Part shown: in pieces, positions 1 to 64,000 of the stretch
Layout: each line of letters opens with the position of its first letter
How positions within the stretch are numbered: position 1 is the stretch's first letter
Assembly: GCA_018004935.1 (NCBI GenBank)
Contig: JAGNBF010000011.1
Location: 12,760 to 76,759 of the forward strand
Direction: 5' to 3'
DNA length: 64,000 nucleotides
From: Chloroflexota bacterium
GTDB taxonomy: Bacteria > Chloroflexota > Anaerolineae > Promineifilales > Promineifilaceae
Translations under genes and position numbers: made by a program
The notes under the pieces: model-generated
Databases searched by the model: none
What the model saw: only the letters and a program-made list of their open reading frames with translations
Told to the model about the DNA's origin: nothing

Positions 1-354
1 GCAACCTACCGGCGCGGTTTGGGGGCAGACGCCCCCAAACCGCGCCGAGAAAAGTTCCCCGCCCCCGGGGGCGGGGTTAGGGGTGGGGGAAACCCTATTC
101 CTTTTGGTTCTTTCGGAATTCGCGGGGTGTAGCTACCTGTAGGGGCTGGCCTTGTGCCTGCCCCGCCGAGGGCAACCACAAGGGTTGCCCCTACAATCCC
201 GAAGACCCCTATTTTTTTACACAACAAGAGAGAAGGGGAGAAACCTCAATGTGGCTCGGTGGGGACACCGGCCACAGCACGTAAATCCTAAACTTCCCGT
301 TTTGCTGTGGCCGGTCTCCTGACCGTGCCACCCAGATTATTTTTGGACGCTTAC
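1..354. repeat. Intergenic repeat cluster
   Basis: No convincing gene is present. Positions 10-47 form a perfect hairpin (17-bp arms, 4-nt loop AGAC) beside a GC-rich block (about 50-92) of the family found in many gaps of this window. Positions about 134-210 resemble the GGTTCTTT...GAATTC family of small mobile repeats. Positions about 250-335 carry two inverted copies of the GTGGC...CCGGCCACAGC repeat, in which GGCCACAGCAC and TGCTGTGGCC face each other. The 73-codon reading frame on the minus strand here consists only of these repeats. Confidence 0.75.
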
Positions 355-1644
355 TTATCCCCAAAACTGGGGCAGATAAGGGCGATGGGTCGCCAATAGA
401 TCATCCAAAACGGTTTGCACTTTGTCCGCACTGGGGCCGAGGGGATGGGTGAGCAGGGCTTGATAGGCGGCTTGACGGTTGCCGGTCGCGGCCGCGTCCA
501 CCGTCAATAGTTCAAACATTTTGATTTGTGCCAACAGACCAAAACAGGCCGGGGGTAGCGGCCGCGTCGGAATCGGCTCAATTCCGCCCCGGCTCACTTT
601 ACAAGGCAACTCCAACACCCACTCACCCGGCCAACCAGGAACCGCCCCCCGGTGGGCCACATTCACCACATGCGTCTCACCCAAATCGTTGTAATGGGCA
701 TTCAATAACTGAGTCGCCACCGTGGAATAATACGCTCCACCCCGTTGCATTAACCCTTCTGGCGGTTCGGTGCGCTCTGGTTCAGCATATTGAGCGAATA
801 ACCCCTCTTCAATTTTCATCACCGCTTCCGCCCGTGATGGCGGCCACTGCTCCTGCTCCGCCAGCTTATGGGCTGTATGGTAGAAATAGTGCAAATAATA
901 GTTCGGAATCATGCGCAACGCTTCGATGGTGCGCCAATCCCACTCCGGGTTCGGGTCGTTTTGTAACTGGGTGATGGTCTGCTCTAACACGCGAGGCCAC
1001 ACGTCTTCACCATCCACAGTAAACCCACGATGCCAGCTTAGGTGATTCAATCCTAACGTGTCCAACTGCGCCCGACCCTCTTCCACCTCAATCCCCATCT
1101 CTTTTAGCTCACGCAACACATTCAACTTCATGCCGATGGGGGCATTACACACCCCCACTGAGGGCACATCCGGGGCCAGTTGGGAGAGAGCCTGCGTTAC
1201 CAGCCCGGCGGGGTTGGTGAAATTGACCAGCAACGCCCCCGGAGCCAGCTCACGCATATCTTCAGCCAGTTTCAGGATGACGGGAATGGTGCGTAACGCC
1301 TTAGCCATGCCACCGATGCCGGTGGTTTCCTGACCTACCAGCCCATGCCGTCGCCCCAGATATTCATCCTCGCGCCGGGCCTGCATCCAACCCACGCGCA
1401 ACTGGGTGGTGACATAGCTGGCTCCGGCCACCGCTTCCCGTTGGTTGGTGGTCAGGTGAACCTGGAACGGTGATCCTTTGGCCTGAACCATGCGCTGGGC
1501 AAACTGGCCCACGATTTCTAGCCGTTCCGGCAAAACATCCATCAGCCATAGCTCCGTCAGGGGAAAATGGCTGACTCGTTCCAAAAAACCGTTGATGAGT
1601 TCAGGGGTGTAACTAGACCCCCCGCCAATAACTGCAACTTTCAT
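355..1644 (-). CDS. GH4 family 6-phospho-glycosidase (6-phospho-beta-glucosidase type)
   Basis: 429-residue cytoplasmic enzyme that should hydrolyse (phospho)glycosides by the NAD+/Mn2+-dependent redox mechanism of family GH4. The N-terminus [16 protein letters not shown] is the Rossmann NAD-binding motif. CNAPIG and GLNHLSW carry the Cys and His metal ligands of the family. I chose ATG 1644 because AGGAGA lies six bases upstream and the Rossmann motif starts there; an upstream in-frame ATG at 1734 would add 30 residues without family similarity. It lies downstream of a LacI gene and an oxidoreductase relic on the same strand, so it was probably part of a sugar operon under that regulator. 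No PTS genes are visible, so whether the substrate is phosphorylated is open. Confidence 0.92.
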
Positions 1645-1763
1645 GGTGTATCTCCTGCGAAAATAGCCACGGATAGTGGAAACACGAATAGGAAGAAACA
1701 GGGATGGGGATGAAAATGGTGGCGTTATTTTCATTCATCTTGGTGTGTGTTCCATCCATGGGG

Positions 1764-1850
1764 AACTCCTACGAAAATGTAGGGCGATTTGGTAAATCGC
1801 CCGGTGGACGATTTACCAAATCGTCCTACAGATTTTCATTCCTCTTGGTG
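1764..1850. repeat. Repeat A (hairpin family with TAGGAG end)
   Basis: About 87 bp with two adjacent inverted stems (TAGGGCGATTTGGTAAATCGCCC and GGACGATTTACCAAATCGTCC share the GATTTACCAAATC core in opposite sense). The same unit recurs at 5329-5410, 33300-33386 and, interrupted, at 51121-51360; a truncated copy lies at 7896-7923. One end reads TAGGAG on the minus strand, the other CACCAAGAGG. This copy supplies the stop codon of the oxidoreductase relic beside it. Confidence 0.8.
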
Positions 1851-2005
1851 CGGCCGCTTTCGTAGGTGGCGTCTACGATTTGCATGTTGATTAATCCTTC
1901 GCGGCCGCTAAAAAGTGATTGTCGCTCTTCCCAAATACAGTCGAAAAAGTGCACCATTTGTGCATCATACAAACTTTGTGGAGCATGAGGTTCGCGGGGT
2001 GACAT
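1826..2005 (-). pseudogene. C-terminal relic of a Gfo/Idh/MocA oxidoreductase
   Basis: A 59-codon frame from ATG 2005 that reads like the last 50 or so residues of a Gfo/Idh/MocA dehydrogenase: HAPQSLYDAQMVHFFDCI, then SGREGLINMQIVDATYESGR. That pattern (a helix with hFhDCI, then SG.egL..m.IvdAtY.S) closes many members of the family, which normally have 330-400 residues. The Rossmann half is missing; the upstream neighbour is the complete LacI gene, only 19 bp away. The 3' end runs into repeat A, which adds the last residues and the stop. I infer a deletion that removed most of the gene. It contains two GCGGCCGC copies, so it was resident when that motif was enriched. An expressed short protein is not excluded: GAAGG lies 9 bases before the ATG. 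Confidence 0.7.
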
Positions 2006-2024
2006 GTATAGATACCTTCTTTCT

Positions 2025-3053
2025 CTAATCTCTCACCTCACAACCACAAGAACGCCGGATCACTAATTCCGTGGGGAGCAAGGTGAGCATATCTGTCTGG
2101 CCGGTACGAATGAGGCGGATGAGGTGCGCGGCCGCGCCCTGACCAGCTTCCTCAATCGGCGCACGAACCGTCGTCAACGGGGGGGTCAGGTATTGCGACA
2201 GGAGCGAGTCATCAAAACCCACAACCGCCACATCCTCAGGAACCCGTTGCCCTGCCTGTTGGATAGCCCGAATCGCACCTCGTGCGGACTCATCATCTCC
2301 GGCAAAAATGGCATCCAACGCCACCCCCTCAGCCAGCCATTGCTGAACGACTACCTCAGCCAGATGAGCATCAAATTGCCCCATCCCTACCAGCACGGGA
2401 TCAAAGGGAATACTGTGAGCCGCCAATGCCTCCCGATATCCCATCTCGCGCCAGTGGGAATCTTCTACCCCGGCGGCCGCCAGGTAAGCAATCCGCCGAT
2501 ACCCATGCACGCTCAAAAGATGCTCTACCATCTGCCGGGCACCATTTTTATTTTCAAAGGTGATGCAGGGAATGGCGACTCCTTCGGGTGGGGTGCGGTG
2601 CAAAATGACCAGCGGGAACCCTCGCCCATGCAGGTGGCGGATATGGGCTTCACTCAGGCTATCGGTAAAGATGATCAGGCCATCACAATTACTTTCGTTT
2701 AAAGGTGGAGGATCATGCGGGTCCAGAATGCGCCCCTGGGTGGCGTAAAGGAGCAGGCTATACCCATTGGCGGCCACGTAAGTTTCAATGCCCCGCAGGA
2801 GGGCAGAGAAAAACACGCCACTTATTTCTGGGAAGAGGATGCCCAGGGTATTCGTTTTACGGCTGGCGAGGCCACGCGCGGCCGCGTGCGGCACATAACC
2901 CAATTCTGTCACCGAGGCAAATACCCGTTCGGCTGTCTCTGGGGCCACAATGCCCTTTTTGTTTAGCACCCGGCTGACCGTTGCGGTAGACACACCGGCC
3001 AGGGCGGCGACCTCTTCAATGCGTATACGGTGGGGTTCTTGATTTTTGGGCAT
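2025..3053 (-). CDS. LacI family transcriptional regulator
   Basis: 342 residues, normal for LacI/GalR repressors. Residues about 10-60 are the helix-turn-helix and hinge region: IEEVAALAGVSTATVSRVLN, then GYVPHAAARGLASRKT. The rest is a periplasmic-binding-protein-like effector domain beginning NTLGILFPEI and ending VPEDVAVVGFDDSLLSQYLTPPLTTV. It is the first gene of a minus-strand set with the oxidoreductase relic and the GH4 gene, and so probably controls them and itself. A LacI-type operator sits 31-52 bp upstream of its start. There is no clear Shine-Dalgarno sequence before ATG 3053. The sugar effector cannot be told from sequence. Confidence 0.95.
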   Translation of the reverse strand: MPKNQEPHRIRIEEVAALAGVSTATVSRVLNKKGIVAPETAERVFASVTELGYVPHAAARGLASRKTNTLGILFPEISGVFFSALLRGIETYVAANGYSLLLYATQGRILDPHDPPPLNESNCDGLIIFTDSLSEAHIRHLHGRGFPLVILHRTPPEGVAIPCITFENKNGARQMVEHLLSVHGYRRIAYLAAAGVEDSHWREMGYREALAAHSIPFDPVLVGMGQFDAHLAEVVVQQWLAEGVALDAIFAGDDESARGAIRAIQQAGQRVPEDVAVVGFDDSLLSQYLTPPLTTVRAPIEEAGQGAAAHLIRLIRTGQTDMLTLLPTELVIRRSCGCEVRD

Positions 3054-3083
3054 AAGAAATTTGCGTTTTTTGTAGCTTTAGTT

Positions 3084-3105
3084 AAAATGTAAACGCTTAC
3101 ATTTT
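3084..3105. promoter_or_regulatory. LacI-type operator
   Basis: AAAATGTAAACGCTTACATT continues to a 22-bp near-palindrome with a central CG and two mismatched pairs. TGTAAACGCTTACA fits the LacI/CcpA operator pattern TGnAAnCGnnnnCA. It lies directly upstream of the minus-strand LacI gene, which suggests autoregulation and control of the genes downstream. No second copy was found in front of other genes here. Confidence 0.7.
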
Positions 3106-3877
3106 TACCGGAAAGAAGAGAATCCGTCAAACAAGGTGCCAGCTATACTCATTTTGAACGGTAAGCATTTCGTTAATCCGTCTGCGGCCAAACCGCCGGG
3201 CACTAAGGGGATCGTTCAAAATTAAGTTGGGTGGCTCGGTCAGGAGACCGGCCAGAGCATAAGAAAGTATCCCCCACCCCTAACCCCGCCCCCAGGGGCG
3301 GGGAACTTTTCTAAGGGGCATTTTTCGGGGCGAATGCCCCGAAAAATGCCCCATTGGAATTCCCCCCTTCCCTCGGGAATCGGCAGGGGGGATGGGGTCA
3401 ATGAAGGCGTTACCCAATTAAAAATTTAATGAACAATCAGGCTATTCACTCTCTCGAGAAAACGGCAAACGGCAGGAGCAAACCAAAGGGAGAATTGCTG
3501 TGAAAACCTGTCAGGCCTTGATGAGTATACCCATAAATCGTGGAGCACAGACCTGGCCGGTTTCTAAAACCGTATGCGTTCAGTTATCCCGTCGGGTGGT
3601 CAAACCACCGGGCTAAATGTACCAGAGCTTTACGGGCTAAAACCCCAGGCCAACGGCCTTTGCAAGGATAGCCCGGTCGTTTTACGGCCAGGCGGGTCTG
3701 GTGGATGAATTTATATGACTGAACGGTTACCTAAAACCTGTCAGGTCTCCCACCAAACGTGGATATACCTGGCCTTGATCGAGGGCAATCACAAGGGTTG
3801 CCCTTACTTAAGGTGGCAATCCTCTGAATTCCCAAAGAGCCAAAACGATATTAGCCGCAATCCATTCCCTTAACACA
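3106..3877. repeat. Gene-free stretch filled with repeats
   Basis: I see no gene. About 3231-3262 is one copy of the GTGGCTCGGTCAGGAGACCG repeat. Positions about 3271-3415 are a GC-rich block with a perfect hairpin at 3315-3352 (17-bp arms, loop GAAT). Positions about 3500-3560 resemble 32430-32480 (GTATACCCATAAATCGTGG). About 3770-3850 is a partial copy of the GAATTCCCAAAGAGCC family, whose end lies 30 bp before the next gene. Any promoter for the ChbG-like gene must lie inside or just after these repeats. Confidence 0.65.
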
Positions 3878-4771
3878 ATGCCTATGACACCTAATCCTCT
3901 GCTCAAAAAACTTGGTTTAACCGCTACCGATCGCGCCGTTATTTTTCATGCGGATGATATTGGCATGTGCGAAGGGGCGGTCAGTGCTTACCGTGATCTA
4001 CTGGAATTTGGTGTACTCTCATCTGCGGCCGCGATGGTGCCCTGCCCGTGGTTTCCCGCGGCCGCGGCCCTTTGCCGGGAACTAACCGATCACCCCCGGT
4101 TAGATATGGGGATTCATCTGGCCCTCAACAGCGAATGGTCCGTCTACCGTTGGGGGCCTGTTTCTACCCGTGACCCCCAGTCGGGGCTGATAGATGAGAT
4201 GGGTTACTTTTTCGACCTGGCGCATAAGACGCATCAAAAAGCCACAGCGGAAGCAGTGCGCCGGGAAATAGCAGGCCAGATCGCCCAGGGGTTACGGGCA
4301 GGCATTCGCGCCACGCACATAGACACCCACATGTTTTGCCTCTTTGAACCACGTTTTCTACCGTTGTACCTGGAAGCGTCGCGCCAGTTTCAGTTACCGG
4401 CGTTTGCGTTGCGGCCGCAAGCGGAGCAATGGCGCGAATGGTACGACGAGGACCATCCTTCCACTCATCTACTTCAACAGGCCGAGGCCGAAGGGTTACC
4501 ACTGATGGACCATTTTGAAGTAATGTCCTTACAAACCCCTGAAAACCGCTTAGCCGACGCCCAGACCCGGCTGAACAATCTACCCCCAGGCCTCACCTAT
4601 TTCCTTATTCATCCCGTTAAAGACACACCAGAGTTACGGGCAATGGCCCCTGACTGGCGTTGCCGCGTGGCTGATTATGAACTATTCACCAGCGAGGCCT
4701 GGCGCACGGCCGTGCAAGCGTCTGGTATACACGTGATTCGGTGGCAGGATTTGCCGTTTTTATCCCCATAA
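3878..4771 (+). CDS. ChbG/YdjC family carbohydrate deacetylase
   Basis: 297 residues, normal for the YdjC/ChbG family, which removes an acetyl group from N-acetylated sugars such as chito-oligosaccharides with a divalent metal. FHADDIGMCEGA near residue 25 holds the catalytic and metal-binding aspartates; GIHLALNSEW near 85 and ATHIDTHMF near 145 supply the metal histidines. There is no signal peptide, so it should be cytoplasmic. It stands alone on the plus strand; the nearest related gene is the sugar-kinase-like gene 1.2 kb downstream, with which it could share amino-sugar metabolism. A second ATG two codons in is an equally possible start; neither has a good Shine-Dalgarno. Confidence 0.9.
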   Translation: MPMTPNPLLKKLGLTATDRAVIFHADDIGMCEGAVSAYRDLLEFGVLSSAAAMVPCPWFPAAAALCRELTDHPRLDMGIHLALNSEWSVYRWGPVSTRDPQSGLIDEMGYFFDLAHKTHQKATAEAVRREIAGQIAQGLRAGIRATHIDTHMFCLFEPRFLPLYLEASRQFQLPAFALRPQAEQWREWYDEDHPSTHLLQQAEAEGLPLMDHFEVMSLQTPENRLADAQTRLNNLPPGLTYFLIHPVKDTPELRAMAPDWRCRVADYELFTSEAWRTAVQASGIHVIRWQDLPFLSP

Positions 4772-4980
4772 TGTACTGCCTGGTTAAGTTGAAAGTTCAA
4801 GTTTTAGTACACGGATGAGTCTACGGCAAAAAGTCCGATTTCTGACTCATTTAACCATTGCTTCCAGAGAGAAAGAAACCAGACTTTTAACTGTTTTGAC
4901 CTTTTTTCAGTAGAGCCACGGATTATCTTTTTCTCATTCGTAACCGTTCACTCATGAAATTGAACTTTTCTCTGGTAACT
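4772..4980. repeat. Copy of a ~100-bp dispersed repeat
   Basis: TGAGTCTACGGCAAAAAG followed by GAGAGAAAGAAACC and CTTTTTTCAGT recurs at about 39827-39925 in the same order with roughly 85% identity by eye. No reading frame is shared, so it is a non-coding dispersed repeat. Confidence 0.6.
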
Positions 4981-5318
4981 GACCCTCACCCCCAGCCCCT
5001 CTCCCGCTTTGGGAGAGGGGGGTTGGTTCCCTCTCCCTGGGGAGAGGGTTAGGGTGAGGGGTTGTATCGTTACAACTTTCGGAAGGCTGAACTGACCCTC
5101 ACCCCCAGCCCCTCTCCCGCTTTGGGAGAGGGGGGTTGGTTTCCTCTCCCTGGGGAGAGGGTTAGGGTGAGGGGTTGTATCGTTACAACTTTCGGAAGGC
5201 TGAACTGACCCTCACCCCCAGCCCCTCTCCCGCTTTGGGAGAGGGGGGTTGGTTCCCTCTCCCTGGGGAGAGGGTTAGGGTGAGGGGTTGTATCGTTACA
5301 ACTTTCGGAAGGCTGAAC
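4981..5318. repeat. Three tandem copies of a 113-bp unit
   Basis: The unit starts GACCCTCACCCCCAGCCCC and ends CTTTCGGAAGGCTGAACT. Copies begin at 4981, 5094 and 5207 and differ at about one position. Each contains an imperfect inverted repeat of CCCTCTCC/GGAGAGGG blocks able to fold into a long hairpin. Single or diverged copies lie at about 13150-13235, 13265-13345 and 39488-39600. The near identity suggests recent tandem duplication. Confidence 0.92.
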
Positions 5319-5328
5319 GGTTACTCTT

Positions 5329-5410
5329 CTACGAAAATGTAGGGCAATTTTGTAAATTGCCCGGTGGACAATTTACAAAATTGTCCTACAGATTTTCATC
5401 CCTCTTGGTG
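5329..5410. repeat. Repeat A copy
   Basis: Same unit as 1764-1850, with GCAATTT/AAATTGC instead of GCGATTT/AAATCGC in both stems, so the pairing is kept. No gene adjoins it; it lies between the tandem repeats and direct repeats of AACGGATTAAGAAATAAACG at about 5467 and 5519. Confidence 0.8.
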
Positions 5411-5712
5411 CGCGTCTCGCCCATGGGGAACTCACTCGGGCGTAAGCGTTCAGTCGGGTTACATCAACGGATTAAGAAATAAACGGATTTTCTAGAGGTA
5501 AGCGTTCAGTCGAGTTACTCCAACGGATTAAGAAATAAACGGATTTTCCAGAGGTCGTCTTTAATCCGTTCCTTTCTAAATCCGCTGAAGTAATCCAAAA
5601 TGGCCTAAAATTATCTCTGAACTCAACGGTTACGATTCTGGCTTGCCCAGGTTAGGGTAACTTTAACAAAGAGTTTGTGATAAACCGGACAGGTTTTCAG
5701 AAACCTGTCAGG

Positions 5713-5891
5713 GGGTGTGTTTCAAATGAGTTGAATAACAGCTATGCTCAATTGTCACAATGGGTAGGGGTGGGACAGGTGGGATTGGCCCCATCTTTTC
5801 ACCCTGGCCTCATCTCCCACCTGGCTCACCCTGGTAGCAGACAAGGCCTTGGTGGGGCAGGTGGGCGAGGCAACCGAAATGAAACACACCC
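5713..5891. mobile_element. MITE-like element (GGGTGTGTTTC ends, 9-bp target duplication)
   Basis: 179 bp with terminal inverted repeats GGGTGTGTTTC/GAAACACACCC. It is flanked by the direct 9-bp duplication CCTGTCAGG (5704-5712 and 5892-5900). Removing the element and one duplicate restores ACAGGTTTTCAGAAACCTGT followed by CAGGTTT, a hairpin repeat that is uninterrupted at 32453-32485. Thus it is a recent insertion into another repeat. It encodes no transposase. A second member with its own 9-bp duplication lies at 51184-51334. Confidence 0.92.
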
Positions 5892-5993
5892 CCTGTCAGG
5901 TTTGTAAGCACAACAACCTTGTTAAGAGAGTATTAGGGTGTCTACCTTCCGAATTCCGAAAAAGCCATCAGGGCTTTGACTTCTAATGTAAAA

Positions 5994-6980
5994 ATGCAAA
6001 AACAATATTTTTTAGGTGTAGATGTCGGTGGCACTAAAAGCCACGCTTTGATTGCTGACGAGACGGGTCAGGCATTGGGGTTGGGAGCCAGTGGGCCAGG
6101 CAACTGGGAGATTGTGGGCTGGGATGGGGCACACCAGGTTTTGCAGGACATTGTGCAACAGGCTTGTACCGCGGCCGAGATTCAACCCATACACATCGCC
6201 GGAGCCGGTTTTGGTCTGGCCGGGTACGACTGGCCCGAAGACCGCGAACCACATCGGCAAATGATTGACTCACTGGGGTTTTCGGCTCCCTATGAATTTG
6301 GTAATGACACCCTGGTAGGGTTGGTGGCCGGGGCCAGAGAGGGCTGGGGCGTCGTAGTTGTCGCCGGAACAAGTAATAATTGCCGCGGCCGCGCCCCCAA
6401 TGGGCGTGAAGGGCGAATGACGGGTAGCTCAGCATTTGGCGAATATGCCGGGGCAGGTGAACTGGTTACGAAAGCCGTGCAGGCCGTTGCTCTGGCCTGG
6501 TCGTGCCGTGGCCCCGCCACCCACCTCACCGAGGCGTTCATCCGGCTGGTGGGGGCTACGGATGTGGTAGATTTGCTGGCCGGGATCATGCGCGGCCGCT
6601 ACCACCTCTCCGCCGAACACGCCCGGTTGATCTTCCGGATTGCGGCCGAAGGGGATGAGGTAGCCCAGAGTCTCATTACCTGGGCGGGACAGGAACTCGG
6701 TGGCCTGGCCAATGGGGTTATCCGCCAGCTTCAGATCGACGATTTGGGATTTGATGTTGTCCTATCGGGCAGTTTCTACAACGGCAGTTCTCACCTCATC
6801 GAGACGATGCGCCAGACCATTCATACCGTTGCCCCCCAGGCGCGGCTGGTACGGCTAAATGCGCCCCCCGTGACCGGGGGCGTCCTGTTGGGTATGAGGC
6901 TGGCAGGGGTAGACGCGGCCGCGTGCCGGGATCGTCTTATCGCTACAACCAGCGATCTCCAAAAGGTATCTTCTCGATAA
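5994..6980 (+). CDS. BadF/BadG/BcrA/BcrD-type ATPase, N-acetylglucosamine kinase-like
   Basis: 328 residues from ATG 5994. The start YFLGVDVGGTKSHALIAD is the phosphate-1 loop of the ASKHA fold, and VVVAGTSNNCRGR near residue 120 is the second phosphate loop. GSSAFGEYAGAGELVTKAVQ matches the GlcNAc kinase/BadF group. The likely role is cytoplasmic phosphorylation of an amino sugar, fitting the ChbG-type deacetylase upstream, but the substrate is inferred. An upstream TTG at 5976 would add six residues. I prefer the ATG because the GVDVGGT loop normally starts within about ten residues of the N-terminus. Confidence 0.85.
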   Translation: MQKQYFLGVDVGGTKSHALIADETGQALGLGASGPGNWEIVGWDGAHQVLQDIVQQACTAAEIQPIHIAGAGFGLAGYDWPEDREPHRQMIDSLGFSAPYEFGNDTLVGLVAGAREGWGVVVVAGTSNNCRGRAPNGREGRMTGSSAFGEYAGAGELVTKAVQAVALAWSCRGPATHLTEAFIRLVGATDVVDLLAGIMRGRYHLSAEHARLIFRIAAEGDEVAQSLITWAGQELGGLANGVIRQLQIDDLGFDVVLSGSFYNGSSHLIETMRQTIHTVAPQARLVRLNAPPVTGGVLLGMRLAGVDAAACRDRLIATTSDLQKVSSR

Positions 6981-6997
6981 AGCGGAGTGATGTTGGT

Positions 6998-7033
6998 TGA
7001 GCTTGTCGCAACAAACGGTCTGCGACAAGCTCA
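6998..7033. terminator. Hairpin between convergent genes
   Basis: Perfect 13-bp stem TGAGCTTGTCGCA/TGCGACAAGCTCA with a 10-nt loop, between the 3' ends of the kinase-like gene (plus) and pyrF (minus). There is no T-run on either side, so it would be a non-classical bidirectional terminator or an mRNA-end stabiliser. A diverged copy near 39630 shows the stem is also a dispersed repeat. Confidence 0.5.
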
Positions 7034-7065
7034 GCCCTGGAGAACGTATATAGTTACTCAAAAAC

Positions 7066-7890
7066 TTATACGCTCGGCAATTGCCTAAACTGGTTAATTT
7101 GTGAGCGCAATTCTAAGGCGGCCGCACGTGCTTTGTCGGCAAAATCTGGCCCTAACCCGGCAAAAATAATCGTACGACTGGCACTGATAACCGGGCCAGC
7201 CATATCATCAGCCCCATAACGCACCGCGGCGGCCAGGTCTCCCCCCTGAGCACCAATACCCGGAATGAGAAAGTTCGCCTGTGGGGCCAATTCGCGGGCA
7301 ATAGCTAACTCTTCGGGATAGGTGGCCCCCATCACATAGCCGAGGGATCCCTGCACCGTCCAGGTCTGACTCTGGCGAAGTACGTCTACCGACAGGTTAC
7401 CCGGCTGACGCATATCCCCCTGAAATTGGGTAGCAGAATGATTGGAAGTGCGGGCAAGGAGATAAGCGGCTTTTTGCGGCCGCGAACCCAGCACCGGTAA
7501 AACCGCATCCGCGCCCACATATGGATTCAGCGTAATCGCATCCGCACCCCACTCATCCAACAACCCTCTGGCCCAGGCCGCCTGCGTACTACCAATATCA
7601 CCTGTTTTGCAATCCACAATAATGGGAATGTGTCGAGGGATGTAGGCAATGGTGCGCTCCAGGGCAATCATACCGGCGGCACCCCATTGCAGGTAAAAGC
7701 CCAAATTGGGCTTATAAGCACACACCAGATCGGCAGTAGCATCAATAATGTCGCGGTTAAACGGCAAAACCGGCTCATCATATTGGCTCGTAAGCGAAAT
7801 CGGCAACTTCTCCGGCACAGGGTCTAACCCCACACAGAGCCAGGAATTGTTCTGCTGTTGTGCCGCCCGCAATTTTTCTCGATAGATCAT
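7066..7890 (-). CDS. pyrF: Orotidine 5'-phosphate decarboxylase
   Basis: 274 residues, the length of the longer (type 2) OMP decarboxylase group. It decarboxylates OMP to UMP, the last step of pyrimidine synthesis. CVGLDPVPEKLP and FNRDIID open the barrel; IIVDCKTGDIGSTQ near residue 93 carries the Asp-Lys-Asp catalytic triad; PGIGAQGGDL near 220 is the phosphate-binding loop. No other pyr gene is nearby. The Shine-Dalgarno AGGAGA lies in the junction with a truncated copy of repeat A directly upstream, so the repeat may have reshaped the ribosome binding site. Confidence 0.96.
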   Translation of the reverse strand: MIYREKLRAAQQQNNSWLCVGLDPVPEKLPISLTSQYDEPVLPFNRDIIDATADLVCAYKPNLGFYLQWGAAGMIALERTIAYIPRHIPIIVDCKTGDIGSTQAAWARGLLDEWGADAITLNPYVGADAVLPVLGSRPQKAAYLLARTSNHSATQFQGDMRQPGNLSVDVLRQSQTWTVQGSLGYVMGATYPEELAIARELAPQANFLIPGIGAQGGDLAAAVRYGADDMAGPVISASRTIIFAGLGPDFADKARAAALELRSQINQFRQLPSV

Positions 7891-7895
7891 AGTTT

Positions 7896-7923
7896 CTCCT
7901 ACAAATTTTCATCCCTCTTGGTG
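7896..7923. repeat. Truncated copy of repeat A at the pyrF start
   Basis: CTACAAATTTTCATCCCTCT continuing TGGTG matches one end of repeat A. The pyrF Shine-Dalgarno lies exactly at the truncation point. Confidence 0.6.
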
Positions 7924-8101
7924 AGCACCCGCCCTAACGACTCCCGGCAGGAAAGAAAAAACAATTGGGGCCGTTTTTCGCAGGCATTCGCCCGCGAAAA
8001 ACGGCCCTTAAAAAGTTCCCCGTCCCTGGGGCGGGGCCAGGGGTAGGGGAAATCCGAGTATGCAATCGCCCTTCCTTTCTAACCAATCCTCAAATGATGA
8101 T

Positions 8102-8485
8102 TTAATTTTCCCCCGTGGGCCAGGTAGGATCAAGAAACCGCTGAATTTCGAGCAAGTAGCCGTTGGGGTCGCGCAGGAAGCAGTGGAAGATGTTGTACTG
8201 GGGGTTGAAGGTGGGGGGGTTCTCGAACGGGACGCCTTGAGCGGAGAGCCGGGTGTACCATGCCTCAACATCGGGAGTGACAAAGGTGATGATGACGGTT
8301 TGCGGCCGCGGTTCCACCCCATCCTTCTGGCAAAACCCCACAAACCCATCCCGGCTCAATCGGTAAATCCGGCACACCCCCTGATCCAGCACCAGTTCCA
8401 GCCCCAAAACCTGCTCATAAAACCGGGCGGTTGTGGCTAAATCAGGGGTGTAGAGAAAAGTGACTTGTTGGGTAAAAGGGGGCAT
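8102..8485 (-). CDS. VOC (glyoxalase/bleomycin-resistance-like) protein
   Basis: 127 residues: one VOC module of two beta-alpha-beta-beta-beta units. The first starts QVTFLYTPDLATTARFYEQV and the second VTPDVEAWYTRLSAQGVPFE. The ending HCFLRDPNGYLLEIQRF contains the usual DPNG and the last metal Glu. The family covers glyoxalases, dioxygenases and drug-binding proteins, and nothing here fixes the activity. The first-strand metal His is not obvious, so it may bind rather than catalyse. It is a single cytoplasmic gene with no clear operon partner. Confidence 0.85.
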   Translation of the reverse strand: MPPFTQQVTFLYTPDLATTARFYEQVLGLELVLDQGVCRIYRLSRDGFVGFCQKDGVEPRPQTVIITFVTPDVEAWYTRLSAQGVPFENPPTFNPQYNIFHCFLRDPNGYLLEIQRFLDPTWPTGEN

Positions 8486-8539
8486 GGGTTGTCAGCTTGT
8501 GTGATGGGCAGGCACAAGGCCAGCCCGTACCCCAGGTCA

Positions 8540-9253
8540 TTATCTGAACGCCTGTAATGCGGCCGCAAATGCTTCATGTTCTGCCGTCGCCACTCCCGCC
8601 TGTAACAGTTTCAGCAAACCTACCAGATCGTCAGCCCAAAACAGATCCGCCCGTAGATGTAAACCAGGAAAGCGACGGCTTTGTAACACTCCGGCTTCGT
8701 CTGGTCGCAAGCGTTGGTATTCCCCCTCAACCAGATAGAACCAGCGGATTTCCTGCTCATGGGTGAGCAACACCAGATACTCTTGCACACCATTACGCCG
8801 GTAAACGCGCAACTTTTCATACAAATCATACGACGCACTGCTGGCGGCTACCTCGACTATCAACTCCGGCGATCCATCCAAATAATCATCGTCACTACGT
8901 CGCGTTTGTCCGCCCGCTTCCGGCAAAAGGCGCAGAAATGCATCAGGCTGGACTTCATTCTCCAGGTCGAGCCGGACGGTTGCGTTATCGCCGAAATCAG
9001 TCCCAGGTGTGGCGGCGACATAGTTGAAAAGCCAACCCATAATGCGGCTGTGTGGTTTGCTATGTTTTTCCAGATGAACCGGCGATGGCCTATAAACGAC
9101 TCCTTCGATGAGTTCAGCTTTTTTAATGTGGGGATGAGCCGCGTAACGCCGTTCAAATTCGGTACGCGTCAGATGGTCGCCATTCGCCAGTGGAGGAATT
9201 GGCATGGGGCGTACCGGACGGATTACCTGAGGAGAAATGGCGGTTGTGGTCAT
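8540..9253 (-). CDS. Uma2 family PD-(D/E)XK nuclease-fold protein (DUF820)
   Basis: 237 residues. KAELIEGVVYRPSPVHLEKH, then NEVQPDAFL, PELIVEVAASSASYDLYEK and NGVQEYLVL follow the Uma2 order, with the PD...E.E core of the restriction-endonuclease fold. Uma2 genes are multiplied in cyanobacteria and Chloroflexi; their role is unknown and an intact nuclease centre does not prove cleavage. A candidate promoter with an overlapping inverted repeat lies 20-55 bp upstream. Confidence 0.88.
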   Translation of the reverse strand: MTTTAISPQVIRPVRPMPIPPLANGDHLTRTEFERRYAAHPHIKKAELIEGVVYRPSPVHLEKHSKPHSRIMGWLFNYVAATPGTDFGDNATVRLDLENEVQPDAFLRLLPEAGGQTRRSDDDYLDGSPELIVEVAASSASYDLYEKLRVYRRNGVQEYLVLLTHEQEIRWFYLVEGEYQRLRPDEAGVLQSRRFPGLHLRADLFWADDLVGLLKLLQAGVATAEHEAFAAALQAFR

Positions 9254-9271
9254 GGGTCTACCTGCCTTTGG

Positions 9272-9308
9272 TTACGTTGGTATTATAACGTAAAAAGAGG
9301 ACGCTCAA
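9272..9308 (-). promoter_or_regulatory. Candidate promoter and operator of the Uma2 gene
   Basis: On the minus strand TATAAT (9282-9287) is preceded by TTGAGC (9303-9308) with a short 15-bp spacer. The inverted repeat TTACGTT/AACGTAA (9272-9278 and 9287-9293) overlaps the -10 box, so a repressor bound there would block the promoter. No regulator gene is visible next to it. Confidence 0.35.
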
Positions 9309-9323
9309 TATTTTTGTCCGCGC

Positions 9324-10667
9324 TTAGATAGTGGGTACGGACACACCTTTTAGAACCAATGATTGTCGGTACTCTGCGGCATCCGCCAACAAAGTGAATT
9401 CAACGGGTTTACTGAAATTATTTTTGACAACTTGGGCGATTTCATTCAGAGATACATGAAAAAACTCACGGCGGCGATTAATTAAATTCAGTCTTCGACT
9501 CTCAAATGCTTTATGCAAAGCATTCTCCAAAGCAGGTGCATCATCACTAAAAATCAACGCATGAACATCAAAATCAAAGGGCACGGACGCATCACCTAAT
9601 TCATCTACACGCTCCAGGGGATCTAAACGTCGTGTCACCCCAATTTTATAAACATTCTCCCCAAACGCTCCTAAATTAGAAATGACATACACATAACCGG
9701 CGCGGGTATTTTGTTCTCGGTACTGTACGGTTAATTTATTCTTTTCGAGTTCCGCTAATTTCTGCCGGATCGTTGCTAGTTCTCGCTGTAATGCATCCTT
9801 CTCGGCATCCGATTCAGCTCTTTCGAGTTGAACCTGAACCAACTTAAATGCTTTATTGAAATGTTTTTCCTCTTTCTCTAACTTCAACTTCTGTTCTTCG
9901 ATTTCTCGCAACAGCTTAGCTTCTTCCCGCATCTGCTCACGAAGCCGCTTTTGTTCTTCTTTCTCCTGTTGTTTTTTCACCTGGTACTCGTGACAGAGAT
10001 ACAGTTCTTGAAGTTTCAGATTGAGATAACCAGTCGCAATGGTAATCGTCATACGTTGCCCTAATTTGTTAAGTGTTTCAAAGGCTTTGCGAATTTTCTT
10101 TTCAATAGAATCCACATTGTTGAACTTGACATTGATAATACTCGCATCACATTCGTTATTAAAGGAACGCAATATCAGCTTAATATAATCCTTTACCATC
10201 CGCTCCCCTTCCTTTGCATTATTGTTAATTGTCCAATTTTGGGTGGCGTAAGCAGCTTTGTTCTCTTTAACCATTGCAGCCTGTTGCTGGCGTATTTGAT
10301 CCAACTTTTTTTTGTACGCTTCCGAATTTTCCAGATCGTATTTGGGCGTATAGATAGCAAATGATTGCAGGAGTATTTCATCATCCAATACGATCAAATC
10401 TCTTTTCTTGGCGGCAACTTGCTGGTTTAGCTCTGCTACTTCTTGCTCTAACCCACGTCGGGTACGGGTGATATTGTCTAGAACTGCCTGAAAATCCAAA
10501 TTGGCTTTGTTTTTCTGTTCTTCAACCTGAGCAATGGCTTTTTTGATTGCTACTATATCCATGTGCCCTGTCTCTGACATTGTTTTTTGTAACAATTGAA
10601 GTTCTCTTTGTGTACTTGCCAGTTCTGATTTAATTTCATTGAGTTTGAAGACATCTAAGATTGACAT
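9324..10667 (-). CDS. DUF4041 coiled-coil protein with C-terminal T5orf172/GIY-YIG nuclease domain
   Basis: 447 residues. Residues 1-110 and about 235-320 are long Glu/Lys/Gln-rich coiled coils, with the DUF4041-like part between them (YDLENSEAYKKKLDQIR, ...WTINNNAKEGERMVKDYIKL). Residues about 325-435 match T5orf172, a GIY-YIG-type fold: AGYVYVISNLGAFGENVYKI, GVTRRLDPLERVDELG, then HKAFESRRLNLINRRREFF. Homologues occur in phages and near restriction or defence genes. AGGAGAT sits before ATG 10667. Codon use is AT-richer than the neighbours and there is no GCGGCCGC copy, which suggests recent acquisition. The target is unknown. Confidence 0.87.
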   Translation of the reverse strand: MSILDVFKLNEIKSELASTQRELQLLQKTMSETGHMDIVAIKKAIAQVEEQKNKANLDFQAVLDNITRTRRGLEQEVAELNQQVAAKKRDLIVLDDEILLQSFAIYTPKYDLENSEAYKKKLDQIRQQQAAMVKENKAAYATQNWTINNNAKEGERMVKDYIKLILRSFNNECDASIINVKFNNVDSIEKKIRKAFETLNKLGQRMTITIATGYLNLKLQELYLCHEYQVKKQQEKEEQKRLREQMREEAKLLREIEEQKLKLEKEEKHFNKAFKLVQVQLERAESDAEKDALQRELATIRQKLAELEKNKLTVQYREQNTRAGYVYVISNLGAFGENVYKIGVTRRLDPLERVDELGDASVPFDFDVHALIFSDDAPALENALHKAFESRRLNLINRRREFFHVSLNEIAQVVKNNFSKPVEFTLLADAAEYRQSLVLKGVSVPTI

Positions 10668-10944
10668 GGGGGTATCTCCTTAAGAGTAGGCTTTGCCTGA
10701 TAGTGGTTTATTTTATTAAGGTATTCATTGCAAATTGAATGCCACGAGTAGAGAAAATAATACTGGCAAACATACAGTGTGTCAAAGCAAGTGATACTTC
10801 AGCAAAATCCTTGCTTATTTATTAAATCATGCGACCGGTTTCGCTATGATTTCACGTCGGTGCGTTTCTTATCCGCCCTAAACGCTTTTGTTATCATGAA
10901 TATAATCGTCCTCTAACATCTTGCTATCCTCTCAAGGTGAGATG

Positions 10945-11349
10945 TCAATCCAATACCGCTACCGCTTCAATCTCAATCAAAAAATCCGGGTTGGCGAGGC
11001 CGTAGACGCCGATCCAGGTGGCGGCGGGGGGTGAGTCGCCGGGGAAAAACTGTTTCAGGTTGTCGCTGACGGGTTTGGATGCGGCCAGATATTGTTGCAC
11101 GATGTAAATCCGCAGCGAGACCACATCCGCCATTGTCGCTCCAGCCAATGTGACCGCCGTTTCCAGGTTCTTGAAGGCGTAATTGGTCTGGGCGGCAAAA
11201 TCATCTTTTCCGGCAATTTGCTGGTTTTCATCCCAGGCCACCTGCCCGGAAAAATAAAGCGTGCGCCGACCCTCCGCCACCACGATTTGTGAAAAACCAT
11301 ACTGGCGGCTGTTGAACAGTTGCGGTGGGTTCAAAGCAGTTTTGGTCAT
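10945..11349 (-). CDS. RidA/YjgF/YER057c-like protein
   Basis: 134 residues, the normal size of Rid proteins, which form trimers; RidA itself hydrolyses reactive enamines and imines. GFSQIVVAEGRRTLYFSGQV near the N-terminus and DFLIEIEAVAVLD at the end match the fold. The Arg of the usual PARST motif is replaced (PPAATWIGVYGL). It therefore belongs to a subgroup without the RidA deaminase residue, and its reaction is unknown. It is the last gene of the minus-strand row behind the cytoplasmic GH13, about 90 bp apart, without sign of coupling. Confidence 0.88.
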   Translation of the reverse strand: MTKTALNPPQLFNSRQYGFSQIVVAEGRRTLYFSGQVAWDENQQIAGKDDFAAQTNYAFKNLETAVTLAGATMADVVSLRIYIVQQYLAASKPVSDNLKQFFPGDSPPAATWIGVYGLANPDFLIEIEAVAVLD

Positions 11350-11435
11350 AAAGAGTATTATCCGCAGATTCTGGGGATTAACGCAGATTTTTTTTATCCG
11401 TGTCCTATCCTATCCGTGTTTTTCCCCTCTTGTTG

Positions 11436-13127
11436 TTATGGGTTGGGCAACACCAGAACCTCACCCCCATAAGGTGGCAGGGTAAAGGTGGGAACCGGGT
11501 CATCCAGTGTGATGATCTGTTCGCTGTCACTGCGGTTGAGGGCTACGAGGATGGTTTCCTGGGCATCAGCGATACTGTAGACCCAGGTGTTGGGGGTGAC
11601 GTGCAGGGTGCGTCGCTCCCCCTGCCAGATGACGGGGTGTGCCCGGCGGAACTGGATCAGCCAGCGGAAATAGTCACGTAAATCGCCGTCCTGTTCATCA
11701 CCCCAGCGCATCGGCTCCCGGCACGCTTCCATGCCCCACCCACCTGGCCCATGAATGTGCATCCCCTGGGAAATGCCCACCTCACTACCGTTGTAAACGA
11801 TGGGCGCACCGGGCAGGGTGAACTGGCACAACGCCGCCAGTTTGAGCTTCCGCTTGTCCCCCTGTGCCAAAAACAAAAACCGATCCAGGTCGTGGTTGTC
11901 CAGAAAGCTGGGGCGGCTGAAGCTGTCAGGGAAGAAGGCGTCGTGCTGGTACAAAAAAGCATCCAGGGCGACGAAATCGCGTGACTCCATCGCAAAGGTA
12001 CTGCGGAGCATCTGGGCCAGGAGAAAGTCGAGACAACCGTGGAAACGCCCTTCGTAGCTGAGTTGTACATCCGGGGGCTCGACCGCCTCACCGAATATCC
12101 AGACGTGGGGGTTGGCTTGCAGTGCGGCCGCGCCAAAATCCGTCCAAAAATCATGCGGCGGGCCAATGGCGTAATCCAGCCGCAAGCCATCAAACCCCAA
12201 ACCCAGCCAAAACTGCATACTTTCGAGCAGGTGGGCGCGGGCGTCCGGGTTGTTGGTGTTGATCTGCGGCAGTTCGCGCACCCCAAAAAACGTCTCATAC
12301 GCATCGGGCCAGTTGTGCCAGGTGTACCAATCGTGGTACGGACTGCACTTGTCCGCCTGGGCCGATTGGAACGTGGGGTGATCACTGCCCCAATGGTTGG
12401 CGACAAAATCAAGGATGAAGCGGATGCCCCTGGCCTGCCCCTGGCTGATGAGTTCCTTGAGGTCCTCGAGTGTACCCAGGCGGGGATTGACGCTCAGGTA
12501 ATCGCTGGCGTGGTAGCCGTGATGGGTGGTATCCGGGAAGATGGGGTTGAGCCAGATGGCGTTGAACCCCAGGTCGGCAATGTAATCGAGGTGGTCAATG
12601 ATGCCGCGCAGGGTTCCGCCGTAGATGTCGCTGAGGGATTGCACGGGGTTCCACTCGCGGCCGCGACCCGGACTAAATCTATCGGGAAAAATCTGGTACA
12701 CAACGGCTGATCGTGCCCAATCTGGTTGTGCCGGGTCGCCTACACGGTAAGAGAATCTTTGCCCGTTGTCTGCCGGAATGGGGTCCCCCTGCACCGGATA
12801 GGCTTCCAGATGATAACGGACAATTGTGCCTTCAGGGTGGGGAAGTAAGGTTGTCTGCCATACCTGGGTGTAGCTCCAGTTGAGCAAATCCCATTGTGTG
12901 TCCACACATTCCAGGTCAAAGAAGTAGAGTTGCGGAGCGGTGATAAAACAGGTCACACGCTCCACCCGGACAGGCAGTTGGGTGGTGACGGTAATAGTGG
13001 GGTGATCAAGCGGAAGGGGGGCACGCGGCCGCAACCGGTTCCGATGCCATACCCCACTTGCCTGCGCCTGCATCCGCGCCACCCGCCGTTCCACCGTCGC
13101 TACCGTGCCAAAAACAAATTCTTCCAT
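11436..13127 (-). CDS. Cytoplasmic GH13 alpha-glucan hydrolase (neopullulanase/cyclomaltodextrinase-like)
   Basis: 563 residues from ATG 13127 (MEEFVFGTV). Residues 1-130 look like the N-terminal beta domain of neopullulanases; the barrel starts near DWARSAVVYQIFPDRFSPG. GH13 regions are visible: DFVANH (240-245), GLRLDYA with nucleophile Asp 318, FGEAVE with Glu 347, and DNHD (410-413). There is no signal peptide, so it should cut imported maltodextrins in the cytoplasm. The 38 extra codons up to 13241 are translation of the GC-rich repeat in front and are not likely used. It is the distal glycosidase gene of the malR-malEFG strand. Confidence 0.93.
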   Translation of the reverse strand: MEEFVFGTVATVERRVARMQAQASGVWHRNRLRPRAPLPLDHPTITVTTQLPVRVERVTCFITAPQLYFFDLECVDTQWDLLNWSYTQVWQTTLLPHPEGTIVRYHLEAYPVQGDPIPADNGQRFSYRVGDPAQPDWARSAVVYQIFPDRFSPGRGREWNPVQSLSDIYGGTLRGIIDHLDYIADLGFNAIWLNPIFPDTTHHGYHASDYLSVNPRLGTLEDLKELISQGQARGIRFILDFVANHWGSDHPTFQSAQADKCSPYHDWYTWHNWPDAYETFFGVRELPQINTNNPDARAHLLESMQFWLGLGFDGLRLDYAIGPPHDFWTDFGAAALQANPHVWIFGEAVEPPDVQLSYEGRFHGCLDFLLAQMLRSTFAMESRDFVALDAFLYQHDAFFPDSFSRPSFLDNHDLDRFLFLAQGDKRKLKLAALCQFTLPGAPIVYNGSEVGISQGMHIHGPGGWGMEACREPMRWGDEQDGDLRDYFRWLIQFRRAHPVIWQGERRTLHVTPNTWVYSIADAQETILVALNRSDSEQIITLDDPVPTFTLPPYGGEVLVLPNP

Positions 13128-13346
13128 CGTTCTTCTTCCCTTGTTCCAACCCCTCACCCTGACCCTCTCCCCAGGGAGAGGGAATAACCCCCCCTCTCCC
13201 GGTGCGGGAGAGGGGCCGGGGGTGAGGGTGAATAACTGCAAATGCGAGTTCTTTTATTCCTGTTCCAACCCCTCACCCTGACCCTTTCCCCAGGGAGAGG
13301 GAACTGCTCCCCTCTTCCGATGCGGGAGAGGGGCCGGGGGTGAGGG
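13128..13346. repeat. Two tandem copies of the CCTCACCCTGACCCTCTCCCC repeat
   Basis: Copies at about 13150-13235 and 13265-13345 are relatives of the 113-bp unit at 4981-5318. They sit exactly between the two GH13 genes, so the transcript carries two long hairpins there that could terminate or protect mRNA. Confidence 0.75.
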
Positions 13347-15098
13347 CTACTCCGCCACCAACTGAATCACATGCACCGACTGCGCTGGAATTTCCGCCAG
13401 TGGCACATAACCGGCAAAGCCACCGGCCCCATTCACTTCCGGATCACCCTGCACGGCTCCCCCCAACAGCGAAACTGCTGTCACCGCCCCGGTCAGCGGC
13501 CCTTCAGCCAGTTCCAGGCTGTAATTCTCCGCCGTCACCTCATTCCGGTTCAGGTTGATGATGACCAGCACCACCTCATTCCCGGTGTAGCGCAAAAAGG
13601 TGTACAACCGCCCCGAATTGGCCTCAACCAACATCCAATCCCCCACCCGCAAGGCCTCATGTTCATTGCGCAGGTGGATCAACGCCCGGTAATGGCTCAA
13701 TAACGACTCCGGATCGCTGGTTTGCACAGCGATGTTGTGCTGGGAAAAATCATTGGCGGGCATACGCCAGGGTGTCCCGGTGGTAAACCCGACATCGGGA
13801 GCCTGACCCGTCCAGGCCAGCGGCAACCGGATATCCTCATCCGGTTTCATGCCCGTCATGCCGATTTCTTCCCCGTAGTAGATGAAGGGCACGCCTGTTC
13901 CGGTGAGCAAAAGAGAAGCGGCGACCCGCGCCTGCGCCTCATCTCCCTGCAATTGAGTCATTACCCGGTTCTGATCATGGTTGGTGATGAAGGTGGCGTA
14001 TTGGTGAGCCGGAAAAGCGTCATACACCATCTGATACGTTTTTACATAGATGGGAGCCAGCCCCGCCCTGGCACTATTGATGATGTCCAGGGCCAGATCA
14101 AATTGGAAGGCGATGTCTACCTCATCTCCGGTGTAATCTACCACCTGCTGTGTGCCTGTCCACGCCTCACCTACCGTCAAGGCGTTGGGGTCAATCCCTT
14201 TGTAGAAGGTGTAAAACGTTTGCAACCAGTTGTGGGTACTGCGCGTGTTTTGCTGGCCTTGATCTTCCTCAACGATGTGTTTGATGGCGTCCAGACGGAA
14301 TCCATCTACATTCATCTCTTCCAACCAGAATTGCGCCGCTTCAAACATAGCGGCGGTCACATCCGGGTTTTCATAATTCAGATCGGGCATTCCACTCCAG
14401 AAAATGCCGTAGTAGTAACCACTGGGGTTGTTATGCCACACCACCTGCCCATCCGGCCCCCGGTAGCCAGGGTTCTCATCCGCCCAGATGTACCACTCCC
14501 GTTTGTCGGAATCGGGGTTTTGGGATTCGATAAACCAGGGGTGTGAATTGGATGTATGGTTCATCACCAGATCAACGATGACGTGAATGCCACGGGCATG
14601 GGCTTCATCCATCAGGCGCAGGAAATCTTCGTTCGTGCCATAATCGGGATCAACCTGGAAATAATCCACCACATCGTAGCCGTGATAGCTGGGGGAAACC
14701 ATGATGGGCATGAGCCAGATGCCGGTAACGCCCAGGTCCTCGGTTGTAGTGGGATCGCCATCGTTCAGGTAATCCAGCTTTTCGATCACCCCGTTCAGGT
14801 CGCCGATGCCGTTCCCATCGCTGTCATAAAAACTGCGGACAAAAATTTCGTAGAAGACGGTATCGTTCCACCAGGGATTACCGTCGGTCCCGCCATAAAA
14901 CAAATCGGGAGTAGGAGAGGGTGTGGGGGGAATAGGGGTAACGGTGGGTGGAGCGGGTGTGGCGGTTGGTTCGCTGGCGACGGTAGCCGGGGCGGTTGTA
15001 GCCGGGACGGTCGTAGCCGTTGGCTCGGTGTTATTGGCGGTGTCCTGACAACTCACCAGAAGCAAGGCCAGCAGTAGGAACAAACGGACATGTCTCAT
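13347..15098 (-). CDS. Secreted GH13 alpha-amylase/alpha-glucosidase lipoprotein
   Basis: 583 residues. The signal peptide ends in a lipobox, LLLVSC with Cys 17, followed by a Thr/Pro-rich linker to about residue 65. The barrel starts WWNDTVFYEIFVRSFYDSDG. Catalytic regions are DLVMNH (176-181), DGFRLDAIKH with nucleophile Asp 270, GEAW with Glu 311, and TNHD (372-375). The beta-alpha sequence resembles oligo-glucan-acting GH13 enzymes such as CymH/MalZ-type amylases. It should sit on the outer face of the membrane and trim starch fragments for MalE. It lies between the UnbV lipoprotein gene and the cytoplasmic GH13 on the same strand. It has no GCGGCCGC copy, unlike most neighbours. Confidence 0.94.
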   Translation of the reverse strand: MRHVRLFLLLALLLVSCQDTANNTEPTATTVPATTAPATVASEPTATPAPPTVTPIPPTPSPTPDLFYGGTDGNPWWNDTVFYEIFVRSFYDSDGNGIGDLNGVIEKLDYLNDGDPTTTEDLGVTGIWLMPIMVSPSYHGYDVVDYFQVDPDYGTNEDFLRLMDEAHARGIHVIVDLVMNHTSNSHPWFIESQNPDSDKREWYIWADENPGYRGPDGQVVWHNNPSGYYYGIFWSGMPDLNYENPDVTAAMFEAAQFWLEEMNVDGFRLDAIKHIVEEDQGQQNTRSTHNWLQTFYTFYKGIDPNALTVGEAWTGTQQVVDYTGDEVDIAFQFDLALDIINSARAGLAPIYVKTYQMVYDAFPAHQYATFITNHDQNRVMTQLQGDEAQARVAASLLLTGTGVPFIYYGEEIGMTGMKPDEDIRLPLAWTGQAPDVGFTTGTPWRMPANDFSQHNIAVQTSDPESLLSHYRALIHLRNEHEALRVGDWMLVEANSGRLYTFLRYTGNEVVLVIINLNRNEVTAENYSLELAEGPLTGAVTAVSLLGGAVQGDPEVNGAGGFAGYVPLAEIPAQSVHVIQLVAE

Positions 15099-15118
15099 AT
15101 CTCACTCCCTTGAGTTAG

Positions 15119-15152
15119 AGACCCTAAAGGCTTTCGGAAACCTTTAGGGTCT
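15119..15152. terminator. Hairpin upstream of the GH13 lipoprotein gene
   Basis: Perfect 12-bp stem AGACCCTAAAGG/CCTTTAGGGTCT with a 10-nt loop, 20 bp before the start of the GH13 lipoprotein gene. It could be a leader structure of that gene or part of the terminator zone of the upstream gene; a T-run is absent on the minus strand. Confidence 0.45.
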
Positions 15153-15274
15153 ACGTCTTTTCCAAGACTTCGCCTGGGAAAAAAGGTGTAAACATGGATA
15201 GGATGAACACAGATAAAAGCTAAAACCATCCATGTTTCTTCCTATCCGTGTTTACAAGATTTCCATTTTTTAAG

Positions 15275-15301
15275 AACATCGCCAAAAAAATTGGCGATGT
15301 T
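15275..15301 (-). terminator. Terminator of the UnbV lipoprotein gene
   Basis: Stem AACATCGCCAA/TTGGCGATGTT with a short loop, 20 bp after the stop of the minus-strand lipoprotein gene. Its loop is T-rich on the minus strand and the stem is followed by an A/T-rich run. It may separate the GH13 genes from the upstream part of the starch locus. Confidence 0.5.
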
Positions 15302-15321
15302 GCGGCGTAAGAGCCTATTCG

Positions 15322-16968
15322 TCAGGGGGTTGTGGGGTAGGTGAAGGTGTAGTGGTAGTTGGCGGGGACGGCGGGGTAGGTTTGTACCGTGCCATCGGGC
15401 CAGGTGATGGTGACGCTGGCATACGCGGCCGCGCCCAGCCCAAAATTCAGCGTCAGCATATTCCCCGCGCCCAGGCTGGAGCCGTTGTGGAGTTCCTGCA
15501 ACTGCGTCCGGCCATCCGGCGTGCGAATGGCTACCTTTGTCCCCACCGCATCCCGGTTCACCGGCCCACCCCCCACCAGATCAAACACCAGCCGGTTGTT
15601 ACCGGAGTTCGCGGCCGCGTTGCGATACAGCACATACCCCTGATCAAAATTACCCACCACCAAATCCACCCAACCATCCCGGTCATAATCGCCATAGGCA
15701 ACCCCCAACGTGCCACCCCCCTCATCCAGCCCGGCATTGGGCAGTTCGCTGAATGTGCCATCGCCGTTGTTGTGGAACAGTACATCACGCGGGGCTTCTC
15801 CGGCGGCCCGATCCGAAACGGCGACATACAAATCGCTCCAGCCATCGTTATCGTAATCGAAGAAGGTAACGCCCCAGGCGATGACATTGGTGCTGAGGTC
15901 TACACCCGCGGCCGCGGCCGCGTTCACAAACGTGCCATCCCCCACATTTTGCAACAGGGTCATGGGGCCAGCATTGGAGAAATAAAAATCCATATCCCCA
16001 TCGTTGTCATAATCGGCGGTGGCTAACCCCATCCCCATCACCGTCGTATTCGTGCCCGATTCTGTCGAGACATCGGTGAAGCACCAGGCCTCACAGCCAG
16101 GGCCATCGTTGCGCCATAGAGCGTTGCCCACCGGGTTGATGAACTCATCATTGACCAGATAAATATCCAGGTCGCCATCGTTATCGTAATCAGTGAAGCT
16201 GACGGCAAATCCGGCCCCCATCATTTTACCGCTCAGGGCACTGCTGATGTCGGTGAAAGTGCCGTCGCCGTTGTTGTGGTAAAGGCGATCTCGGTCGCCG
16301 CTGGAGGGGCGGCCGCAATCAGGATAACAGGCCCAGTTCGCCACGTACAGGTCAAGGAAACCGTCCTCGTCATAATCCCCCCAAGCCGCACTTTTTCCCT
16401 GGCCGATGTCACCCACACCCGCACTGGCCGTCACATCGGTAAAACCCGCGCCGCCATCATTGTGATACAGCGTATTCTCACCCCAATTCAACACGTACAG
16501 GTCAGGCCAGCCATCGTTGTCGTAATCGGCGAAGGTGACACCACTGCTGACCGCCTCTGGCAAACTCACATTGGCCGACAGGGGGGAAACGGCAAACGTG
16601 CCGTCGCCGTTGTTGCGGAACAGGGTGTTGGGGCCGCCGCTATCGGTGACGTACAAATCGAGCCAGCCGTCCCGGTCATAATCCCCCCACGCCTGTCCAA
16701 TCAACTTTTCGGTGGTGTCCTGACGCGCGGCCGCGATGCCTGCCGTCCCGTTCACATTGGTAAACAGGGTGGGTGAGGTACTGGGGGACGCGGCCGCGAG
16801 GGGTCGTCCCAGCCACATTGCGGAAGTAGGCTCAACCCCAGCCACCGTCACCGTCGCCACCGGCGTCACCTGATCCGTCTCCACGGGAGAAGGGGTACAG
16901 GCGGCCAACATCAAAATCAATAACAACCAGGGAACTAATCTGCCCAAGCGGCAGGGTAAATGTGTCAT
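15322..16968 (-). CDS. FG-GAP/VCBS repeat lipoprotein with C-terminal ASPIC/UnbV domain
   Basis: 548 residues from ATG 16968, chosen because GGGAGAGAGAAGA lies before it and it gives a compact lipoprotein signal, LMLAAC with Cys 24. Residues about 70-450 contain at least six FG-GAP-type blades with the calcium motif D.D.DG: DYDRDGWLDLYVTDSGGPN, DYDNDGWPDLYVLNWG, DYDNDGDLDIYLVNDEF. Residues about 460-545 match ASPIC/UnbV (AVGTKVAIRTPDGRTQLQEL ... NFGLG ... VTITWPDGTVQTY). Such proteins are extracytoplasmic propellers of unknown ligand. Its place among starch genes suggests glycan or enzyme docking, which is inference only. An upstream ATG at 16992 is less likely. Confidence 0.9.
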   Translation of the reverse strand: MTHLPCRLGRLVPWLLLILMLAACTPSPVETDQVTPVATVTVAGVEPTSAMWLGRPLAAASPSTSPTLFTNVNGTAGIAAARQDTTEKLIGQAWGDYDRDGWLDLYVTDSGGPNTLFRNNGDGTFAVSPLSANVSLPEAVSSGVTFADYDNDGWPDLYVLNWGENTLYHNDGGAGFTDVTASAGVGDIGQGKSAAWGDYDEDGFLDLYVANWACYPDCGRPSSGDRDRLYHNNGDGTFTDISSALSGKMMGAGFAVSFTDYDNDGDLDIYLVNDEFINPVGNALWRNDGPGCEAWCFTDVSTESGTNTTVMGMGLATADYDNDGDMDFYFSNAGPMTLLQNVGDGTFVNAAAAAGVDLSTNVIAWGVTFFDYDNDGWSDLYVAVSDRAAGEAPRDVLFHNNGDGTFSELPNAGLDEGGGTLGVAYGDYDRDGWVDLVVGNFDQGYVLYRNAAANSGNNRLVFDLVGGGPVNRDAVGTKVAIRTPDGRTQLQELHNGSSLGAGNMLTLNFGLGAAAYASVTITWPDGTVQTYPAVPANYHYTFTYPTTP

Positions 16969-17023
16969 TTCTTCTCTCTCCCACAAGAACAACGGCTAGA
17001 CAGGATGCTCTGTTTATCCGTGT

Positions 17024-19912
17024 CTAATCCTTCCGTCGCCACAACCACCAGCCAATCACCGCCACCAGCACCACCTGCACTACCCCCAACACAATCAGAC
17101 CGGTCGAAGGCGTGGCCTCTGTGGGGGTTGGTGCATCCGCCTCAACGGGCGTACTGGCGATCACGGGTTCCGGTGTGGCTGAGGGTTCATCGTTGGTCTG
17201 CGCCAACTGGATAAGAAACTGCTTTTCTTCTGTGACCGGCAACACCCCGGATTTCACCCACAGCGTTGTCGTATCCAGGAAGTAACCAGTCGCGGCCGCG
17301 TCCCACGCCTCTTTCGTCGCCATCTGCGCCAACGGTTCATCCCCAAGCATCACTCCGGCCACCGGTTGGCCCGGCCAATCCAGTTGCAGGATGTTGTTAC
17401 GTTGGGAGACGGCAGAGGGGTAATCGTTTGCGGCCGCGGCAATCGTCACCCGCACTTCATCATCCACCCACTGCTGGCTCAAGAGGGTCGTCCGGTACAC
17501 CCCACGCTGGTAAGCCATCGTGTACCCGTCATCCTCATACAAGGTGAACGTCGTCGCTTCCGTGGATGGCACCACCCGCACGATCAATTCATCCCGTACC
17601 GAACCATCCCGGCGCAGTCCGTACAGGTTCATCGTCTGCTCGTCCACCGCCATCAGCGGCACAATCGCCCCCGCCCGCAGAAACAGCGGCAGGCGGAACA
17701 GGCCATCGGTTTGCACTGGCACAGCTTCCAACCAACCTCCCGCACTATCGAACCATGCCCCGCTGTAAAAATTGACCCATTGCCCGGCAGGCAGATACAC
17801 ATCCACACCGGTCATGCCCGGCTCCGTGACCGTCCGTACCAGCAGATTTTGACCGAGCAGTTTGTGGTTGCCCAGCGGCCGCGTGTTTTGATCCGCCTGG
17901 TGATAAAAAACCAACGGCGGCACGACCGGCGCACCCGTCAGGTACGCCTCATAGGCCAGGGAATAGAGATAAGGGGACAGGGCATAACGCAGACGGATGT
18001 TGGCCAGGTTGCTGGCTAAATCACCCACCCGGTCGGGGGCGGTTTCTTTGGCGTTAGAGAGGTTTTCGGTATGCGGCCGCACTGGCACATCCAACAAACT
18101 GCTATTGGCAAACCAGACCGTGTACAGTTCGTCCAACGCTTCGCCGGTGATCCCCCCCCGGTGAAACCCGCCAATATCGGAACCAAAATAATCCACGCCG
18201 GAGAAAGCCATGTGCATCTGGGCATTCATGTGTGCCGCCAGGCTCTCAAAGTTGGAGCCAATATCAGCCGACCACATCGCCACCCCATACCGTTGAATGC
18301 CGGATGTACCAGAGCGGGACAAAATAACCGGCCGCTGATCTACCCCATTCCGTTCATACCCCCGCCAGATGCTTTGCGCCCAGGCCAGGTTGTAATAATT
18401 ATGATTAGACACCTGATCATGTAATTCCAAACCGGGCAGTCCGGCGTACCAGCTCTCCGGGGCAAACATCTCCGGCTCCCCCAAATCCGTCCAATGCCCC
18501 ATCACCCCCGCTTCGATCAACGGTTGCCGGTTCATATCATGCCACAAATCGGCCCCCGCACCGTTCGTCCAATCCACCATGCCTCCCAACCCCCACCAGG
18601 CCCGCATCGTCGTTGGCCCGCACCCATCACACTCCCGCACCAGATACCCCTGGCTGGCCATCAGGCCATAATTGCTCAGGTTTCTATCCACATACGACTC
18701 TTCAATAACAACGATACCCAACCCCTCTTCGCTGGCTAACTGGGCGATTTTTGTTTCCGGGTCAGGGAAATTCGCCTCATCCCAACGCAATCCCCCCATC
18801 TGACTGTGACCCAGTTCAATCCCGCCAAACCATTGCAAATCCAGCACAAACCCATCTTGCGGGAACCCGTTTTCGTCTAACGTCTGCCGTTTTTCCTCCA
18901 GTTCCGCCCAATCATCATACCCATACTCCGACACCCACAAACCAAACAGTGCCTTCGGTGGCACGGGCGGCCGCCCCGTCAACTCCAGATAATCACTCCG
19001 CAAATCGGGCAAATTGGGTCCCGCCAGCACATACCAGCGCAACGGCTCCGCTGTCGTCGTTACCGTCCAGCGATCCCCCACAAATTCCCAGGTCTGTTTA
19101 TTCAACCCATCCACAAACAAGGCATAATTTTGGCTCTGCTCCCCCAGCGCAACCATCACCGGGAACATGGCATTGCCCACTGCCCCACCACTAAAACCAC
19201 CCATGTTGTTCCCCAGCCCAATCTGGCTCCGTTCATCCCCTACCCAATCCCCATCCGTCTCCCCCGGCGTGCGGAACGCTTCGCCCAGCCCGTACACATG
19301 GGTCATCGTTTCCGCGCTGATGGTCAGGTCACGGCGGGTTTTATCCAGATTTTCCGGGCAAAAGGTACTCAGCGTGAGAGGCGGCGCATAGGTCTGATCG
19401 GTGACGGTGGCACACAGACTCTCTGTATCTACGGCAATGGTCAATGTGGCCGTGGCTAACTGCCCCGCGCCATCATCCGTAAACACGGTCGGCCCCGCAT
19501 AATCCGTTTTTGCCACCATCGGTGTGGTGTAAAGCGGTGTTCCCGTCTCTGGCCCTGCCCCCAATCCGGCCTCAAAATGCACCAGATCATCATCCAAAAT
19601 TTCTACAACAAGGTATGCTTCGCCCGTTTCAAACTTCATCCGTTCCACACTGGATGGTGCTTCTTGCGCCAGCCCACTCTGCGCCAGTAACCCCCACCCC
19701 ACCACCAGCAACAGCCATCCCCACCCCTGTAAAACAGCCTTTCCAGGCTGTTTCTCCCTCACGCCACGTCCCCAATTATCCCTTCTCCTGTTGCTTGTCT
19801 TTTCTTCCCGCCTTTGCGTCCGGGCGCGAGATATTTGATCCTGACTTATCCAGTCCAGGCTGGCATAGAGGAAATTCTGTATAACCTGAGGGGAGTATCT
19901 TTTGCGTAACAT
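17024..19912 (-). CDS. GH31 alpha-glucosidase, secreted and membrane-anchored
   Basis: 962 residues from ATG 19912; the usable start may be GTG 19762 (912 residues). That start places a typical signal peptide (GWGWLLLVVGWGLLAQSGLA) near the N-terminus and skips 50 Arg-rich residues. The GH31 barrel runs from about 320 to 650: GLWVSEYGYDDW, GFVLDLQWFGG, MGHWTDLGEPE with nucleophile Asp 476, and MWSADIGSNFE with acid/base Asp 550. A beta domain follows; after a Thr/Pro linker the protein ends in a membrane helix and WWLWRRKD. It therefore acts at the cell surface, releasing glucose or xylose-type residues from alpha-linked oligosaccharides. It is 237 bp downstream of malG on the same strand. 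Confidence 0.93.
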   Translation of the reverse strand: MLRKRYSPQVIQNFLYASLDWISQDQISRARTQRREEKTSNRRRDNWGRGVREKQPGKAVLQGWGWLLLVVGWGLLAQSGLAQEAPSSVERMKFETGEAYLVVEILDDDLVHFEAGLGAGPETGTPLYTTPMVAKTDYAGPTVFTDDGAGQLATATLTIAVDTESLCATVTDQTYAPPLTLSTFCPENLDKTRRDLTISAETMTHVYGLGEAFRTPGETDGDWVGDERSQIGLGNNMGGFSGGAVGNAMFPVMVALGEQSQNYALFVDGLNKQTWEFVGDRWTVTTTAEPLRWYVLAGPNLPDLRSDYLELTGRPPVPPKALFGLWVSEYGYDDWAELEEKRQTLDENGFPQDGFVLDLQWFGGIELGHSQMGGLRWDEANFPDPETKIAQLASEEGLGIVVIEESYVDRNLSNYGLMASQGYLVRECDGCGPTTMRAWWGLGGMVDWTNGAGADLWHDMNRQPLIEAGVMGHWTDLGEPEMFAPESWYAGLPGLELHDQVSNHNYYNLAWAQSIWRGYERNGVDQRPVILSRSGTSGIQRYGVAMWSADIGSNFESLAAHMNAQMHMAFSGVDYFGSDIGGFHRGGITGEALDELYTVWFANSSLLDVPVRPHTENLSNAKETAPDRVGDLASNLANIRLRYALSPYLYSLAYEAYLTGAPVVPPLVFYHQADQNTRPLGNHKLLGQNLLVRTVTEPGMTGVDVYLPAGQWVNFYSGAWFDSAGGWLEAVPVQTDGLFRLPLFLRAGAIVPLMAVDEQTMNLYGLRRDGSVRDELIVRVVPSTEATTFTLYEDDGYTMAYQRGVYRTTLLSQQWVDDEVRVTIAAAANDYPSAVSQRNNILQLDWPGQPVAGVMLGDEPLAQMATKEAWDAAATGYFLDTTTLWVKSGVLPVTEEKQFLIQLAQTNDEPSATPEPVIASTPVEADAPTPTEATPSTGLIVLGVVQVVLVAVIGWWLWRRKD

Positions 19913-19992
19913 GGGATTCGTTGTCCTGGCCTTTGCACACTATCCCACATTACCTCATCAAAAACCGGTCTCCCTGGCGGGAAACTTTCTCA

Positions 19993-20032
19993 GGTGTTGT
20001 ATTTGCCGATAGACATCGGCAAATACAACACC
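19993..20032. terminator. Strong hairpin after malG
   Basis: Perfect 18-bp inverted repeat (GGTGTTGTATTTGCCGAT and its complement) with loop AGAC, between the malG stop and the GH31 gene. It probably ends or trims the malEFG transcript; no T-run follows on the minus strand. It is followed at about 20085-20115 by a copy of the CCGGTCTCCTGACCG repeat. Confidence 0.6.
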
Positions 20033-20149
20033 ACTAACAGGGATAGCTTTACACTTCTGATGTCGCACTTCCCAATCTTTCGGGGCTGTGGCCGGTCTCC
20101 TGACCGAGCCACCCAGAAAATTTACGAAGTCGCACCACCCTGTTCCTGT

Positions 20150-21019
20150 TTAACCCTTCACAGCCCCCTGAGTCAACCCACCCACAATCTTATCCTGCAA
20201 AATCAGGTAAATAATCATGATGGGCAACGCCCCAATCAGAGCACCGGCGGCAAATGGCCCCCATTTCTGGGAAAACTCACCACTGGTAAAGATGAACAGC
20301 CCCACCATCAACGGGTATTCGTCGGTAGTTTTGAGCAGAACGCGGGCCAGAATAAAGTCGCCATATGTGCCGATGAAGGACAAAATTGCCACCACAATCA
20401 AGATGGGACGCATCAGCGGCAGCAACAATTGGCTAAAGATTTGCCAATGGGTGGCCCCATCTACCATTGCGCTCTCGTCAATTGCCCGTGGAATGGTGTC
20501 AAAGAACCCTTTCATTAACCAGATATTGACCCCCATTGCCCCACCCAGGTAAACCAGAATCAACCCGGCATGGGTATCCAACCCCAACGCAGGCACAATC
20601 GTGCCAAACTGAGTGATCAGGGTAAACACGGCCACAATGGCTAACAAACCAGGGAAAACCTGGATGAGCAGGATGCCTTTGAGCATATTCTGCCGCGCCC
20701 CAAAGCGGAAGCGGGAAAACGCATAGGCCGCCAGGGTTGTAATAGAGACGGAGAGAACGGTGGTGATAGAAGAAATCTTCACCGAATTCCACATCCAGCG
20801 TAAAAACGGGGTCTCTGGTGTGTTAAATAACGTCCGGTAGTTATCCAGCGTGAGTTGGCGGGGAATTAAGGTCGCCGATGCCAATGAATTGGCCTGGTTG
20901 AAAGAGGCGGACAACATCCACACCACGGGGAAGATGGCAAACACGATCAAAATTAAAGCAATCAGCCAACGAGTGGCATGATCCCGCAGTTTGCGTTGGC
21001 GAAATGTTAAGTTAGACAC
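20150..21019 (-). CDS. malG: Maltodextrin ABC transporter permease MalG
   Basis: 289 residues with six predicted membrane helices, the first at about residues 18-38. The cytoplasmic EAA loop is IDESAMVDGATHWQIFSQLL, which contacts the ATPase. It pairs with MalF to form the channel for maltose and maltodextrins. Its start overlaps the malF stop by 8 bp, so the two are translationally coupled. No MalK-type ATPase gene is in the window; a shared MsiK-like ATPase elsewhere, as in other monoderm bacteria, is probable. Confidence 0.94.
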   Translation of the reverse strand: MSNLTFRQRKLRDHATRWLIALILIVFAIFPVVWMLSASFNQANSLASATLIPRQLTLDNYRTLFNTPETPFLRWMWNSVKISSITTVLSVSITTLAAYAFSRFRFGARQNMLKGILLIQVFPGLLAIVAVFTLITQFGTIVPALGLDTHAGLILVYLGGAMGVNIWLMKGFFDTIPRAIDESAMVDGATHWQIFSQLLLPLMRPILIVVAILSFIGTYGDFILARVLLKTTDEYPLMVGLFIFTSGEFSQKWGPFAAGALIGALPIMIIYLILQDKIVGGLTQGAVKG

Positions 21020-22598
21020 CTTCTCCTACCTCCTCCCACATCTTGGTATAACGGAATTGGAACAGGGTAATGGCGGCCACGATAAAGAAGATCAAAATCG
21101 TAATAGCCGCGCCCAAGCCGTACTCTTTTGTTCGACCACCGGCAAAGGCCAGGTTGTAGACATAGCTGATCAAAATATCCGTATGTCCGGCCCTGGTCGG
21201 TGATCCCGCGATGGGCGGCCCTCCTTCAATAAACAGGAAAATGAGGTTGAAGTTGTTGAAGTTGTAGGTAAACGATGCCAACAACAACGGCCCTACGGCT
21301 ACCAATAACAGGGGCAGGGTAATCTGGAAGAAGCGTTGGAAGGCATTGGCCCCATCCACTTCAGCCGCTTCGTACAGGTCAGAAGGGATGGCTTGCAATG
21401 CGCCACTACAGATTAACATGAAGTAGGGATAACCAAGCCATAGGTTGACAATAAGGATGGCAAGTTTAGCCAGGGTAGCATCCACAGTCCAGGCGGGAGC
21501 AATGCCAAAAAGGCTTTCCAAAGTACGATTGATTACTCCTACATCATTGTTAAACATACCGCGCCAGATGATGATGGTAATCAGGCTGGGAACGGTGTAG
21601 GGAATAAGTAAAAAGGATTGTATTATCTTGCGCCCTGGCAGGGTGCGATCATTAAAAATATAAGCAATACCGAGGCCCAGAGAGAACGTCAAGAAGACGC
21701 TCATGAAGGCAAAGATAAAGTTCCAGGTGATAATTCGCACCAATGGCCCGCGCAGAGCAGAACTGGCAAAAAACCGATTGAAGTTATCAAAGCCAATATT
21801 GGCACTGAAACCGGATGTTAATTCCAGACCGTTGTTGGTTGTCCAACGACCGTCAACCGGGTGATATTCTGCGCCTGTTTCTTTGTCAACAATGACATCG
21901 TTTTCTTCGTCGTATTCAAATTTGGGCTGTAGTTGGGAGGCTTCACGGGCGGAGCGAATTTGCACCCCATCGGTTTCTGTGCCAAAGAGGATGGTGGGAA
22001 TCGTTTTGTCACTGGCAACGAGCAAGGCATTCAAACGTTCGTACTCGCCGACGGATGTGGGGATGCCCTTGTCATCGAGTTCGCCTAAGCCTTCGGCTTC
22101 AGCACCCGGGATGAGGGGGACGCCGGGGTAAGCCAGGTAACTTTCGCCTGCCTCGTTTTGTAGCCAGAGGGCATATTCTCCGGCTTCGTTGCGATACCCT
22201 GTCCAGGAATAAGCGGAGCCGCCTTCTGGCAAATAGCGTTCCACTAAGATTTGGTTAATAGATTGGGTTTTGGTTAGTAAATGACCCTCGCCATAGTTGG
22301 TAAAAGCAACAAATACCGTGAGGAGAATGGGCCATATGGAGAACATGACCAAAAGGACTAACCCTAGCAACATCCAACGCAGGGGGTACATATCTCGTTT
22401 AAGGATGATGAAGTTGACCCCGGCGGCAATCACCGTAATGATGGTTCCTAGGGGTACAAAGCCTTCGCCAAAGGCACGAAAGATGAACCAGAACAAAAAC
22501 GAGTCAATAGCCAAAAGCAGAACCAGCCGTGTCACAACGTTAAATAGGGTGGCACTTTGGTCATCTGGTTTTGGGCGGTTCAGACTTTTTACGGTCAT
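21012..22598 (-). CDS. malF: Maltodextrin ABC transporter permease MalF
   Basis: 528 residues from ATG 22598, with AGGAGG eight bases upstream; a TTG at 22619 overlaps that Shine-Dalgarno and is unlikely. Three helices (about 20-110) precede a large extracytoplasmic insertion (about 115-265; YGEGHLLTKTQSINQILVER onward), as in E. coli MalF, where this P2 loop contacts MalE. The remaining helices carry the EAA loop LYEAAEVDGANAFQRFFQIT. It lies 333 bp downstream of malE. No GCGGCCGC copies occur in malF or malG. Confidence 0.95.
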   Translation of the reverse strand: MTVKSLNRPKPDDQSATLFNVVTRLVLLLAIDSFLFWFIFRAFGEGFVPLGTIITVIAAGVNFIILKRDMYPLRWMLLGLVLLVMFSIWPILLTVFVAFTNYGEGHLLTKTQSINQILVERYLPEGGSAYSWTGYRNEAGEYALWLQNEAGESYLAYPGVPLIPGAEAEGLGELDDKGIPTSVGEYERLNALLVASDKTIPTILFGTETDGVQIRSAREASQLQPKFEYDEENDVIVDKETGAEYHPVDGRWTTNNGLELTSGFSANIGFDNFNRFFASSALRGPLVRIITWNFIFAFMSVFLTFSLGLGIAYIFNDRTLPGRKIIQSFLLIPYTVPSLITIIIWRGMFNNDVGVINRTLESLFGIAPAWTVDATLAKLAILIVNLWLGYPYFMLICSGALQAIPSDLYEAAEVDGANAFQRFFQITLPLLLVAVGPLLLASFTYNFNNFNLIFLFIEGGPPIAGSPTRAGHTDILISYVYNLAFAGGRTKEYGLGAAITILIFFIVAAITLFQFRYTKMWEEVGEGV

Positions 22599-22832
22599 CA
22601 GATGGCCCTCCTCTAGCAATTGTCAAAGAATAACTACCAGCTCTTTTGTATTTTATTTCGGTCTGTGGGTTTTATACTATTCGCGGTTTGGTGCTGTGGC
22701 CGGTCTCTGGACTGAGCCACCTTCTTGTGGTCCTGATGAGCGTGTCGTATTGACCCAGCTATGTCGCCTGAATTATTCCCTGGCGTTTTCTTTTTCTCTT
22801 GTCTCTTCCTCAAAACATTCGGGGGTATGGGC

Positions 22833-22874
22833 TTAGGCAGTGAAGGCTTTGGTTAATAAGCCTTCACTGCCTAA
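22833..22874. terminator. First hairpin in the malE-malF gap
   Basis: 17-bp perfect stem TTAGGCAGTGAAGGCTT and its complement with an 8-nt loop. With the next hairpin it lies between malE and malF and probably stops or slows most transcripts, or protects malE mRNA, so that binding protein exceeds permease. Confidence 0.65.
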
Positions 22875-22883
22875 AGGGGGTAC

Positions 22884-22912
22884 TGACCCAAAGATGTTTG
22901 ATCTTTGGGTCA
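22884..22912. terminator. Second hairpin in the malE-malF gap
   Basis: 12-bp perfect stem TGACCCAAAGAT/ATCTTTGGGTCA with loop GTTTG, 20 bp after the malE stop codon. It is unrelated in sequence to the hairpin 9 bp away, so the arrangement is two independent stems. Confidence 0.65.
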
Positions 22913-22931
22913 ATGTAATTGATGAACGGGA

Positions 22932-24623
22932 TTACTCGCCGATGGTGATGGTGAGAATCTTGGTAGCGGAGTCCCAGGTGAAGGTGACGGGGCCGTCAGC
23001 GGGGACAGTGAAGGCGATGTTGGCACCGTCTTGCGCGCCGTCAACACCGTAGTTCAGGGTCCAACTGCCATCCAGAGCGGCTTTGGCTTCGTAGTCACCA
23101 GCGGGGATGGTGAAGGTACCGGAGTAGGTGCCATCGCCATTGTCGGTCAGGGCGGAGCCTTCACAAGCGGGGTCCCAGTCGCCTTCGCAAGCGCCGGAAG
23201 CCAGTTGCCAGGAGCCGGGGGCGTTGACCATGCCCGCGGCCGCGCCGCCGATCAGGTCACGGATTTGGGTCGCCGCATTGGCCAGAGCATCTTCGGGGGT
23301 TTGTTCGCCGTTGATGATCAGGGTGAAGGCGTCAGCCCAGCTACCCCACACAGAACCCATTTCAGGAATGGCGGGCATAAAATTCGCCCCTTCAGCGGCT
23401 AAACCGAAGGACGCCAGGTCGGGGTCGGTGCTTTCAATAGACACAAAGGCGGAAGGACGGTTACTGCCATCGGCCAAAACTTGCATCACTTCTTCGGTCG
23501 CCACGAACTCAGTCAGGAAGGTTTGCGCCAGGAGAACGTTGTCACTCAGAGCGTTCACAGCGAAGCCCCAGACACCCAGGAACGGGGTCCCTTGTTGGGT
23601 AGCGGCAGGGAAGGTGGTAATGGCGTAAGGTACACCAGAGGTGCGGATGCGCTCCAAAGCCCAGGGGCCAGCCATCAGGAAGGGCACTTCACCGGTTTCA
23701 AATTGCACGTGGGCAGTGTCCCAGTCGGTGCTATTGCTGATCAAACCAGCTTCAACGTTGGTTTTGATGAAATTACCAGCGGCGATCATGCCTTCGCCAT
23801 CAACACCCAGGTCAGAAGGATTGTAGGTTCCGTCTTCGTTCAGACCGAAGACATAACCACCAAAGGCGGTCATGAGCGGGAACGCATCATAGGTGGTGCC
23901 GGTGAGGGCCAACGCATAGGTGGTTTCGCCCGCTTCCACAAGAGCTTGACCCATCGTAATGAGTTCGTCCCAGGTGGCGGGAGCTGTTTCGACCAGGTCG
24001 GTATTGTAGAAGAACGCCATGTTCTCAATGGTGTAGGGGACACCCACCAGTTCACCATTCAGGGTGTAGGCATTCAGAGCGGCTGGGTCAAACAGGTCGG
24101 CTTTGTCGCCCAGGTCAATGGGGGCCAGCAAACCGCTTTCCACGAAACCACCCAGACGGTCATGGGGAAGCATGACGATGTCGGGACCTTCACCAGCCGG
24201 AGCGGCGATGGGGAATTGGTCGTTACGGTCGGGGACGTTTTCGATGACCAGGCCGATGCCGTATTGTTCCTGGAAGGTGGGGACCAGTTCATTCAGTACG
24301 GGGGTCAGGAGGTCGTCAGACCAGACGGTGATTGTGGTTTCAAATTCGGCGGCCGGTTCTTCAGTCGGTTCTTCGACGACGACTTCTTCGGTTGGCTCCG
24401 CGGCCGGTTCTTCGGTCGGTTCTTCCGCTGGTTCTTCAGCCGGTTCTTCAGTCGGTTCCGCGGCTGGTTCTTCGGTTGGTTCTTCTACTGCATTTTCGCC
24501 ACCATTGTTGGTGACATTGGTTTCATTACCAGCGTTGTTCGTGCCAGAATTGCCCCCACAGGCAGTTAAAACCAGCATAACCACTAATATCAGGCTCACG
24601 ATGAGCCACAGGTTCTTCTTCAT
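22932..24623 (-). CDS. malE: Maltodextrin-binding lipoprotein MalE fused to an X25-type starch-binding module
   Basis: 563 residues. LTAC with Cys 22 is the lipobox; an acidic linker of EEPTEEPAAEP repeats follows to about residue 92. Residues about 95-460 are an extracellular solute-binding protein of the MalE family (ITVWSDDLLTPVLNELVPTF; GPDIVMLPHDRLG; GVPYTIENMAFFYNTDLV; GPWALERIRTSGVPYAITTF). Residues about 465-563 are an extra domain: APGSWQLASGACEGDWDPAC, then GTFTIPAGDYEAKAALDGSW and NYG..G....ANI. That domain repeats four times in the surface pullulanase of this window and matches the X25 module of Bacillus acidopullulyticus-type pullulanases. Ordinary MalE stops at about 400 residues. 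The fusion should give the transporter its own starch-holding domain. Confidence 0.93.
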   Translation of the reverse strand: MKKNLWLIVSLILVVMLVLTACGGNSGTNNAGNETNVTNNGGENAVEEPTEEPAAEPTEEPAEEPAEEPTEEPAAEPTEEVVVEEPTEEPAAEFETTITVWSDDLLTPVLNELVPTFQEQYGIGLVIENVPDRNDQFPIAAPAGEGPDIVMLPHDRLGGFVESGLLAPIDLGDKADLFDPAALNAYTLNGELVGVPYTIENMAFFYNTDLVETAPATWDELITMGQALVEAGETTYALALTGTTYDAFPLMTAFGGYVFGLNEDGTYNPSDLGVDGEGMIAAGNFIKTNVEAGLISNSTDWDTAHVQFETGEVPFLMAGPWALERIRTSGVPYAITTFPAATQQGTPFLGVWGFAVNALSDNVLLAQTFLTEFVATEEVMQVLADGSNRPSAFVSIESTDPDLASFGLAAEGANFMPAIPEMGSVWGSWADAFTLIINGEQTPEDALANAATQIRDLIGGAAAGMVNAPGSWQLASGACEGDWDPACEGSALTDNGDGTYSGTFTIPAGDYEAKAALDGSWTLNYGVDGAQDGANIAFTVPADGPVTFTWDSATKILTITIGE

Positions 24624-24752
24624 GATAGATACTCCTCCAGAGTAGGTTTAAATTAAATGGTTAAAACAGTAAAGTAGTTAAGGGTGTGATGTTTTTGATT
24701 GGGGAACTTCTCTCACCTCCTTCATGTGCTCCCTCGGAGAGACCAGGCTACA

Positions 24753-25811
24753 TTAAGGGTAAACAACAAGTTGTTTACTAACTTGAGCAGTTGAGTCTCT
24801 GGAGATGATTTCGCAGGCAACCAGCCGCTGGCTTGGGGCGACGGTATCGTTCGCTATCAATTGTATCAAGATTTCGGCGGCATGCTTTGCCATTTCTGCA
24901 TATGGAACATACAACGTTGTTAAGGTTGGGACAACATGACCCGATTCGGGCGAACCATTGGTACCCATAACCGAAACTTGTTCTGGTACAGGTATATCCA
25001 ATTCACGTAAAGCCCGTAATACACCAATTGCCATGAGGTCATTGGCGGCGTAGAAGGCAGTTGGTGCTTCTTGACCGAGGTGACGCATCCGGTAAACGGA
25101 TTGGTAACCACCATCCTCGGCAAAATAAGCATAATCAATAAGGCGTTCATCCAGGGAAATGCCCGCTTTTTGCAAACTCTGCTGGTACCCGATGAGCCGT
25201 TGTTTGGTCACTAACATTTCTGGATCACCACCCACATAAGCGATACGGCGATGCCCCAGGTGTAACAAATATTCGATAGCCTGAGCGGTGGCTTGTTCAT
25301 GATCAGCATCTACCCACAACAGATTGCCATGAGAACAATCATCCGGTAATTGACCTATGAACACAAAGGGTGCGTCTTGTTCTTGTAGGGCGGTTACCAT
25401 AGCCTCATCTACGTCCAGGTGGCTACTGAGGACGATGAAACCATCTACCTGATGCGACCCGAGCATTTCCAGGGCTTGGGTAATTTCATCCTGGTGGCTA
25501 TTACTACCACCTACCAGAATACGAAACTGATTATTATAAGCGGCATGGAGTAAGCCGCGCATGATTTGGGGGAAGAAACTATCTTCAAAATAGCCATCAA
25601 ATACGTGAGGGACGATGATGCCGAGGGTGTTGGTACGTTGGATACTGAGGGAACGAGCGATGGCGTTGGGCTGTTGGAATCCCAATTGCTCGGCGGCGGA
25701 AAAAACACGTTGCCGCGTTTCTTCGCTAATCCGGGCTTTACCGGAAAAGACACGGCTAACAGTGCTGGGATGTACATGGGCCGCGGCCGCAACGTCTCGG
25801 ATCGTAGACAT
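24753..25811 (-). CDS. LacI family regulator of the maltodextrin locus (MalR-like)
   Basis: 352 residues. STIRDVAAAAHVHPSTVSRV is the helix-turn-helix and FQQPNAIARSLSIQRTNTLG the hinge. An effector domain follows, ending DIPVPEQVSVMGTNGS and TLTTLYVPYAEMAKHAAEIL. It precedes malE by 129 bp on the same strand. Its promoter carries three operators, so it almost certainly represses itself and malEFG together and is released by a maltodextrin; effector identity is inferred from position. A GCGGCCGC copy lies in the start of the helix-turn-helix coding sequence (VAAAAHV). Confidence 0.92.
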   Translation of the reverse strand: MSTIRDVAAAAHVHPSTVSRVFSGKARISEETRQRVFSAAEQLGFQQPNAIARSLSIQRTNTLGIIVPHVFDGYFEDSFFPQIMRGLLHAAYNNQFRILVGGSNSHQDEITQALEMLGSHQVDGFIVLSSHLDVDEAMVTALQEQDAPFVFIGQLPDDCSHGNLLWVDADHEQATAQAIEYLLHLGHRRIAYVGGDPEMLVTKQRLIGYQQSLQKAGISLDERLIDYAYFAEDGGYQSVYRMRHLGQEAPTAFYAANDLMAIGVLRALRELDIPVPEQVSVMGTNGSPESGHVVPTLTTLYVPYAEMAKHAAEILIQLIANDTVAPSQRLVACEIISRDSTAQVSKQLVVYP

Positions 25812-25855
25812 AGCTCAAGTTTGATGGGTCAAGGAGTCGTGCTTTCAGGTGTTTA

Positions 25856-25869
25856 TGCAACCGTTTGCA
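25856..25869. promoter_or_regulatory. Operator O1
   Basis: TGCAACCGTTTGCA, a LacI-type palindrome with one mismatched pair and a central CG. It lies 9-22 bp downstream of the -10 box of the malR promoter, at or just after the expected transcription start. Confidence 0.8.
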
Positions 25870-25877
25870 CAATCGGG

Positions 25878-25906
25878 ATTATAAATGCAACCGGTTGCAC
25901 TGTCAA
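25878..25906 (-). promoter_or_regulatory. Consensus sigma-70-type promoter of malR-malEFG
   Basis: On the minus strand TTGACA (25901-25906), a 17-bp spacer, then TATAAT (25878-25883): both hexamers and the spacing are exactly consensus. A start at about 25871 would give a 60-nt leader. So strong a promoter needs strong repression, which the three operators provide. Confidence 0.9.
25886..25899. promoter_or_regulatory. Operator O2
   Basis: TGCAACCGGTTGCA is a perfect palindrome placed entirely inside the 17-bp spacer between the -35 and -10 boxes. Its centre is 30 bp from that of O1. Confidence 0.88.
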
Positions 25907-25916
25907 GAGTGTTTCA

Positions 25917-25930
25917 CGCAACTTGTTGCA
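25917..25930. promoter_or_regulatory. Operator O3
   Basis: CGCAACTTGTTGCA, with one mismatched pair, upstream of the -35 box. Its centre is 31 bp from that of O2, so all three sites face the same side of the helix. Confidence 0.75.
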
Positions 25931-26005
25931 TAAACGACAGTTTGTACCTTCTTCCACCTTTTTCTGATCTTTTCAACCCGTTATTTGTAGGAGTACAATG
26001 CCCCC

Positions 26006-27754
26006 ATGAATCCACGACCTGCCCCCCCCCACCATCTGACCGATAGTCGCCTGGCCAATATGGGCGCTACGATCATCCATGATGCCTATATTGCTTATAG
26101 CAACAGTTTTGCCACTATTACTCATCGTGCCTATGAACGTTTTGCCGCACGCGACTGGCATGGACACCGTGGCGATGCACGCCAACGGCTAGAGTTATAC
26201 CGCCAGGTGATTAGCCATGTTGTGACCCAAATTTGTAGCTTGTTGGCCGACCGGCTAAAAAACAAGCTGGTATGGGCCAGTTTAAAAGCGGTGTACTCTA
26301 GCCGGATTGCCCAGCATAATGATTGGGAATTAGCTGAAACATTTTTCAACTCAGTAACACGGCGTATTTTTGCTACGGTAGGTGTGGATCCACAGATCGA
26401 GTTTGTGGCAACCGATTTTGATATGCCCCCCACCCCTTCATATGTAGATGTATATCGCATTTACCAGCCAAAGGGGGAAATGGTGGACTTGGTGCGTCAG
26501 GTTATTCAAGATTTTGGTTATCAGGTTCCCTTTGCTCACCTGGAATGGGATTGCCAGCAGGTAGCGGGGCGTATCAGGGCCTGTCTGGATGAACGAGGTG
26601 CACATATTACTCAGGTGGATATGGTTAAACAGCCTTTTTACCGGGGCAAGGGCGCTTATTTGGTGGGGCGCATTTTTACCACCACCGGGATGGTTCCCCT
26701 GACTCTTGCGCTTTTGCATGAAGAAAATGGTATATATGTTGATTGTGCCCTTCTGGACGAGAGTAGTATTAGTATTTTGTTTAGTTTTGCCCGTTCTTAT
26801 TTTCATGTGGAAACGGATCGTCCGTTCGATCTGGTGCATTTTATTCGTTCACTCATTCCGCAGAAACGGTTTGCCGAAATTTATATTTCTTTGGGTTATA
26901 ACAAACATGGGAAAACGGAGTTATACCGGGACTTACTGGCTCATCTGGCCCATTCACAGGAGCAGTTTCATATTACACCCGGGCAAAAAGGTATGGTGAT
27001 GACGGTATTCACCTTACCGGATTATGATCTGGTGTTTAAGGTGATTAAGGATCGATTTAGTTATCCCAAACGAACCACCCGGCAAGAGGTGATGGCCCAA
27101 TATGAGCTGGTGTTTCACCATGATCGGGCCGGACGATTGATTGATGCTCAGACTTTTGAGCATTTACAGTTTAATCGGACGCGGTTTTCTGAGGGATTGC
27201 TAGAGGAACTACTGCAAATTGCGGCACGGACGGTGTGGGTATCAGGTGAGTATGTAGTGGTGAATCATGCTTATGTGGAACGCCGGGTGACGCCGTTGGA
27301 TTTGTATTTGCAACAGGCAACGCCCGCGGCCGCGGCCGCGGCGGTACTCGATTATGGTCAGACGATTAAAGACCTGGCCGCCACGAATATTTTCACCGGG
27401 GATATGTTGTTGAAAAATTTTGGCGTAACGCGGCATGGTCGGCTGGTATTTTATGATTATGACGAATTGCGGCCGCTGACGGATTGCCGTTTCCGGGCTA
27501 TGCCCCAATCCTCGCGCTATGAAGATGAATTGTCAGCCGAACCTTGGTTCCCCATTGGGGATGATGACATTTTCCCAGAAGAGTTTTTGCGCTTTATGGG
27601 ACTGCCACCCGTTCTGCAACAACTCTTTGTCGCTCATCATGGCGATTTGCTTGAGGTAGATTACTGGCAGGAAACCCAGGCGCGTATTCGGGCAGGAGAA
27701 ATTATTAGTATTATTCCTTATGCCGAGTCACAACGTTTTCCGCGCCCTGGCTAA
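26006..27754 (+). CDS. aceK: Isocitrate dehydrogenase kinase/phosphatase
   Basis: 582 residues, against 578 in E. coli. AceK phosphorylates isocitrate dehydrogenase to shut it and send isocitrate into the glyoxylate shunt, and also removes the phosphate. The N-terminal half is the regulatory domain. PGQKGMVMTVFTLPDYDLVF and KVIKDRFSYPK mark the ATP site; LKNFGVTRHGRLVFYDYDEL holds the catalytic loop and DYDE metal site. AGGAG lies 12 bases before ATG, a long spacing. It diverges from malR across the operator region, so the same operators could affect it. No aceA, aceB or icd is nearby. A six-alanine run near residue 443 is encoded by two overlapping GCGGCCGC copies. The family is best known from Proteobacteria. 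Confidence 0.95.
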   Translation: MNPRPAPPHHLTDSRLANMGATIIHDAYIAYSNSFATITHRAYERFAARDWHGHRGDARQRLELYRQVISHVVTQICSLLADRLKNKLVWASLKAVYSSRIAQHNDWELAETFFNSVTRRIFATVGVDPQIEFVATDFDMPPTPSYVDVYRIYQPKGEMVDLVRQVIQDFGYQVPFAHLEWDCQQVAGRIRACLDERGAHITQVDMVKQPFYRGKGAYLVGRIFTTTGMVPLTLALLHEENGIYVDCALLDESSISILFSFARSYFHVETDRPFDLVHFIRSLIPQKRFAEIYISLGYNKHGKTELYRDLLAHLAHSQEQFHITPGQKGMVMTVFTLPDYDLVFKVIKDRFSYPKRTTRQEVMAQYELVFHHDRAGRLIDAQTFEHLQFNRTRFSEGLLEELLQIAARTVWVSGEYVVVNHAYVERRVTPLDLYLQQATPAAAAAAVLDYGQTIKDLAATNIFTGDMLLKNFGVTRHGRLVFYDYDELRPLTDCRFRAMPQSSRYEDELSAEPWFPIGDDDIFPEEFLRFMGLPPVLQQLFVAHHGDLLEVDYWQETQARIRAGEIISIIPYAESQRFPRPG

Positions 27755-28262
27755 ACGATTAACATGCCTTCACTGACGACTTCCCCGGGACAAGGGGGCA
27801 TCGTGGCCCAATAGGGCGATTGCATACTCACCAGAATGAACCCATCCCCCTACCCCCCTTCCCGAAATCGGGAAGGGGGAACCCACTCGGCGGGTAAAAT
27901 CGGGGCGAAGCCCCGATTTTACCCGCCTTAAAAAACTCCCTGCCCCTGGGGGCGGGGTTGGGGGTGGGGGAAATCCGAATATGCAATCGCCCTGCGTGGC
28001 CCAACTGTTTGATTTTTATGGTAAGAGAGTTGAGTTATAATGAGCACGCTAACGGGATCCTTCACCTGATGCCCCGGTTATCAATTACCTGCCTTTACCA
28101 TCACAATCTGGTTGCTCTGCCGAAGTTCCTGTTGCCCATGGTTTTGCCGATTGTGCCCAATCTTTATACGGCTTATGAAATTGCCAGGTCAGGGTGGTTC
28201 ATATCACATCCCTGTTGGCAACAATGTCTATAAGCCCTGCTCTGTTGCTGGAGTCTTACCCA
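27755..28262. repeat. Gap with a repeat-C palindrome
   Basis: Positions about 27838-27985 are the GC-rich repeat with a central perfect palindrome at 27890-27926 (17-bp arms, loop GAA). The remaining 270 bp before the nuclease gene show no gene or clear promoter; short frames here have no family features. Confidence 0.6.
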
Positions 28263-31200
28263 ATGAACAACAAAAAATCCCCCTTGCCCCTTTTCTTTGC
28301 CCTGGCAATCGTGTTACTGGCCTTGTTAGGCACCCAGATAACCGGTTCCGCCGCACCGGTCGCCCCCACGGCCGCTATATCTCTCAGTTCTCCTTATAGT
28401 CAAAATTTTGACACCCTGTCCAATACGGGTACCACCAATACCTGGGCGGACGATACAACCATCAGTGGCTGGTATGCCATGCAAACCATTAACACCCTCA
28501 ACACCTATCGGGCGGGTGATGGCTCAACCACGAATGGGGCTCTCTATAGTTTTGGTACAACAGGAGCCACCGAACGGGCTTTAGGCTCAGTCGCATCTGG
28601 AACACCAGGAAACTTTATTTATGGGGTTCGGTTTGTGAATGATACGGGGGCCGCCGTCACCAGCCTGACAATCAGTTACACTGGCGAACAGTGGCGCAAT
28701 GGGGGCAATATCACCGCCCAAAAACTAGATTTTAGTTACCAGGTTGGAGCCACCGTCACCGTTCTCAACACGGGGACATGGACAGATGTGGATACGATGG
28801 ACTTTACGGGGCCGATTGCGACAGCTACCGCGGCCGCATTAAATGGCAACGCGGCCGCGAACCGGGTTCTCCTCTCCCAGGCTGTCACCGTCAACATTCC
28901 CAACGGTCAAGAAATCATGATCCGCTGGTATGACACCAACGATGGCGGCAATGACCATGGCCTGTCTATTGACGATCTCACCGTCACCGCTGGCGGTGGG
29001 CCTTCCGATACCGCACCCGCCGTTTCCAGTAATACCCCCACCAATGGGGCTACCAATATCGCCCTGACCAGCGATATCACCGTCAATTTCAACGAAGATG
29101 TCACCCTGGATTCCAGTTGGTACACCATCAATTGCGCCAACAGCGGCGCACACCCCGGCGCTGTTACCGGTGGCCCCCAAACCTGGACCATTAACCCCAC
29201 CACCGATTTCACCGTCAACGAACTCTGCACCGTCACCATTGACGATGTTTCTGTCCACGACGTAGATGTAATTGACCCCCCAGATACCATGACCGCCGAT
29301 CACATCTTTAGCTTCACAACCGTCGGTGTCGTTTTTGGTAGTTGTGGTGATAACAACGAATCACTCATCCATGACATTCAGGGTAGCGGCAACAGTAGTC
29401 CCGTCGTCGGTACAACCCCCATTATGGAAGGTGTTGTGACAGCCGATTACCAAAACACACCTACCCAATATGGTGGTTTCTTCATCCAGGAAGAAAATGC
29501 CGATACCGACGCCAATCCCGCCACTTCTGAAGGCGTCTATGTCTTTGATAGTACCAATGCCGTCAGCGTAGGTGACATCGTCCGGTTACAAGGAACCGTC
29601 ACCGAATTTGCCTCATCCAGTGTTACCGTTACAGAAATCACCAGTGTCACTACCCTGGTTATCTGTAGTAGTGGCAATACCCTACCTGGCGCCACCAGCA
29701 TCACTCTACCCATTGCCGCGTTGGCTACCTGGGAACAGTACGAAGGCATGTTGGTGCAACTACCCCAAACCCTCTCTGTTACCGAAGTCTTTACGCTGGG
29801 TCGCTTTGGCGAAGTGTTACTTTCTCAGGGTGGTGTGGTCTATCAATATACCCATTTCAATCCACCCAATGCGACGGGAAATACCACCTACCAAAGTCAG
29901 GTCGCACTACGCACCATCATTCTCGATGATGCCAATGCCCAACAAAACAAAGACCCCATCGTTTACCCGAATCCTGGTCTCACCGCTCTCAACAGCTTAC
30001 GCATCAGCGATACCGTCACTTCGTTGGTAGGTATTGTAGATCAGCGTTTTGATGAATACCGCATTCAACCGGTCGGAACCGTTATGTTCACCCATTCTAA
30101 TGCACGCCCAGTAACACCCGACATCGTAGGTGGAAATGTTACCGTGGCCAGCTTCAATGTACTGAACTATTTCAGCACGGTAGACCCTAATACTGGGGCA
30201 TCTGGTTATATCTGCGGTCCATCATCTAATCAGGAATGCCGTGGAGCAGACTCCGCCCTGGAACTCACCCGGCAACAAGACAAACTGGTGCAGGCCATCC
30301 TCACCCTGGACGCCGATGTCTTAGGGCTAATCGAAATAGAAAACCATGCCAGTGATACAGCGATGACAACCCTGGTGAATGCCCTGAATGCGGTTGCCGG
30401 ACCAGGCAGTTATGCCCATGTCTCCGCTTTCCCCTTGGGCACAGATGCCATTAAGGTGGCCATCATCTACCAACCCGCCAATGTAACACCCGTGGGAGCG
30501 GCAATGAGCGATGCCTCACCCGTTTTCAGCCGTCCGCCCCTGGCCCAAACCTTCCAACTTGTCTCTACGGGTGAACAGTTCACGCTACTTGTCAACCATT
30601 TCAAATCCAAAAGTTGTAGTGGGGCCACTGGTGGCGATGCAGATACCGGAGATGGTCAAGGCTGTTTTAATGCCACCCGTGTCCAGCAGGCCAATCAGTT
30701 AATGACCTTCATCAACACCGTCGTTATTCCCACCAGCGGTGATCCCGATGTATTGGTAATGGGCGATCTCAATGCTTATGCCCAGGAAGACCCGGTAACA
30801 GTTTTGACAGGAGCAGGTCTAACCAACATCATCAACAGCTTTGAGGGCGATGCGGCTTATTCTTATGTGTTTGATGGACAGGTAGGTTATCTGGATCATG
30901 CCCTCACGTCGGCCAGCCTGACTCCCCTCGTGACGGGTGTCACCCATTGGCACATCAACGGCGATGAGCCTATTGTGTTGGATTACAATGTGGAATTTAA
31001 ATCAGCCGGGCAAATTACCAGCCTCTACAATGCTGATCCCTATCGCACTTCAGACCATAATCCGGTTGTCGTAGGGTTGTCACTCCTGGGAGCCACACCT
31101 ACACCTACACCTACGCCTACAGCCACACCCACAAGTACACCAACGAGTACACCAACGAGTACACCCACAAGTACACCTACCAGTACGCCAACGAGTACGC

Positions 31201-31445
31201 CGACTAGCACACCAACCAGTACTGTTACGGTTACGCCTACGGGCACAGCTACCAGTACGGCTACAGCCACGCCCACCAACCTGCCCACCGAAACTCCAAC
31301 CATCACCCCAACCATCCCACCGACGGGTGTAGAGTTGACAACGGTAAGTGGTCAGGCTAATACGCTAAGTGGATTACTGGCCGGTTTGACGGCGGCGATT
31401 TTGTTGGTAAGTGTGATTCTTTCTCGTCGCTCTCGCCAAAACTAA
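28263..31445 (+). CDS. ExeM/NucH-type extracellular endonuclease, surface-anchored
   Basis: 1060 residues from ATG 28263, which gives a clean signal peptide ([20 protein letters not shown]); an upstream frame to 28194 is less likely. Residues about 40-260 are a beta-sandwich, about 265-365 a bacterial Ig-like domain ([20 protein letters not shown]), and about 370-610 OB/lamin-tail-like segments. Residues about 620-965 are an exonuclease-endonuclease-phosphatase domain: [46 protein letters not shown] and [13 protein letters not shown] long TPTST linker, a membrane helix and SRRSRQN close it. It should degrade extracellular DNA for nutrients or biofilm release. It stands alone. Confidence 0.92.
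31095..31260 (+). repeat. In-gene minisatellite coding for a Thr-Pro-Ser linker
   Basis: Short direct repeats of the type ACACCTACACCTACGCC and ACGAGTACACC encode (TPT)n and (STPT)n in the nuclease. Codon-level near identity suggests slippage-driven length variation between strains. Confidence 0.8.
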
Positions 31446-31821
31446 GCGCACTTGTCCATATGTAGAGACGCAAAATTTTGCGTCTCTACGTATAGGCATG
31501 GAACCCCCTCACCCCTAACCCCGCCCCTGGGAGCGGGGACCTTTTCTCGGCACGGTTTTGGGATGGACACTCCCTAACCGTGCCAGTGGGTTTCTCCCCT
31601 TCCCTCTGGGATCGCTGGGGGATGGGTCTTCAACCCAAACCTACCCAAACTGTTGCCGCCAACAAAATGTCACTTTATGACCGTGGTAAATATGACAAGG
31701 AGTTAAGGGCTGACGATTAAATAACTTGAACATTTGCTGTAGCCGGTCTCCTGACCGTGCCCCTCCCAGCGAACAAGTTATTTAGTTCTCATCCCTAAGC
31801 AGTCCTTAAAGGTGAACCAGA
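31446..31821. repeat. Gap with a partial copy of the 274-bp repeat
   Basis: Positions about 31508-31693 match the inner side and one end of the long repeat pair at 49416-49689 and 50767-51039, ending CAAAATGTCACTTTATGACC. Positions about 31735-31770 are a copy of the CCGGTCTCCTGACCG repeat. GTAGAGACGCAAAATTTTGC followed by GTCTCTAC (about 31462-31489) is a short perfect palindrome after the nuclease gene and may terminate it. Confidence 0.65.
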
Positions 31822-32424
31822 ATGAGTGAACATACCATTGAAATTGTTGAAGAAGAGCAGATGGAAAGTGAAAGCCGGTTTGATACTCTGATCGTACGGG
31901 GCGAACAGGTTCTAGATACGATCAAGGGCTTACTGGATGATGTTACCGTCCGGCGGGTTATTGTGAAGCGGCGTGATGGCCATAAAATTCTGGATATTCC
32001 CCTGGTAGCGGGGGTAGCCGGAACCCTGTTATTTTGGGCCTGGATGCCAATTCCAGTGATTACAGCCCTGGTATTTGAATGTTCGATTGTGGTGGAACGG
32101 CGGCACAAGGGGTTAAAACAAACCAGCAAACTCGTTCTAGCAAAAGAGGAGCCGGTTGTCATTGAAATGGATGAACCGGAAAGGGATGAAGAAGGAGAGG
32201 TGGTACTGTCCGCGGCCGCGACATCTGATGATCTCACGCGCATTAACGGTATTGGGCCGAAAGTTGCCAGTTTGCTTCAAGAGAGTGGTATTCACACTTT
32301 TGCCCAACTGGCTCAGACCCCTGTTAGCCAGATTCAGGCTATCTTAGACAAAGCAGGAACCCGCTATCGCCTGCTTGACCCCACTACCTGGCCGGAACAA
32401 GCTCAAGCATTTGCGGAAGCATAG
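31822..32424 (+). CDS. DUF4342 domain fused to a helix-hairpin-helix domain
   Basis: 200 residues. Residues about 20-95 match DUF4342: VRRVIVKRRDGHKILDIPLV, a hydrophobic AGVAGTLLFWAWMPIPVIT segment, then ECSIVVER. After an acidic linker, residues about 135-200 are a helix-hairpin-helix module (DDLTRINGIGPKVASLLQES, then GIHTFAQLAQT) of the kind that binds DNA or other HhH proteins. No enzyme motif is present. AAGGTG lies before the ATG. The gene at 48949-49269 encodes the DUF4342 part alone. The hydrophobic segment suggests membrane association, which would place the HhH domain at the inner face. The role is unknown. Confidence 0.8.
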   Translation: MSEHTIEIVEEEQMESESRFDTLIVRGEQVLDTIKGLLDDVTVRRVIVKRRDGHKILDIPLVAGVAGTLLFWAWMPIPVITALVFECSIVVERRHKGLKQTSKLVLAKEEPVVIEMDEPERDEEGEVVLSAAATSDDLTRINGIGPKVASLLQESGIHTFAQLAQTPVSQIQAILDKAGTRYRLLDPTTWPEQAQAFAEA

Positions 32425-32590
32425 AGAGTATACCCATAAATCGTGGGGCACAGACCTGACAGGTTTTCAGAAACCTGTCAGGTTTATCACAAACTCTTTG
32501 TTAAAGATGCACTAAGGAATGAGAATTAAATAACCTGCTGGCTAAGAGTGGCACGGTCAGGAGACCGGCCACAGCAGTTTCGTAGGTTAT
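32425..32590. repeat. Gap of hairpin repeats between convergent genes
   Basis: ACCTGACAGGTTTTCAGAAA followed by CCTGTCAGGT (32453-32485) is the uninterrupted form of the hairpin into which the mobile element at 5713 inserted. GTGGCACGGTCAGGAGACCG (about 32548-32575) belongs to the common palindromic repeat. Confidence 0.7.
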
Positions 32591-33295
32591 TTAATCTTCG
32601 ATCCTAAGCAGATCGCGGCGTAAGAGCCAATACCCCAGAGCCGCGACAATAACCCCTTCTACTAAAGTCCCCACACTCAAAATAACCCCCAGATCAAACC
32701 AAAATTTCTCTGGGAAAAGCCGAATAAGGGAATCGCTAAAATAAAAGGTCCAGGTTCCGGGGGGGAACAGAAGCTCGTGGAATTGGGTAAAGAAAACGCT
32801 CCAGGCCACCAGGATAAAAAGGGCCAGGGCGAACAGAATGGTTGTGGTAGCAATACCTCCATTGAGGATGGCCCGGTAACCTTCCCGGCGGGTAGCCGGT
32901 TGCCAGAGAAGTAGGGCAAGACCGAGGAAAACGATTGCGGCCGCGGCCGCGCCCACTTGCTTGATACCATCGGTCACATGCTTCACATCTACCATATGCC
33001 CAATCTCCCGCTCATTATACAGCGGCTCCTCAGTACCCGGGATCACCTGCTCTTCCAACAAATAAATTACCTCTTCTGCCGCCTCCCTACGCCCCAAATA
33101 ATCCACCGCCACCAACGCCAGATCTAACCGTTGCTCCTGGCTAAACCCAAACGAATCTTCAGGGAAACTGGCTTTGGCGTATTCCATACGAGGGTACGCC
33201 GGGCTGATAATCAGACGAATATTGGTCAGACCGAGAAAAAAAGGCATGGCAATGACAATCGCCAGCCGGATAATAAAACGAACGGTCGTGTTCAA
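32591..33295 (-). CDS. TIGR01906/DUF1461 integral membrane protein
   Basis: 234 residues with four likely membrane helices (about 8-28, 113-133, 145-170, 205-225). Extracytoplasmic-type motifs YNEREIGHMVDVKHV and HELLFPPGTWTFYFSDSLIR are characteristic of the family, found in Firmicutes and Chloroflexi with no known function. The start is TTG 33295: AGGAG lies six bases upstream and belongs to a copy of repeat A, so the repeat supplies the ribosome binding site. Two overlapping GCGGCCGC copies encode the run GAAAAAIV. Confidence 0.88.
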   Translation of the reverse strand: MNTTVRFIIRLAIVIAMPFFLGLTNIRLIISPAYPRMEYAKASFPEDSFGFSQEQRLDLALVAVDYLGRREAAEEVIYLLEEQVIPGTEEPLYNEREIGHMVDVKHVTDGIKQVGAAAAAIVFLGLALLLWQPATRREGYRAILNGGIATTTILFALALFILVAWSVFFTQFHELLFPPGTWTFYFSDSLIRLFPEKFWFDLGVILSVGTLVEGVIVAALGYWLLRRDLLRIED

Positions 33296-33299
33296 GGCT

Positions 33300-33386
33300 A
33301 ACTCCTACGAAAATGTAGGGCGATTTTGTAAATCGCCTGGTGGACGATTTACAAAATCGTCCTACAGATTTTCATCCCTCTTGGTG
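33300..33386. repeat. Repeat A copy supplying a Shine-Dalgarno
   Basis: Complete copy of repeat A in the same orientation as at 1764-1850. Its minus-strand end TCGTAGGAGTT places AGGAG at the correct distance from the TTG start of the DUF1461 gene. Confidence 0.8.
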
Positions 33387-33409
33387 CGCCCCAGGCCCAA
33401 GACACCCGA

Positions 33410-34999
33410 TCAGCCACCAAGGCCCGGCAACCCAGATGGCCCTTCTTCCAACAAGTAACGCAAAACCAGCGAATCAATGAGTGTTTCTACCGGAGCACGT
33501 TCATCCGTAAAGAGAATCGCCGAACTAACAGTAGGCACCAGATTTTGTACCGCCGTTTGTAATGATGCCCGCAATAAAGGATCGCTATCTACCGATAGTT
33601 GTGCCAAACCCAAAGCCACATTCGCCGGATCAGTAGGTTGTGCGGTAGCTACCAGAATAGAGTTCAACGAATTGGGAATATCAATCGTATGAACCGTGGG
33701 AAAGACGGTGAGCAACGTGTTGGTCATCGCTTCCACCAGGCTCCGATCATGCGGGGCACGGCCCACATTAATCGCCACCACACCATTTTCGGCCAGATGT
33801 GCCCGCACTTCCTGAAAATATTGTTGTGTCGTCAAGTGCCAGGGGATATAGGGAACTTTATAAGCATCAATCGTAATAATGTCATAGGGTCCCGTCAGCC
33901 GATTTAATTCATAACGCCCATCACCCACAATCACCTGGATATTGGGTTCATGCAGGGCAAAATAATCTCGTCCTGCTTGCACAATTGCCGGATCCAACTC
34001 AATACCATCAATCATCAATGCGGGAAATACCTGCGAAAACTGTTTAGGAATCGTCCCCGCCGCCAACCCAACCACGGCCATTCGCTCCAGGCGTATAGGC
34101 TGAGCCGGATCATTAAAATACGGTGCCGCAAGCATAATACTCCACACAGAAATCGAAGGCACGCGGCCGCCATCACAATAAAAAGAATGGTATGCCTGTC
34201 CCTCATTTAGCAATAGATAATTACAATCCCCCTCCCGAATCACCTGAATATAATTGTATGCTGATTCCGTCTCAAAAATCTGACCTGGGTATTCTTTCAC
34301 CGTACCCTGCGTCCAGAGCCAGGCAAAAGGAAGCAAGAGCAACACCAGAAGCAAACTACGTATTCCGCTGGCGCGATTCACCTGCCACAGACCACCAATC
34401 CCCACCAACAACAAAATCACCCCAAAGATAAGAGCCGTCAAGCGTGATCCGGCCTGAGGAATAACGATCAGGACCGGCAGATATGTCCCCAACAGGCTAC
34501 CCCAGGTAGAAATAGCATACATCTGACCGCTGATACTGCCAGCTTCTTTTACATCACGCATCCCCAGGCGAATAGCAAAGGGAGAGATACATCCCAATAA
34601 GGTGATGGGTACAGCCAGGGCAAAAATAACCCCGAAAAAGGAGCTAACCAGGGCACCGACATTGATAAAAGCGAAGGCGTCCGCGGCCGCTTTCAAGATC
34701 ACACTTGTCAGCAGAAGAAAAAAGGCCGCACTAAAACCAGCCACGGTGACAAGCTGGTAAAACAGGCGGGGGGAAGGATAACGATCAGCCAGGCGGCCAC
34801 CAAGAAAATAGCCCAGCGTCAAGAAAAACAACACCAGCCCAATAACATTGGCCCACACAATATTTGATGTGCCATAAACCGTCTGAAGCATCCGGCTGGT
34901 GGTAAATTCTATCGCCAGCGAACTCATTCCCCCCACAAACACCGTCAAAAAAAGATACCGTCGGGATAAAGGTTGTTCTGTGTTAATAGTGAACCTCAA
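33410..34999 (-). CDS. Spermidine-synthase-like protein with N-terminal membrane domain
   Basis: 529 residues from TTG 34999; the frame remains open to ATG 35089, but those 30 codons lie in a dispersed repeat (CCTTCGGAAGG) and look untranslated. Residues about 10-240 form about eight membrane helices (RRYLFLTVFVGGMSSLAIEF, GYFLGGRLADRYPSPRLFY). The C-terminal part is a Rossmann methyltransferase/spermidine synthase fold: VVGLAAGTIPKQF, DGIELDPAIVQAGRDYF, VGDGRYEL, ITIDAYKVPYIPWHLTT. Such fused proteins are common in Chloroflexi; polyamine synthesis has not been shown for most of them. Start and substrate are uncertain. Confidence 0.87.
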   Translation of the reverse strand: MRFTINTEQPLSRRYLFLTVFVGGMSSLAIEFTTSRMLQTVYGTSNIVWANVIGLVLFFLTLGYFLGGRLADRYPSPRLFYQLVTVAGFSAAFFLLLTSVILKAAADAFAFINVGALVSSFFGVIFALAVPITLLGCISPFAIRLGMRDVKEAGSISGQMYAISTWGSLLGTYLPVLIVIPQAGSRLTALIFGVILLLVGIGGLWQVNRASGIRSLLLVLLLLPFAWLWTQGTVKEYPGQIFETESAYNYIQVIREGDCNYLLLNEGQAYHSFYCDGGRVPSISVWSIMLAAPYFNDPAQPIRLERMAVVGLAAGTIPKQFSQVFPALMIDGIELDPAIVQAGRDYFALHEPNIQVIVGDGRYELNRLTGPYDIITIDAYKVPYIPWHLTTQQYFQEVRAHLAENGVVAINVGRAPHDRSLVEAMTNTLLTVFPTVHTIDIPNSLNSILVATAQPTDPANVALGLAQLSVDSDPLLRASLQTAVQNLVPTVSSAILFTDERAPVETLIDSLVLRYLLEEGPSGLPGLGG

Positions 35000-35994
35000 T
35001 AAGTAAAGTATTTGTAACGGTAGGCGTTCAGTTCCCTGAGAAAAAGAGCCTTCCGAAGGTTTCTGCAAAGATGTTGACCAGTGGTACAAACCTTCGGAAG
35101 GCTGAATGGTTACTTGTAACGACTAAGGCTCTCGAGGGCTGAACTTGTCGAACCCTAAGCCTGTGCCTTCGGCAAGCTCAGGCAACAGGCTTAGGGTTCG
35201 CTCAAAATTAAGTTGGGTGGCGAGGACAACCACAAGGGTTGCCCCTGCATGGGGTGTCAACCCCCTGAACTCCCAAAGAACCAAAGTCATTATACCCAGC
35301 GCCCCATGTTGGGACAAAACAGAGGGCGCTAACCCTAATACAAGTTCCCGGAAGTTCGTAGCATGTTTTTGGTTCGTAGTAACTGCTTTTGTAGTTTAAA
35401 AAATTAATCAGGTAATGGAATCCCCCCACCCCTAACCCCGCCCCCAGGGTCGGGGGGTTTTTTAAGGTGGGCAAAATCGAGGGCTTCACCCCCCGATTTT
35501 GCCCACCGAGGGAGTTCCACGTTCCCGAAATCGAAAATCGTCAGGGGGATGAGTTGATTCGCCCTCCCACGGCGCTTTCCGGCGGGAAGGGAGAAACACC
35601 AGGCGTGCGGGTTATCGAGCGCGGCCGCGCTCGATAACCCGCACATGAGAAAGCTCCCCACCCCTGGGGGCGGGCTTAGGAGTGGGGGAAACCATATTAC
35701 CCGTCTGTTTTGGTTCAGGGGGCTGACACTGGAGGGGCTGGCCTTGTGCCTGCCCCGTGTGTGCAACCACAAGGGTTGCCCCCCACGAAACCCCAAAGAA
35801 CCACTGTTTTTTAATCAACAATGTCTCCCATTTTGCCCCCAGATAGTGAATTCTGACAAATGAGAAAACTCGTTGTAAGAAAACACACCAGCATAGCCAT
35901 AAATGTATTTATAACCAATACCGGGCAAAGCATCCGTCCAATATTGGGAAATCAGTCTGCCGTTATATTTCGTCTTAGTTAAGGAGAGAAATCT
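35000..35994. repeat. Repeat-dense gap before spoVS
   Basis: No gene seen. It contains CCTTCGGAAGG repeats (about 35040-35110), a CTTCGGCAAGCTCAGG repeat (about 35110-35210), a GAACTCCCAAAGAACC fragment ending at 35283, and two repeat-C blocks. The palindrome of the second (35606-35643) is perfect for 19 bp per arm and has GCGGCCGC as its centre. Another GGTTC...GAACC element lies at about 35709-35803, flanked by near-identical TCTGTTTT and ACTGTTTT. The last 150 bp before spoVS are repeat-free and should hold its promoter. Confidence 0.65.
35606..35643. repeat. 38-bp perfect palindrome centred on GCGGCCGC
   Basis: TGCGGGTTATCGAGCGCGG and its exact complement, with no loop. It is the only repeat-C copy whose 4-nt loop is replaced by the over-represented octamer, and one of very few intergenic copies of that octamer. 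Confidence 0.85.
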
Positions 35995-36303
35995 ATGCCC
36001 AAAGAAACTGAACTCAAGATCATCAAGGTTGCGGCCAAATCTCGCACGCCCTCTGTCGCCGGGGCTATTGCTGGTATTTTGCGAGAAGATGGTCGAGTGG
36101 AAATCCAGGCCATTGGTGCGATGGCGGTGAATCAGGCTCTCAAGGCGTTGGTAACGGCACGTAAATATCTATTGCAGGAAAATAAGGAACTCCTTTTTCA
36201 GCCCGTATTCATGGATACATCCATCAAAGGTAAAGACCGCACCGTTCTCCAGATCATTGTTGAAATTGTAACTACCCTTGAAAAAGGTTATGCTCTGGCA
36301 TAA
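35995..36303 (+). CDS. spoVS: SpoVS family protein
   Basis: 102 residues, slightly longer than the 86 of Bacillus SpoVS. ELKIIKVAAKSRTPSVAGAI, then RVEIQAIGAMAVNQALKAL and AR.YL match the Alba-like fold of the family. In Bacillus it affects septation and spore coat assembly, but the gene is widespread in non-spore-formers such as Thermus and Chloroflexi, where it is probably a nucleic-acid-binding regulator. GGAGAG lies eight bases before the ATG. No other sporulation gene is near. It has no GCGGCCGC copy. Confidence 0.93.
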   Translation: MPKETELKIIKVAAKSRTPSVAGAIAGILREDGRVEIQAIGAMAVNQALKALVTARKYLLQENKELLFQPVFMDTSIKGKDRTVLQIIVEIVTTLEKGYALA

Positions 36304-36420
36304 AAAGGCCGCGCCCCCCGACAGTGCCTCTCCAAAGTCCGATTTCTTAGCCTTGGCTTATACCAGTGATTGCTTTCCCCCGCCCCTAACCCCGCCCCCA
36401 GGGGCGGGGAACTTTTTTTT

Positions 36421-36460
36421 GTGTCATTTTTCGCGGGCATCCGCCCGCGAAAAATGACAC
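36421..36460. repeat. Repeat-C palindrome after spoVS
   Basis: 18-bp perfect arms GTGTCATTTTTCGCGGGC and complement, loop ATCC, following the GC-rich block at about 36380-36412. It may also terminate spoVS. Confidence 0.75.
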
Positions 36461-36481
36461 GAATGGGGCAGGCCAAATTGC

Positions 36482-36730
36482 CGTAATCCTCAATTTAACC
36501 AACGGTTAAAACCGTTGCCCGCCAAAAGCACACTCGAAAAATAGCCCACCCCGTAGCACAGCCTTTCAGGCTGTTCGCCCTACACATCCTGGATGGGGGC
36601 TGAGCTTTACCGAAGCCCGGCTCCGCCTATATAGAGAGCGCACAGCCTGGAAAGGCTGTGCTACGCTCAGTTGACCACCGGGCGGCCGCACCATTTTTAG
36701 ACGTTCAGGCCAAATTGAGAATTGCTGGAC
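36482..36730. repeat. ~250-bp repeat, left member of an inverted pair around the B12 locus
   Basis: Order of blocks: CTCAATTTAACCAACGG, ACTCGAAAAATAGCCC, CAGCCTTTCAGGCTGTTCGC, GAAGCCCGGCTCCGCC, ATAGAGAG, CACAGCCT...AGGCTGTGCTACG, CCATTTTTAGA, AAATTGAGAATTGCTGG. The same blocks occur in reverse complement at 42943-43197. Its two ends are inverted copies of CTCAATTT-type sequence, so it may itself be a mobile element. Confidence 0.75.
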
Positions 36731-36779
36731 GCTCTGATGAGCTTTTGCTACACTACAATCTAATTATATATTGCATATT

Positions 36780-36890
36780 GGTGGTGTCCTTTGCCCCGGA
36801 TGGCAGGACATAATGGCGAAACCGGTGTAAGTCCGGTACTGTCCCCGCAACTGTAAGTGGAACCGTCCACGAGTCAGGTCGCCCACCACC
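36780..36890 (+). ncRNA. Cobalamin riboswitch
   Basis: P1 is closed by GGTGGTG (36780-36786) and CACCACC (36884-36890). The conserved core reads ACCGGTGTAAGTCCGGTACT, then GTCCCCGCAACTGTAAGTGG, CCACGAGTCAGGTCGCCCAC, as in adenosylcobalamin/cobalamin riboswitches (CCGGTxxxAAxxCCGG, CCCGCxACTGTxA, GAGxCxGG.C). CCACGAG inside the core can pair with CTCGTGG just downstream (about 36908-36914), a likely expression-platform switch leading to the terminator at 36961. It should shut off the genes from 37082 when cobalamin is plentiful. Confidence 0.93.
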
Positions 36891-36960
36891 CTTATGGTTT
36901 TCTAGCTCTCGTGGGTAAGGGTTGGGAACGCTCAACAGGCTATTCCTCTGACGTTTCCTC

Positions 36961-36992
36961 AACCCGATGCTAATACGGCATCGGGTTTTTTT
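36961..36992 (+). terminator. Rho-independent terminator of the riboswitch leader
   Basis: 10-bp stem AACCCGATGC/GCATCGGGTT with loop TAATACG, followed directly by a T-run. It lies between the aptamer and the first gene, the expected place of a transcription attenuator. Confidence 0.9.
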
Positions 36993-37081
36993 GTCCCCTC
37001 CCTCATTTCAGCATCATCTTGTCAGTACCAATAGTCAGTGACCATTAACAAGGCCAATGATCAGCAAGGGGAAAATAAACA

Positions 37082-39250
37082 ATGTTAATAAGAATTAGTG
37101 GGTTGGTTTTCGTATTGGGTTTGTTTTTGGCCCTGGGGCGGGCCGAGGCGGCCGCGGCCGCAACCAACCAGCAACAGGCGGTCATCGCGGCCGCAAACTG
37201 GCTCATCACCACGCATCAAAATAGCGATGGTGGTTACACCAGTTTTAGCGCGGGAGCCGATATAGCCCCATCCGATATAGGCGGAACGTTAGATGTCATC
37301 CTCGCCCTCAGCAGTGCGGGTTATGATGTACGCCCCACTTATCCGGGCAAAAATGCCGGGCCGGTTGATTATCTCACCGCTAATGCCGATGCCTTACTGG
37401 CTTTTGCTCAGCAGGATGGTGGCTCCGCTGGTAAGCTGGTGCTGGGGCTACTGGCCGCCCAACAAGACCCCCGTGCTTTTGGTGGACAAGATTATGTGTC
37501 TGTATTGGCCGGTCTGCTTACCACCGAGGGAGATTACACAAGTAGTTCGCCCTATCAACAAGCGTTGGCCATGCTGGGGTTAAGCGCGGCCGCGGAACCC
37601 ATTCCCCCCTCCGCCCCGGCCTGGCTCATCAACCGGCAGGCCACCGAGGGGGATATAGCCGGTTCCTGGGATGACGGCTTCGGCACCAATGGCAACGCGG
37701 ATGCCACCGCCCTGAGCATCATGGCGCTTCTGGCCGCCGGTAATCCCACCACGGATCGGGCGGTGGTAGCGGCACGTGGTTTTCTGGCCCAGACACAAAC
37801 AGAAAGCGGGGGTTGGGAGTATGGCTCCGGCTTTGGCGCAAATATCAATAGCACGGCTCTTGTAGTACAGGCGTTAAAAGCATTGGGCGAAGATTATGAA
37901 AGCCCTAATAGCCCCTGGATACCCGCGGCCGCGACGCCCCTGGCTTATCTTTTACAAAATCAGGCCGAAAATGGGGCCTATCAAACTGACCTGGGGAATG
38001 GCCTGGTAGAGGATTTTTACGCTACCGTCCAGGCCTTACCCGCTCTGGCAGGTAAAAGCTGGCCCCTGGCCAGCCGGGTAACTGCCATGCAACAGGCCAT
38101 CTCTTGCCTGCAAACGTTACAAGACCCGGCTACCGGTGGCTGGGAAAATTTTGCTGGCTTTGGCGTAGATGCCGGGGGAACAGCACGGGCCATCCAGGCT
38201 CTGGTCGCCGCCGGTGAAGATCCAACCAGCGGACGGTGGACGGTGAATGGGATCAATGCCGTACAGGCATTAGAAAATCTGACCCCGGCTTATCTAGACG
38301 AGGGGCGGGGTGGCCGGGTAGGGACGGTAATGCAAGGGGTCGCGGCCGCGGGCGGCAATGTTACTGATTTCGCCGGACAAGATTTATTTGTCACCCTGAC
38401 CAGCCATTATTCGCCGACGGGCGCGTTGGATGACACCAGTTTTGGTGTTTTTGGACACAGCCGGGCCTTGCTGGGGGCGGTGCAGGCAGGCTACGGCATG
38501 GCCGAATTGACCCCCGGCTTAGATTTTCTGTTGGCCGCGGCCGCGGATAATGAGTGGGGCAGTCCCGATGTGAATGGTTTAGCCCTACAGGTGTTAGGCC
38601 CGTTAGCCTTGTCGTCACCGGAGATGGTCGCCCCTTTACGCCACAGTCAATTAGGGGATGGGGGCTGGGGATTCGATGTTAGTAATCCCAATACCACCTC
38701 CGAAGTGGTGCGGGGATTGGTGGCGGTAGACGTAAACCCGTTTAATCCGGTTTGGAGTGTAGTTATCAGTGGTTCCTTAATCGGCCCGGTTGAGGTGGTG
38801 CTGTCTACCCAGGGAGAAAATGGTTGTTGGCCTAATCTATATGGCCCAGGAGATGATCCTCTGACCACAACGGATGCTATTTTGTTGTTAGCGGCGCACC
38901 CCTCGCACTGGGGGGAAACGGGGTTTGCCAGCACCGAAACCAGCACCGAAACGATACCCCCAGTTGAGCCTCTGGCTACGCCTGAACCAACGGCTTATAG
39001 CGCGGCCGCGCCATCTGCCCCTCAACCAACAACGCCCCCCCTTGAATATATCGCCCCCACAACAGTGGTGGTTCTGCCTACAGTGGCCCCCACAACGGGT
39101 TATCCAGGCATACGAGATACGCCTACCCCTATTGGCGAAGTTATCGCGTCACCCACGGCCACAAATGGTGGGAGTATCTGGGTGTACGCAATCGTTTTAG
39201 TGCTGGTGGTAGCCGGACTAGGGGTATTCTTTACCCTGCGCCGCCGTTAG
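37082..39250 (+). CDS. Surface protein with prenyltransferase/squalene-cyclase-type repeats (transcobalamin alpha-domain-like)
   Basis: 722 residues. A signal peptide covers about 1-25 (ISGLVFVLGLFLALGRAEAA). From about 30 to 620 there are repeated alpha-hairpin motifs of the alpha6/alpha6 barrel type: WLITTHQNSDGGYTSF, WLINRQATEGDIAGSWDDGF, TQTESGGWEYGSGFG, LQTLQDPATGGWENFAGFG, SQLGDGGWGFDV, each followed by a 'TA.ai.AL.aaG' helix. A Thr/Pro linker, a membrane helix (about 695-715) and TLRRR anchor it. There is no catalytic DxDD of squalene cyclases. It stands directly behind the cobalamin riboswitch and before DUF4430 and ECF genes. I infer that it binds cobalamin or a corrinoid like the alpha domain of intrinsic factor. 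AAGGGG precedes the ATG. It holds nine GCGGCCGC copies. Confidence 0.85.
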   Translation: MLIRISGLVFVLGLFLALGRAEAAAAATNQQQAVIAAANWLITTHQNSDGGYTSFSAGADIAPSDIGGTLDVILALSSAGYDVRPTYPGKNAGPVDYLTANADALLAFAQQDGGSAGKLVLGLLAAQQDPRAFGGQDYVSVLAGLLTTEGDYTSSSPYQQALAMLGLSAAAEPIPPSAPAWLINRQATEGDIAGSWDDGFGTNGNADATALSIMALLAAGNPTTDRAVVAARGFLAQTQTESGGWEYGSGFGANINSTALVVQALKALGEDYESPNSPWIPAAATPLAYLLQNQAENGAYQTDLGNGLVEDFYATVQALPALAGKSWPLASRVTAMQQAISCLQTLQDPATGGWENFAGFGVDAGGTARAIQALVAAGEDPTSGRWTVNGINAVQALENLTPAYLDEGRGGRVGTVMQGVAAAGGNVTDFAGQDLFVTLTSHYSPTGALDDTSFGVFGHSRALLGAVQAGYGMAELTPGLDFLLAAAADNEWGSPDVNGLALQVLGPLALSSPEMVAPLRHSQLGDGGWGFDVSNPNTTSEVVRGLVAVDVNPFNPVWSVVISGSLIGPVEVVLSTQGENGCWPNLYGPGDDPLTTTDAILLLAAHPSHWGETGFASTETSTETIPPVEPLATPEPTAYSAAAPSAPQPTTPPLEYIAPTTVVVLPTVAPTTGYPGIRDTPTPIGEVIASPTATNGGSIWVYAIVLVLVVAGLGVFFTLRRR

Positions 39251-39986
39251 GAAAAGAAATTGGGGCATGGTTCGCAAGCTGTGCTTAACATTTTGTAGGA
39301 CGATTTGGTAAATCGTCCTACAAATTTGTGTAACCATTCAGCCTTCCAAAGGTTTGTACCTTTGAGCGGTTAGTTGACATAAACCTTCAGAAGGTTATTT
39401 ACCGATAAATTCTAATAAAGGCATCTTCTGTATCTTCTCAATAAAGGTAACCGTTTACTCATGAAATTGAGCTTTTCTCTGGTAACTATCCCTCACCCCC
39501 AGCCCCTGTCCCAAAGTGGGAGAGGAGAGTTGGTTCCCTCTCCCTGGGGAGAGGGTTAGGGTGAGGGGTTATATCGTTACAACTTTCGGAAGGCTGAACG
39601 CTTACCAATAAAGTGTGGTGAAGATGGTTGAGTTTGTCGCCACCAACCGCCTGCGACAGGCCCAGGCTACGTTTCCCCCGCAATATTGAGAAGAGACGAA
39701 TAAAGGGTTCTTGGGGATTTCAGGGGGTATGGGCAACCCTTGTGGTTGCCCTCGGCGGGCAGGCACAAGGCCAGCCCCTACAGGTAGCTACACCCCGCGA
39801 ATTCCGAAAGAACCATATATATGACTGAGTCTACGGCAAAAAGCCCGGTTTCTGACTAATCTAACCGTCGCTTCCCGAGAGAAAGAAACCGGGGTTTTAA
39901 CTGCTTTGATCTTTTTTCAGTGGAGTCATGACTAAACGCTTACCCGGTGTAGGAATAAGTTGTGACACCTGAATAGTTATTGATTC
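39251..39986. repeat. Repeat-filled gap inside the B12 locus
   Basis: Contains a TGTAGGACGATTT/AAATCGTCCTACA hairpin (39293-39321) after GGCATGGTTCGCAAG, a diverged copy of the 113-bp unit (about 39488-39600), a GGTTCTTGGGG...GAAAGAACC element (about 39711-39817) and a copy of the repeat at 4820-4930. No gene is seen. The gap splits what looks like one functional operon, so a second promoter is probably needed. Confidence 0.65.
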
Positions 39987-40097
39987 GGCTCTTTGGGAAT
40001 TCAGGGGGTTGACACCATATGTACGGGCTGACCTTGTGCCTGCCCGGTGTGGGGCAACCACAAGGGTTGCCCGTACCCCACGAAATCCCGAAGACCC
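39987..40097. mobile_element. MITE-like element (GGCTCTTTGGGAATTC ends, 8-bp target duplication)
   Basis: 111 bp with ends GGCTCTTTGGGAATTC and GAAATCCCGAAGACCC, flanked by the direct 8-bp duplication ATTGATTC (39979-39986 and 40098-40105). The inner part holds GGGCAACCACAAGGGTTGCCC, shared with many other copies in the window. It is not coding. Confidence 0.88.
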
Positions 40098-40157
40098 ATT
40101 GATTCAACTGAACAGTTGCCTTACCACGCTCAACGCTTGAGGATGTGTATCGTTATT

Positions 40158-40826
40158 ATGAAACAATCTATGGGGATTATCTGGCTTGTCATTTGGTTGA
40201 CCCTGCCGACTGCGGTATTGGCGCAAGAAGCGCATCGGGCGGGGGTAGTGATTGTGCATGAAGATGGTCTGGTGGAGACGGCCTGTGTCACTTTTTATGA
40301 GGATAACATTACGGGTGGCGAGTTGTTGAATCGAGCCGTTTTGTCGGTGGAACGAGATGCCACCGGGATAGGGGATCTGGTTTGCCGTATTGGTGAAAGC
40401 GGTTGCCCGGCCACGGATTGCCTCTGCCAATGTCAGGGGGGTGATGATTGTGTGTACTGGTCTTACTGGCATCAGGTGGATGGGCAATGGCAATATTCGC
40501 AGGCAGGAGCCAGCCTGTATCCGGTAGAAGATGGGGCAATTGATGGCTGGGTGTGGGGGCCAGGAGCGTCTGGCTCGGCGCCTGAGCCACCGGCTGTGAC
40601 GCTGGATGGGTTGTGTCTGGAGCCTACGGTGCTTCCTCCCACCGCTACCTGGCCTCCGGCAACGGCTTTAGCCAGCGCCCAGGGAACGGCAACCGCGGCC
40701 GCACCGCTCACGCCACAGCAGAACCCACATCCTTCAACCGCGGCCGCAACGGCCTGGACATACATGTTCTTTGTGGCGTTGTTGGTGGGGTTGATAGGGC
40801 TGGGACTGTGGCGGCGCAAGCGATAG
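40158..40826 (+). CDS. DUF4430 (transcobalamin beta-domain-like) surface protein
   Basis: 222 residues from ATG 40158, which gives the signal peptide MGIIWLVIWLTLPTAVLAQ; the ATG at 40143 would add five residues. The exported domain (about 25-135) reads GVVIVHEDGLVETACVTF, TGGELLNRA, then GCPATDCLCQCQGGDDCVYW, SYWHQVDGQWQYSQAGAS and GWVWGPG. The W.yw...g.W.yS..GaS......dG...GW.WG pattern and the Cys-rich loop fit DUF4430, the family of the C-terminal domain of transcobalamin and intrinsic factor. After a Pro/Ala/Thr linker, a membrane helix and LWRRKR anchor it. The stop is 7 bp before the ECF S gene. I infer it is the second half of a split cobalamin-capture protein. Confidence 0.85.
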   Translation: MKQSMGIIWLVIWLTLPTAVLAQEAHRAGVVIVHEDGLVETACVTFYEDNITGGELLNRAVLSVERDATGIGDLVCRIGESGCPATDCLCQCQGGDDCVYWSYWHQVDGQWQYSQAGASLYPVEDGAIDGWVWGPGASGSAPEPPAVTLDGLCLEPTVLPPTATWPPATALASAQGTATAAAPLTPQQNPHPSTAAATAWTYMFFVALLVGLIGLGLWRRKR

Positions 40827-40833
40827 GGGTGAT

Positions 40834-41700
40834 ATGAATTCAACTTTTGCGGCTCTTTACACGCGATTTTCCCCCTTTCCCTGGTCGGTGCGTTTACGGG
40901 TAACGCGCTGGCTTTCCGGGGCTATTTATGCCTTGAGTGGTGTAATTGGCGCGGCCGCGTTTCTCTATCCCTTTTTCTTACGGGCACAGGGGCAGGTATA
41001 CAATAGCGGCTCAACTCTAGTACTGACAACTGGTTTGCTCATGCTTTGTCTCCTGGTTCTGTTGTTAGAAATACAGGGGCAGGTCATCAGTGCCAAGTTG
41101 GTAGCGGCCTTGGGTCTGTTGGTGGCGGTGACAGCCATTTTACGTTTTGTGGATAATGCCGTACCCATTCCCGGTGGTTTCAGCCCCATTTTTGCGCCCA
41201 TTATCATGGCCGGTTACGTCTTTGGCCCTCGTTTTGGGTTCCTGATGGGGGTGATGACATTGCTGGTATCGGCCCTGATTACCGGTGGGGTTGGCCCCTG
41301 GTTACCGTATCAGATGTTTACGACAGGCTGGGTGGGTTTGACGGCGGGGTGGCTACCGCAGACAACGCGGCCGCGGGTGGCCCTCTTTTTACTGGCCCTA
41401 TTCGGGCTAGGTTGGGGGTTTCTCTTTGGTGTCATCATCAACCTGTATGCCTGGCCGTTTTGGATAGGCGAGGCAACCCTGAGTTGGCAACCGGGGAGTA
41501 CTCTGGCAACAATGGTGCATCATTACCTCACCTACTACACCCTCACCTCTCTGTGGTGGGATGTAATGGCCGCTCTGGGTAATGTGGCCCTCATTCTGCT
41601 TCTTGGTCAACCCGTCCTCAAGGCCCTTCGCCGCTTTCGGGATCGGTTTCAGTTTGAGCAGGAGGGGGAGCGGTTTGTCACGGGAAATCCCCACCCCTAA
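40834..41700 (+). CDS. ECF transporter S component, probably for cobalamin
   Basis: 288 residues with six or more membrane helices (about 25-48, 63-83, 88-108, 125-150, 155-180, 185-215, 245-265). GFSPIFAPIIMAGYVFGPRF and GFLMGVMTLLVSALITGGVG are typical S-component helices (ligand-binding subunits of energy-coupling-factor importers). The length and the riboswitch-controlled locus point to a cobalamin-specific S component of the CbrT sort; specificity is inferred from context. AGGGGTG overlaps the region just before the ATG. The EcfT gene follows 16 bp later. Confidence 0.87.
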   Translation: MNSTFAALYTRFSPFPWSVRLRVTRWLSGAIYALSGVIGAAAFLYPFFLRAQGQVYNSGSTLVLTTGLLMLCLLVLLLEIQGQVISAKLVAALGLLVAVTAILRFVDNAVPIPGGFSPIFAPIIMAGYVFGPRFGFLMGVMTLLVSALITGGVGPWLPYQMFTTGWVGLTAGWLPQTTRPRVALFLLALFGLGWGFLFGVIINLYAWPFWIGEATLSWQPGSTLATMVHHYLTYYTLTSLWWDVMAALGNVALILLLGQPVLKALRRFRDRFQFEQEGERFVTGNPHP

Positions 41701-41716
41701 CGCCATTCCTTACACG

Positions 41717-42733
41717 ATGCCTTCTTCATTTCTTCTGCCGCAGACCTGGTTGGTCTGGCTGATGACTTCAGCCAGTGTGGCGATTATGGCTCACAACCCG
41801 CTGTACAGCCTGCTCCTCCTGCTGGTGGGGCGAATGGTGTATCTGGGCACGCGGCCGCGGGGAGCTACCATTCCTTTCCGTTGGCTACGCCTGGGTGTGA
41901 TCATGTTGACCATTTCTACCGTGTTATATGGTCTTTCTCTGCATAGCGGCGACACCGTTTTGTTTCGCCTGCCGGGTTCATGGCCGCTGGTGGGTGGGCC
42001 AATTACAGGGGAAGCCATGATCTTGGGGGCCAGCAATGGTTTGCACCTGCTCACCTTGCTGGTCTTATTTGCTACTTTCAACCGGGCCGTGCCCTCTACT
42101 GATCTTATCCGCCTGACCCCCCGGGCTTTGCACCATTTGGGCATTGTGGTTTTGATTGCGCTGACTTATGTGCCCGAAACTCTGAACCAATGGCAACGGA
42201 TTCGTGAAGCACAGGCTATTCGTGGCTATGTGCCTAAAGGGTGGCGCGGCTGGCGGCCTCTGCTCCTGCCGTTGCTGGTGAGTGGCCTGGAGCGGGCGAT
42301 GGAAGTGGCTGAAGCGATGGTGGCTCGGGGTTATGGGGCCACGGCGAATCAAGGTCAACCGGTGGTGCGGCAAGGGGTAATGGTGATAGGACTTGCGGCC
42401 GCGTTTGTTGGCTGGCTCCTGTTTTTTGCCCAACCCTTGTGGGGAAGCCTGTTACTGCTGGCCGGGGTACTCCTGTTGCTCTGGTTACTGTGGCAGGCTG
42501 GACGTGATGTCCCTTTCACCCGTTATCAGGCTACATCCTGGCAACAAAACGATTTTTTGGTTATGGGCCTCTCTTGTTTACCCCTTCTGGCTCTTTTCTG
42601 GATCACCCCTACCAGCCTGACCTACTCCCCTTTTCCCCAGGTCGCCCTTCCCCCCTTCCATCCCCTTTTCGGAGCCAGCCTGCTGGCCTTTCTGGCCCCC
42701 TGGTTGAGCCATGACACCACCCCATCACCCTAA
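41717..42733 (+). CDS. ECF transporter transmembrane component EcfT (CbiQ family)
   Basis: 338 residues from ATG 41717; the frame extends upstream into the S-component gene but lacks family similarity there. Five or so helices, and the two coupling motifs of EcfT in the C-terminal half: REAQAIRGY and AEAMVARGYG, each with the Ala-Arg-Gly that docks on the ATPases. It couples ATP hydrolysis to the S component. The two EcfA ATPase genes that should accompany it are not in the window: the next gene is a P450, and the gap holds only repeats. Either the ATPases are encoded elsewhere or the cluster was broken by repeats. Confidence 0.87.
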   Translation: MPSSFLLPQTWLVWLMTSASVAIMAHNPLYSLLLLLVGRMVYLGTRPRGATIPFRWLRLGVIMLTISTVLYGLSLHSGDTVLFRLPGSWPLVGGPITGEAMILGASNGLHLLTLLVLFATFNRAVPSTDLIRLTPRALHHLGIVVLIALTYVPETLNQWQRIREAQAIRGYVPKGWRGWRPLLLPLLVSGLERAMEVAEAMVARGYGATANQGQPVVRQGVMVIGLAAAFVGWLLFFAQPLWGSLLLLAGVLLLLWLLWQAGRDVPFTRYQATSWQQNDFLVMGLSCLPLLALFWITPTSLTYSPFPQVALPPFHPLFGASLLAFLAPWLSHDTTPSP

Positions 42734-42942
42734 TAGTGCTTGTAGGGCATTGCTTAGGGTTCGCTCGTAAACAACTTTGGAGTTTGCTGTGGCCGGTCTC
42801 CTGACCGCGCCACCCAACTTAATTCCAAGTGAACCCTTAGTCGAATTTTCCCCACCCCTAACCCCGCCCCCCGGGGCGGGGAACTTTTTAAGGGCCGTTT
42901 TTCGCGGGCGAATGCCCGCGAAAAACGGCCCAATCTGTGTCT
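42734..42942. repeat. Repeats after ecfT
   Basis: GCTGTGGCCGGTCTCCTGAC (about 42783-42812) and a repeat-C block with the palindrome 42892-42931 (18-bp arms, loop GAAT). No gene is seen. Confidence 0.65.
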
Positions 42943-43197
42943 CTAAAAATGGAGAAGTCGCCCGGCGGTTTAACTGAGCATAGCACAGCCTGGAAAGGCT
43001 GTGCACTCTCTATACAGGCAGAGCCGGGCTTCGGCAAGCTCAGCCCTCGCGGACGTGTATCGTTACGCCCATTTTTTGTTTTCACGAGAGGGCGAACAGC
43101 CGGAAAGGCTGTTCTACGGGTTGGGCCATTTTTCGAGCGTGCTCCTGGAGTCCAACGGTTTTAGCCGTTGGCTAAATTGAGAATTGCTGGTGGTGCT
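42943..43197. repeat. ~250-bp repeat, right member of the inverted pair around the B12 locus
   Basis: Reverse-complement counterpart of 36482-36730, with the same blocks in the same order and roughly 70-80% identity by eye. It ends in TAAATTGAGAATTGCTGG, also present at 36712-36730. Confidence 0.72.
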
Positions 43198-43272
43198 TGT
43201 CGCTCTCTTTGCAAATGGGCGGGGGGTGATATACTGCCCTGTTTCATTTGACCCTTGTTAAACCTCTTTTGT

Positions 43273-43367
43273 GGCATGGTGCAAAAGTCGGCAAACTGTG
43301 CTTAACATTTTGTAGGATGATTTGGCAAATCGTCCTACAAATTTGTAAAGTTGGCCTGAACCATGCC
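43273..43367. mobile_element. MITE-like element (GGCATGGT ends, 8-bp target duplication) at the P450 start
   Basis: 95 bp with inverted ends GGCATGGT/ACCATGCC and a central hairpin (TGTAGGATGATTT region). It is flanked by TCTTTTGT twice (43265-43272 and 43368-43375). Its right end ACCATGCC contains the ATG of the longest P450 reading frame. Related sequence lies at 39268-39330, and another copy near 47858-48040 is itself interrupted. Confidence 0.88.
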
Positions 43368-43377
43368 TCTTTTGTCT

Positions 43378-44607
43378 ATGTCTACGCCTCCTTACGATCT
43401 GTTCAGCCGTGCTTTTAAGGCAAACCCTTTTCCTACCTTTGCTATTATGCGCGAGGCGGATCCCATCTATCCCCATCTGGCCCCCAATGGCACAACTATC
43501 TGGTACATAACCCGGTACGAAGATGTGATAGCCTGCCTGCGCGACAATGAGCATTTTGTCAAAGATATTCGTCAGGCTCTGCCACCGGAGCAGTTGACGC
43601 CCGCCCGGCGTACTACCATGCACCAACTGATCAACGAAAACATGCTCTTTGCTGACCCGCCGGATCACACGCGGTTGCGGGCGTTGGTGAGTCAGGCATT
43701 TACGCCCCGGCGCATTGAAAACCTGCGGCCGCGTTTGCACCAATTAGCCCAGGTATTATTAGAGCAAGTGGCCCCTCTCGGCCACATGGATTTGATCGCC
43801 GATTATGCCTTACCTTTGCCCGTCGTCATTATTGCCGACCTGTTGGGCATTCCTGAAGCGGATCGCACCGCTGTCGCCGATTGGTCGCAGGCGATTATTT
43901 CGCCGGGAAGTCGGGGGCACACCTACAAGGCCCGCAAGCACAAGGTTCGGGCGCTGGTGACTTATTTGCGCGAATTGTTCAAAGAACGGGGGGCGCGGCC
44001 GCAAGATGATCTCATCACCGCTTTAGTGCAGGCCGAAATGGCCGGGGACAAACTGAGCGAGGCGGAACTCTCTAGCATGGTGGCTTTGCTCATCGTGACC
44101 GGACACGAAACAACGGTGAATCTCATCGGCAATGGGGCGTTGGCTTTGCTGACCCATCCGGCACAGCGGGCGCTTGTCCAGGAGAATCCGGCTTTGCTGG
44201 CTCAGGCCATTGAAGAGTTATTACGGTTTGATGGCCCCGTGGAAAGCTCGACAACGCGTTGGGTAGGGCAGACCTTCACTTACAAGGGGTTTACGCTGAA
44301 CCGGGGAGATGTGGTGCGGCTGGTTTTTACGTCGGCGAACCGGGACGCGGCCGCGTTTGATCACCCCAACACCCTGGACATTACCCGCCCAGATAACAAA
44401 CATCTCGCCTTTGGCCTGGGTATTCATTATTGCCTGGGTGCGCCTCTGGCCCGCCTGGAAGGGGAAATTGCTTTTCACACTCTCTTCCACTATTTTCCCA
44501 CCTTACAACTGGCTGTTCCCCCAGAACAATTGTTGTGGCGCTCTGGGGTGCTGTTCCGGGGGTTGCAGGGATTGCCCGTTTGTTGGGAAGTGAAGAATCT
44601 GGCCTGA
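43378..44607 (+). CDS. Cytochrome P450
   Basis: 409 residues from ATG 43378. I chose it because the first ATG (43363) belongs to the inserted mobile element and the next codons to its target duplication. The I-helix motif is LLIVTGHETTVNLIGNG; ELLRFDGPVESSTTR holds the E.xR-type helix K region; FGLGIHYCLGAPLARLEGEI is the heme loop with the thiolate Cys. It resembles soluble bacterial CYP107-type hydroxylases, needing a ferredoxin and reductase that are not nearby. Substrate unknown. The insertion 10 bp upstream may have altered its promoter or ribosome binding site. Confidence 0.93.
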   Translation: MSTPPYDLFSRAFKANPFPTFAIMREADPIYPHLAPNGTTIWYITRYEDVIACLRDNEHFVKDIRQALPPEQLTPARRTTMHQLINENMLFADPPDHTRLRALVSQAFTPRRIENLRPRLHQLAQVLLEQVAPLGHMDLIADYALPLPVVIIADLLGIPEADRTAVADWSQAIISPGSRGHTYKARKHKVRALVTYLRELFKERGARPQDDLITALVQAEMAGDKLSEAELSSMVALLIVTGHETTVNLIGNGALALLTHPAQRALVQENPALLAQAIEELLRFDGPVESSTTRWVGQTFTYKGFTLNRGDVVRLVFTSANRDAAAFDHPNTLDITRPDNKHLAFGLGIHYCLGAPLARLEGEIAFHTLFHYFPTLQLAVPPEQLLWRSGVLFRGLQGLPVCWEVKNLA

Positions 44608-44627
44608 ACTACCCGCTTCCGCCTTTC

Positions 44628-46487
44628 TCAGGCCTGGGCCAGGTAGAGGGCGTGGGGCTGTTGGATGAGCAGGCCAGCCGGATGGGGATAGAGCCAATCA
44701 CCATAAGAACTAATCGCGGCCGCGTCGGATAACAATATTTCCCCCTTGCTCGTCTCCTTAAGAATGCCATTATCGGTGGCATGGAGCAGAGTTGTGCCGA
44801 TGAAGGCTTTGCCGGTGAGCAGGTCATGTGGGGGAGTGGCGGGTTGTTCCCACTGCCGGAGACGTTGGCCTTGAGCGTCCACCACGATTGTCTGAGTAAA
44901 AAGTTGCCCGTGCCGTTGTCGTTGGAGCAAGAATGCGGCCGCGCCTTCATGGGCATAAAAGGCCATCTCGCCCACACTTTCTCCTGGCGGGAGGGTGAGA
45001 GGGGGTAATTCGTGACTGCGGCCGCGTTCCGTCAACAAAAAGAGGTGATAATCACCAAAGACCCGATTCACCCCCCCTATTAATCCGGCACTGCTCCACA
45101 GGTTGGTCTGGTTGTGATAGGCCGTGCCAATGATTTCTTCCACAAAAAGACCTTCTTGAAGGCGGCCACGGAGAATGCTATTGCCAGCGATACGAAATAA
45201 TGAGGTAGCTGTGCTGGCAAATACCGCTTCCTGCCGGAATAGAGCTGTCTCCAGCATGGCCAGGCGGCGTGGTGAACCCTGGTTCACGTCTAACAGTAAA
45301 AGTTGTTGACTACCGGGGGGGTTTAATACCAGGCAGGAATCAAACCAGGCAAAACGATACCCTTCGCGGCCGCTAAATTGCAGTAACTCTTGCACCATTC
45401 CCCCCACCCCGGTTTGAACCAGATGATAACTATCGCCGGAGCGATAAACGACCAGGATGCGGCCGGTGGGTTGGACGACCACATGCAAGATGAGGCCATC
45501 AACCCGTAGCAGGCAACGGAATTGCAGTTGACCCGCCTGTGTCAGAGGCATCATAACCGGTGTCTGGTGGCGACAGGCCGGGCAATCGCGCCGTTCGGTA
45601 CTATAGGTAAGACCACAACCAGTACAGGTAATCAGCCGTTGCGCCATCTGGGCCAATAGATCTACAGGAAAAACCAGCCGTTCCCCTTGCTCATAAACCC
45701 GGTGCATCAGGTGTAGTAGATCGTCGGGGAGCGTTTCCGGGGGGTTGGCCCGGCGCGGATAGGTGACAGTGGGATGGAGTAGGCTAAGGTGCGCGGCCGC
45801 GCGGCTGGCCAGGGTTTTATGTTGAGGGTGCGTTCCACCATAGGGATGCACCTGGAGCAGGCTTTTCACCAGCAGGGTGGTATAGGCGTACCAATCGCTC
45901 AGCGGGGTGAACACCGGGCGTAAACGAAAATCAGCAACACCATACAATGTGGGATCGAGGAAGGTTTGTAAGGCTACCGGGCAAGGAAATTGCTCGAATT
46001 GGTAACTATCTACGTCAATCCAGAAATCGGCAGGGGCGTTCGGGGGTGTATTCTGCCAAAAAACATTCTGATCATTGAGGTCGCCGACAATGACTTTTTG
46101 CCGGTGTAGGGCAGTCAGGGTTTGGTGTATGGCCTGGAAAAGGGGCAGAATGTGACCCAGGTGAATCCCTTCTTTCTGGCAGAACGCCGGGTTGCTCAGG
46201 AGTTTTAGCGGCCGCGTGCCCGGTGCCAATTTCGCCATCTGGAAACCCAAAACATCTCCCTTTTGATCGGTCACTAATGCCTGTGGCCCCAGAACCTGGG
46301 GTGGCAAGCGCCGATTCAGGCCTATCTGGAGAAAGTGATTTAGTTTGGCGGCATGGTGTGCTTCTGGCTGGTGGTATAACTTGATAGCCGTTGCGCCAGA
46401 GGCAAACACCATCCCTTCCCCCCCAGACTGGATAAGATCGGCGGGGTCGAGGGAGACGGGCTGATGCTGAATGTAGATGGTTTTCAT
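44628..46487 (-). CDS. Protein-kinase-like protein with zinc-ribbon and C-terminal propeller-like region
   Basis: 619 residues from ATG 46487 (MKTIYIQHQPVSL). Residues about 15-270 look like a divergent Ser/Thr kinase: SGGEGMVFASGATAIKLYH resembles a glycine loop and beta3 lysine, VIVGDLNDQNVFW the catalytic loop, and FWIDVDSYQFE the metal Asp. CTGCGL...CPAC (about 310-330) is a zinc ribbon. The rest has repeated beta strands with no family I can name. It lies 376 bp downstream of a PP2C gene on the same strand; kinase/PP2C pairs of this sort occur in TerY-like stress systems, usually with a von Willebrand A protein, which is not seen here. The stop is 20 bp from the convergent P450 stop. Confidence 0.75.
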   Translation of the reverse strand: MKTIYIQHQPVSLDPADLIQSGGEGMVFASGATAIKLYHQPEAHHAAKLNHFLQIGLNRRLPPQVLGPQALVTDQKGDVLGFQMAKLAPGTRPLKLLSNPAFCQKEGIHLGHILPLFQAIHQTLTALHRQKVIVGDLNDQNVFWQNTPPNAPADFWIDVDSYQFEQFPCPVALQTFLDPTLYGVADFRLRPVFTPLSDWYAYTTLLVKSLLQVHPYGGTHPQHKTLASRAAAHLSLLHPTVTYPRRANPPETLPDDLLHLMHRVYEQGERLVFPVDLLAQMAQRLITCTGCGLTYSTERRDCPACRHQTPVMMPLTQAGQLQFRCLLRVDGLILHVVVQPTGRILVVYRSGDSYHLVQTGVGGMVQELLQFSGREGYRFAWFDSCLVLNPPGSQQLLLLDVNQGSPRRLAMLETALFRQEAVFASTATSLFRIAGNSILRGRLQEGLFVEEIIGTAYHNQTNLWSSAGLIGGVNRVFGDYHLFLLTERGRSHELPPLTLPPGESVGEMAFYAHEGAAAFLLQRQRHGQLFTQTIVVDAQGQRLRQWEQPATPPHDLLTGKAFIGTTLLHATDNGILKETSKGEILLSDAAAISSYGDWLYPHPAGLLIQQPHALYLAQA

Positions 46488-46863
46488 GGGCGGATCTGGT
46501 TTAGGAATGAGAACTATAGGGCTTAAGATAATGATTTTGGGTATGGGCTGGCCTTGTGCCTGCCCTGCCACGAGAGGGCAATCACGAGGGTTGCCCGTAC
46601 AGCCAAAATCTTTTTCTTGAAAAGTAACATCTCAATATTTCGGGGCTGTGGCCGGTCTCCTGACCGAGCCACCAGCGGTCACGGTCAGGAGACCGGCCCG
46701 ATCCACCCCAAGTTATTGAGAAGATACCTTGAAAACTATAAATACCTTGTTCGCTTGAGGCGATTGCATACTCGGAGTTTCCCCAACCCCAACTCCGCCC
46801 CCAGGGGCGGGAAGTTTTTTAAGGCAGTCAAACCGCCAGGCTCAATGGATAAAACCCTACGAA
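46488..46863. repeat. Repeats between kinase-like and PP2C genes
   Basis: Contains a partial GGGCTGGCCTTGTGCCTGCC/GGGCAATCACGAGGGTTGCCC element (about 46535-46605), two inverted GTGGCC..CCTGACCG copies (about 46645-46700) and a short repeat-C fragment (about 46780-46825). No gene is seen. Confidence 0.6.
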
Positions 46864-47643
46864 CTAAACTGCCAGGCCAACGGCCTCGGTTTGCCACAAG
46901 GCAATCGCGCCATCGTCTTCAAAGTTACCTCGTTGTTGGGCTTTTTGGTTGAGCCACCTTTGTAGGGAAAGCGGAGAATGGGGCGCGGCCGCGACCTCAT
47001 GTAGTAACGGTTCACTCCAGCCATCAGTGGCTACCGCCAGGCAGTTGAGGTGGGCCGGGTCGGTTAAGGTGTGGCTGTGGATGAGGGGTGTATGGTGGCC
47101 GCGGCCGTGTAATAAGCGATAAGCCAGATAATCGGGCTGGTTGCCACTTTCCAGGTAGATAACCGTCTCATTGTGGAGGAGATAGCCATCCCCCATCCAG
47201 AAAAAGATCGCGGCCGCAGGGGTGTGCACAAATCCCACCAGCGTACAAAGTAGTTGGGTATGGACGAAACGGATCAGATCCGCTTCGCCAGAGAAAGGAA
47301 TGCTGTGTACAAAACGGTGCAAAAAAGCCAGACAGTGCTGTGCCAGGGTGTGGGGCAGGTCAGGTAAAGGTGTGGTGAGCGTGAGTTGGGGGAGGGTTGC
47401 GGCCGCGAATGTGCCTAATAGTTTGGCTCCCACTTCATTGCTAGAAGAAAGAGCCGTTTCTCCCGGAGCACGCCACTTACTCCCACAACCATCCAATACC
47501 AGACCAAAACAGCCACCATGCGGCAACTTATCACTCAGGGCAAAATCTTGCCCGTTTAGTTGTACCAGCCGGTGTTGGCGTCCAATGAGGGTAGCATGAG
47601 TAAGCATAAGCCAAGGATAGCGTGATATTCCCGCTATATTCAT
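46864..47643 (-). CDS. PP2C-type protein phosphatase
   Basis: 259 residues from ATG 47643; ATG 47607 (MLTHATLIGRQH) is an alternative and the frame remains open to 47745. HRLVQLNGQDFALSDKLPH is the QD motif, FGLVLDGCGSKWRAPGE the DG motif (metal Asp), SNEVGAKLL, IFFWMGDGYLLH (GDG), AVATDGWSEPL and NFEDDGAIALW (final DD) follow the PP2C order. All main metal aspartates are present. It should dephosphorylate Ser/Thr in the cytoplasm and pairs with the kinase-like gene downstream. Confidence 0.85.
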   Translation of the reverse strand: MNIAGISRYPWLMLTHATLIGRQHRLVQLNGQDFALSDKLPHGGCFGLVLDGCGSKWRAPGETALSSSNEVGAKLLGTFAAATLPQLTLTTPLPDLPHTLAQHCLAFLHRFVHSIPFSGEADLIRFVHTQLLCTLVGFVHTPAAAIFFWMGDGYLLHNETVIYLESGNQPDYLAYRLLHGRGHHTPLIHSHTLTDPAHLNCLAVATDGWSEPLLHEVAAAPHSPLSLQRWLNQKAQQRGNFEDDGAIALWQTEAVGLAV

Positions 47644-47903
47644 CACGAAATGTTCAAATTGAGAAGTGTTGTTTTGTACTGCTATCCACCAATTGGTGTA
47701 TACAAGACACGAATACAGTTTAGTGTAAAAGAAACACTTTGTCAACGGTCAAACAAAAATGGGGTGTACGTCAAATCTGTGGATGCCCAGAGAATCGCCG
47801 TTGCCTGAGCTTGTCGAAGCCAGCCTGTCGTCTCAGTTCCGTAGGTTATTTAATCCGACGTGGTGCAAAAGTCGGCAAACGGTGCTTAACATTTTGATAA
47901 CCG
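47644..47903. repeat. Upstream region of the PP2C gene with repeats
   Basis: Positions 47644-47760 are AT-richer and probably hold the PP2C promoter. CGTGGTGCAAAAGTCGGCAA (about 47859) belongs to the GGCATGGT element family and is interrupted by the insertion that follows. Confidence 0.5.
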
Positions 47904-48026
47904 GGGTCTTGGGGATTTCAGGGGGTTGACACCATCTGTAGGGGCAACCGTTGTGGTTGCCCTCGGCGGGGCAGGCACAAGGCCAGCCCCTACATCTAGC
48001 CGCACCCCACGAATTCCGAAAGAGCC
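47904..48026. mobile_element. MITE-like element (GGGTCTTGGGGATTTC ends) nested in another repeat
   Basis: 123 bp, ends GGGTCTTGGGGATTTC and GAATTCCGAAAGAGCC, flanked by the 8-bp duplication GATAACCG (47896-47903 and 48027-48034). The flanks joined give CTTAACATTTTGATAACCG followed by TTCAG, a fragment of another repeat. Same family as 39987-40097. Confidence 0.88.
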
Positions 48027-48302
48027 GATAACCGTTCAGTTCAGAGACGATTTTAGGCCGTTTTGGTTACTTCAACGGATTTAGAATGAAACGGACTAAA
48101 GACGACCTCTGGAAAATCCGTTGATGTAACCAGACTGAACGTTTACGGAAAACTCAATAGAGAGGGCAGGTACAAGGCCCGCCCTTACATCTCCTGAATT
48201 CCCCAAGAAGCACCGCCCTCGCTTTGCTCATCACACACTCATGCAACCTTGCCGAAAGGCCTGCGTAATGTCAGGCACAACCCACAAACATGAGGTGAAA
48301 CG
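48027..48302. repeat. Repeat fragments upstream of a membrane-protein gene
   Basis: AAACGGACTAAAGACGACCTCTGG followed by AAAATCCG is an inverted relative of the 5467-5600 repeats, then a short GGGCAGGTACAAGGCCCGCCC fragment. The last 100 bp look unique and should contain the promoter of the next gene; no clear hexamers are seen. Confidence 0.5.
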
Positions 48303-48851
48303 ATGTCTGATGAAACGATTTTGAAAGTAGAAGTTGAAAAAGAAATGATGCAAGATGTACGCAGTTGGGGACCGTGGTTACTCATCGGTGGTGGGATCAC
48401 ATTGTTGGCCTTGAACCTGTTCCACATCAGCCTGATGAATATTATCTGGCCGTTGTTTATTCTGGTGCCGGGGCTGGTGATGCTGTTACCTGCCTACCGT
48501 GCCACCGCGCCACAACCGAGCGCCTGGAGTTTCCTGGCTGTGCCAGGGGCCTTCCTTACGCTGATCGGCGTGTTTTTAGTGGCGACCAACTTTGGTCATG
48601 GGGAAATTTGGAGTTATGGTTGGACCCTCATGCCCGCTTCGGTGGTTGCTGGGGTAATGTTGATGAACCGACATGATCCCAACCACCCGATTCATGTCAG
48701 CGGCCGCAAATTTGTGCGCGGCAGTCTTATCGTTTTCCTGGCTTTGGGGCTGATCATGGAACTACTGGCCTTCTCGACACTCGGACCCTGGTGGCCGGTA
48801 GTCTTGATTGTCTGGGGTCTTTACCTTTTCGCCCGCAGTCGCCACGCTTAA
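48303..48851 (+). CDS. Small membrane protein of the LiaI/LiaF-like type
   Basis: 182 residues. After a charged N-terminus (MSDETILKVEVEKEMMQDV) there are two pairs of membrane helices (about 24-42 with 48-64; 78-94 with 105-120) and a last pair (about 138-176). Motifs such as LIGGGITLLALNLF and WPLFILVPGLVMLL resemble the LiaI-LiaF-like helical region found in cell-envelope stress proteins. GAGGTG precedes the ATG. The DUF4342 gene follows 97 bp later, also with its own Shine-Dalgarno. No function can be assigned. Confidence 0.75.
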   Translation: MSDETILKVEVEKEMMQDVRSWGPWLLIGGGITLLALNLFHISLMNIIWPLFILVPGLVMLLPAYRATAPQPSAWSFLAVPGAFLTLIGVFLVATNFGHGEIWSYGWTLMPASVVAGVMLMNRHDPNHPIHVSGRKFVRGSLIVFLALGLIMELLAFSTLGPWWPVVLIVWGLYLFARSRHA

Positions 48852-48948
48852 TGTCCTCTTGCCTCAGCCTTTTCTCCAACAGGGGAAAAGGGCCAGGGCA
48901 AAAGGGCCACTGTAGCCTAAAAACAACAACCTCTTAAGGAGAAACATC

Positions 48949-49269
48949 ATGAACGAAGAAAACTTCCAAGAAGAAAGTTACAAAGCAGAAACCAATCACG
49001 AAGAACAAGTAACCTGGACTGAAGAGTTCAAGGTAGCCGGGCAAGATTTATGGAACACGGTAAAGAGTCTTTTCCATGAAGTGAATGTACGCCGTATCAT
49101 CCTCAAAAATGAAGAAAAGCGTGTTCTGCTGGAAATTCCTATCGTGTTAGGTGTCGCCGGGATTGCCTTTTTCCCCTGGTGGTCGGCCATTGCTCTCATT
49201 GCCGCCCTGGTGACAGATTGCTCGATTATGGTGGAACGGGTGGGTGATAAACCGCCTGCGGCCGCGTAA
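48949..49269 (+). CDS. DUF4342 protein
   Basis: 106 residues. Residues about 35-95 are DUF4342: VRRIILKNEEKRVLLEIPIV, LGVAGIAFFPWWSAIALIAA, then LVTDCSIMVER. The acidic N-terminus and one hydrophobic segment suggest a small membrane-associated protein. It is a paralogue of the N-terminal half of the HhH fusion at 31822. AGGAG lies before the ATG. The C-terminal Ala-Ala-Ala is encoded by a GCGGCCGC next to the stop. Confidence 0.85.
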   Translation: MNEENFQEESYKAETNHEEQVTWTEEFKVAGQDLWNTVKSLFHEVNVRRIILKNEEKRVLLEIPIVLGVAGIAFFPWWSAIALIAALVTDCSIMVERVGDKPPAAA

Positions 49270-49371
49270 TACCATAAGCGTTACGCGCAGTACGACGAGC
49301 ACGGTCAGGAGACCGGCTCGAGCGATGCCGTAACGCCTAACCAAACAGCTAACCCTTGCTTTTATTGACTC

Positions 49372-49413
49372 AACAGGGTGGTTCGCGCGCCGAAACGTGA
49401 ACCACCCTGTTTT
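49372..49413 (+). terminator. Rho-independent terminator after the DUF4342 gene
   Basis: 13-bp stem AACAGGGTGGTTC/GAACCACCCTGTT with a 14-nt loop, followed by TT and an AT-rich run. It lies 100 bp after the stop codon and just outside the left long inverted repeat. Confidence 0.8.
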
Positions 49414-49415
49414 AT

Positions 49416-49689
49416 TATACTTACCACGGTTATAAAGTGACATTTTGTTAGCGGCAACAGATTGGTAGGTTTGGACTGAAGACCCATCCCCCTTCGATCC
49501 CAGAGGGAAGGGGGAAGAAACCTACCGGCGCGGTTTGGCGAGCGGACGCTCGCCAAACCGCGCCGAAAATAGTTCCCCGCCCCTGGGGCGGGGTTAGGGG
49601 TGGGGGTAGCCTTGGATAAACCCAACACGACACTAAAGTGAGACGGCGACAGGGGGAAAAAATGTCAGATTATGCCCTTTGACAGTATA
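49416..49689. mobile_element. Left 274-bp inverted repeat flanking the hydratase gene
   Basis: Nearly exact reverse complement of 50767-51039. Each copy has its own imperfect inverted ends: TATACTTACCACGGTTATAA then TGACATTTT at one end, and TATACTGTCAAAGGGCATAA then TGACATTTT at the other. Inside lie CCCCCTTCGATCC...GAAGGGGG and the repeat-C palindrome 49526-49565 (18-bp arms, loop GGAC). A partial third copy lies at 31508-31693. Confidence 0.88.
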
Positions 49690-49758
49690 TTTCCCCATTC
49701 TTACTCTGACCCGGGCATGCGCACATTTGCTTCGGTTATTACTCTAAGGAACACACCG

Positions 49759-50634
49759 ATGGAAAACTACATTGATGTCAATCAGGTACTTGGTTATAAC
49801 TTCCCGCCCCTGTCCTTTCATTACACAGCAAAGGATGTTTCGTTGTATGCGTTAGGTGTGGGCGCGGCCGCAGACCCCCTCGACCTCACCGAATTAAAAT
49901 TCGTTTACGAACTTAGCCCCCAGTTTATCCCTTTGCCCACGATGGCTGTTACGTTTCCGTTTGATGCCATTGGCAATATCACCTCGGTGCCAGGGATGCG
50001 CTTCAACCCGATGATGCTTTTACACGGAGAACAGCAATTAGAGTTGTTGCGGCCGCTTCCTACCCAGGCTACCCTTACCAATGAAGCCAAAATCACCGAT
50101 GTTTTTGACAAAGGCAGTGGGGCTTTGATTATCATTGAAGCCGCCAGCAAAAATGCGGCAGGTGAGACACTCGCCATTAATCGCTCTTCTATTTTTATTC
50201 GCGGACTGGGTGGTTTTGGTGGCGACCGTGGCCCCGCCGGGGTAAAAAACCAGGCTCCAGACCGCGCCCCCGATGTCGTACACATCCAAAAAACATTGCC
50301 CAATCAGGCTTTGCTCTACCGCCTGGCCGGAGATCCCAACCCCTTACACGCCGACCCGGCTATGGCGGCCTGGGGTGGTTTTCCCCGCCCCATTCTGCAC
50401 GGGCTTTGCACCTTTGGCTTTGCTGGCCGGGCCGTGCTAAAACATTTTGCTGATAATGATCCAAGTCGTATCCAGCGAATTGGTTGTCGTTTTACTCGTC
50501 ATCTGTTTCCGGGTGAAACCCTGGTTACGGAGATGTGGCAGGATGAGGCCAACCAGGTTTTGTTCCAGGTGCGCGTGCAAGAACGAGATGAGATTGTGTT
50601 GGCGAACGCGGCCGCGGTGTTACGAGAATCGTAA
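49759..50634 (+). CDS. MaoC-type enoyl-CoA hydratase 2-like protein
   Basis: 291 residues from ATG 49759, with AAGGA nine bases upstream; the frame stays open back into the inverted repeat (49672), which I reject. It is a double hot-dog protein like the hydratase part of peroxisomal multifunctional enzyme 2. The second hot dog carries YRLAGDPNPLHADPAMAAWG followed by GFPRPILHGLCTFG, the hydratase-2 motif with catalytic Asp and His. It should hydrate trans-2-enoyl-CoA to (R)-3-hydroxyacyl-CoA in the cytoplasm. No other fatty-acid gene is near; the gene is bracketed by long inverted repeats and may have been moved as a unit. Confidence 0.93.
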   Translation: MENYIDVNQVLGYNFPPLSFHYTAKDVSLYALGVGAAADPLDLTELKFVYELSPQFIPLPTMAVTFPFDAIGNITSVPGMRFNPMMLLHGEQQLELLRPLPTQATLTNEAKITDVFDKGSGALIIIEAASKNAAGETLAINRSSIFIRGLGGFGGDRGPAGVKNQAPDRAPDVVHIQKTLPNQALLYRLAGDPNPLHADPAMAAWGGFPRPILHGLCTFGFAGRAVLKHFADNDPSRIQRIGCRFTRHLFPGETLVTEMWQDEANQVLFQVRVQERDEIVLANAAAVLRES

Positions 50635-50766
50635 ACTTAGTAACCATCTAAAAATAACTTCCCGTTTTGCTGTGGCCGGTCTCCTGACCGTGCTTGTTGT
50701 GGCCCGGCGGGGACACCGGCTACAGCACCTGAGTTGTAGGGATATGGCTTTAGAAAGCGGGGCAAC
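50635..50766. repeat. GTGGCC palindromic repeats after the hydratase gene
   Basis: GCTGTGGCCGGTCTCCTGAC (about 50670) faces GGCGGGGACACCGGCTACAGC (about 50706), an inverted pair of the same type as 250-335. Confidence 0.65.
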
Positions 50767-51039
50767 TATACTGTCAAAGGGCATAATCTGACATTTTTTC
50801 CCCCTGTCGCCGTCTCCCTTTATCGTCGTGTTGGGTTTATCCAAGGCCACCCCCACCCCTAACCCTGCCCCCAGGGGCGGGGAACTATTTTCGGCGCGGT
50901 TTGGCGAGCGGACGCTCGCCAAACCGCGCCGTGGGGTTTCCCCCCTTCCCTCTGGGATCGAAGGGGGATGGGTCTTCAGTCCAAACCTACCAATCTGTTG
51001 CCGCTAACAAAATGTCACTTGATGACTGTGGTAAGTATA
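50767..51039. mobile_element. Right 273-bp inverted repeat flanking the hydratase gene
   Basis: Reverse complement of 49416-49689, differing at few positions (for example TGGTAAGTATA kept, GTTATAAAGTG against GTCATCAAGTG). Its repeat-C palindrome is 50892-50931, identical to that of the left copy. Confidence 0.88.
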
Positions 51040-51120
51040 TGTACCAGCAATATTCAATCTAGTTTGCTCCTGGCTTTTACTGTTTTTGTTTTCACAAGAG
51101 TTCCCCACGGGCCTATGGCG

Positions 51121-51360
51121 CACCAAAAGGGATGAAAATCTGTAGGACAATTTGGTAAATTGTCCACCGGGCGATTTACCAAAGGGTGTGTTTCATTTCG
51201 GTTGAGGGGTTTCGTGGGTACGGGCAACCCTTGTGGTTGCCCCACACGGGCCAGGCACAAGGCCTGCCCGTACATCGGCTGTCAACCCCCTGAATTCCCA
51301 AAGACTCATTATTCAACTCATTTAAAACACACCCTTTACCAAATCGCCCTACATTTTCGT
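51121..51360. repeat. Repeat A copy interrupted by a mobile element
   Basis: CACCAAAAGGGATGAAAATC starts repeat A; it stops at 51183 and resumes at 51335 with the 9-bp duplication TTTACCAAA. Rejoined, the sequence is a normal repeat A ending in CTACATTTTCGTA. Confidence 0.88.
51184..51334. mobile_element. MITE-like element (GGGTGTGTTT ends, 9-bp target duplication) nested in repeat A
   Basis: 151 bp with ends GGGTGTGTTT/AAAACACACCC, flanked by TTTACCAAA at 51175-51183 and 51335-51343. Inside it is a partial member of the GAATTCCCAAAGA family with GGGCAACCCTTGTGGTTGCCC. So three repeat families are nested here. Shares ends and duplication length with 5713-5891; the inner parts are different. 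Confidence 0.92.
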
Positions 51361-51399
51361 AAGCCGTAGAACAGCCTTTCAGGCTGTTCTACGGCTTAC
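51359..51399. terminator. Perfect 19-bp stem downstream of the M23 peptidase gene
   Basis: GTAAGCCGTAGAACAGCCT and its complement with loop TTC. It lies about 60 bp after the stop of the minus-strand peptidase gene. The inner AGCCTTTCAGGCT recurs at 36560, 36640, 42975 and 43100. A terminator role is possible, but a T-run is missing. Confidence 0.5.
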
Positions 51400-51460
51400 G
51401 TCGCTTTCCATTTGAACGGTTTGTCCTTTGTGCGGCGACACCAAAACATGGTGATCCATG

Positions 51461-53443
51461 TCAGGGTTGCCTTATGATCCAGTTAAAGACACCGAAGGAA
51501 AAAGAGAACTCCCCACTACTGCCATCGTCCCACACCAGAGAAGCGTTCAGCGTTGTGCCATCAAACTTATTGTAATATTGATCACAGCCAAAACTCCACC
51601 CCGAAGGCAGGGTCGTTGTTGTCCCATAACATCGTTGCCACCCAACAAACGGATCTGTTTTGAGCGTCCCATTGCGTCCTAACATCTCACCGGTCTTGTA
51701 CTTAGAACTGCCGCCAGCAGACAGTTGGGTAACGGCAAAGCCTACGACAGCACCGCGTCCCGTATAGGGCTGAAAGGCAATCACGGCTCCATGGTCAAGT
51801 GTGGAATTAGGCGAATGCACGTTGCCGCTACAAGAAAGCACAGTACTTGAGAGAGTGCAGGTAACAGTAGACCCATCTGGTTGGATAATCTCAACAATTT
51901 GGCTGGCTGTTGCCGGAGCCAGATAATAAACCGGTGTGGCGGTGGGGGTAGGGGTTGAGGTACGGGTGGGCGTTGCGGTGGGCGTGGGGGTTGCTCTTGA
52001 ACTTGATGTGGATGTTACAGCCACAGGTGTCAATGTCGGTATGGGGGTCGCCGTCGTGGTAGGGGTAGATGTCATGGTTGCTGGCAGGGGAGTAGCAGTG
52101 GGTGTGATGGGTTGGCCCGGGTTTACTCGTGCCAATTGAACTGCATCGGCCGCAACAATAAAACCTACGCCATCATCGTCAAGGGTCTGGTTACTGACCC
52201 GAATGTATTCGCTATCGCTTTCAAAAGAAAACTGGTAACGACCAATATAAACCCAACGATCCTGGTGGGATTCATTGGGATAAGCGGCCTGTACCACAAT
52301 AGCAGTTTGGGGTGGCATCAGGTCTGAGATGATTGTGTATTCTGCTCCTCGCGTCAGGGAAATCTGGTTGGTCCAGGTAATTTCGGGGATATGCACATAC
52401 ACATCATACCAGCCCGCTTCCGTTAATTCATTCGGTGTAATCTGCCAGAATGCTTCGCAAATGGACGGTACATGAGCCACGGCATAATGAAACCCACCAT
52501 AAAGTCCCCCTGTGGCACTTTCTTCGACACAGGGTACCGGCTCAAATGTACCAAATTCCGGATCAGCATCATCTATCGTTCTTGCCGCAACTGGTGCAGA
52601 TGGTTCAGCGATAGGTGTACCGCCGGGGTATTGAGCATTAGCATTGGGATTGGCGGGGTAATCAAGCCATATATCATAACTGGTTGCGCCGGTAAGTGTT
52701 CGCGGTGTAGGTGTTGGCGATCCCCCTGGTGTGGCATATGGTGTGAGTGTCACATTATAAACAGCCCAGGGATCAGACATAATGCCATTTATCCAGCCAT
52801 AAGGGTTAACGGGCTTGCCCAGGTAGCGAAGCTCAAAGTGCAAATGGGCGGCACATAATGGATTGTTCTCAACATCTGGGCAAGTACCGGTTACCGCACC
52901 TGTATTACCACTAATACCTAAAATCCCTTCTCTGTTCTCCGGATCAACTAGAATATCTTGCCCGAATTGCACGGTTAGTGAACTAAGGTGCCCGTAAATG
53001 GTCTCATAATCTGCCTGCCCCTCTTTATGCTCTAGTTTGACATAAAGTCCATAACCTGCGCGGTGGTTATCTCTATCAGACCAGTCAGCATAAATGACTT
53101 CGCCGGGGTATGCCGCCAAAACAGGTTGGTAGTGAAGGTTATAATCTATCCCTGTATGCTGATCATAACCATAGGAACTGCTATCATCGTTTGTCGAAGA
53201 TCCATCATAATGTCTCGTAATATCGTTACCATCTTCATCACTATTCGCTTGTAGTCGCCAAAGGGGAAGTTCGTGATCGAAAACCTTAAGCACACTTACA
53301 TCACCGTAATAAATTGGCCCAAGAAAAGGCAATGGGTCACTAATCGCTTGTGTATTCTCTACGGCTGAAGAATAAATCAACAGAAGAGTAGTGACACAGA
53401 TAAGATGATTGATGATTGTAATGAGAAGGTATTTCTTTTTCAT
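51461..53443 (-). CDS. Exported M23 metallopeptidase with golvesin-like carbohydrate-binding region
   Basis: 660 residues. Signal sequence or anchor at about 8-30. Residues about 90-225 are an M23 (LytM) domain: YGYDQHTGIDYNLHYQPVLA (HxxxD zinc ligands), TIYGHLSSL and CAAHLHFELRYLGKPVNPYG (HxH). All zinc ligands are present, so it should cut peptidoglycan cross-bridges. Residues about 265-425 resemble the golvesin C-terminal/XLY-type beta-sandwich (AGWYDVYVHIPEITWTNQIS). A Thr/Pro linker (about 430-490) leads to a C-terminal domain with four Cys and no known match. Lower GC and no GCGGCCGC copy. Confidence 0.9.
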   Translation of the reverse strand: MKKKYLLITIINHLICVTTLLLIYSSAVENTQAISDPLPFLGPIYYGDVSVLKVFDHELPLWRLQANSDEDGNDITRHYDGSSTNDDSSSYGYDQHTGIDYNLHYQPVLAAYPGEVIYADWSDRDNHRAGYGLYVKLEHKEGQADYETIYGHLSSLTVQFGQDILVDPENREGILGISGNTGAVTGTCPDVENNPLCAAHLHFELRYLGKPVNPYGWINGIMSDPWAVYNVTLTPYATPGGSPTPTPRTLTGATSYDIWLDYPANPNANAQYPGGTPIAEPSAPVAARTIDDADPEFGTFEPVPCVEESATGGLYGGFHYAVAHVPSICEAFWQITPNELTEAGWYDVYVHIPEITWTNQISLTRGAEYTIISDLMPPQTAIVVQAAYPNESHQDRWVYIGRYQFSFESDSEYIRVSNQTLDDDGVGFIVAADAVQLARVNPGQPITPTATPLPATMTSTPTTTATPIPTLTPVAVTSTSSSRATPTPTATPTRTSTPTPTATPVYYLAPATASQIVEIIQPDGSTVTCTLSSTVLSCSGNVHSPNSTLDHGAVIAFQPYTGRGAVVGFAVTQLSAGGSSKYKTGEMLGRNGTLKTDPFVGWQRCYGTTTTLPSGWSFGCDQYYNKFDGTTLNASLVWDDGSSGEFSFSFGVFNWIIRQP

Positions 53444-53469
53444 GGTATATCCTTGTTTACGCTCTCTTA

Positions 53470-54858
53470 TTAATCCTTAGATACGGGAAGCCAAAACACA
53501 GAATTAGGTGGTGTCATTCCCTCATTTGGAGGTAATAGCAAGTGAGTACCACCATCTTCTATAGATAAGACATTTAACGCAGTTCCACTTGGATAGATCA
53601 ACCAATTACTATCTGGTGACCAGCGTACCCAATCAACAGAAAATCCCAACTGGTAGTCACGTTGTTCAGTAGAAGCTGGAGCAATCATCAAAATACCGGC
53701 GTACTCCCCCACTCTATAGCCAGCGGCTACATATTTTCCGTCTGGTGACCAAAATGGTTCAGAAATATAGTCAGCGTTAAAAAGTTCTTTCTCTGTTCTT
53801 GTCTCAGTATCCCAAATAAATAGTGAAGTATTTTGTGTATAGGCTAAGGAGTAGCCATCTGGTGACCAATTGCTAAAGTAAAATTGCTGTTCAGAACCCA
53901 ATGTAATAAGGTCAAGCGTGTTGACATCAAGTACAAACAAGCCCTTGTAATTTTCACGACTAAAAACCAAAGATTGACCGTCAAAAGACCATTTAAAATT
54001 AACAAAATTGCGGCCAACATTTTCTGCAAGCTTAACAAACTGGCGTTGATTTAAGTCGAACAACATCACATCAGTAGATACTTCCATAAAGCGATTATCA
54101 GGTAAGCCAACACTTTGTATGACAATCAAAGCTATTGATTGGCCATCCGGTGATACTTGAACATGGGATATATAGTTGTAGGGTTCACCTTCAATTGGAT
54201 TTGGCGGATTATTTGTTAAAGCTTCTAAAAAGAGACCATCGGTGTTAATCAGAAGCAAGTTAGTATCATCAGCATATATAATTCCTTGTTGGTCTGGGAG
54301 CCAGGAAAGATCGTTAAATTTTTCGCTACCGTTCACTGGGGTTAACAAGTGATCTTGCAGGTTAAAAAGATACATTTTATGGACAAATTCGCTCTCAGAA
54401 ACCCGCATAGCGAAAACACCACCACTTGACGAAGGGTAAATTTTGGATACTAGACCTATAGGAAGTGGTTGAATCGTCCAGTCATCTGGCTGACTGCCTG
54501 GAAGAGCCAAAAATAAGTTATTAACTATCTCTAACCCCGGTCCTGGTTCTGATGAATCTGACTTAGGAGTTTGGGTAAAAATAACCGAACCGGGGGCAAA
54601 AGGAACTGTATGAGTAGAAACAATTGTCGGCGTTTCCACAGGCAGTGAAGGAAGTGGTGATACGGTTAAAGTAGCCGTAGGCACAGATACCGTCAGCGTA
54701 GGCGTCGGTAAAAGTGTCTCTACCGGAGTGCCTGTCATAACTGGAGTAGGCAACTCCTCGGTAGAAGCGGTGGCAACCAGAGTGGGTAAAGGCGTTGCCG
54801 TGCAACCAACAAGAATCAGTGTCGTCAGCAAGATCAGAATAAACGATGTCCGTTTCAT
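53470..54858 (-). CDS. PD40 beta-propeller lipoprotein 1
   Basis: 462 residues. LILVGC with Cys 19 is the lipobox; a Thr/Pro linker to about residue 95 follows. The rest is a TolB-like propeller with repeated W(S)PDG motifs: SWLPDQQGIIYADD, VSPDGQSIALI, KWSFDGQSLVFS, NWSPDGYSLAYT, FWSPDGKYVAAG and RWSPDSNWLIYP. Ligand unknown; such proteins often bind proteins or glycans at the surface. It follows the M23 gene by 27 bp on the upstream side of the same strand, so it is probably co-transcribed. About 60% identical by eye to the next paralogue, with the N-terminal 110 residues much closer. Confidence 0.87.
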   Translation of the reverse strand: MKRTSFILILLTTLILVGCTATPLPTLVATASTEELPTPVMTGTPVETLLPTPTLTVSVPTATLTVSPLPSLPVETPTIVSTHTVPFAPGSVIFTQTPKSDSSEPGPGLEIVNNLFLALPGSQPDDWTIQPLPIGLVSKIYPSSSGGVFAMRVSESEFVHKMYLFNLQDHLLTPVNGSEKFNDLSWLPDQQGIIYADDTNLLLINTDGLFLEALTNNPPNPIEGEPYNYISHVQVSPDGQSIALIVIQSVGLPDNRFMEVSTDVMLFDLNQRQFVKLAENVGRNFVNFKWSFDGQSLVFSRENYKGLFVLDVNTLDLITLGSEQQFYFSNWSPDGYSLAYTQNTSLFIWDTETRTEKELFNADYISEPFWSPDGKYVAAGYRVGEYAGILMIAPASTEQRDYQLGFSVDWVRWSPDSNWLIYPSGTALNVLSIEDGGTHLLLPPNEGMTPPNSVFWLPVSKD

Positions 54859-54982
54859 GATTCACCTTGTCCGAATAACAACGAGGTAGGCAAGGACGCA
54901 AAGCGTCTGGGGGAGCATTCCACGTAGAACGTGGAATGAGCAGGGAGCGAGCAGGTAATACTTTCCTGCTTAATGTATAGGG

Positions 54983-56374
54983 TTACTCTTGAATGGTAGA
55001 ATGAAGCCAGAATACGGACTGAGGTGGGTTCATCTCTTCATTGGACGGCAACAACAGATAACTGATGCCATCTGCAATTGAAAGAACCTGTAAAGCTGTT
55101 CCTGCCGGATAAACAAGCCATTGATTATCTGGGGACCAACGAAGCCAATCTACGGAAAAACCTAATAAATACTCTTGTTGCTCACCTGTTGCTGGATCAA
55201 GGAGCATAATCCCTGCTCGTTCCTCTACTCTGAAACCAATGGCTATATAATTCCCGTCTGGAGACCAATATGGCTTGCTGATATGCTCCCCTTGAGTAAG
55301 CTCTCGACTCATGCGACTCTGTTTGTCCCATAGTGATAAAGTTGTATGATGTGCATAAGCAAGTAACTGCCCATTTGGTGACCAATTACTAAAATAGGGG
55401 GCAACTAAATCATCACCTAATGTCAAAACTTCCAAGCGATTGACATCAAAAACATATAGACCTTTATTGTGCTCGTGGGTAAAAACAAATAATTCACTAT
55501 CCACCGCCCACTGAAGATCAACAAAGTAACTGCCAACATTATCAGCGACGATAACATGTTGATGTTGCTCTATGTCGAATAGTCCCAGGTCCCTGGATGT
55601 GGGCAGAAATCCGTTATCAGGTAAACCTATGCCACGCATTACCTTTGTAGCTATCCACAATCCATCGGGGGACACTTCTAAATCAGTAAAATAAGTGTAA
55701 GGTTCACCATCAATGGGGGATGGGTTATCAGTTAGAGCTTCTACTAAAAGATCACTGGTATCAACTGAGAACAGGTTAGCTGACTTAGCGTATAGAACGG
55801 TTTGACCATCGGGCCACCAGGAAAGATCAGAAAATTTTTCCGTGTCAGGAACGGGTATCAATTGTTTATTCAATAAAAAATACAGAGCTAATTGTTCTAC
55901 CTGGAAGTTGTCAATATACCTCATGGCTAAAGTCGTTTCATCAGGAGAAGGGTGAATTTCCCATACTAAACCGACAGGCAACGGCGTAATAGTCCAGGCA
56001 TCGGGTTGACTTCCCGGAATAGCCCAAAATAAGTTATCCACTATCTCTAATCCCGGTCCTGGTTCTGATGACTTTGACTTAGGGGTTTGGGTAAAAATGA
56101 CCGAACCGGGGGCAAAAGGAATTGTACGAGTAGAAACAATCGTTGGCGTTTCTGTAGGCAGTGAAGGAAGTGGTGATATGGTTAAAGTAGCAGTGGGCAC
56201 AGGTACCGTCAGCGTAGGCGTCGGTAAAAGTGTCTCTACCGGAGTGTTTGTCACAAGTGGGGTAGGCAAGTCCTCGGTGGAAACTGTGGCAACCAGGGTG
56301 GGTAAAGGCGTTGCCGTGCAACCAACAAGAATGAGAGTCAGCAACAAAGTCAAAACAAGTGATGTCCGTTTCAT
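54983..56374 (-). CDS. PD40 beta-propeller lipoprotein 2
   Basis: 463 residues, tandem paralogue of the preceding gene. Lipobox LILVGC (Cys 19); linker with LLPTPTLTVPVPTATL; then propeller blades SWWPDGQTVLYAKS, VSPDGLWIATKV, NWSPNGQLLAYA, YWSPDGNYIAIGF and RWSPDNQWLVYP. The segment VIFTQTPKSKSSEPGPGLEI is almost the same as in paralogue 1. Both are preceded by similar leader DNA, pointing to duplication followed by divergence of the propeller. Confidence 0.87.
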   Translation of the reverse strand: MKRTSLVLTLLLTLILVGCTATPLPTLVATVSTEDLPTPLVTNTPVETLLPTPTLTVPVPTATLTISPLPSLPTETPTIVSTRTIPFAPGSVIFTQTPKSKSSEPGPGLEIVDNLFWAIPGSQPDAWTITPLPVGLVWEIHPSPDETTLAMRYIDNFQVEQLALYFLLNKQLIPVPDTEKFSDLSWWPDGQTVLYAKSANLFSVDTSDLLVEALTDNPSPIDGEPYTYFTDLEVSPDGLWIATKVMRGIGLPDNGFLPTSRDLGLFDIEQHQHVIVADNVGSYFVDLQWAVDSELFVFTHEHNKGLYVFDVNRLEVLTLGDDLVAPYFSNWSPNGQLLAYAHHTTLSLWDKQSRMSRELTQGEHISKPYWSPDGNYIAIGFRVEERAGIMLLDPATGEQQEYLLGFSVDWLRWSPDNQWLVYPAGTALQVLSIADGISYLLLPSNEEMNPPQSVFWLHSTIQE

Positions 56375-56438
56375 GGTTCACCTCGGTATGGCCCGGCGGG
56401 GACACCGGCCACAGCATCTGAGTTGTAGGGATACGACT

Positions 56439-57383
56439 TTAAGAAGCGGGGGCAACGAGCCACACGGGATGGCGGGTGATCAATCCTGGTGGGCTGATGG
56501 CAACAGGACTCTCTCCAGGTTGGAGAAGCCAGACGGCATCACCGGCGGTAAAGGCCAGTTGTTGACCATCCAGCGACCAGACCGGATCATACACCAGCGT
56601 TGCGCTGAATTGGGTCAGGGGGATGACCGTGCCGGTGTGGATGTCTACCTGATAAATGTTGCTGTGCAGGAGTTCGGCGTAATACGTGGCGCGTGTCGAG
56701 TTGGGGTTTTCCCGTTTGATGTAGGTAAGTGTCGCCCCATCGGGCGACCAGACGGGTGGGTAGCCATGCCCGGCATCTACTTCGTCCAGGCGCACGGCGG
56801 GTTCACCTTGCGCTCCGGCCAGCCATAATTCGCCAAGTGTAGAATAAGAATCATGTTCTTCATGCAATAACTGCACATAAAGGCCAAAACCTAAATAATG
56901 ATTAGAAGGATGGTGCCAGTTAGCCACAGTGACTTTACCATCCGCGGCCGCAAGCACAGGTTCATATTTCATGATAATGTCTATACCAGCATGTTCATCA
57001 TATCCATAGTTATCAGGATAATAGGTAGGAGCCGCAGTAGGTACCACACTAGGCAATGGTGTAGCAACAGGTGTTACAGTAACAGGATCGTGTTGCACAC
57101 CATCATGGTGCAAAACCCAATTATTGGTGTCACTACAAACGATTGCACATGGCAAGTCATGATCAAAAACATTGGTAACAACTTTTTGCCCGTAATAAAT
57201 CGGCCCGAGAAATGGCACTGGAGGTTCTTGACCTTGAAAAAGTGCATATGCAGGAATCCTTTCGCCCCCCCCTCTTGTAAATAACCAAATAATGACTACC
57301 CAAGAGGTTGTTTGTATGATTACGGTCCAGAGAGTATTCTTTTTGTTCATCTCAATTTCCCTCAAATTACGGCGTTTTTTCAT
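56439..57383 (-). CDS. Chimeric protein: truncated M23 domain joined to PD40 blades
   Basis: 314 residues from ATG 57383, whose ATG overlaps the stop of the upstream gene (ATGA), so it is translationally coupled; MNKKNTLWTV at 57350 with GAGGG upstream is an alternative. Residues about 50-190 align with the M23 protein at 51461 (VPFLGPIYYGQKVV.NVFDHDLP, YGYDEHAGIDIIMKYEPVLA, GFGLYVQLLHEE). The similarity stops before the GHLS and HLHFE motifs. The remainder is PD40 (GELWLAGAQGEPAVRL, PPVWSPDGATLTYI, DPVWSLDGQQLAF) and ends RHPVWLVAPAS, the ending also seen at 58833. It lacks two zinc ligands and should not be a peptidase. Confidence 0.82.
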   Translation of the reverse strand: MKKRRNLREIEMNKKNTLWTVIIQTTSWVVIIWLFTRGGGERIPAYALFQGQEPPVPFLGPIYYGQKVVTNVFDHDLPCAIVCSDTNNWVLHHDGVQHDPVTVTPVATPLPSVVPTAAPTYYPDNYGYDEHAGIDIIMKYEPVLAAADGKVTVANWHHPSNHYLGFGLYVQLLHEEHDSYSTLGELWLAGAQGEPAVRLDEVDAGHGYPPVWSPDGATLTYIKRENPNSTRATYYAELLHSNIYQVDIHTGTVIPLTQFSATLVYDPVWSLDGQQLAFTAGDAVWLLQPGESPVAISPPGLITRHPVWLVAPAS

Positions 57384-58768
57384 TGATCAGCTAACCATAA
57401 AATTTGTTCTGGCGAGCGAGTATTAACGGGCATCTCCAGTAACAACTGGGTCTCATTCCCGTCTCTATGAACGATATAAAGACCTGACAAACCATCCTGG
57501 ATACCCCAAAACAACAACCATTCACCATCGGGTGACCACGCAAGTAACTCATTAGCTTGTAAATCTTTTCCGGTCAGTAATTGGGTAACATTTAGTGTGG
57601 TTGTATCTATCAAGGACAAAGTATTCAGATTATTACATACACACGTAACAGCTAAGTCTTGTCCATTAACCGACCAAATAGGATTACCAATATGCTCTCC
57701 TTCGAAAAGAAGGGTTGTTGTCATTGTGCTAGTTTCCAACATGAACAAACTTGTTTGTTGCTCAGTGCGATGTAGGTAAGCTAGATGAGAACTGTCAGGC
57801 GACCAGGAAGGTTTGTTAAATGCATAATCGTCCAGGAATACAATTTCATATTCATCTAAACTAACGACTAGAATGCCTCGATCAACCAACTTATTTGACA
57901 CAAACCATTTGCTGTCTGGAGACCAGAACATACTGGTAGGACTGGTTAATTGATCCGTCATGACTTCTTTCATTAAGTCAGTACTAGTATCAAAAAAAAC
58001 AATTCTTCCAGAGGAGTCATTTAGATGAATAGCTAAAAAATTACCATCAGGTGACCAATTCAGGAAACCTATATGTTTAGGAAATTCATCCATTAATGGT
58101 GTAGGAGCCAAGTCTGTTAGCGAAACTTTCCATACCGTTTTATCAACCCCATAAATTAGAGCCTCGTTATCAGGTACCCAACTTAATCCACCAATACCAA
58201 AATAATGATCGGCAACCAAAACTTGAAAATCTTGGGTTACTAAGTTGTATACATAAATGGAATTGCGATCCCAGAAACTATCGCCATCCGAATCTTTTTG
58301 CACGGTAAAAGCTAACATCGTTTGGTCAGGAGAAAGAGCCACTGACGGAAAACTTGGTGCTTCATAGGACAGGTCAAGCCATTCATCCAAGACCGTTTCA
58401 ACCGAGCCGTTTGCAGGGGTAATAACAAATAAGTTCTCTTTGGGTTCTGAGCCTGGTTCACCAGGTCTTTCTAATATTGTTGGGTCCCAAAAGAAAATAA
58501 TTTGCCCGGTTGGCATAGGGTTAAGACTAGGGGGGGCGGTCGGCAAGATAGTGGTCGGTGTAAGCGTAGGTACATCTGTCGGCGGGGAAGGGATTGTCGC
58601 CGGGGAAGTTGCGGTTTCGATAACGGCAACGATCTCTGTAGGGGTTAAAGTTGGCGTCGTGGTTTCCGTTGCCGGTATAGAGGAAGTGGCCGTAGGGGCT
58701 GGCGTGGCCGTACAGCTTACTAACACCAGGATCAGCAACAAAGTCAAAACAAGTGATGTCCGTTTCAT
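57380..58768 (-). CDS. PD40 beta-propeller lipoprotein 3
   Basis: 462 residues. Lipobox LVLVSC (Cys 19), Thr/Pro linker to about residue 85, then propeller motifs ALSPDQTMLAFTV, SWVPDNEALIYG, NWSPDGNFLAIHL, FWSPDSKWFVSN, SWSPDSSHLAYL and AWSPDGEWLLFW. Its propeller is the most diverged of the three paralogues, while the signal peptide (MKRTSLVLTLLL) is the same as in paralogue 2. Overlaps the chimeric gene by 4 bp. Confidence 0.87.
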   Translation of the reverse strand: MKRTSLVLTLLLILVLVSCTATPAPTATSSIPATETTTPTLTPTEIVAVIETATSPATIPSPPTDVPTLTPTTILPTAPPSLNPMPTGQIIFFWDPTILERPGEPGSEPKENLFVITPANGSVETVLDEWLDLSYEAPSFPSVALSPDQTMLAFTVQKDSDGDSFWDRNSIYVYNLVTQDFQVLVADHYFGIGGLSWVPDNEALIYGVDKTVWKVSLTDLAPTPLMDEFPKHIGFLNWSPDGNFLAIHLNDSSGRIVFFDTSTDLMKEVMTDQLTSPTSMFWSPDSKWFVSNKLVDRGILVVSLDEYEIVFLDDYAFNKPSWSPDSSHLAYLHRTEQQTSLFMLETSTMTTTLLFEGEHIGNPIWSVNGQDLAVTCVCNNLNTLSLIDTTTLNVTQLLTGKDLQANELLAWSPDGEWLLFWGIQDGLSGLYIVHRDGNETQLLLEMPVNTRSPEQILWLADQ

Positions 58769-58832
58769 GGTTCACCTCGGTATGGCCCGGCGAGGACACC
58801 GGCCACAGCCCTTAAGTTGTATGGATACGGCT

Positions 58833-59453
58833 TTAAGGAGTAGGGGCAACAAGCCACACAGGATGGCGGGTGGCTTCATACGTTCCGGCGGGTAAGGGGA
58901 GTAAGGTTTGGGCTGTGCCCGCGGCCGCGACCAACCACACCTGTTGTTCATCTGTCTGGCGAAACAAAAACCAGTTTCCACCCGGTGACCAGTCCATAAA
59001 ATAACCTCGTGTGCCGGTGGCGGGTTCCGCTCCCGGATTATGCCAATCAAAAATACGCACAAAGAGATCGGCTTCACAATTATATTGCACGGCCACATAA
59101 CGTCCATGAGGGGAAGCTGTCAGGCTATCAGTGAGGCAACTGGCGGGATCGGGCTGGCTGAAAAAGGCAAGGGGAGAAAAACTTTCTGCCAGTGCTCCAT
59201 CGGGGGTTAAAGGGTAAGCCAAAAGGTTTACCGGCAGTTCGCTGGAAGGCACTCCCCCCTGGTCTGTGGTTAAACCGGGATAGGTGGCAAAAGCCAGATG
59301 AGAGGCCAGCCACGCCTATGGCGTGGCTGGCCCGGGGATAATAGCTTGATTGGAGATGAGGTTGGTGGGAAGGATAGCCACATAAGCCAACAAAACAATC
59401 GCCGTAAAAACAATCGTGCCACCATTCAGGAACCAAAGAAAACGTTGACGCAT
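58833..59453 (-). pseudogene. PD40-type membrane-anchored protein gene interrupted by an in-frame amber codon
   Basis: 207 codons in one frame from ATG 59453 (AAAGGAT upstream). The N-terminal anchor is RQRFLWFLNGGTIVFTAIVL; after residue 45 comes TAG (59316-59318), then the same frame continues WLASHLAFATYPGLTTDQGG through two or three PD40-like strands (YFMDWSPGGNWFLFRQTDE) to RHPVWLVAPTP. The TAG is in the loop region of a perfect 13-bp palindrome (59304-59332) that looks inserted between GPATP and SHLAF. The last strands match the end of the chimeric gene at 56439. Either a broken gene, or one restarted internally (GTG/ATG near 59252). Confidence 0.8.
59304..59332. repeat. Perfect 13-bp palindrome carrying the amber codon
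   Basis: GGCCAGCCACGCC / GGCGTGGCTGGCC with loop TAT. On the gene strand the loop reads ATA, and TAG is formed across the loop and the second arm. No other exact copy was noticed in the window. Confidence 0.85.
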
Positions 59454-59708
59454 GGTTTTTATCCTTTATTCAGTTGATTACAGCATTTAAAAGAAGTGCA
59501 AAGAATACTGTTAATTCTATCAGAGTTTAACGAGAAAAAGCAAATTCTGCCTAAACTGCGGCCGCGCCGTCAGTTCGACGAGACAGGCAAAAGAAGCCAT
59601 AATCAGGCCAGTTTGCTAGGCAAATTGTAAATGGTGAATCGTGAATGGTGAACGCACCACACTGGTTACTGATTACTGTTCACTTCCCCCACCATAGGAG
59701 AATCTCGT
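59454..59708. promoter_or_regulatory. Divergent intergenic region
   Basis: 255 bp between the broken PD40 gene (minus) and the pullulanase gene (plus). It is mostly unique sequence with one intergenic GCGGCCGC (about 59557). TGGTGAATCGTGAATGGTGA is a short direct repeat before the pullulanase. No TGCAAC...GTTGCA operator of the malR type is seen, so the pullulanase may be under different control. Confidence 0.45.
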
Positions 59709-62700
59709 ATGAAACCCAAACCCCTTATTCGCTGGCCTCTTTTTTTACGTGGCTGGCTTTTACTGTTCCTGTTAGGTTTGGCCGGAACCGCGGCCGCGAC
59801 GCCCCCCACCCAAAGTGAAGACCCGGCCTCGCTCCCCCCGCCGGAATCCGTCACCATCGCCGGAACACTCCAGCCCGAAGTCGGCTGTTCCGGCGTCTGG
59901 AACACCACCTGCGAAGAAAGTTCGCTCACCTACGACGCCGAAGATGATCTCTGGCTGGCGACGTGGGAGCTACCCGCCGGTTACTACGAATACAAAGCCG
60001 CTCTTAATGGCTCCTGGGAAGACAATTACGGCCTCAACGCCGAATATTACGGCCCCAACATCCCCCTGGAACTGGCCGAAGATACCACCGTCACCTTCTG
60101 GTACGACCACAAAACCCGTTGGGTTAGCGACAGCGTCAACAGTCTGTTTGTCATCGTGGCTGGTAACTTCCAATCAGAGTTAGGCTGTGCTGAAGATGGA
60201 CTGGCCGATTGTTACCAATCACTCCTGCAAGACCCCAACGGTGATGGCATCTACACCTTCGTCACCGGCAGTATCCCGCCCGGCGATTATGAAGTGACCG
60301 GTATCCTGCCCGGCGCGGAGCAGGCCCTTCCCTTCACGCTGACCGAGGGGCAGGCCATCCTGTTCACCTACAACCCGGCAGACGGAACCCTGGAAACGAC
60401 GATTGGTAATGCGGCGGAGATGATCACGGTCGCGGCCGCGCCCACCGGTCTCCCCGCCCCCGCCACCGCCACCCCCAACACCGTCACCATCCCCGGAACC
60501 ATCCAGAGCGTGCTCGGCTGTCCCGGTGACTGGTTACCCGACTGTGACCTCACCTACCTGGTCTTCGACGAAGAAGATCAGCTGTGGACGGCCACCTTCA
60601 CCATTCCCGCCGGAGATTACGAATACAAAGCCGCCATCAACGACACCTGGGACATCAACTTTGGCCTCAACGCCGAACCCGGCGGCCCCAACATCCCCCT
60701 CTCCCTGGCCGAAGAGACCGCCGTCACCTTCTTCTTTGACCCGTACACCGGCTGGGTTGCCGACAGCGTCAACAACCTGGTCGCCAACGTGCCCGGCAGT
60801 TTCCAGGCCGCCATCGGTTGCCCCGAAGATTGGATGCCCGCCTGCCTGCGCTCCTGGCTCCAGGACCCTGACGGCGACGGCACCTTCACCTACATGACCG
60901 ACAAAATCCCCGCCGGTGAATACGAAGCCAAAGTCGCCATCAACCAGGATTGGGGTGAAAATTATGGCGAAGGGGGGTCTGCCGGGGGGGCCAATATCCC
61001 ATTCTCCGTGCCCGAAAACAATACGCCTATGGTCTTTAACTACGATTCCGCTTCCCATCTCCTGACCATCCGCGCCCTGAGTGAAGGGGCGGCCCAGGGT
61101 AACATCAAACAACCCAAGGCCCATTGGGTCTCGGCCAACACCATCGCCTGGGAGATCGAACCCGCTCCCGGCAACACCTACAAATTCCATTACACCCCCA
61201 CCGGCGGCGCATTGAGTCTGGCACTCGATGGGGTAACGGGTGGGGCCAGCCTGCCCCTCACCGTGGATCCCAACGGCCTGAGCGACGCCATCAAAGCCAA
61301 ATTCCCCCATCTGGACGATTACACCGCCCTGACCTTCAATCCCGATGACCTGGATCAGGTGCGTATCGCTTTGAAGGGGCAAGTGGCCGTCTCCGCTTAC
61401 AATAGCGATGGGGAACTGCTCGATGCCACCGGCCTGCAAATTCCCGGCGTGTTGGATGATCTATACACCTACGATGGGCCATTGGGCGTGACCTACGAGG
61501 GGGATGTGCCCACCTTGCGCGTCTGGGCACCCACGGCGCGGGGAGTCAAATTGCACCTGTTTACGGACGCCAACACCGAATCCAGCGACGTTGTCCCCAT
61601 GCGGATTGACCCGGATACCGGCGTCTGGAGCGTTACCGGTGAACCGGGCTGGAACGGCCTGTTCTACCTCTACGAAGTGCAGGTATTTGTTCCGTCCACC
61701 GGGGCTGTCGAGACCAACCTCGTCACCGACCCGTACTCCATTAGCCTGTCTACCAACAGCACTCGGAGCCAGATCGTCAACCTGAACGACCCCGCCCTCA
61801 TGCCCGAAGGCTGGACAACGCTGGAAAAACCCCCATTGGCCGCCCCGGAAGACATTGTGGTGTATGAACTGCACATCCGCGATTTCAGTGCCAATGATCC
61901 CACCGTGCCCGCCGAGCATCAGGGCAAATATCTGGCCTTCACCGACGTTGAATCCAATGGGATGCAACATCTGATCAGTCTGGCCCAGGCCGGTCTGACC
62001 CATCTGCACCTGCTCCCCTCGTTCGACATCGCCACCATTGAAGAAGATAGTTCGCTGTGGGTGGAAGCGGATCCCGCAGAATTAGCCGCCCTGCCCGCCA
62101 ACTCCGAGGAGCAACAGGCCATCCTCGCCCCCCTGCGTGACACCGATGGCTTCAACTGGGGGTATGACCCGTACCATTACAATGTGCCCGAAGGCAGTTA
62201 CGCCACCGACCCCAACGGCGCGACCCGCATTTTGGAATATCGCCAGATGGTGCAATCGCTCAACCAGAACGGCCTGCGCGTGGTGGCCGATGTGGTGTAC
62301 AACCACACCAACGCCAGCGGCCAGAGTGACCGCTCGGTGCTGGACCGGATTGTGCCCGGTTATTATCATCGGTTGAACAGTAGCGGCCGCGTCGAAACCA
62401 GCACTTGTTGCCAGAACACCGCCAGCGAACACAACATGATGCGGAAACTCATGATTGACTCGGCCGTGCTCTGGGCCACCGTCTACAAAATTGACGCCTT
62501 CCGCTTCGACCTGATGGGCCACCACATGCGCGACGACATGATCGCCCTGCAAGACGCCCTGCACAGCCTCACGCTTGAAGAAAACGGCGTAGACGGTTCG
62601 AGCATCTACATCTACGGCGAAGGCTGGGACTTCGGCGAAGTGGGCGGCAACAACCGGGGCATCAACGCCACCCAACGCAACATGGCCGGAACCGGTATCG

Positions 62701-63980
62701 GCACGTTCAACGACCGCCTGCGCGACGCCGCTCGTGGGGGTAGCCCGTTCGGGGGTCAGCAAGAGCAAGGGTTCATCAATGGCCTCTACACCGACCCCAA
62801 CGCCACCGACCAGGGTTCACCGGCCATTCAACTCAACCAACTGCTCCACTTCGCCGATCTGGTACGGGTTGGTCTGGCCGGGAACTTGATGGATTATGAG
62901 TTCATCAACGCCGACGGCACGTTGACGACCGGCCTGGGGGTGGATTACAACGGCAACCCCGCCGGATACACCAGCGACCCGCAGGAAAACATTGTCTACA
63001 TCTCCAAACACGACAACGAAACCCTGTTCGACATCATCCAGTACAAAGCCCCGCTGGAAACGAGTATGGCCGACCGGGTGCGGATACAAAATCTGGGTAA
63101 CTCGATTGTCATGTTCAGCCAGGGGGTGCCATTCTTCCAGGCGGGCGACGACATGCTCCGCTCCAAATCGTTGGATCGCAACAGCTACAACTCCGGCGAC
63201 TGGTTCAACCGGCTGGATTTCAGCTACCAGACGAACAACTGGGGTGTGGGTCTGCCGCCCTCAGGTGACAACCAGGGGATGTGGCCGGTGATGGAAATGT
63301 TGCTGGGCACAGAAGGGTTGACCCCCGGCGCAGCGGACATCATGCAGGCGGTGACGGTCTTCCGTGAACTCTTGCAAATCCGCGCTAGTTCTCCCCTGTT
63401 CCGCCTGCAAACCGCCGAAGATGTGCAGAACCGGCTCGTCTTCTACAACACCGGCCCGGATCAAATCCCCGGCCTCATCGTGATGAGCCTGTCGGACATG
63501 GTGGGCGCGAATCTGGACCCGAACTATGGCATGATTGTGGTGCTGTTCAACGCCACCCCGGAGACACAATCGTTCACGCTGGCCGATGTGGCCGGGTTGA
63601 CGTTCAGCTTGCACCCCGTCCAGCAGAACTCCTCTGATCCGGTGGTGCAGACGGCCAGCTACAACGCCGCCAATGCCGCCTTCACCGTACCCGCCCGCAC
63701 CACCGCCGTGTTTGTCCTGGCGGAAGCGGATGTACCGGTTGTTGCGGAACCCACTGAGGAAGCGGCCGCGGAACCGACCCAAGAACCGGCGGCAGAACCC
63801 ACCGAGGCCACCGTTGAGGAACCGGTCACGGAAGTGACTCCCGAAACCGAAGCGGTAGAAACGGTTGAGGAACCAGAACCGGAATCGAACTCGACTGGCC
63901 TGCTGGTTGGGTTGGGGGTAGGAGCGGTAGCGCTGGGCGGCGCGGCCGCGTACCTGGCCCGTCGCCGTTCTGCCCAATAA
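59709..63980 (+). CDS. Surface-anchored pullulanase (GH13) with four X25-type starch-binding modules
   Basis: 1423 residues. Signal peptide 1-30. Four X25-like modules follow, at about 45-135, 147-235, 258-350 and 360-450, each with a (G)tiQ..lGC.gdW...C start, PAGdYEyKaAin.sW..NyG and PNIPl/ANIPF. Then a pullulanase N-domain and the barrel: FNWGYDPYHYNVPEGSYATD (pullulanase signature), DVVYNHTN, FRFDLMGHH with nucleophile Asp 934, YGEGWDF with Glu 971 and KHDNE (Asp 1102). It should debranch alpha-1,6 links of starch, glycogen or pullulan at the cell surface. An acidic EPTEE..AEPT linker like that of MalE, a membrane helix and ARRRSAQ close it. AGGAG lies upstream of the ATG. Confidence 0.96.
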   Translation: MKPKPLIRWPLFLRGWLLLFLLGLAGTAAATPPTQSEDPASLPPPESVTIAGTLQPEVGCSGVWNTTCEESSLTYDAEDDLWLATWELPAGYYEYKAALNGSWEDNYGLNAEYYGPNIPLELAEDTTVTFWYDHKTRWVSDSVNSLFVIVAGNFQSELGCAEDGLADCYQSLLQDPNGDGIYTFVTGSIPPGDYEVTGILPGAEQALPFTLTEGQAILFTYNPADGTLETTIGNAAEMITVAAAPTGLPAPATATPNTVTIPGTIQSVLGCPGDWLPDCDLTYLVFDEEDQLWTATFTIPAGDYEYKAAINDTWDINFGLNAEPGGPNIPLSLAEETAVTFFFDPYTGWVADSVNNLVANVPGSFQAAIGCPEDWMPACLRSWLQDPDGDGTFTYMTDKIPAGEYEAKVAINQDWGENYGEGGSAGGANIPFSVPENNTPMVFNYDSASHLLTIRALSEGAAQGNIKQPKAHWVSANTIAWEIEPAPGNTYKFHYTPTGGALSLALDGVTGGASLPLTVDPNGLSDAIKAKFPHLDDYTALTFNPDDLDQVRIALKGQVAVSAYNSDGELLDATGLQIPGVLDDLYTYDGPLGVTYEGDVPTLRVWAPTARGVKLHLFTDANTESSDVVPMRIDPDTGVWSVTGEPGWNGLFYLYEVQVFVPSTGAVETNLVTDPYSISLSTNSTRSQIVNLNDPALMPEGWTTLEKPPLAAPEDIVVYELHIRDFSANDPTVPAEHQGKYLAFTDVESNGMQHLISLAQAGLTHLHLLPSFDIATIEEDSSLWVEADPAELAALPANSEEQQAILAPLRDTDGFNWGYDPYHYNVPEGSYATDPNGATRILEYRQMVQSLNQNGLRVVADVVYNHTNASGQSDRSVLDRIVPGYYHRLNSSGRVETSTCCQNTASEHNMMRKLMIDSAVLWATVYKIDAFRFDLMGHHMRDDMIALQDALHSLTLEENGVDGSSIYIYGEGWDFGEVGGNNRGINATQRNMAGTGIGTFNDRLRDAARGGSPFGGQQEQGFINGLYTDPNATDQGSPAIQLNQLLHFADLVRVGLAGNLMDYEFINADGTLTTGLGVDYNGNPAGYTSDPQENIVYISKHDNETLFDIIQYKAPLETSMADRVRIQNLGNSIVMFSQGVPFFQAGDDMLRSKSLDRNSYNSGDWFNRLDFSYQTNNWGVGLPPSGDNQGMWPVMEMLLGTEGLTPGAADIMQAVTVFRELLQIRASSPLFRLQTAEDVQNRLVFYNTGPDQIPGLIVMSLSDMVGANLDPNYGMIVVLFNATPETQSFTLADVAGLTFSLHPVQQNSSDPVVQTASYNAANAAFTVPARTTAVFVLAEADVPVVAEPTEEAAAEPTQEPAAEPTEATVEEPVTEVTPETEAVETVEEPEPESNSTGLLVGLGVGAVALGGAAAYLARRRSAQ

Positions 63981-64000
63981 CCAATAACCAATAACGAAAA

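Follow-up and report, generated by a model that had tools for sequence, protein, structure and literature searches.

A probable split, transcobalamin-like corrinoid clamp encoded with an ECF importer in Chloroflexota

Importers of the ECF type are described as capturing their substrate by the membrane S component alone. In a stretch of 64,000 nucleotides from a Chloroflexota bacterium of the Promineifilaceae (contig JAGNBF010000011.1 of assembly GCA_018004935.1; here called the window), genes for an S component and for EcfT are preceded by a cobalamin riboswitch and by genes for two exported, membrane-anchored proteins, a double alpha/alpha toroid and a small beta protein here called D4 (Table 1). 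What would such an importer do with two proteins at the cell surface? The component families are already known, the surface protein families having been named by NCBI without a function. The answer favored here, and held to be probable, is that the cluster serves corrinoid uptake by means of a membrane-tethered, split transcobalamin-like clamp that feeds the ECF importer; corrinoid binding, a shared site, and hand-over to the S component are the parts of this reading that we infer.

Table 1. Features of the cluster, with positions in the window.
Feature	Position	Strand	Evidence or remark
Cobalamin riboswitch aptamer (RF00174)	36765..36904	+	cmscan 68 bits, cut-off 31.5
Intrinsic-terminator-like hairpin followed by a T run	36961..36987	+	position 3' of the riboswitch
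Secreted, tail-anchored double alpha/alpha toroid, SCO2321-like, no DxDD	37082..39250	+	Pfam SQHop_cyclase, NCBIfam NF053823
Repeat-rich spacer between toroid and D4 genes, 907 bp	39251..40157	.	relatives such as L102 lack it
Secreted, tail-anchored beta protein D4, SCO2322-like, Cys-rich insertion	40158..40826	+	NF040672, hhalign, AlphaFold, Foldseek
ECF transporter S component	40834..41700	+	PF07155 2e-11, PF12822 1e-8
EcfT transmembrane component, CbiQ family	41717..42733	+	PF02361 6e-14

The initial annotation of this DNA placed a cobalamin riboswitch and a terminator ahead of the operon, and both were recovered. The aptamer passes the gathering threshold of the RF00174 covariance model by a wide margin and is the single match in a scan of the whole 8-Mb genome, giving a background of one riboswitch per 8 Mb. 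The downstream hairpin draws its weight from its position, one having been found against 0.6 expected in shuffled sequence, and it is probably the expression platform of the riboswitch. The source genome, 97% complete, contains neither CbiC nor CbiB/CobD, and lacking these two markers of corrinoid biosynthesis the bacterium apparently cannot make vitamin B12. About ten matches to B12-binding domains are nevertheless present, and imported corrinoid is therefore probably required.

D4, the second surface protein, had been described as an exported and anchored DUF4430 protein, a description that held for its export, its tail anchor and, by profile and fold comparison, its superfamily, but failed at the Pfam model itself. 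The protein comprises 222 residues with a signal peptide, a Thr/Pro-rich linker, and a C-terminal transmembrane tail; the PF14478 (DUF4430) model, with a cut-off of 23.8 bits, gave no match in it at E ≤ 1, and weak matches were obtained in two of 72 members of the D4 family (best 0.0025). Its nearest curated model is NCBIfam SCO2322 (NF040672; 4e-7, 30.5 bits), the curated cut-off of 85 bits not being reached. When compared profile to profile with hhalign, the D4 family matched the DUF4430 domains of other Chloroflexota at 93% probability (P 2e-7), against 0.1% for the reversed control, and the comparison was run again with another DUF4430 set that overlaps the first. Neither the D4 protein nor its profile retrieved anything relevant in plain HMM and PDB sequence searches, and a DUF4430 profile did not find transcobalamin by sequence, so that fold comparison was needed. 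An AlphaFold (AF2) model of D4 spanning window positions 40224-40622 (mean pLDDT 92.9, pTM 0.87) was searched with Foldseek against 350,542 PDB chains. All 19 confident matches were to 3u7z or to the beta domains of transcobalamin, haptocorrin, and intrinsic factor, which were also the only structures to reach a Foldseek probability of 1.00; the next match was a superantigen at an E-value of 0.087. Closest of all is 3u7z (RUMGNA_00854), titled a putative metal-binding protein, which we take to be a DUF4430 protein. Identity between D4 and the transcobalamin beta domain is about 12%. Judged from its predicted fold and its profile, D4 is a member of the DUF4430/transcobalamin beta-domain superfamily, and it is proposed to form the beta half of a corrinoid clamp. 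Cys residues are invariant in the D4 family, and the Cys-rich insertion is missing from the DUF4430 sequences compared; speculatively, it may form disulphides or contact the cobalt.

The layout had at first been put forward as a new one. It is not singular, since a sample of 120 genomes from the class has D4 homologues in 63, and Streptomyces has the same operon. Gene maps of the relatives associate toroid and D4 with EcfT, a fused double EcfA, and an S component, in either order, and in the nearest relatives (L102, L104, L108, L110, L113, and L155, for example) the genes run contiguously as toroid, D4, S, T, A, and adenosyltransferase. Among named loci whose sequence extends 2.5 kb or more upstream of D4, a recognizable toroid gene was present at 50 of 58, and two of the remaining eight gained one by the family HMM. 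A cobalamin-type riboswitch was found at every one of the 30 related Chloroflexota loci scanned for RNA families. At 28 of these it lies within 500 bp upstream of the toroid ORF (including L139, where the ORF call extends into the riboswitch) and at the two exceptions, L109 and L138, 2-4 kb upstream. At many loci a second D4 paralogue precedes the main one (e.g., L058/L128, L047, L073/L134, and L063/L142); several of these upstream paralogues have a PEP-CTERM-like tail (PF07589 matches), which suggests that two different anchoring routes may be in use. A molybdenum-cofactor riboswitch lies near one related operon (L147, positions 109-228).

Gene fusions among the relatives bear on how the parts may cooperate. 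D4 is fused to a toroid in L031, L032, L033, L037, L038, L051/L143, L168, and L176, and in the first three of these D4 and the S component share one ORF, so that all three parts are linked physically. These natural fusions support a joint action of D4, toroid, and S component. They also bear on the alternative that the ECF importer takes up corrinoid alone, in the manner of ECF-CbrT, with toroid and D4 as accessory proteins that deliver nothing to the S component and instead hold corrinoid at the surface, strip it from binders, or organize the envelope. ECF-CbrT does function without an extracellular binding protein (PMC5997447), and both window surface proteins are tail-anchored through long Thr/Pro-rich linkers, but the linkage with the importer is conserved, D4 and the S component are directly fused in some ORFs, and the D4 fold is specific to B12-carrier beta domains; purely accessory surface proteins are considered unlikely.

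Set beside the operons of its relatives, the window appears in its gene order as a dispersed version of an arrangement that they keep compact. The spacer between toroid and D4 genes contains a terminator-like inverted repeat at 39292-39324, and with this long spacer and its hairpin, and with EcfA encoded elsewhere, the parts need not all be expressed together. Direct and inverted repeats, interspersed and common to several spacers, fill the intergenic regions 35000-36700, 39251-40157, and 42750-43350, for example a 56-nt element (39274, 43291) and a 52-nt element (35412, 36366, 42838). The palindrome GCGGCCGC is present in 85 copies in the window against 1.6 expected from dinucleotide shuffles, at positions that include 37148, 37154, 37187, 40695, and 41367; locus L096 carries it as well. 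There are 31 copies in 17 kb of contig C50 and about 10 per 10 kb in one genome of the same family (L045/L108); counts for a few other 8-bp GC-rich palindromes were close to zero. In being so highly iterated, GCGGCCGC resembles the HIP1 palindrome of cyanobacteria.

The S component and EcfT had both been named in the initial annotation and were confirmed by their Pfam families; for EcfT the start given in Table 1 is more likely than one far upstream at 41582. No EcfA ATPase gene was found in or near the window cluster. An EcfA ortholog is encoded on contig C50 (G000:C50). It shares 58% identity with the EcfA encoded in the operon of a same-family genome (L055) and is followed by a cobalamin adenosyltransferase gene (PF01923, 4e-59); the unusual GCGGCCGC repeats common to both argue for C50 belonging to the genome of the window. 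An ECF transporter is thereby represented in full, by S and T in the window and by EcfA on C50. The source genome has two EcfT genes, one of them in the window; the second adjoins a single ATPase gene (G000:C159:2293-3794) and is possibly part of an importer for a metal or another vitamin. Could the window system itself import cobalt or some other metal ion, with D4 as a Cys-rich metal-binding protein? The title of 3u7z, the invariant Cys residues of D4, and the assignment of EcfT to a Pfam family, CbiQ, that is named after cobalt transport all point in that direction. Without CbiC and CbiB, however, the genome is probably unable to turn cobalt into corrinoid, so that importing metal alone would be of no use, the adenosyltransferase with which EcfA is paired is one for finished corrinoids, and no CbiM-type S component was matched in Pfam; a metal substrate is judged very improbable. 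The role in corrinoid uptake originally assigned to the cluster gains instead from the sole riboswitch of the genome, its persistence in relatives, the missing CbiC and CbiB, and the adenosyltransferase beside EcfA.

The first surface protein had been described as an exported, anchored protein of squalene-cyclase type lacking the DxDD motif, and this description stands. Its ORF encodes 722 residues with matches to SQHop_cyclase_C (4e-11) and SQHop_cyclase_N (3e-10), an N-terminal signal peptide, a Thr/Pro-rich linker, and a C-terminal transmembrane tail. The two halves of the protein align with each other (29% identity, E 5e-9), which identifies it as two tandem toroids. The best curated match is NCBIfam SCO2321 (NF053823; 3.6e-28, 98.6 bits), below the curated cut-off of 300 bits, and by sequence the two window surface proteins appear to be remote relatives of the SCO2321 and SCO2322 families. 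A structure predicted for the natural D4-toroid fusion L143:5772-7013 (pLDDT 91.6, pTM 0.90), in which the domain order is the reverse of that in transcobalamin, has class II terpene cyclases as the best Foldseek matches of its toroid, with transcobalamin also significant but lower (2v3n, E 2.4e-4). An alpha/alpha toroid partner like that of the transcobalamin family is thus present by Pfam and by the model of this fusion homologue, although the matches are not specific to transcobalamin. The predicted toroid is compatible with the transcobalamin alpha domain, yet not specific to it, and it is proposed as the alpha half of the clamp. Equating the two surface proteins with the two transcobalamin domains was therefore borne out by Foldseek for the beta half, whereas the toroid matches terpene cyclases better. 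The idea that the toroid is a terpene cyclase- or prenyltransferase-like enzyme whose substrate or product is imported by D4 and the ECF transporter, with B12 control being indirect, draws on just these fold and Pfam matches, but it is least probable of all given that no toroid of the window protein or of 64 homologous ORFs carries the DxDD motif of squalene-hopene and class II terpene cyclases (the one DxDD, a DFDD, is in the N-terminal D4 part of a fusion), that the toroid is exported and anchored outside the cell, and that every related Chloroflexota locus scanned has the riboswitch.

Regulation, gene set, the fold of D4, conserved linkage, fusions, and the two missing biosynthesis markers are all computed results; the favored reading, corrinoid uptake through a split clamp, would join them as follows. 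When the intracellular cobalamin coenzyme is low, the riboswitch, to judge from its family, would let transcription enter the operon. The double toroid and D4, exported and tethered, would capture corrinoid outside the cell, probably holding it between them as in animal transcobalamin, where both domains belong to one chain and the corrinoid is held between them. They would then hand the corrinoid to the S component, which together with EcfT and the double EcfA encoded elsewhere in the genome would carry it across the membrane, and the adenosyltransferase encoded beside EcfA would convert the imported corrinoid to coenzyme. If this is true, ECF importers can have a dedicated extracellular capture device, something normally thought absent, and a conserved extramembrane capture module would alter the general picture of these importers as well as provide a B12 route for many Chloroflexota and Streptomyces. 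It would also provide a testable function for bacterial DUF4430 proteins and for the NCBI families SCO2321 and SCO2322, offer a bacterial relative, perhaps an ancestor, of human intrinsic factor, haptocorrin, and transcobalamin, and suggest that many bacteria, too, use the human type of B12 clamp in pieces. The open-access literature searched, outside which most subscription journals lie, yielded no account of an ECF importer with a transcobalamin-like capture module. An "additional lipoprotein component of predicted cobalamin ECF transporter" figures in SEED/RAST annotation, and the gene linkage, though not the fold relation, may thus have been noticed before.

Among known families the SCO2321 and SCO2322 proteins of Actinomycetota provide the best curated matches, and in Streptomyces sp. 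SAT1 they are found in an operon of the order riboswitch, toroid protein, D4-type protein, EcfT, EcfA, and EcfS, followed by metE with a riboswitch of its own; in Streptomyces sp. NBC_01237 a D4-toroid fusion occupies the same place. The window differs in that its proteins score below the curated cut-offs and in having S before T where Streptomyces has T-A-S. Beside the operon in two Streptomyces loci lies a gene for a secreted protein of 470 residues (L200 2098-3510 and L199 2102-3514, both on the minus strand), in which a toroid is followed by a C-terminal DUF4430-like domain (hhalign P 9e-5, 59% probability), in transcobalamin order and with no evident membrane anchor; in L200 the gene stands behind a partial cobalamin riboswitch (3648-3723). 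BtuFCD and the Bacteroides proteins BtuG and BtuJ resemble the proposed system in that extracytoplasmic B12 capture feeds an importer, but the importers are not of the ECF type, and the proteins are of families other than toroid and D4, BtuJ being DUF4465 (PMC12751083). ECF-CbrT of Lactobacillus delbrueckii is likewise an ECF-type importer with an adenosyltransferase gene nearby, its S-component gene cluster including pduO (PMC5997447), whereas extracellular capture proteins are not described for it.

Bacterial DUF4430 proteins, RUMGNA_00854 among them, have the D4 fold in common with the window protein, with significant profile similarity, although the latter misses the Pfam model and no cobalamin riboswitch was found at the three DUF4430-type loci scanned (L187-L189). 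These belong to another Chloroflexota class, in which DUF4430 lipoproteins and toroid-DUF4430 fusions adjoin EcfT, EcfA, and EcfS. At L098, L100, and L182-L184 the DUF4430 protein gene directly precedes EcfT, and L101 encodes a single chain of 652 residues in which a true PF14478 domain comes after a toroid, the one-chain alpha-beta order of transcobalamin that the separate genes of the window do not have. A gene for a winged-helix-type regulator stands beside the toroid gene in L187 and L189, and the DUF4430 lipoproteins of this class carry an additional conserved C-terminal domain. A DUF4430 domain has been recognized in the C-terminal region of TCN proteins (PMC4350170). Kinship of the window proteins with the animal carriers, proposed at the outset, is supported by fold and by this DUF4430 bridge, without direct sequence similarity. 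That a widespread bacterial toroid-DUF4430 module for corrinoid capture, acting outside the cell at the front of ECF importers and represented in the window by a split form, is the ancestor of the animal B12 carriers, or has a direct ancestor in common with them, is suggested tentatively, at just short of an even chance. Like transcobalamin, haptocorrin, and intrinsic factor, the window system combines an alpha/alpha toroid with a D4-type beta fold, is extracellular, and is linked to B12; unlike them it consists of two separate membrane-anchored proteins, with a duplicated toroid, a Cys-rich insertion, and low sequence identity, and it would deliver its corrinoid to an ECF importer, whereas the animal carriers deliver theirs to an endocytic receptor.
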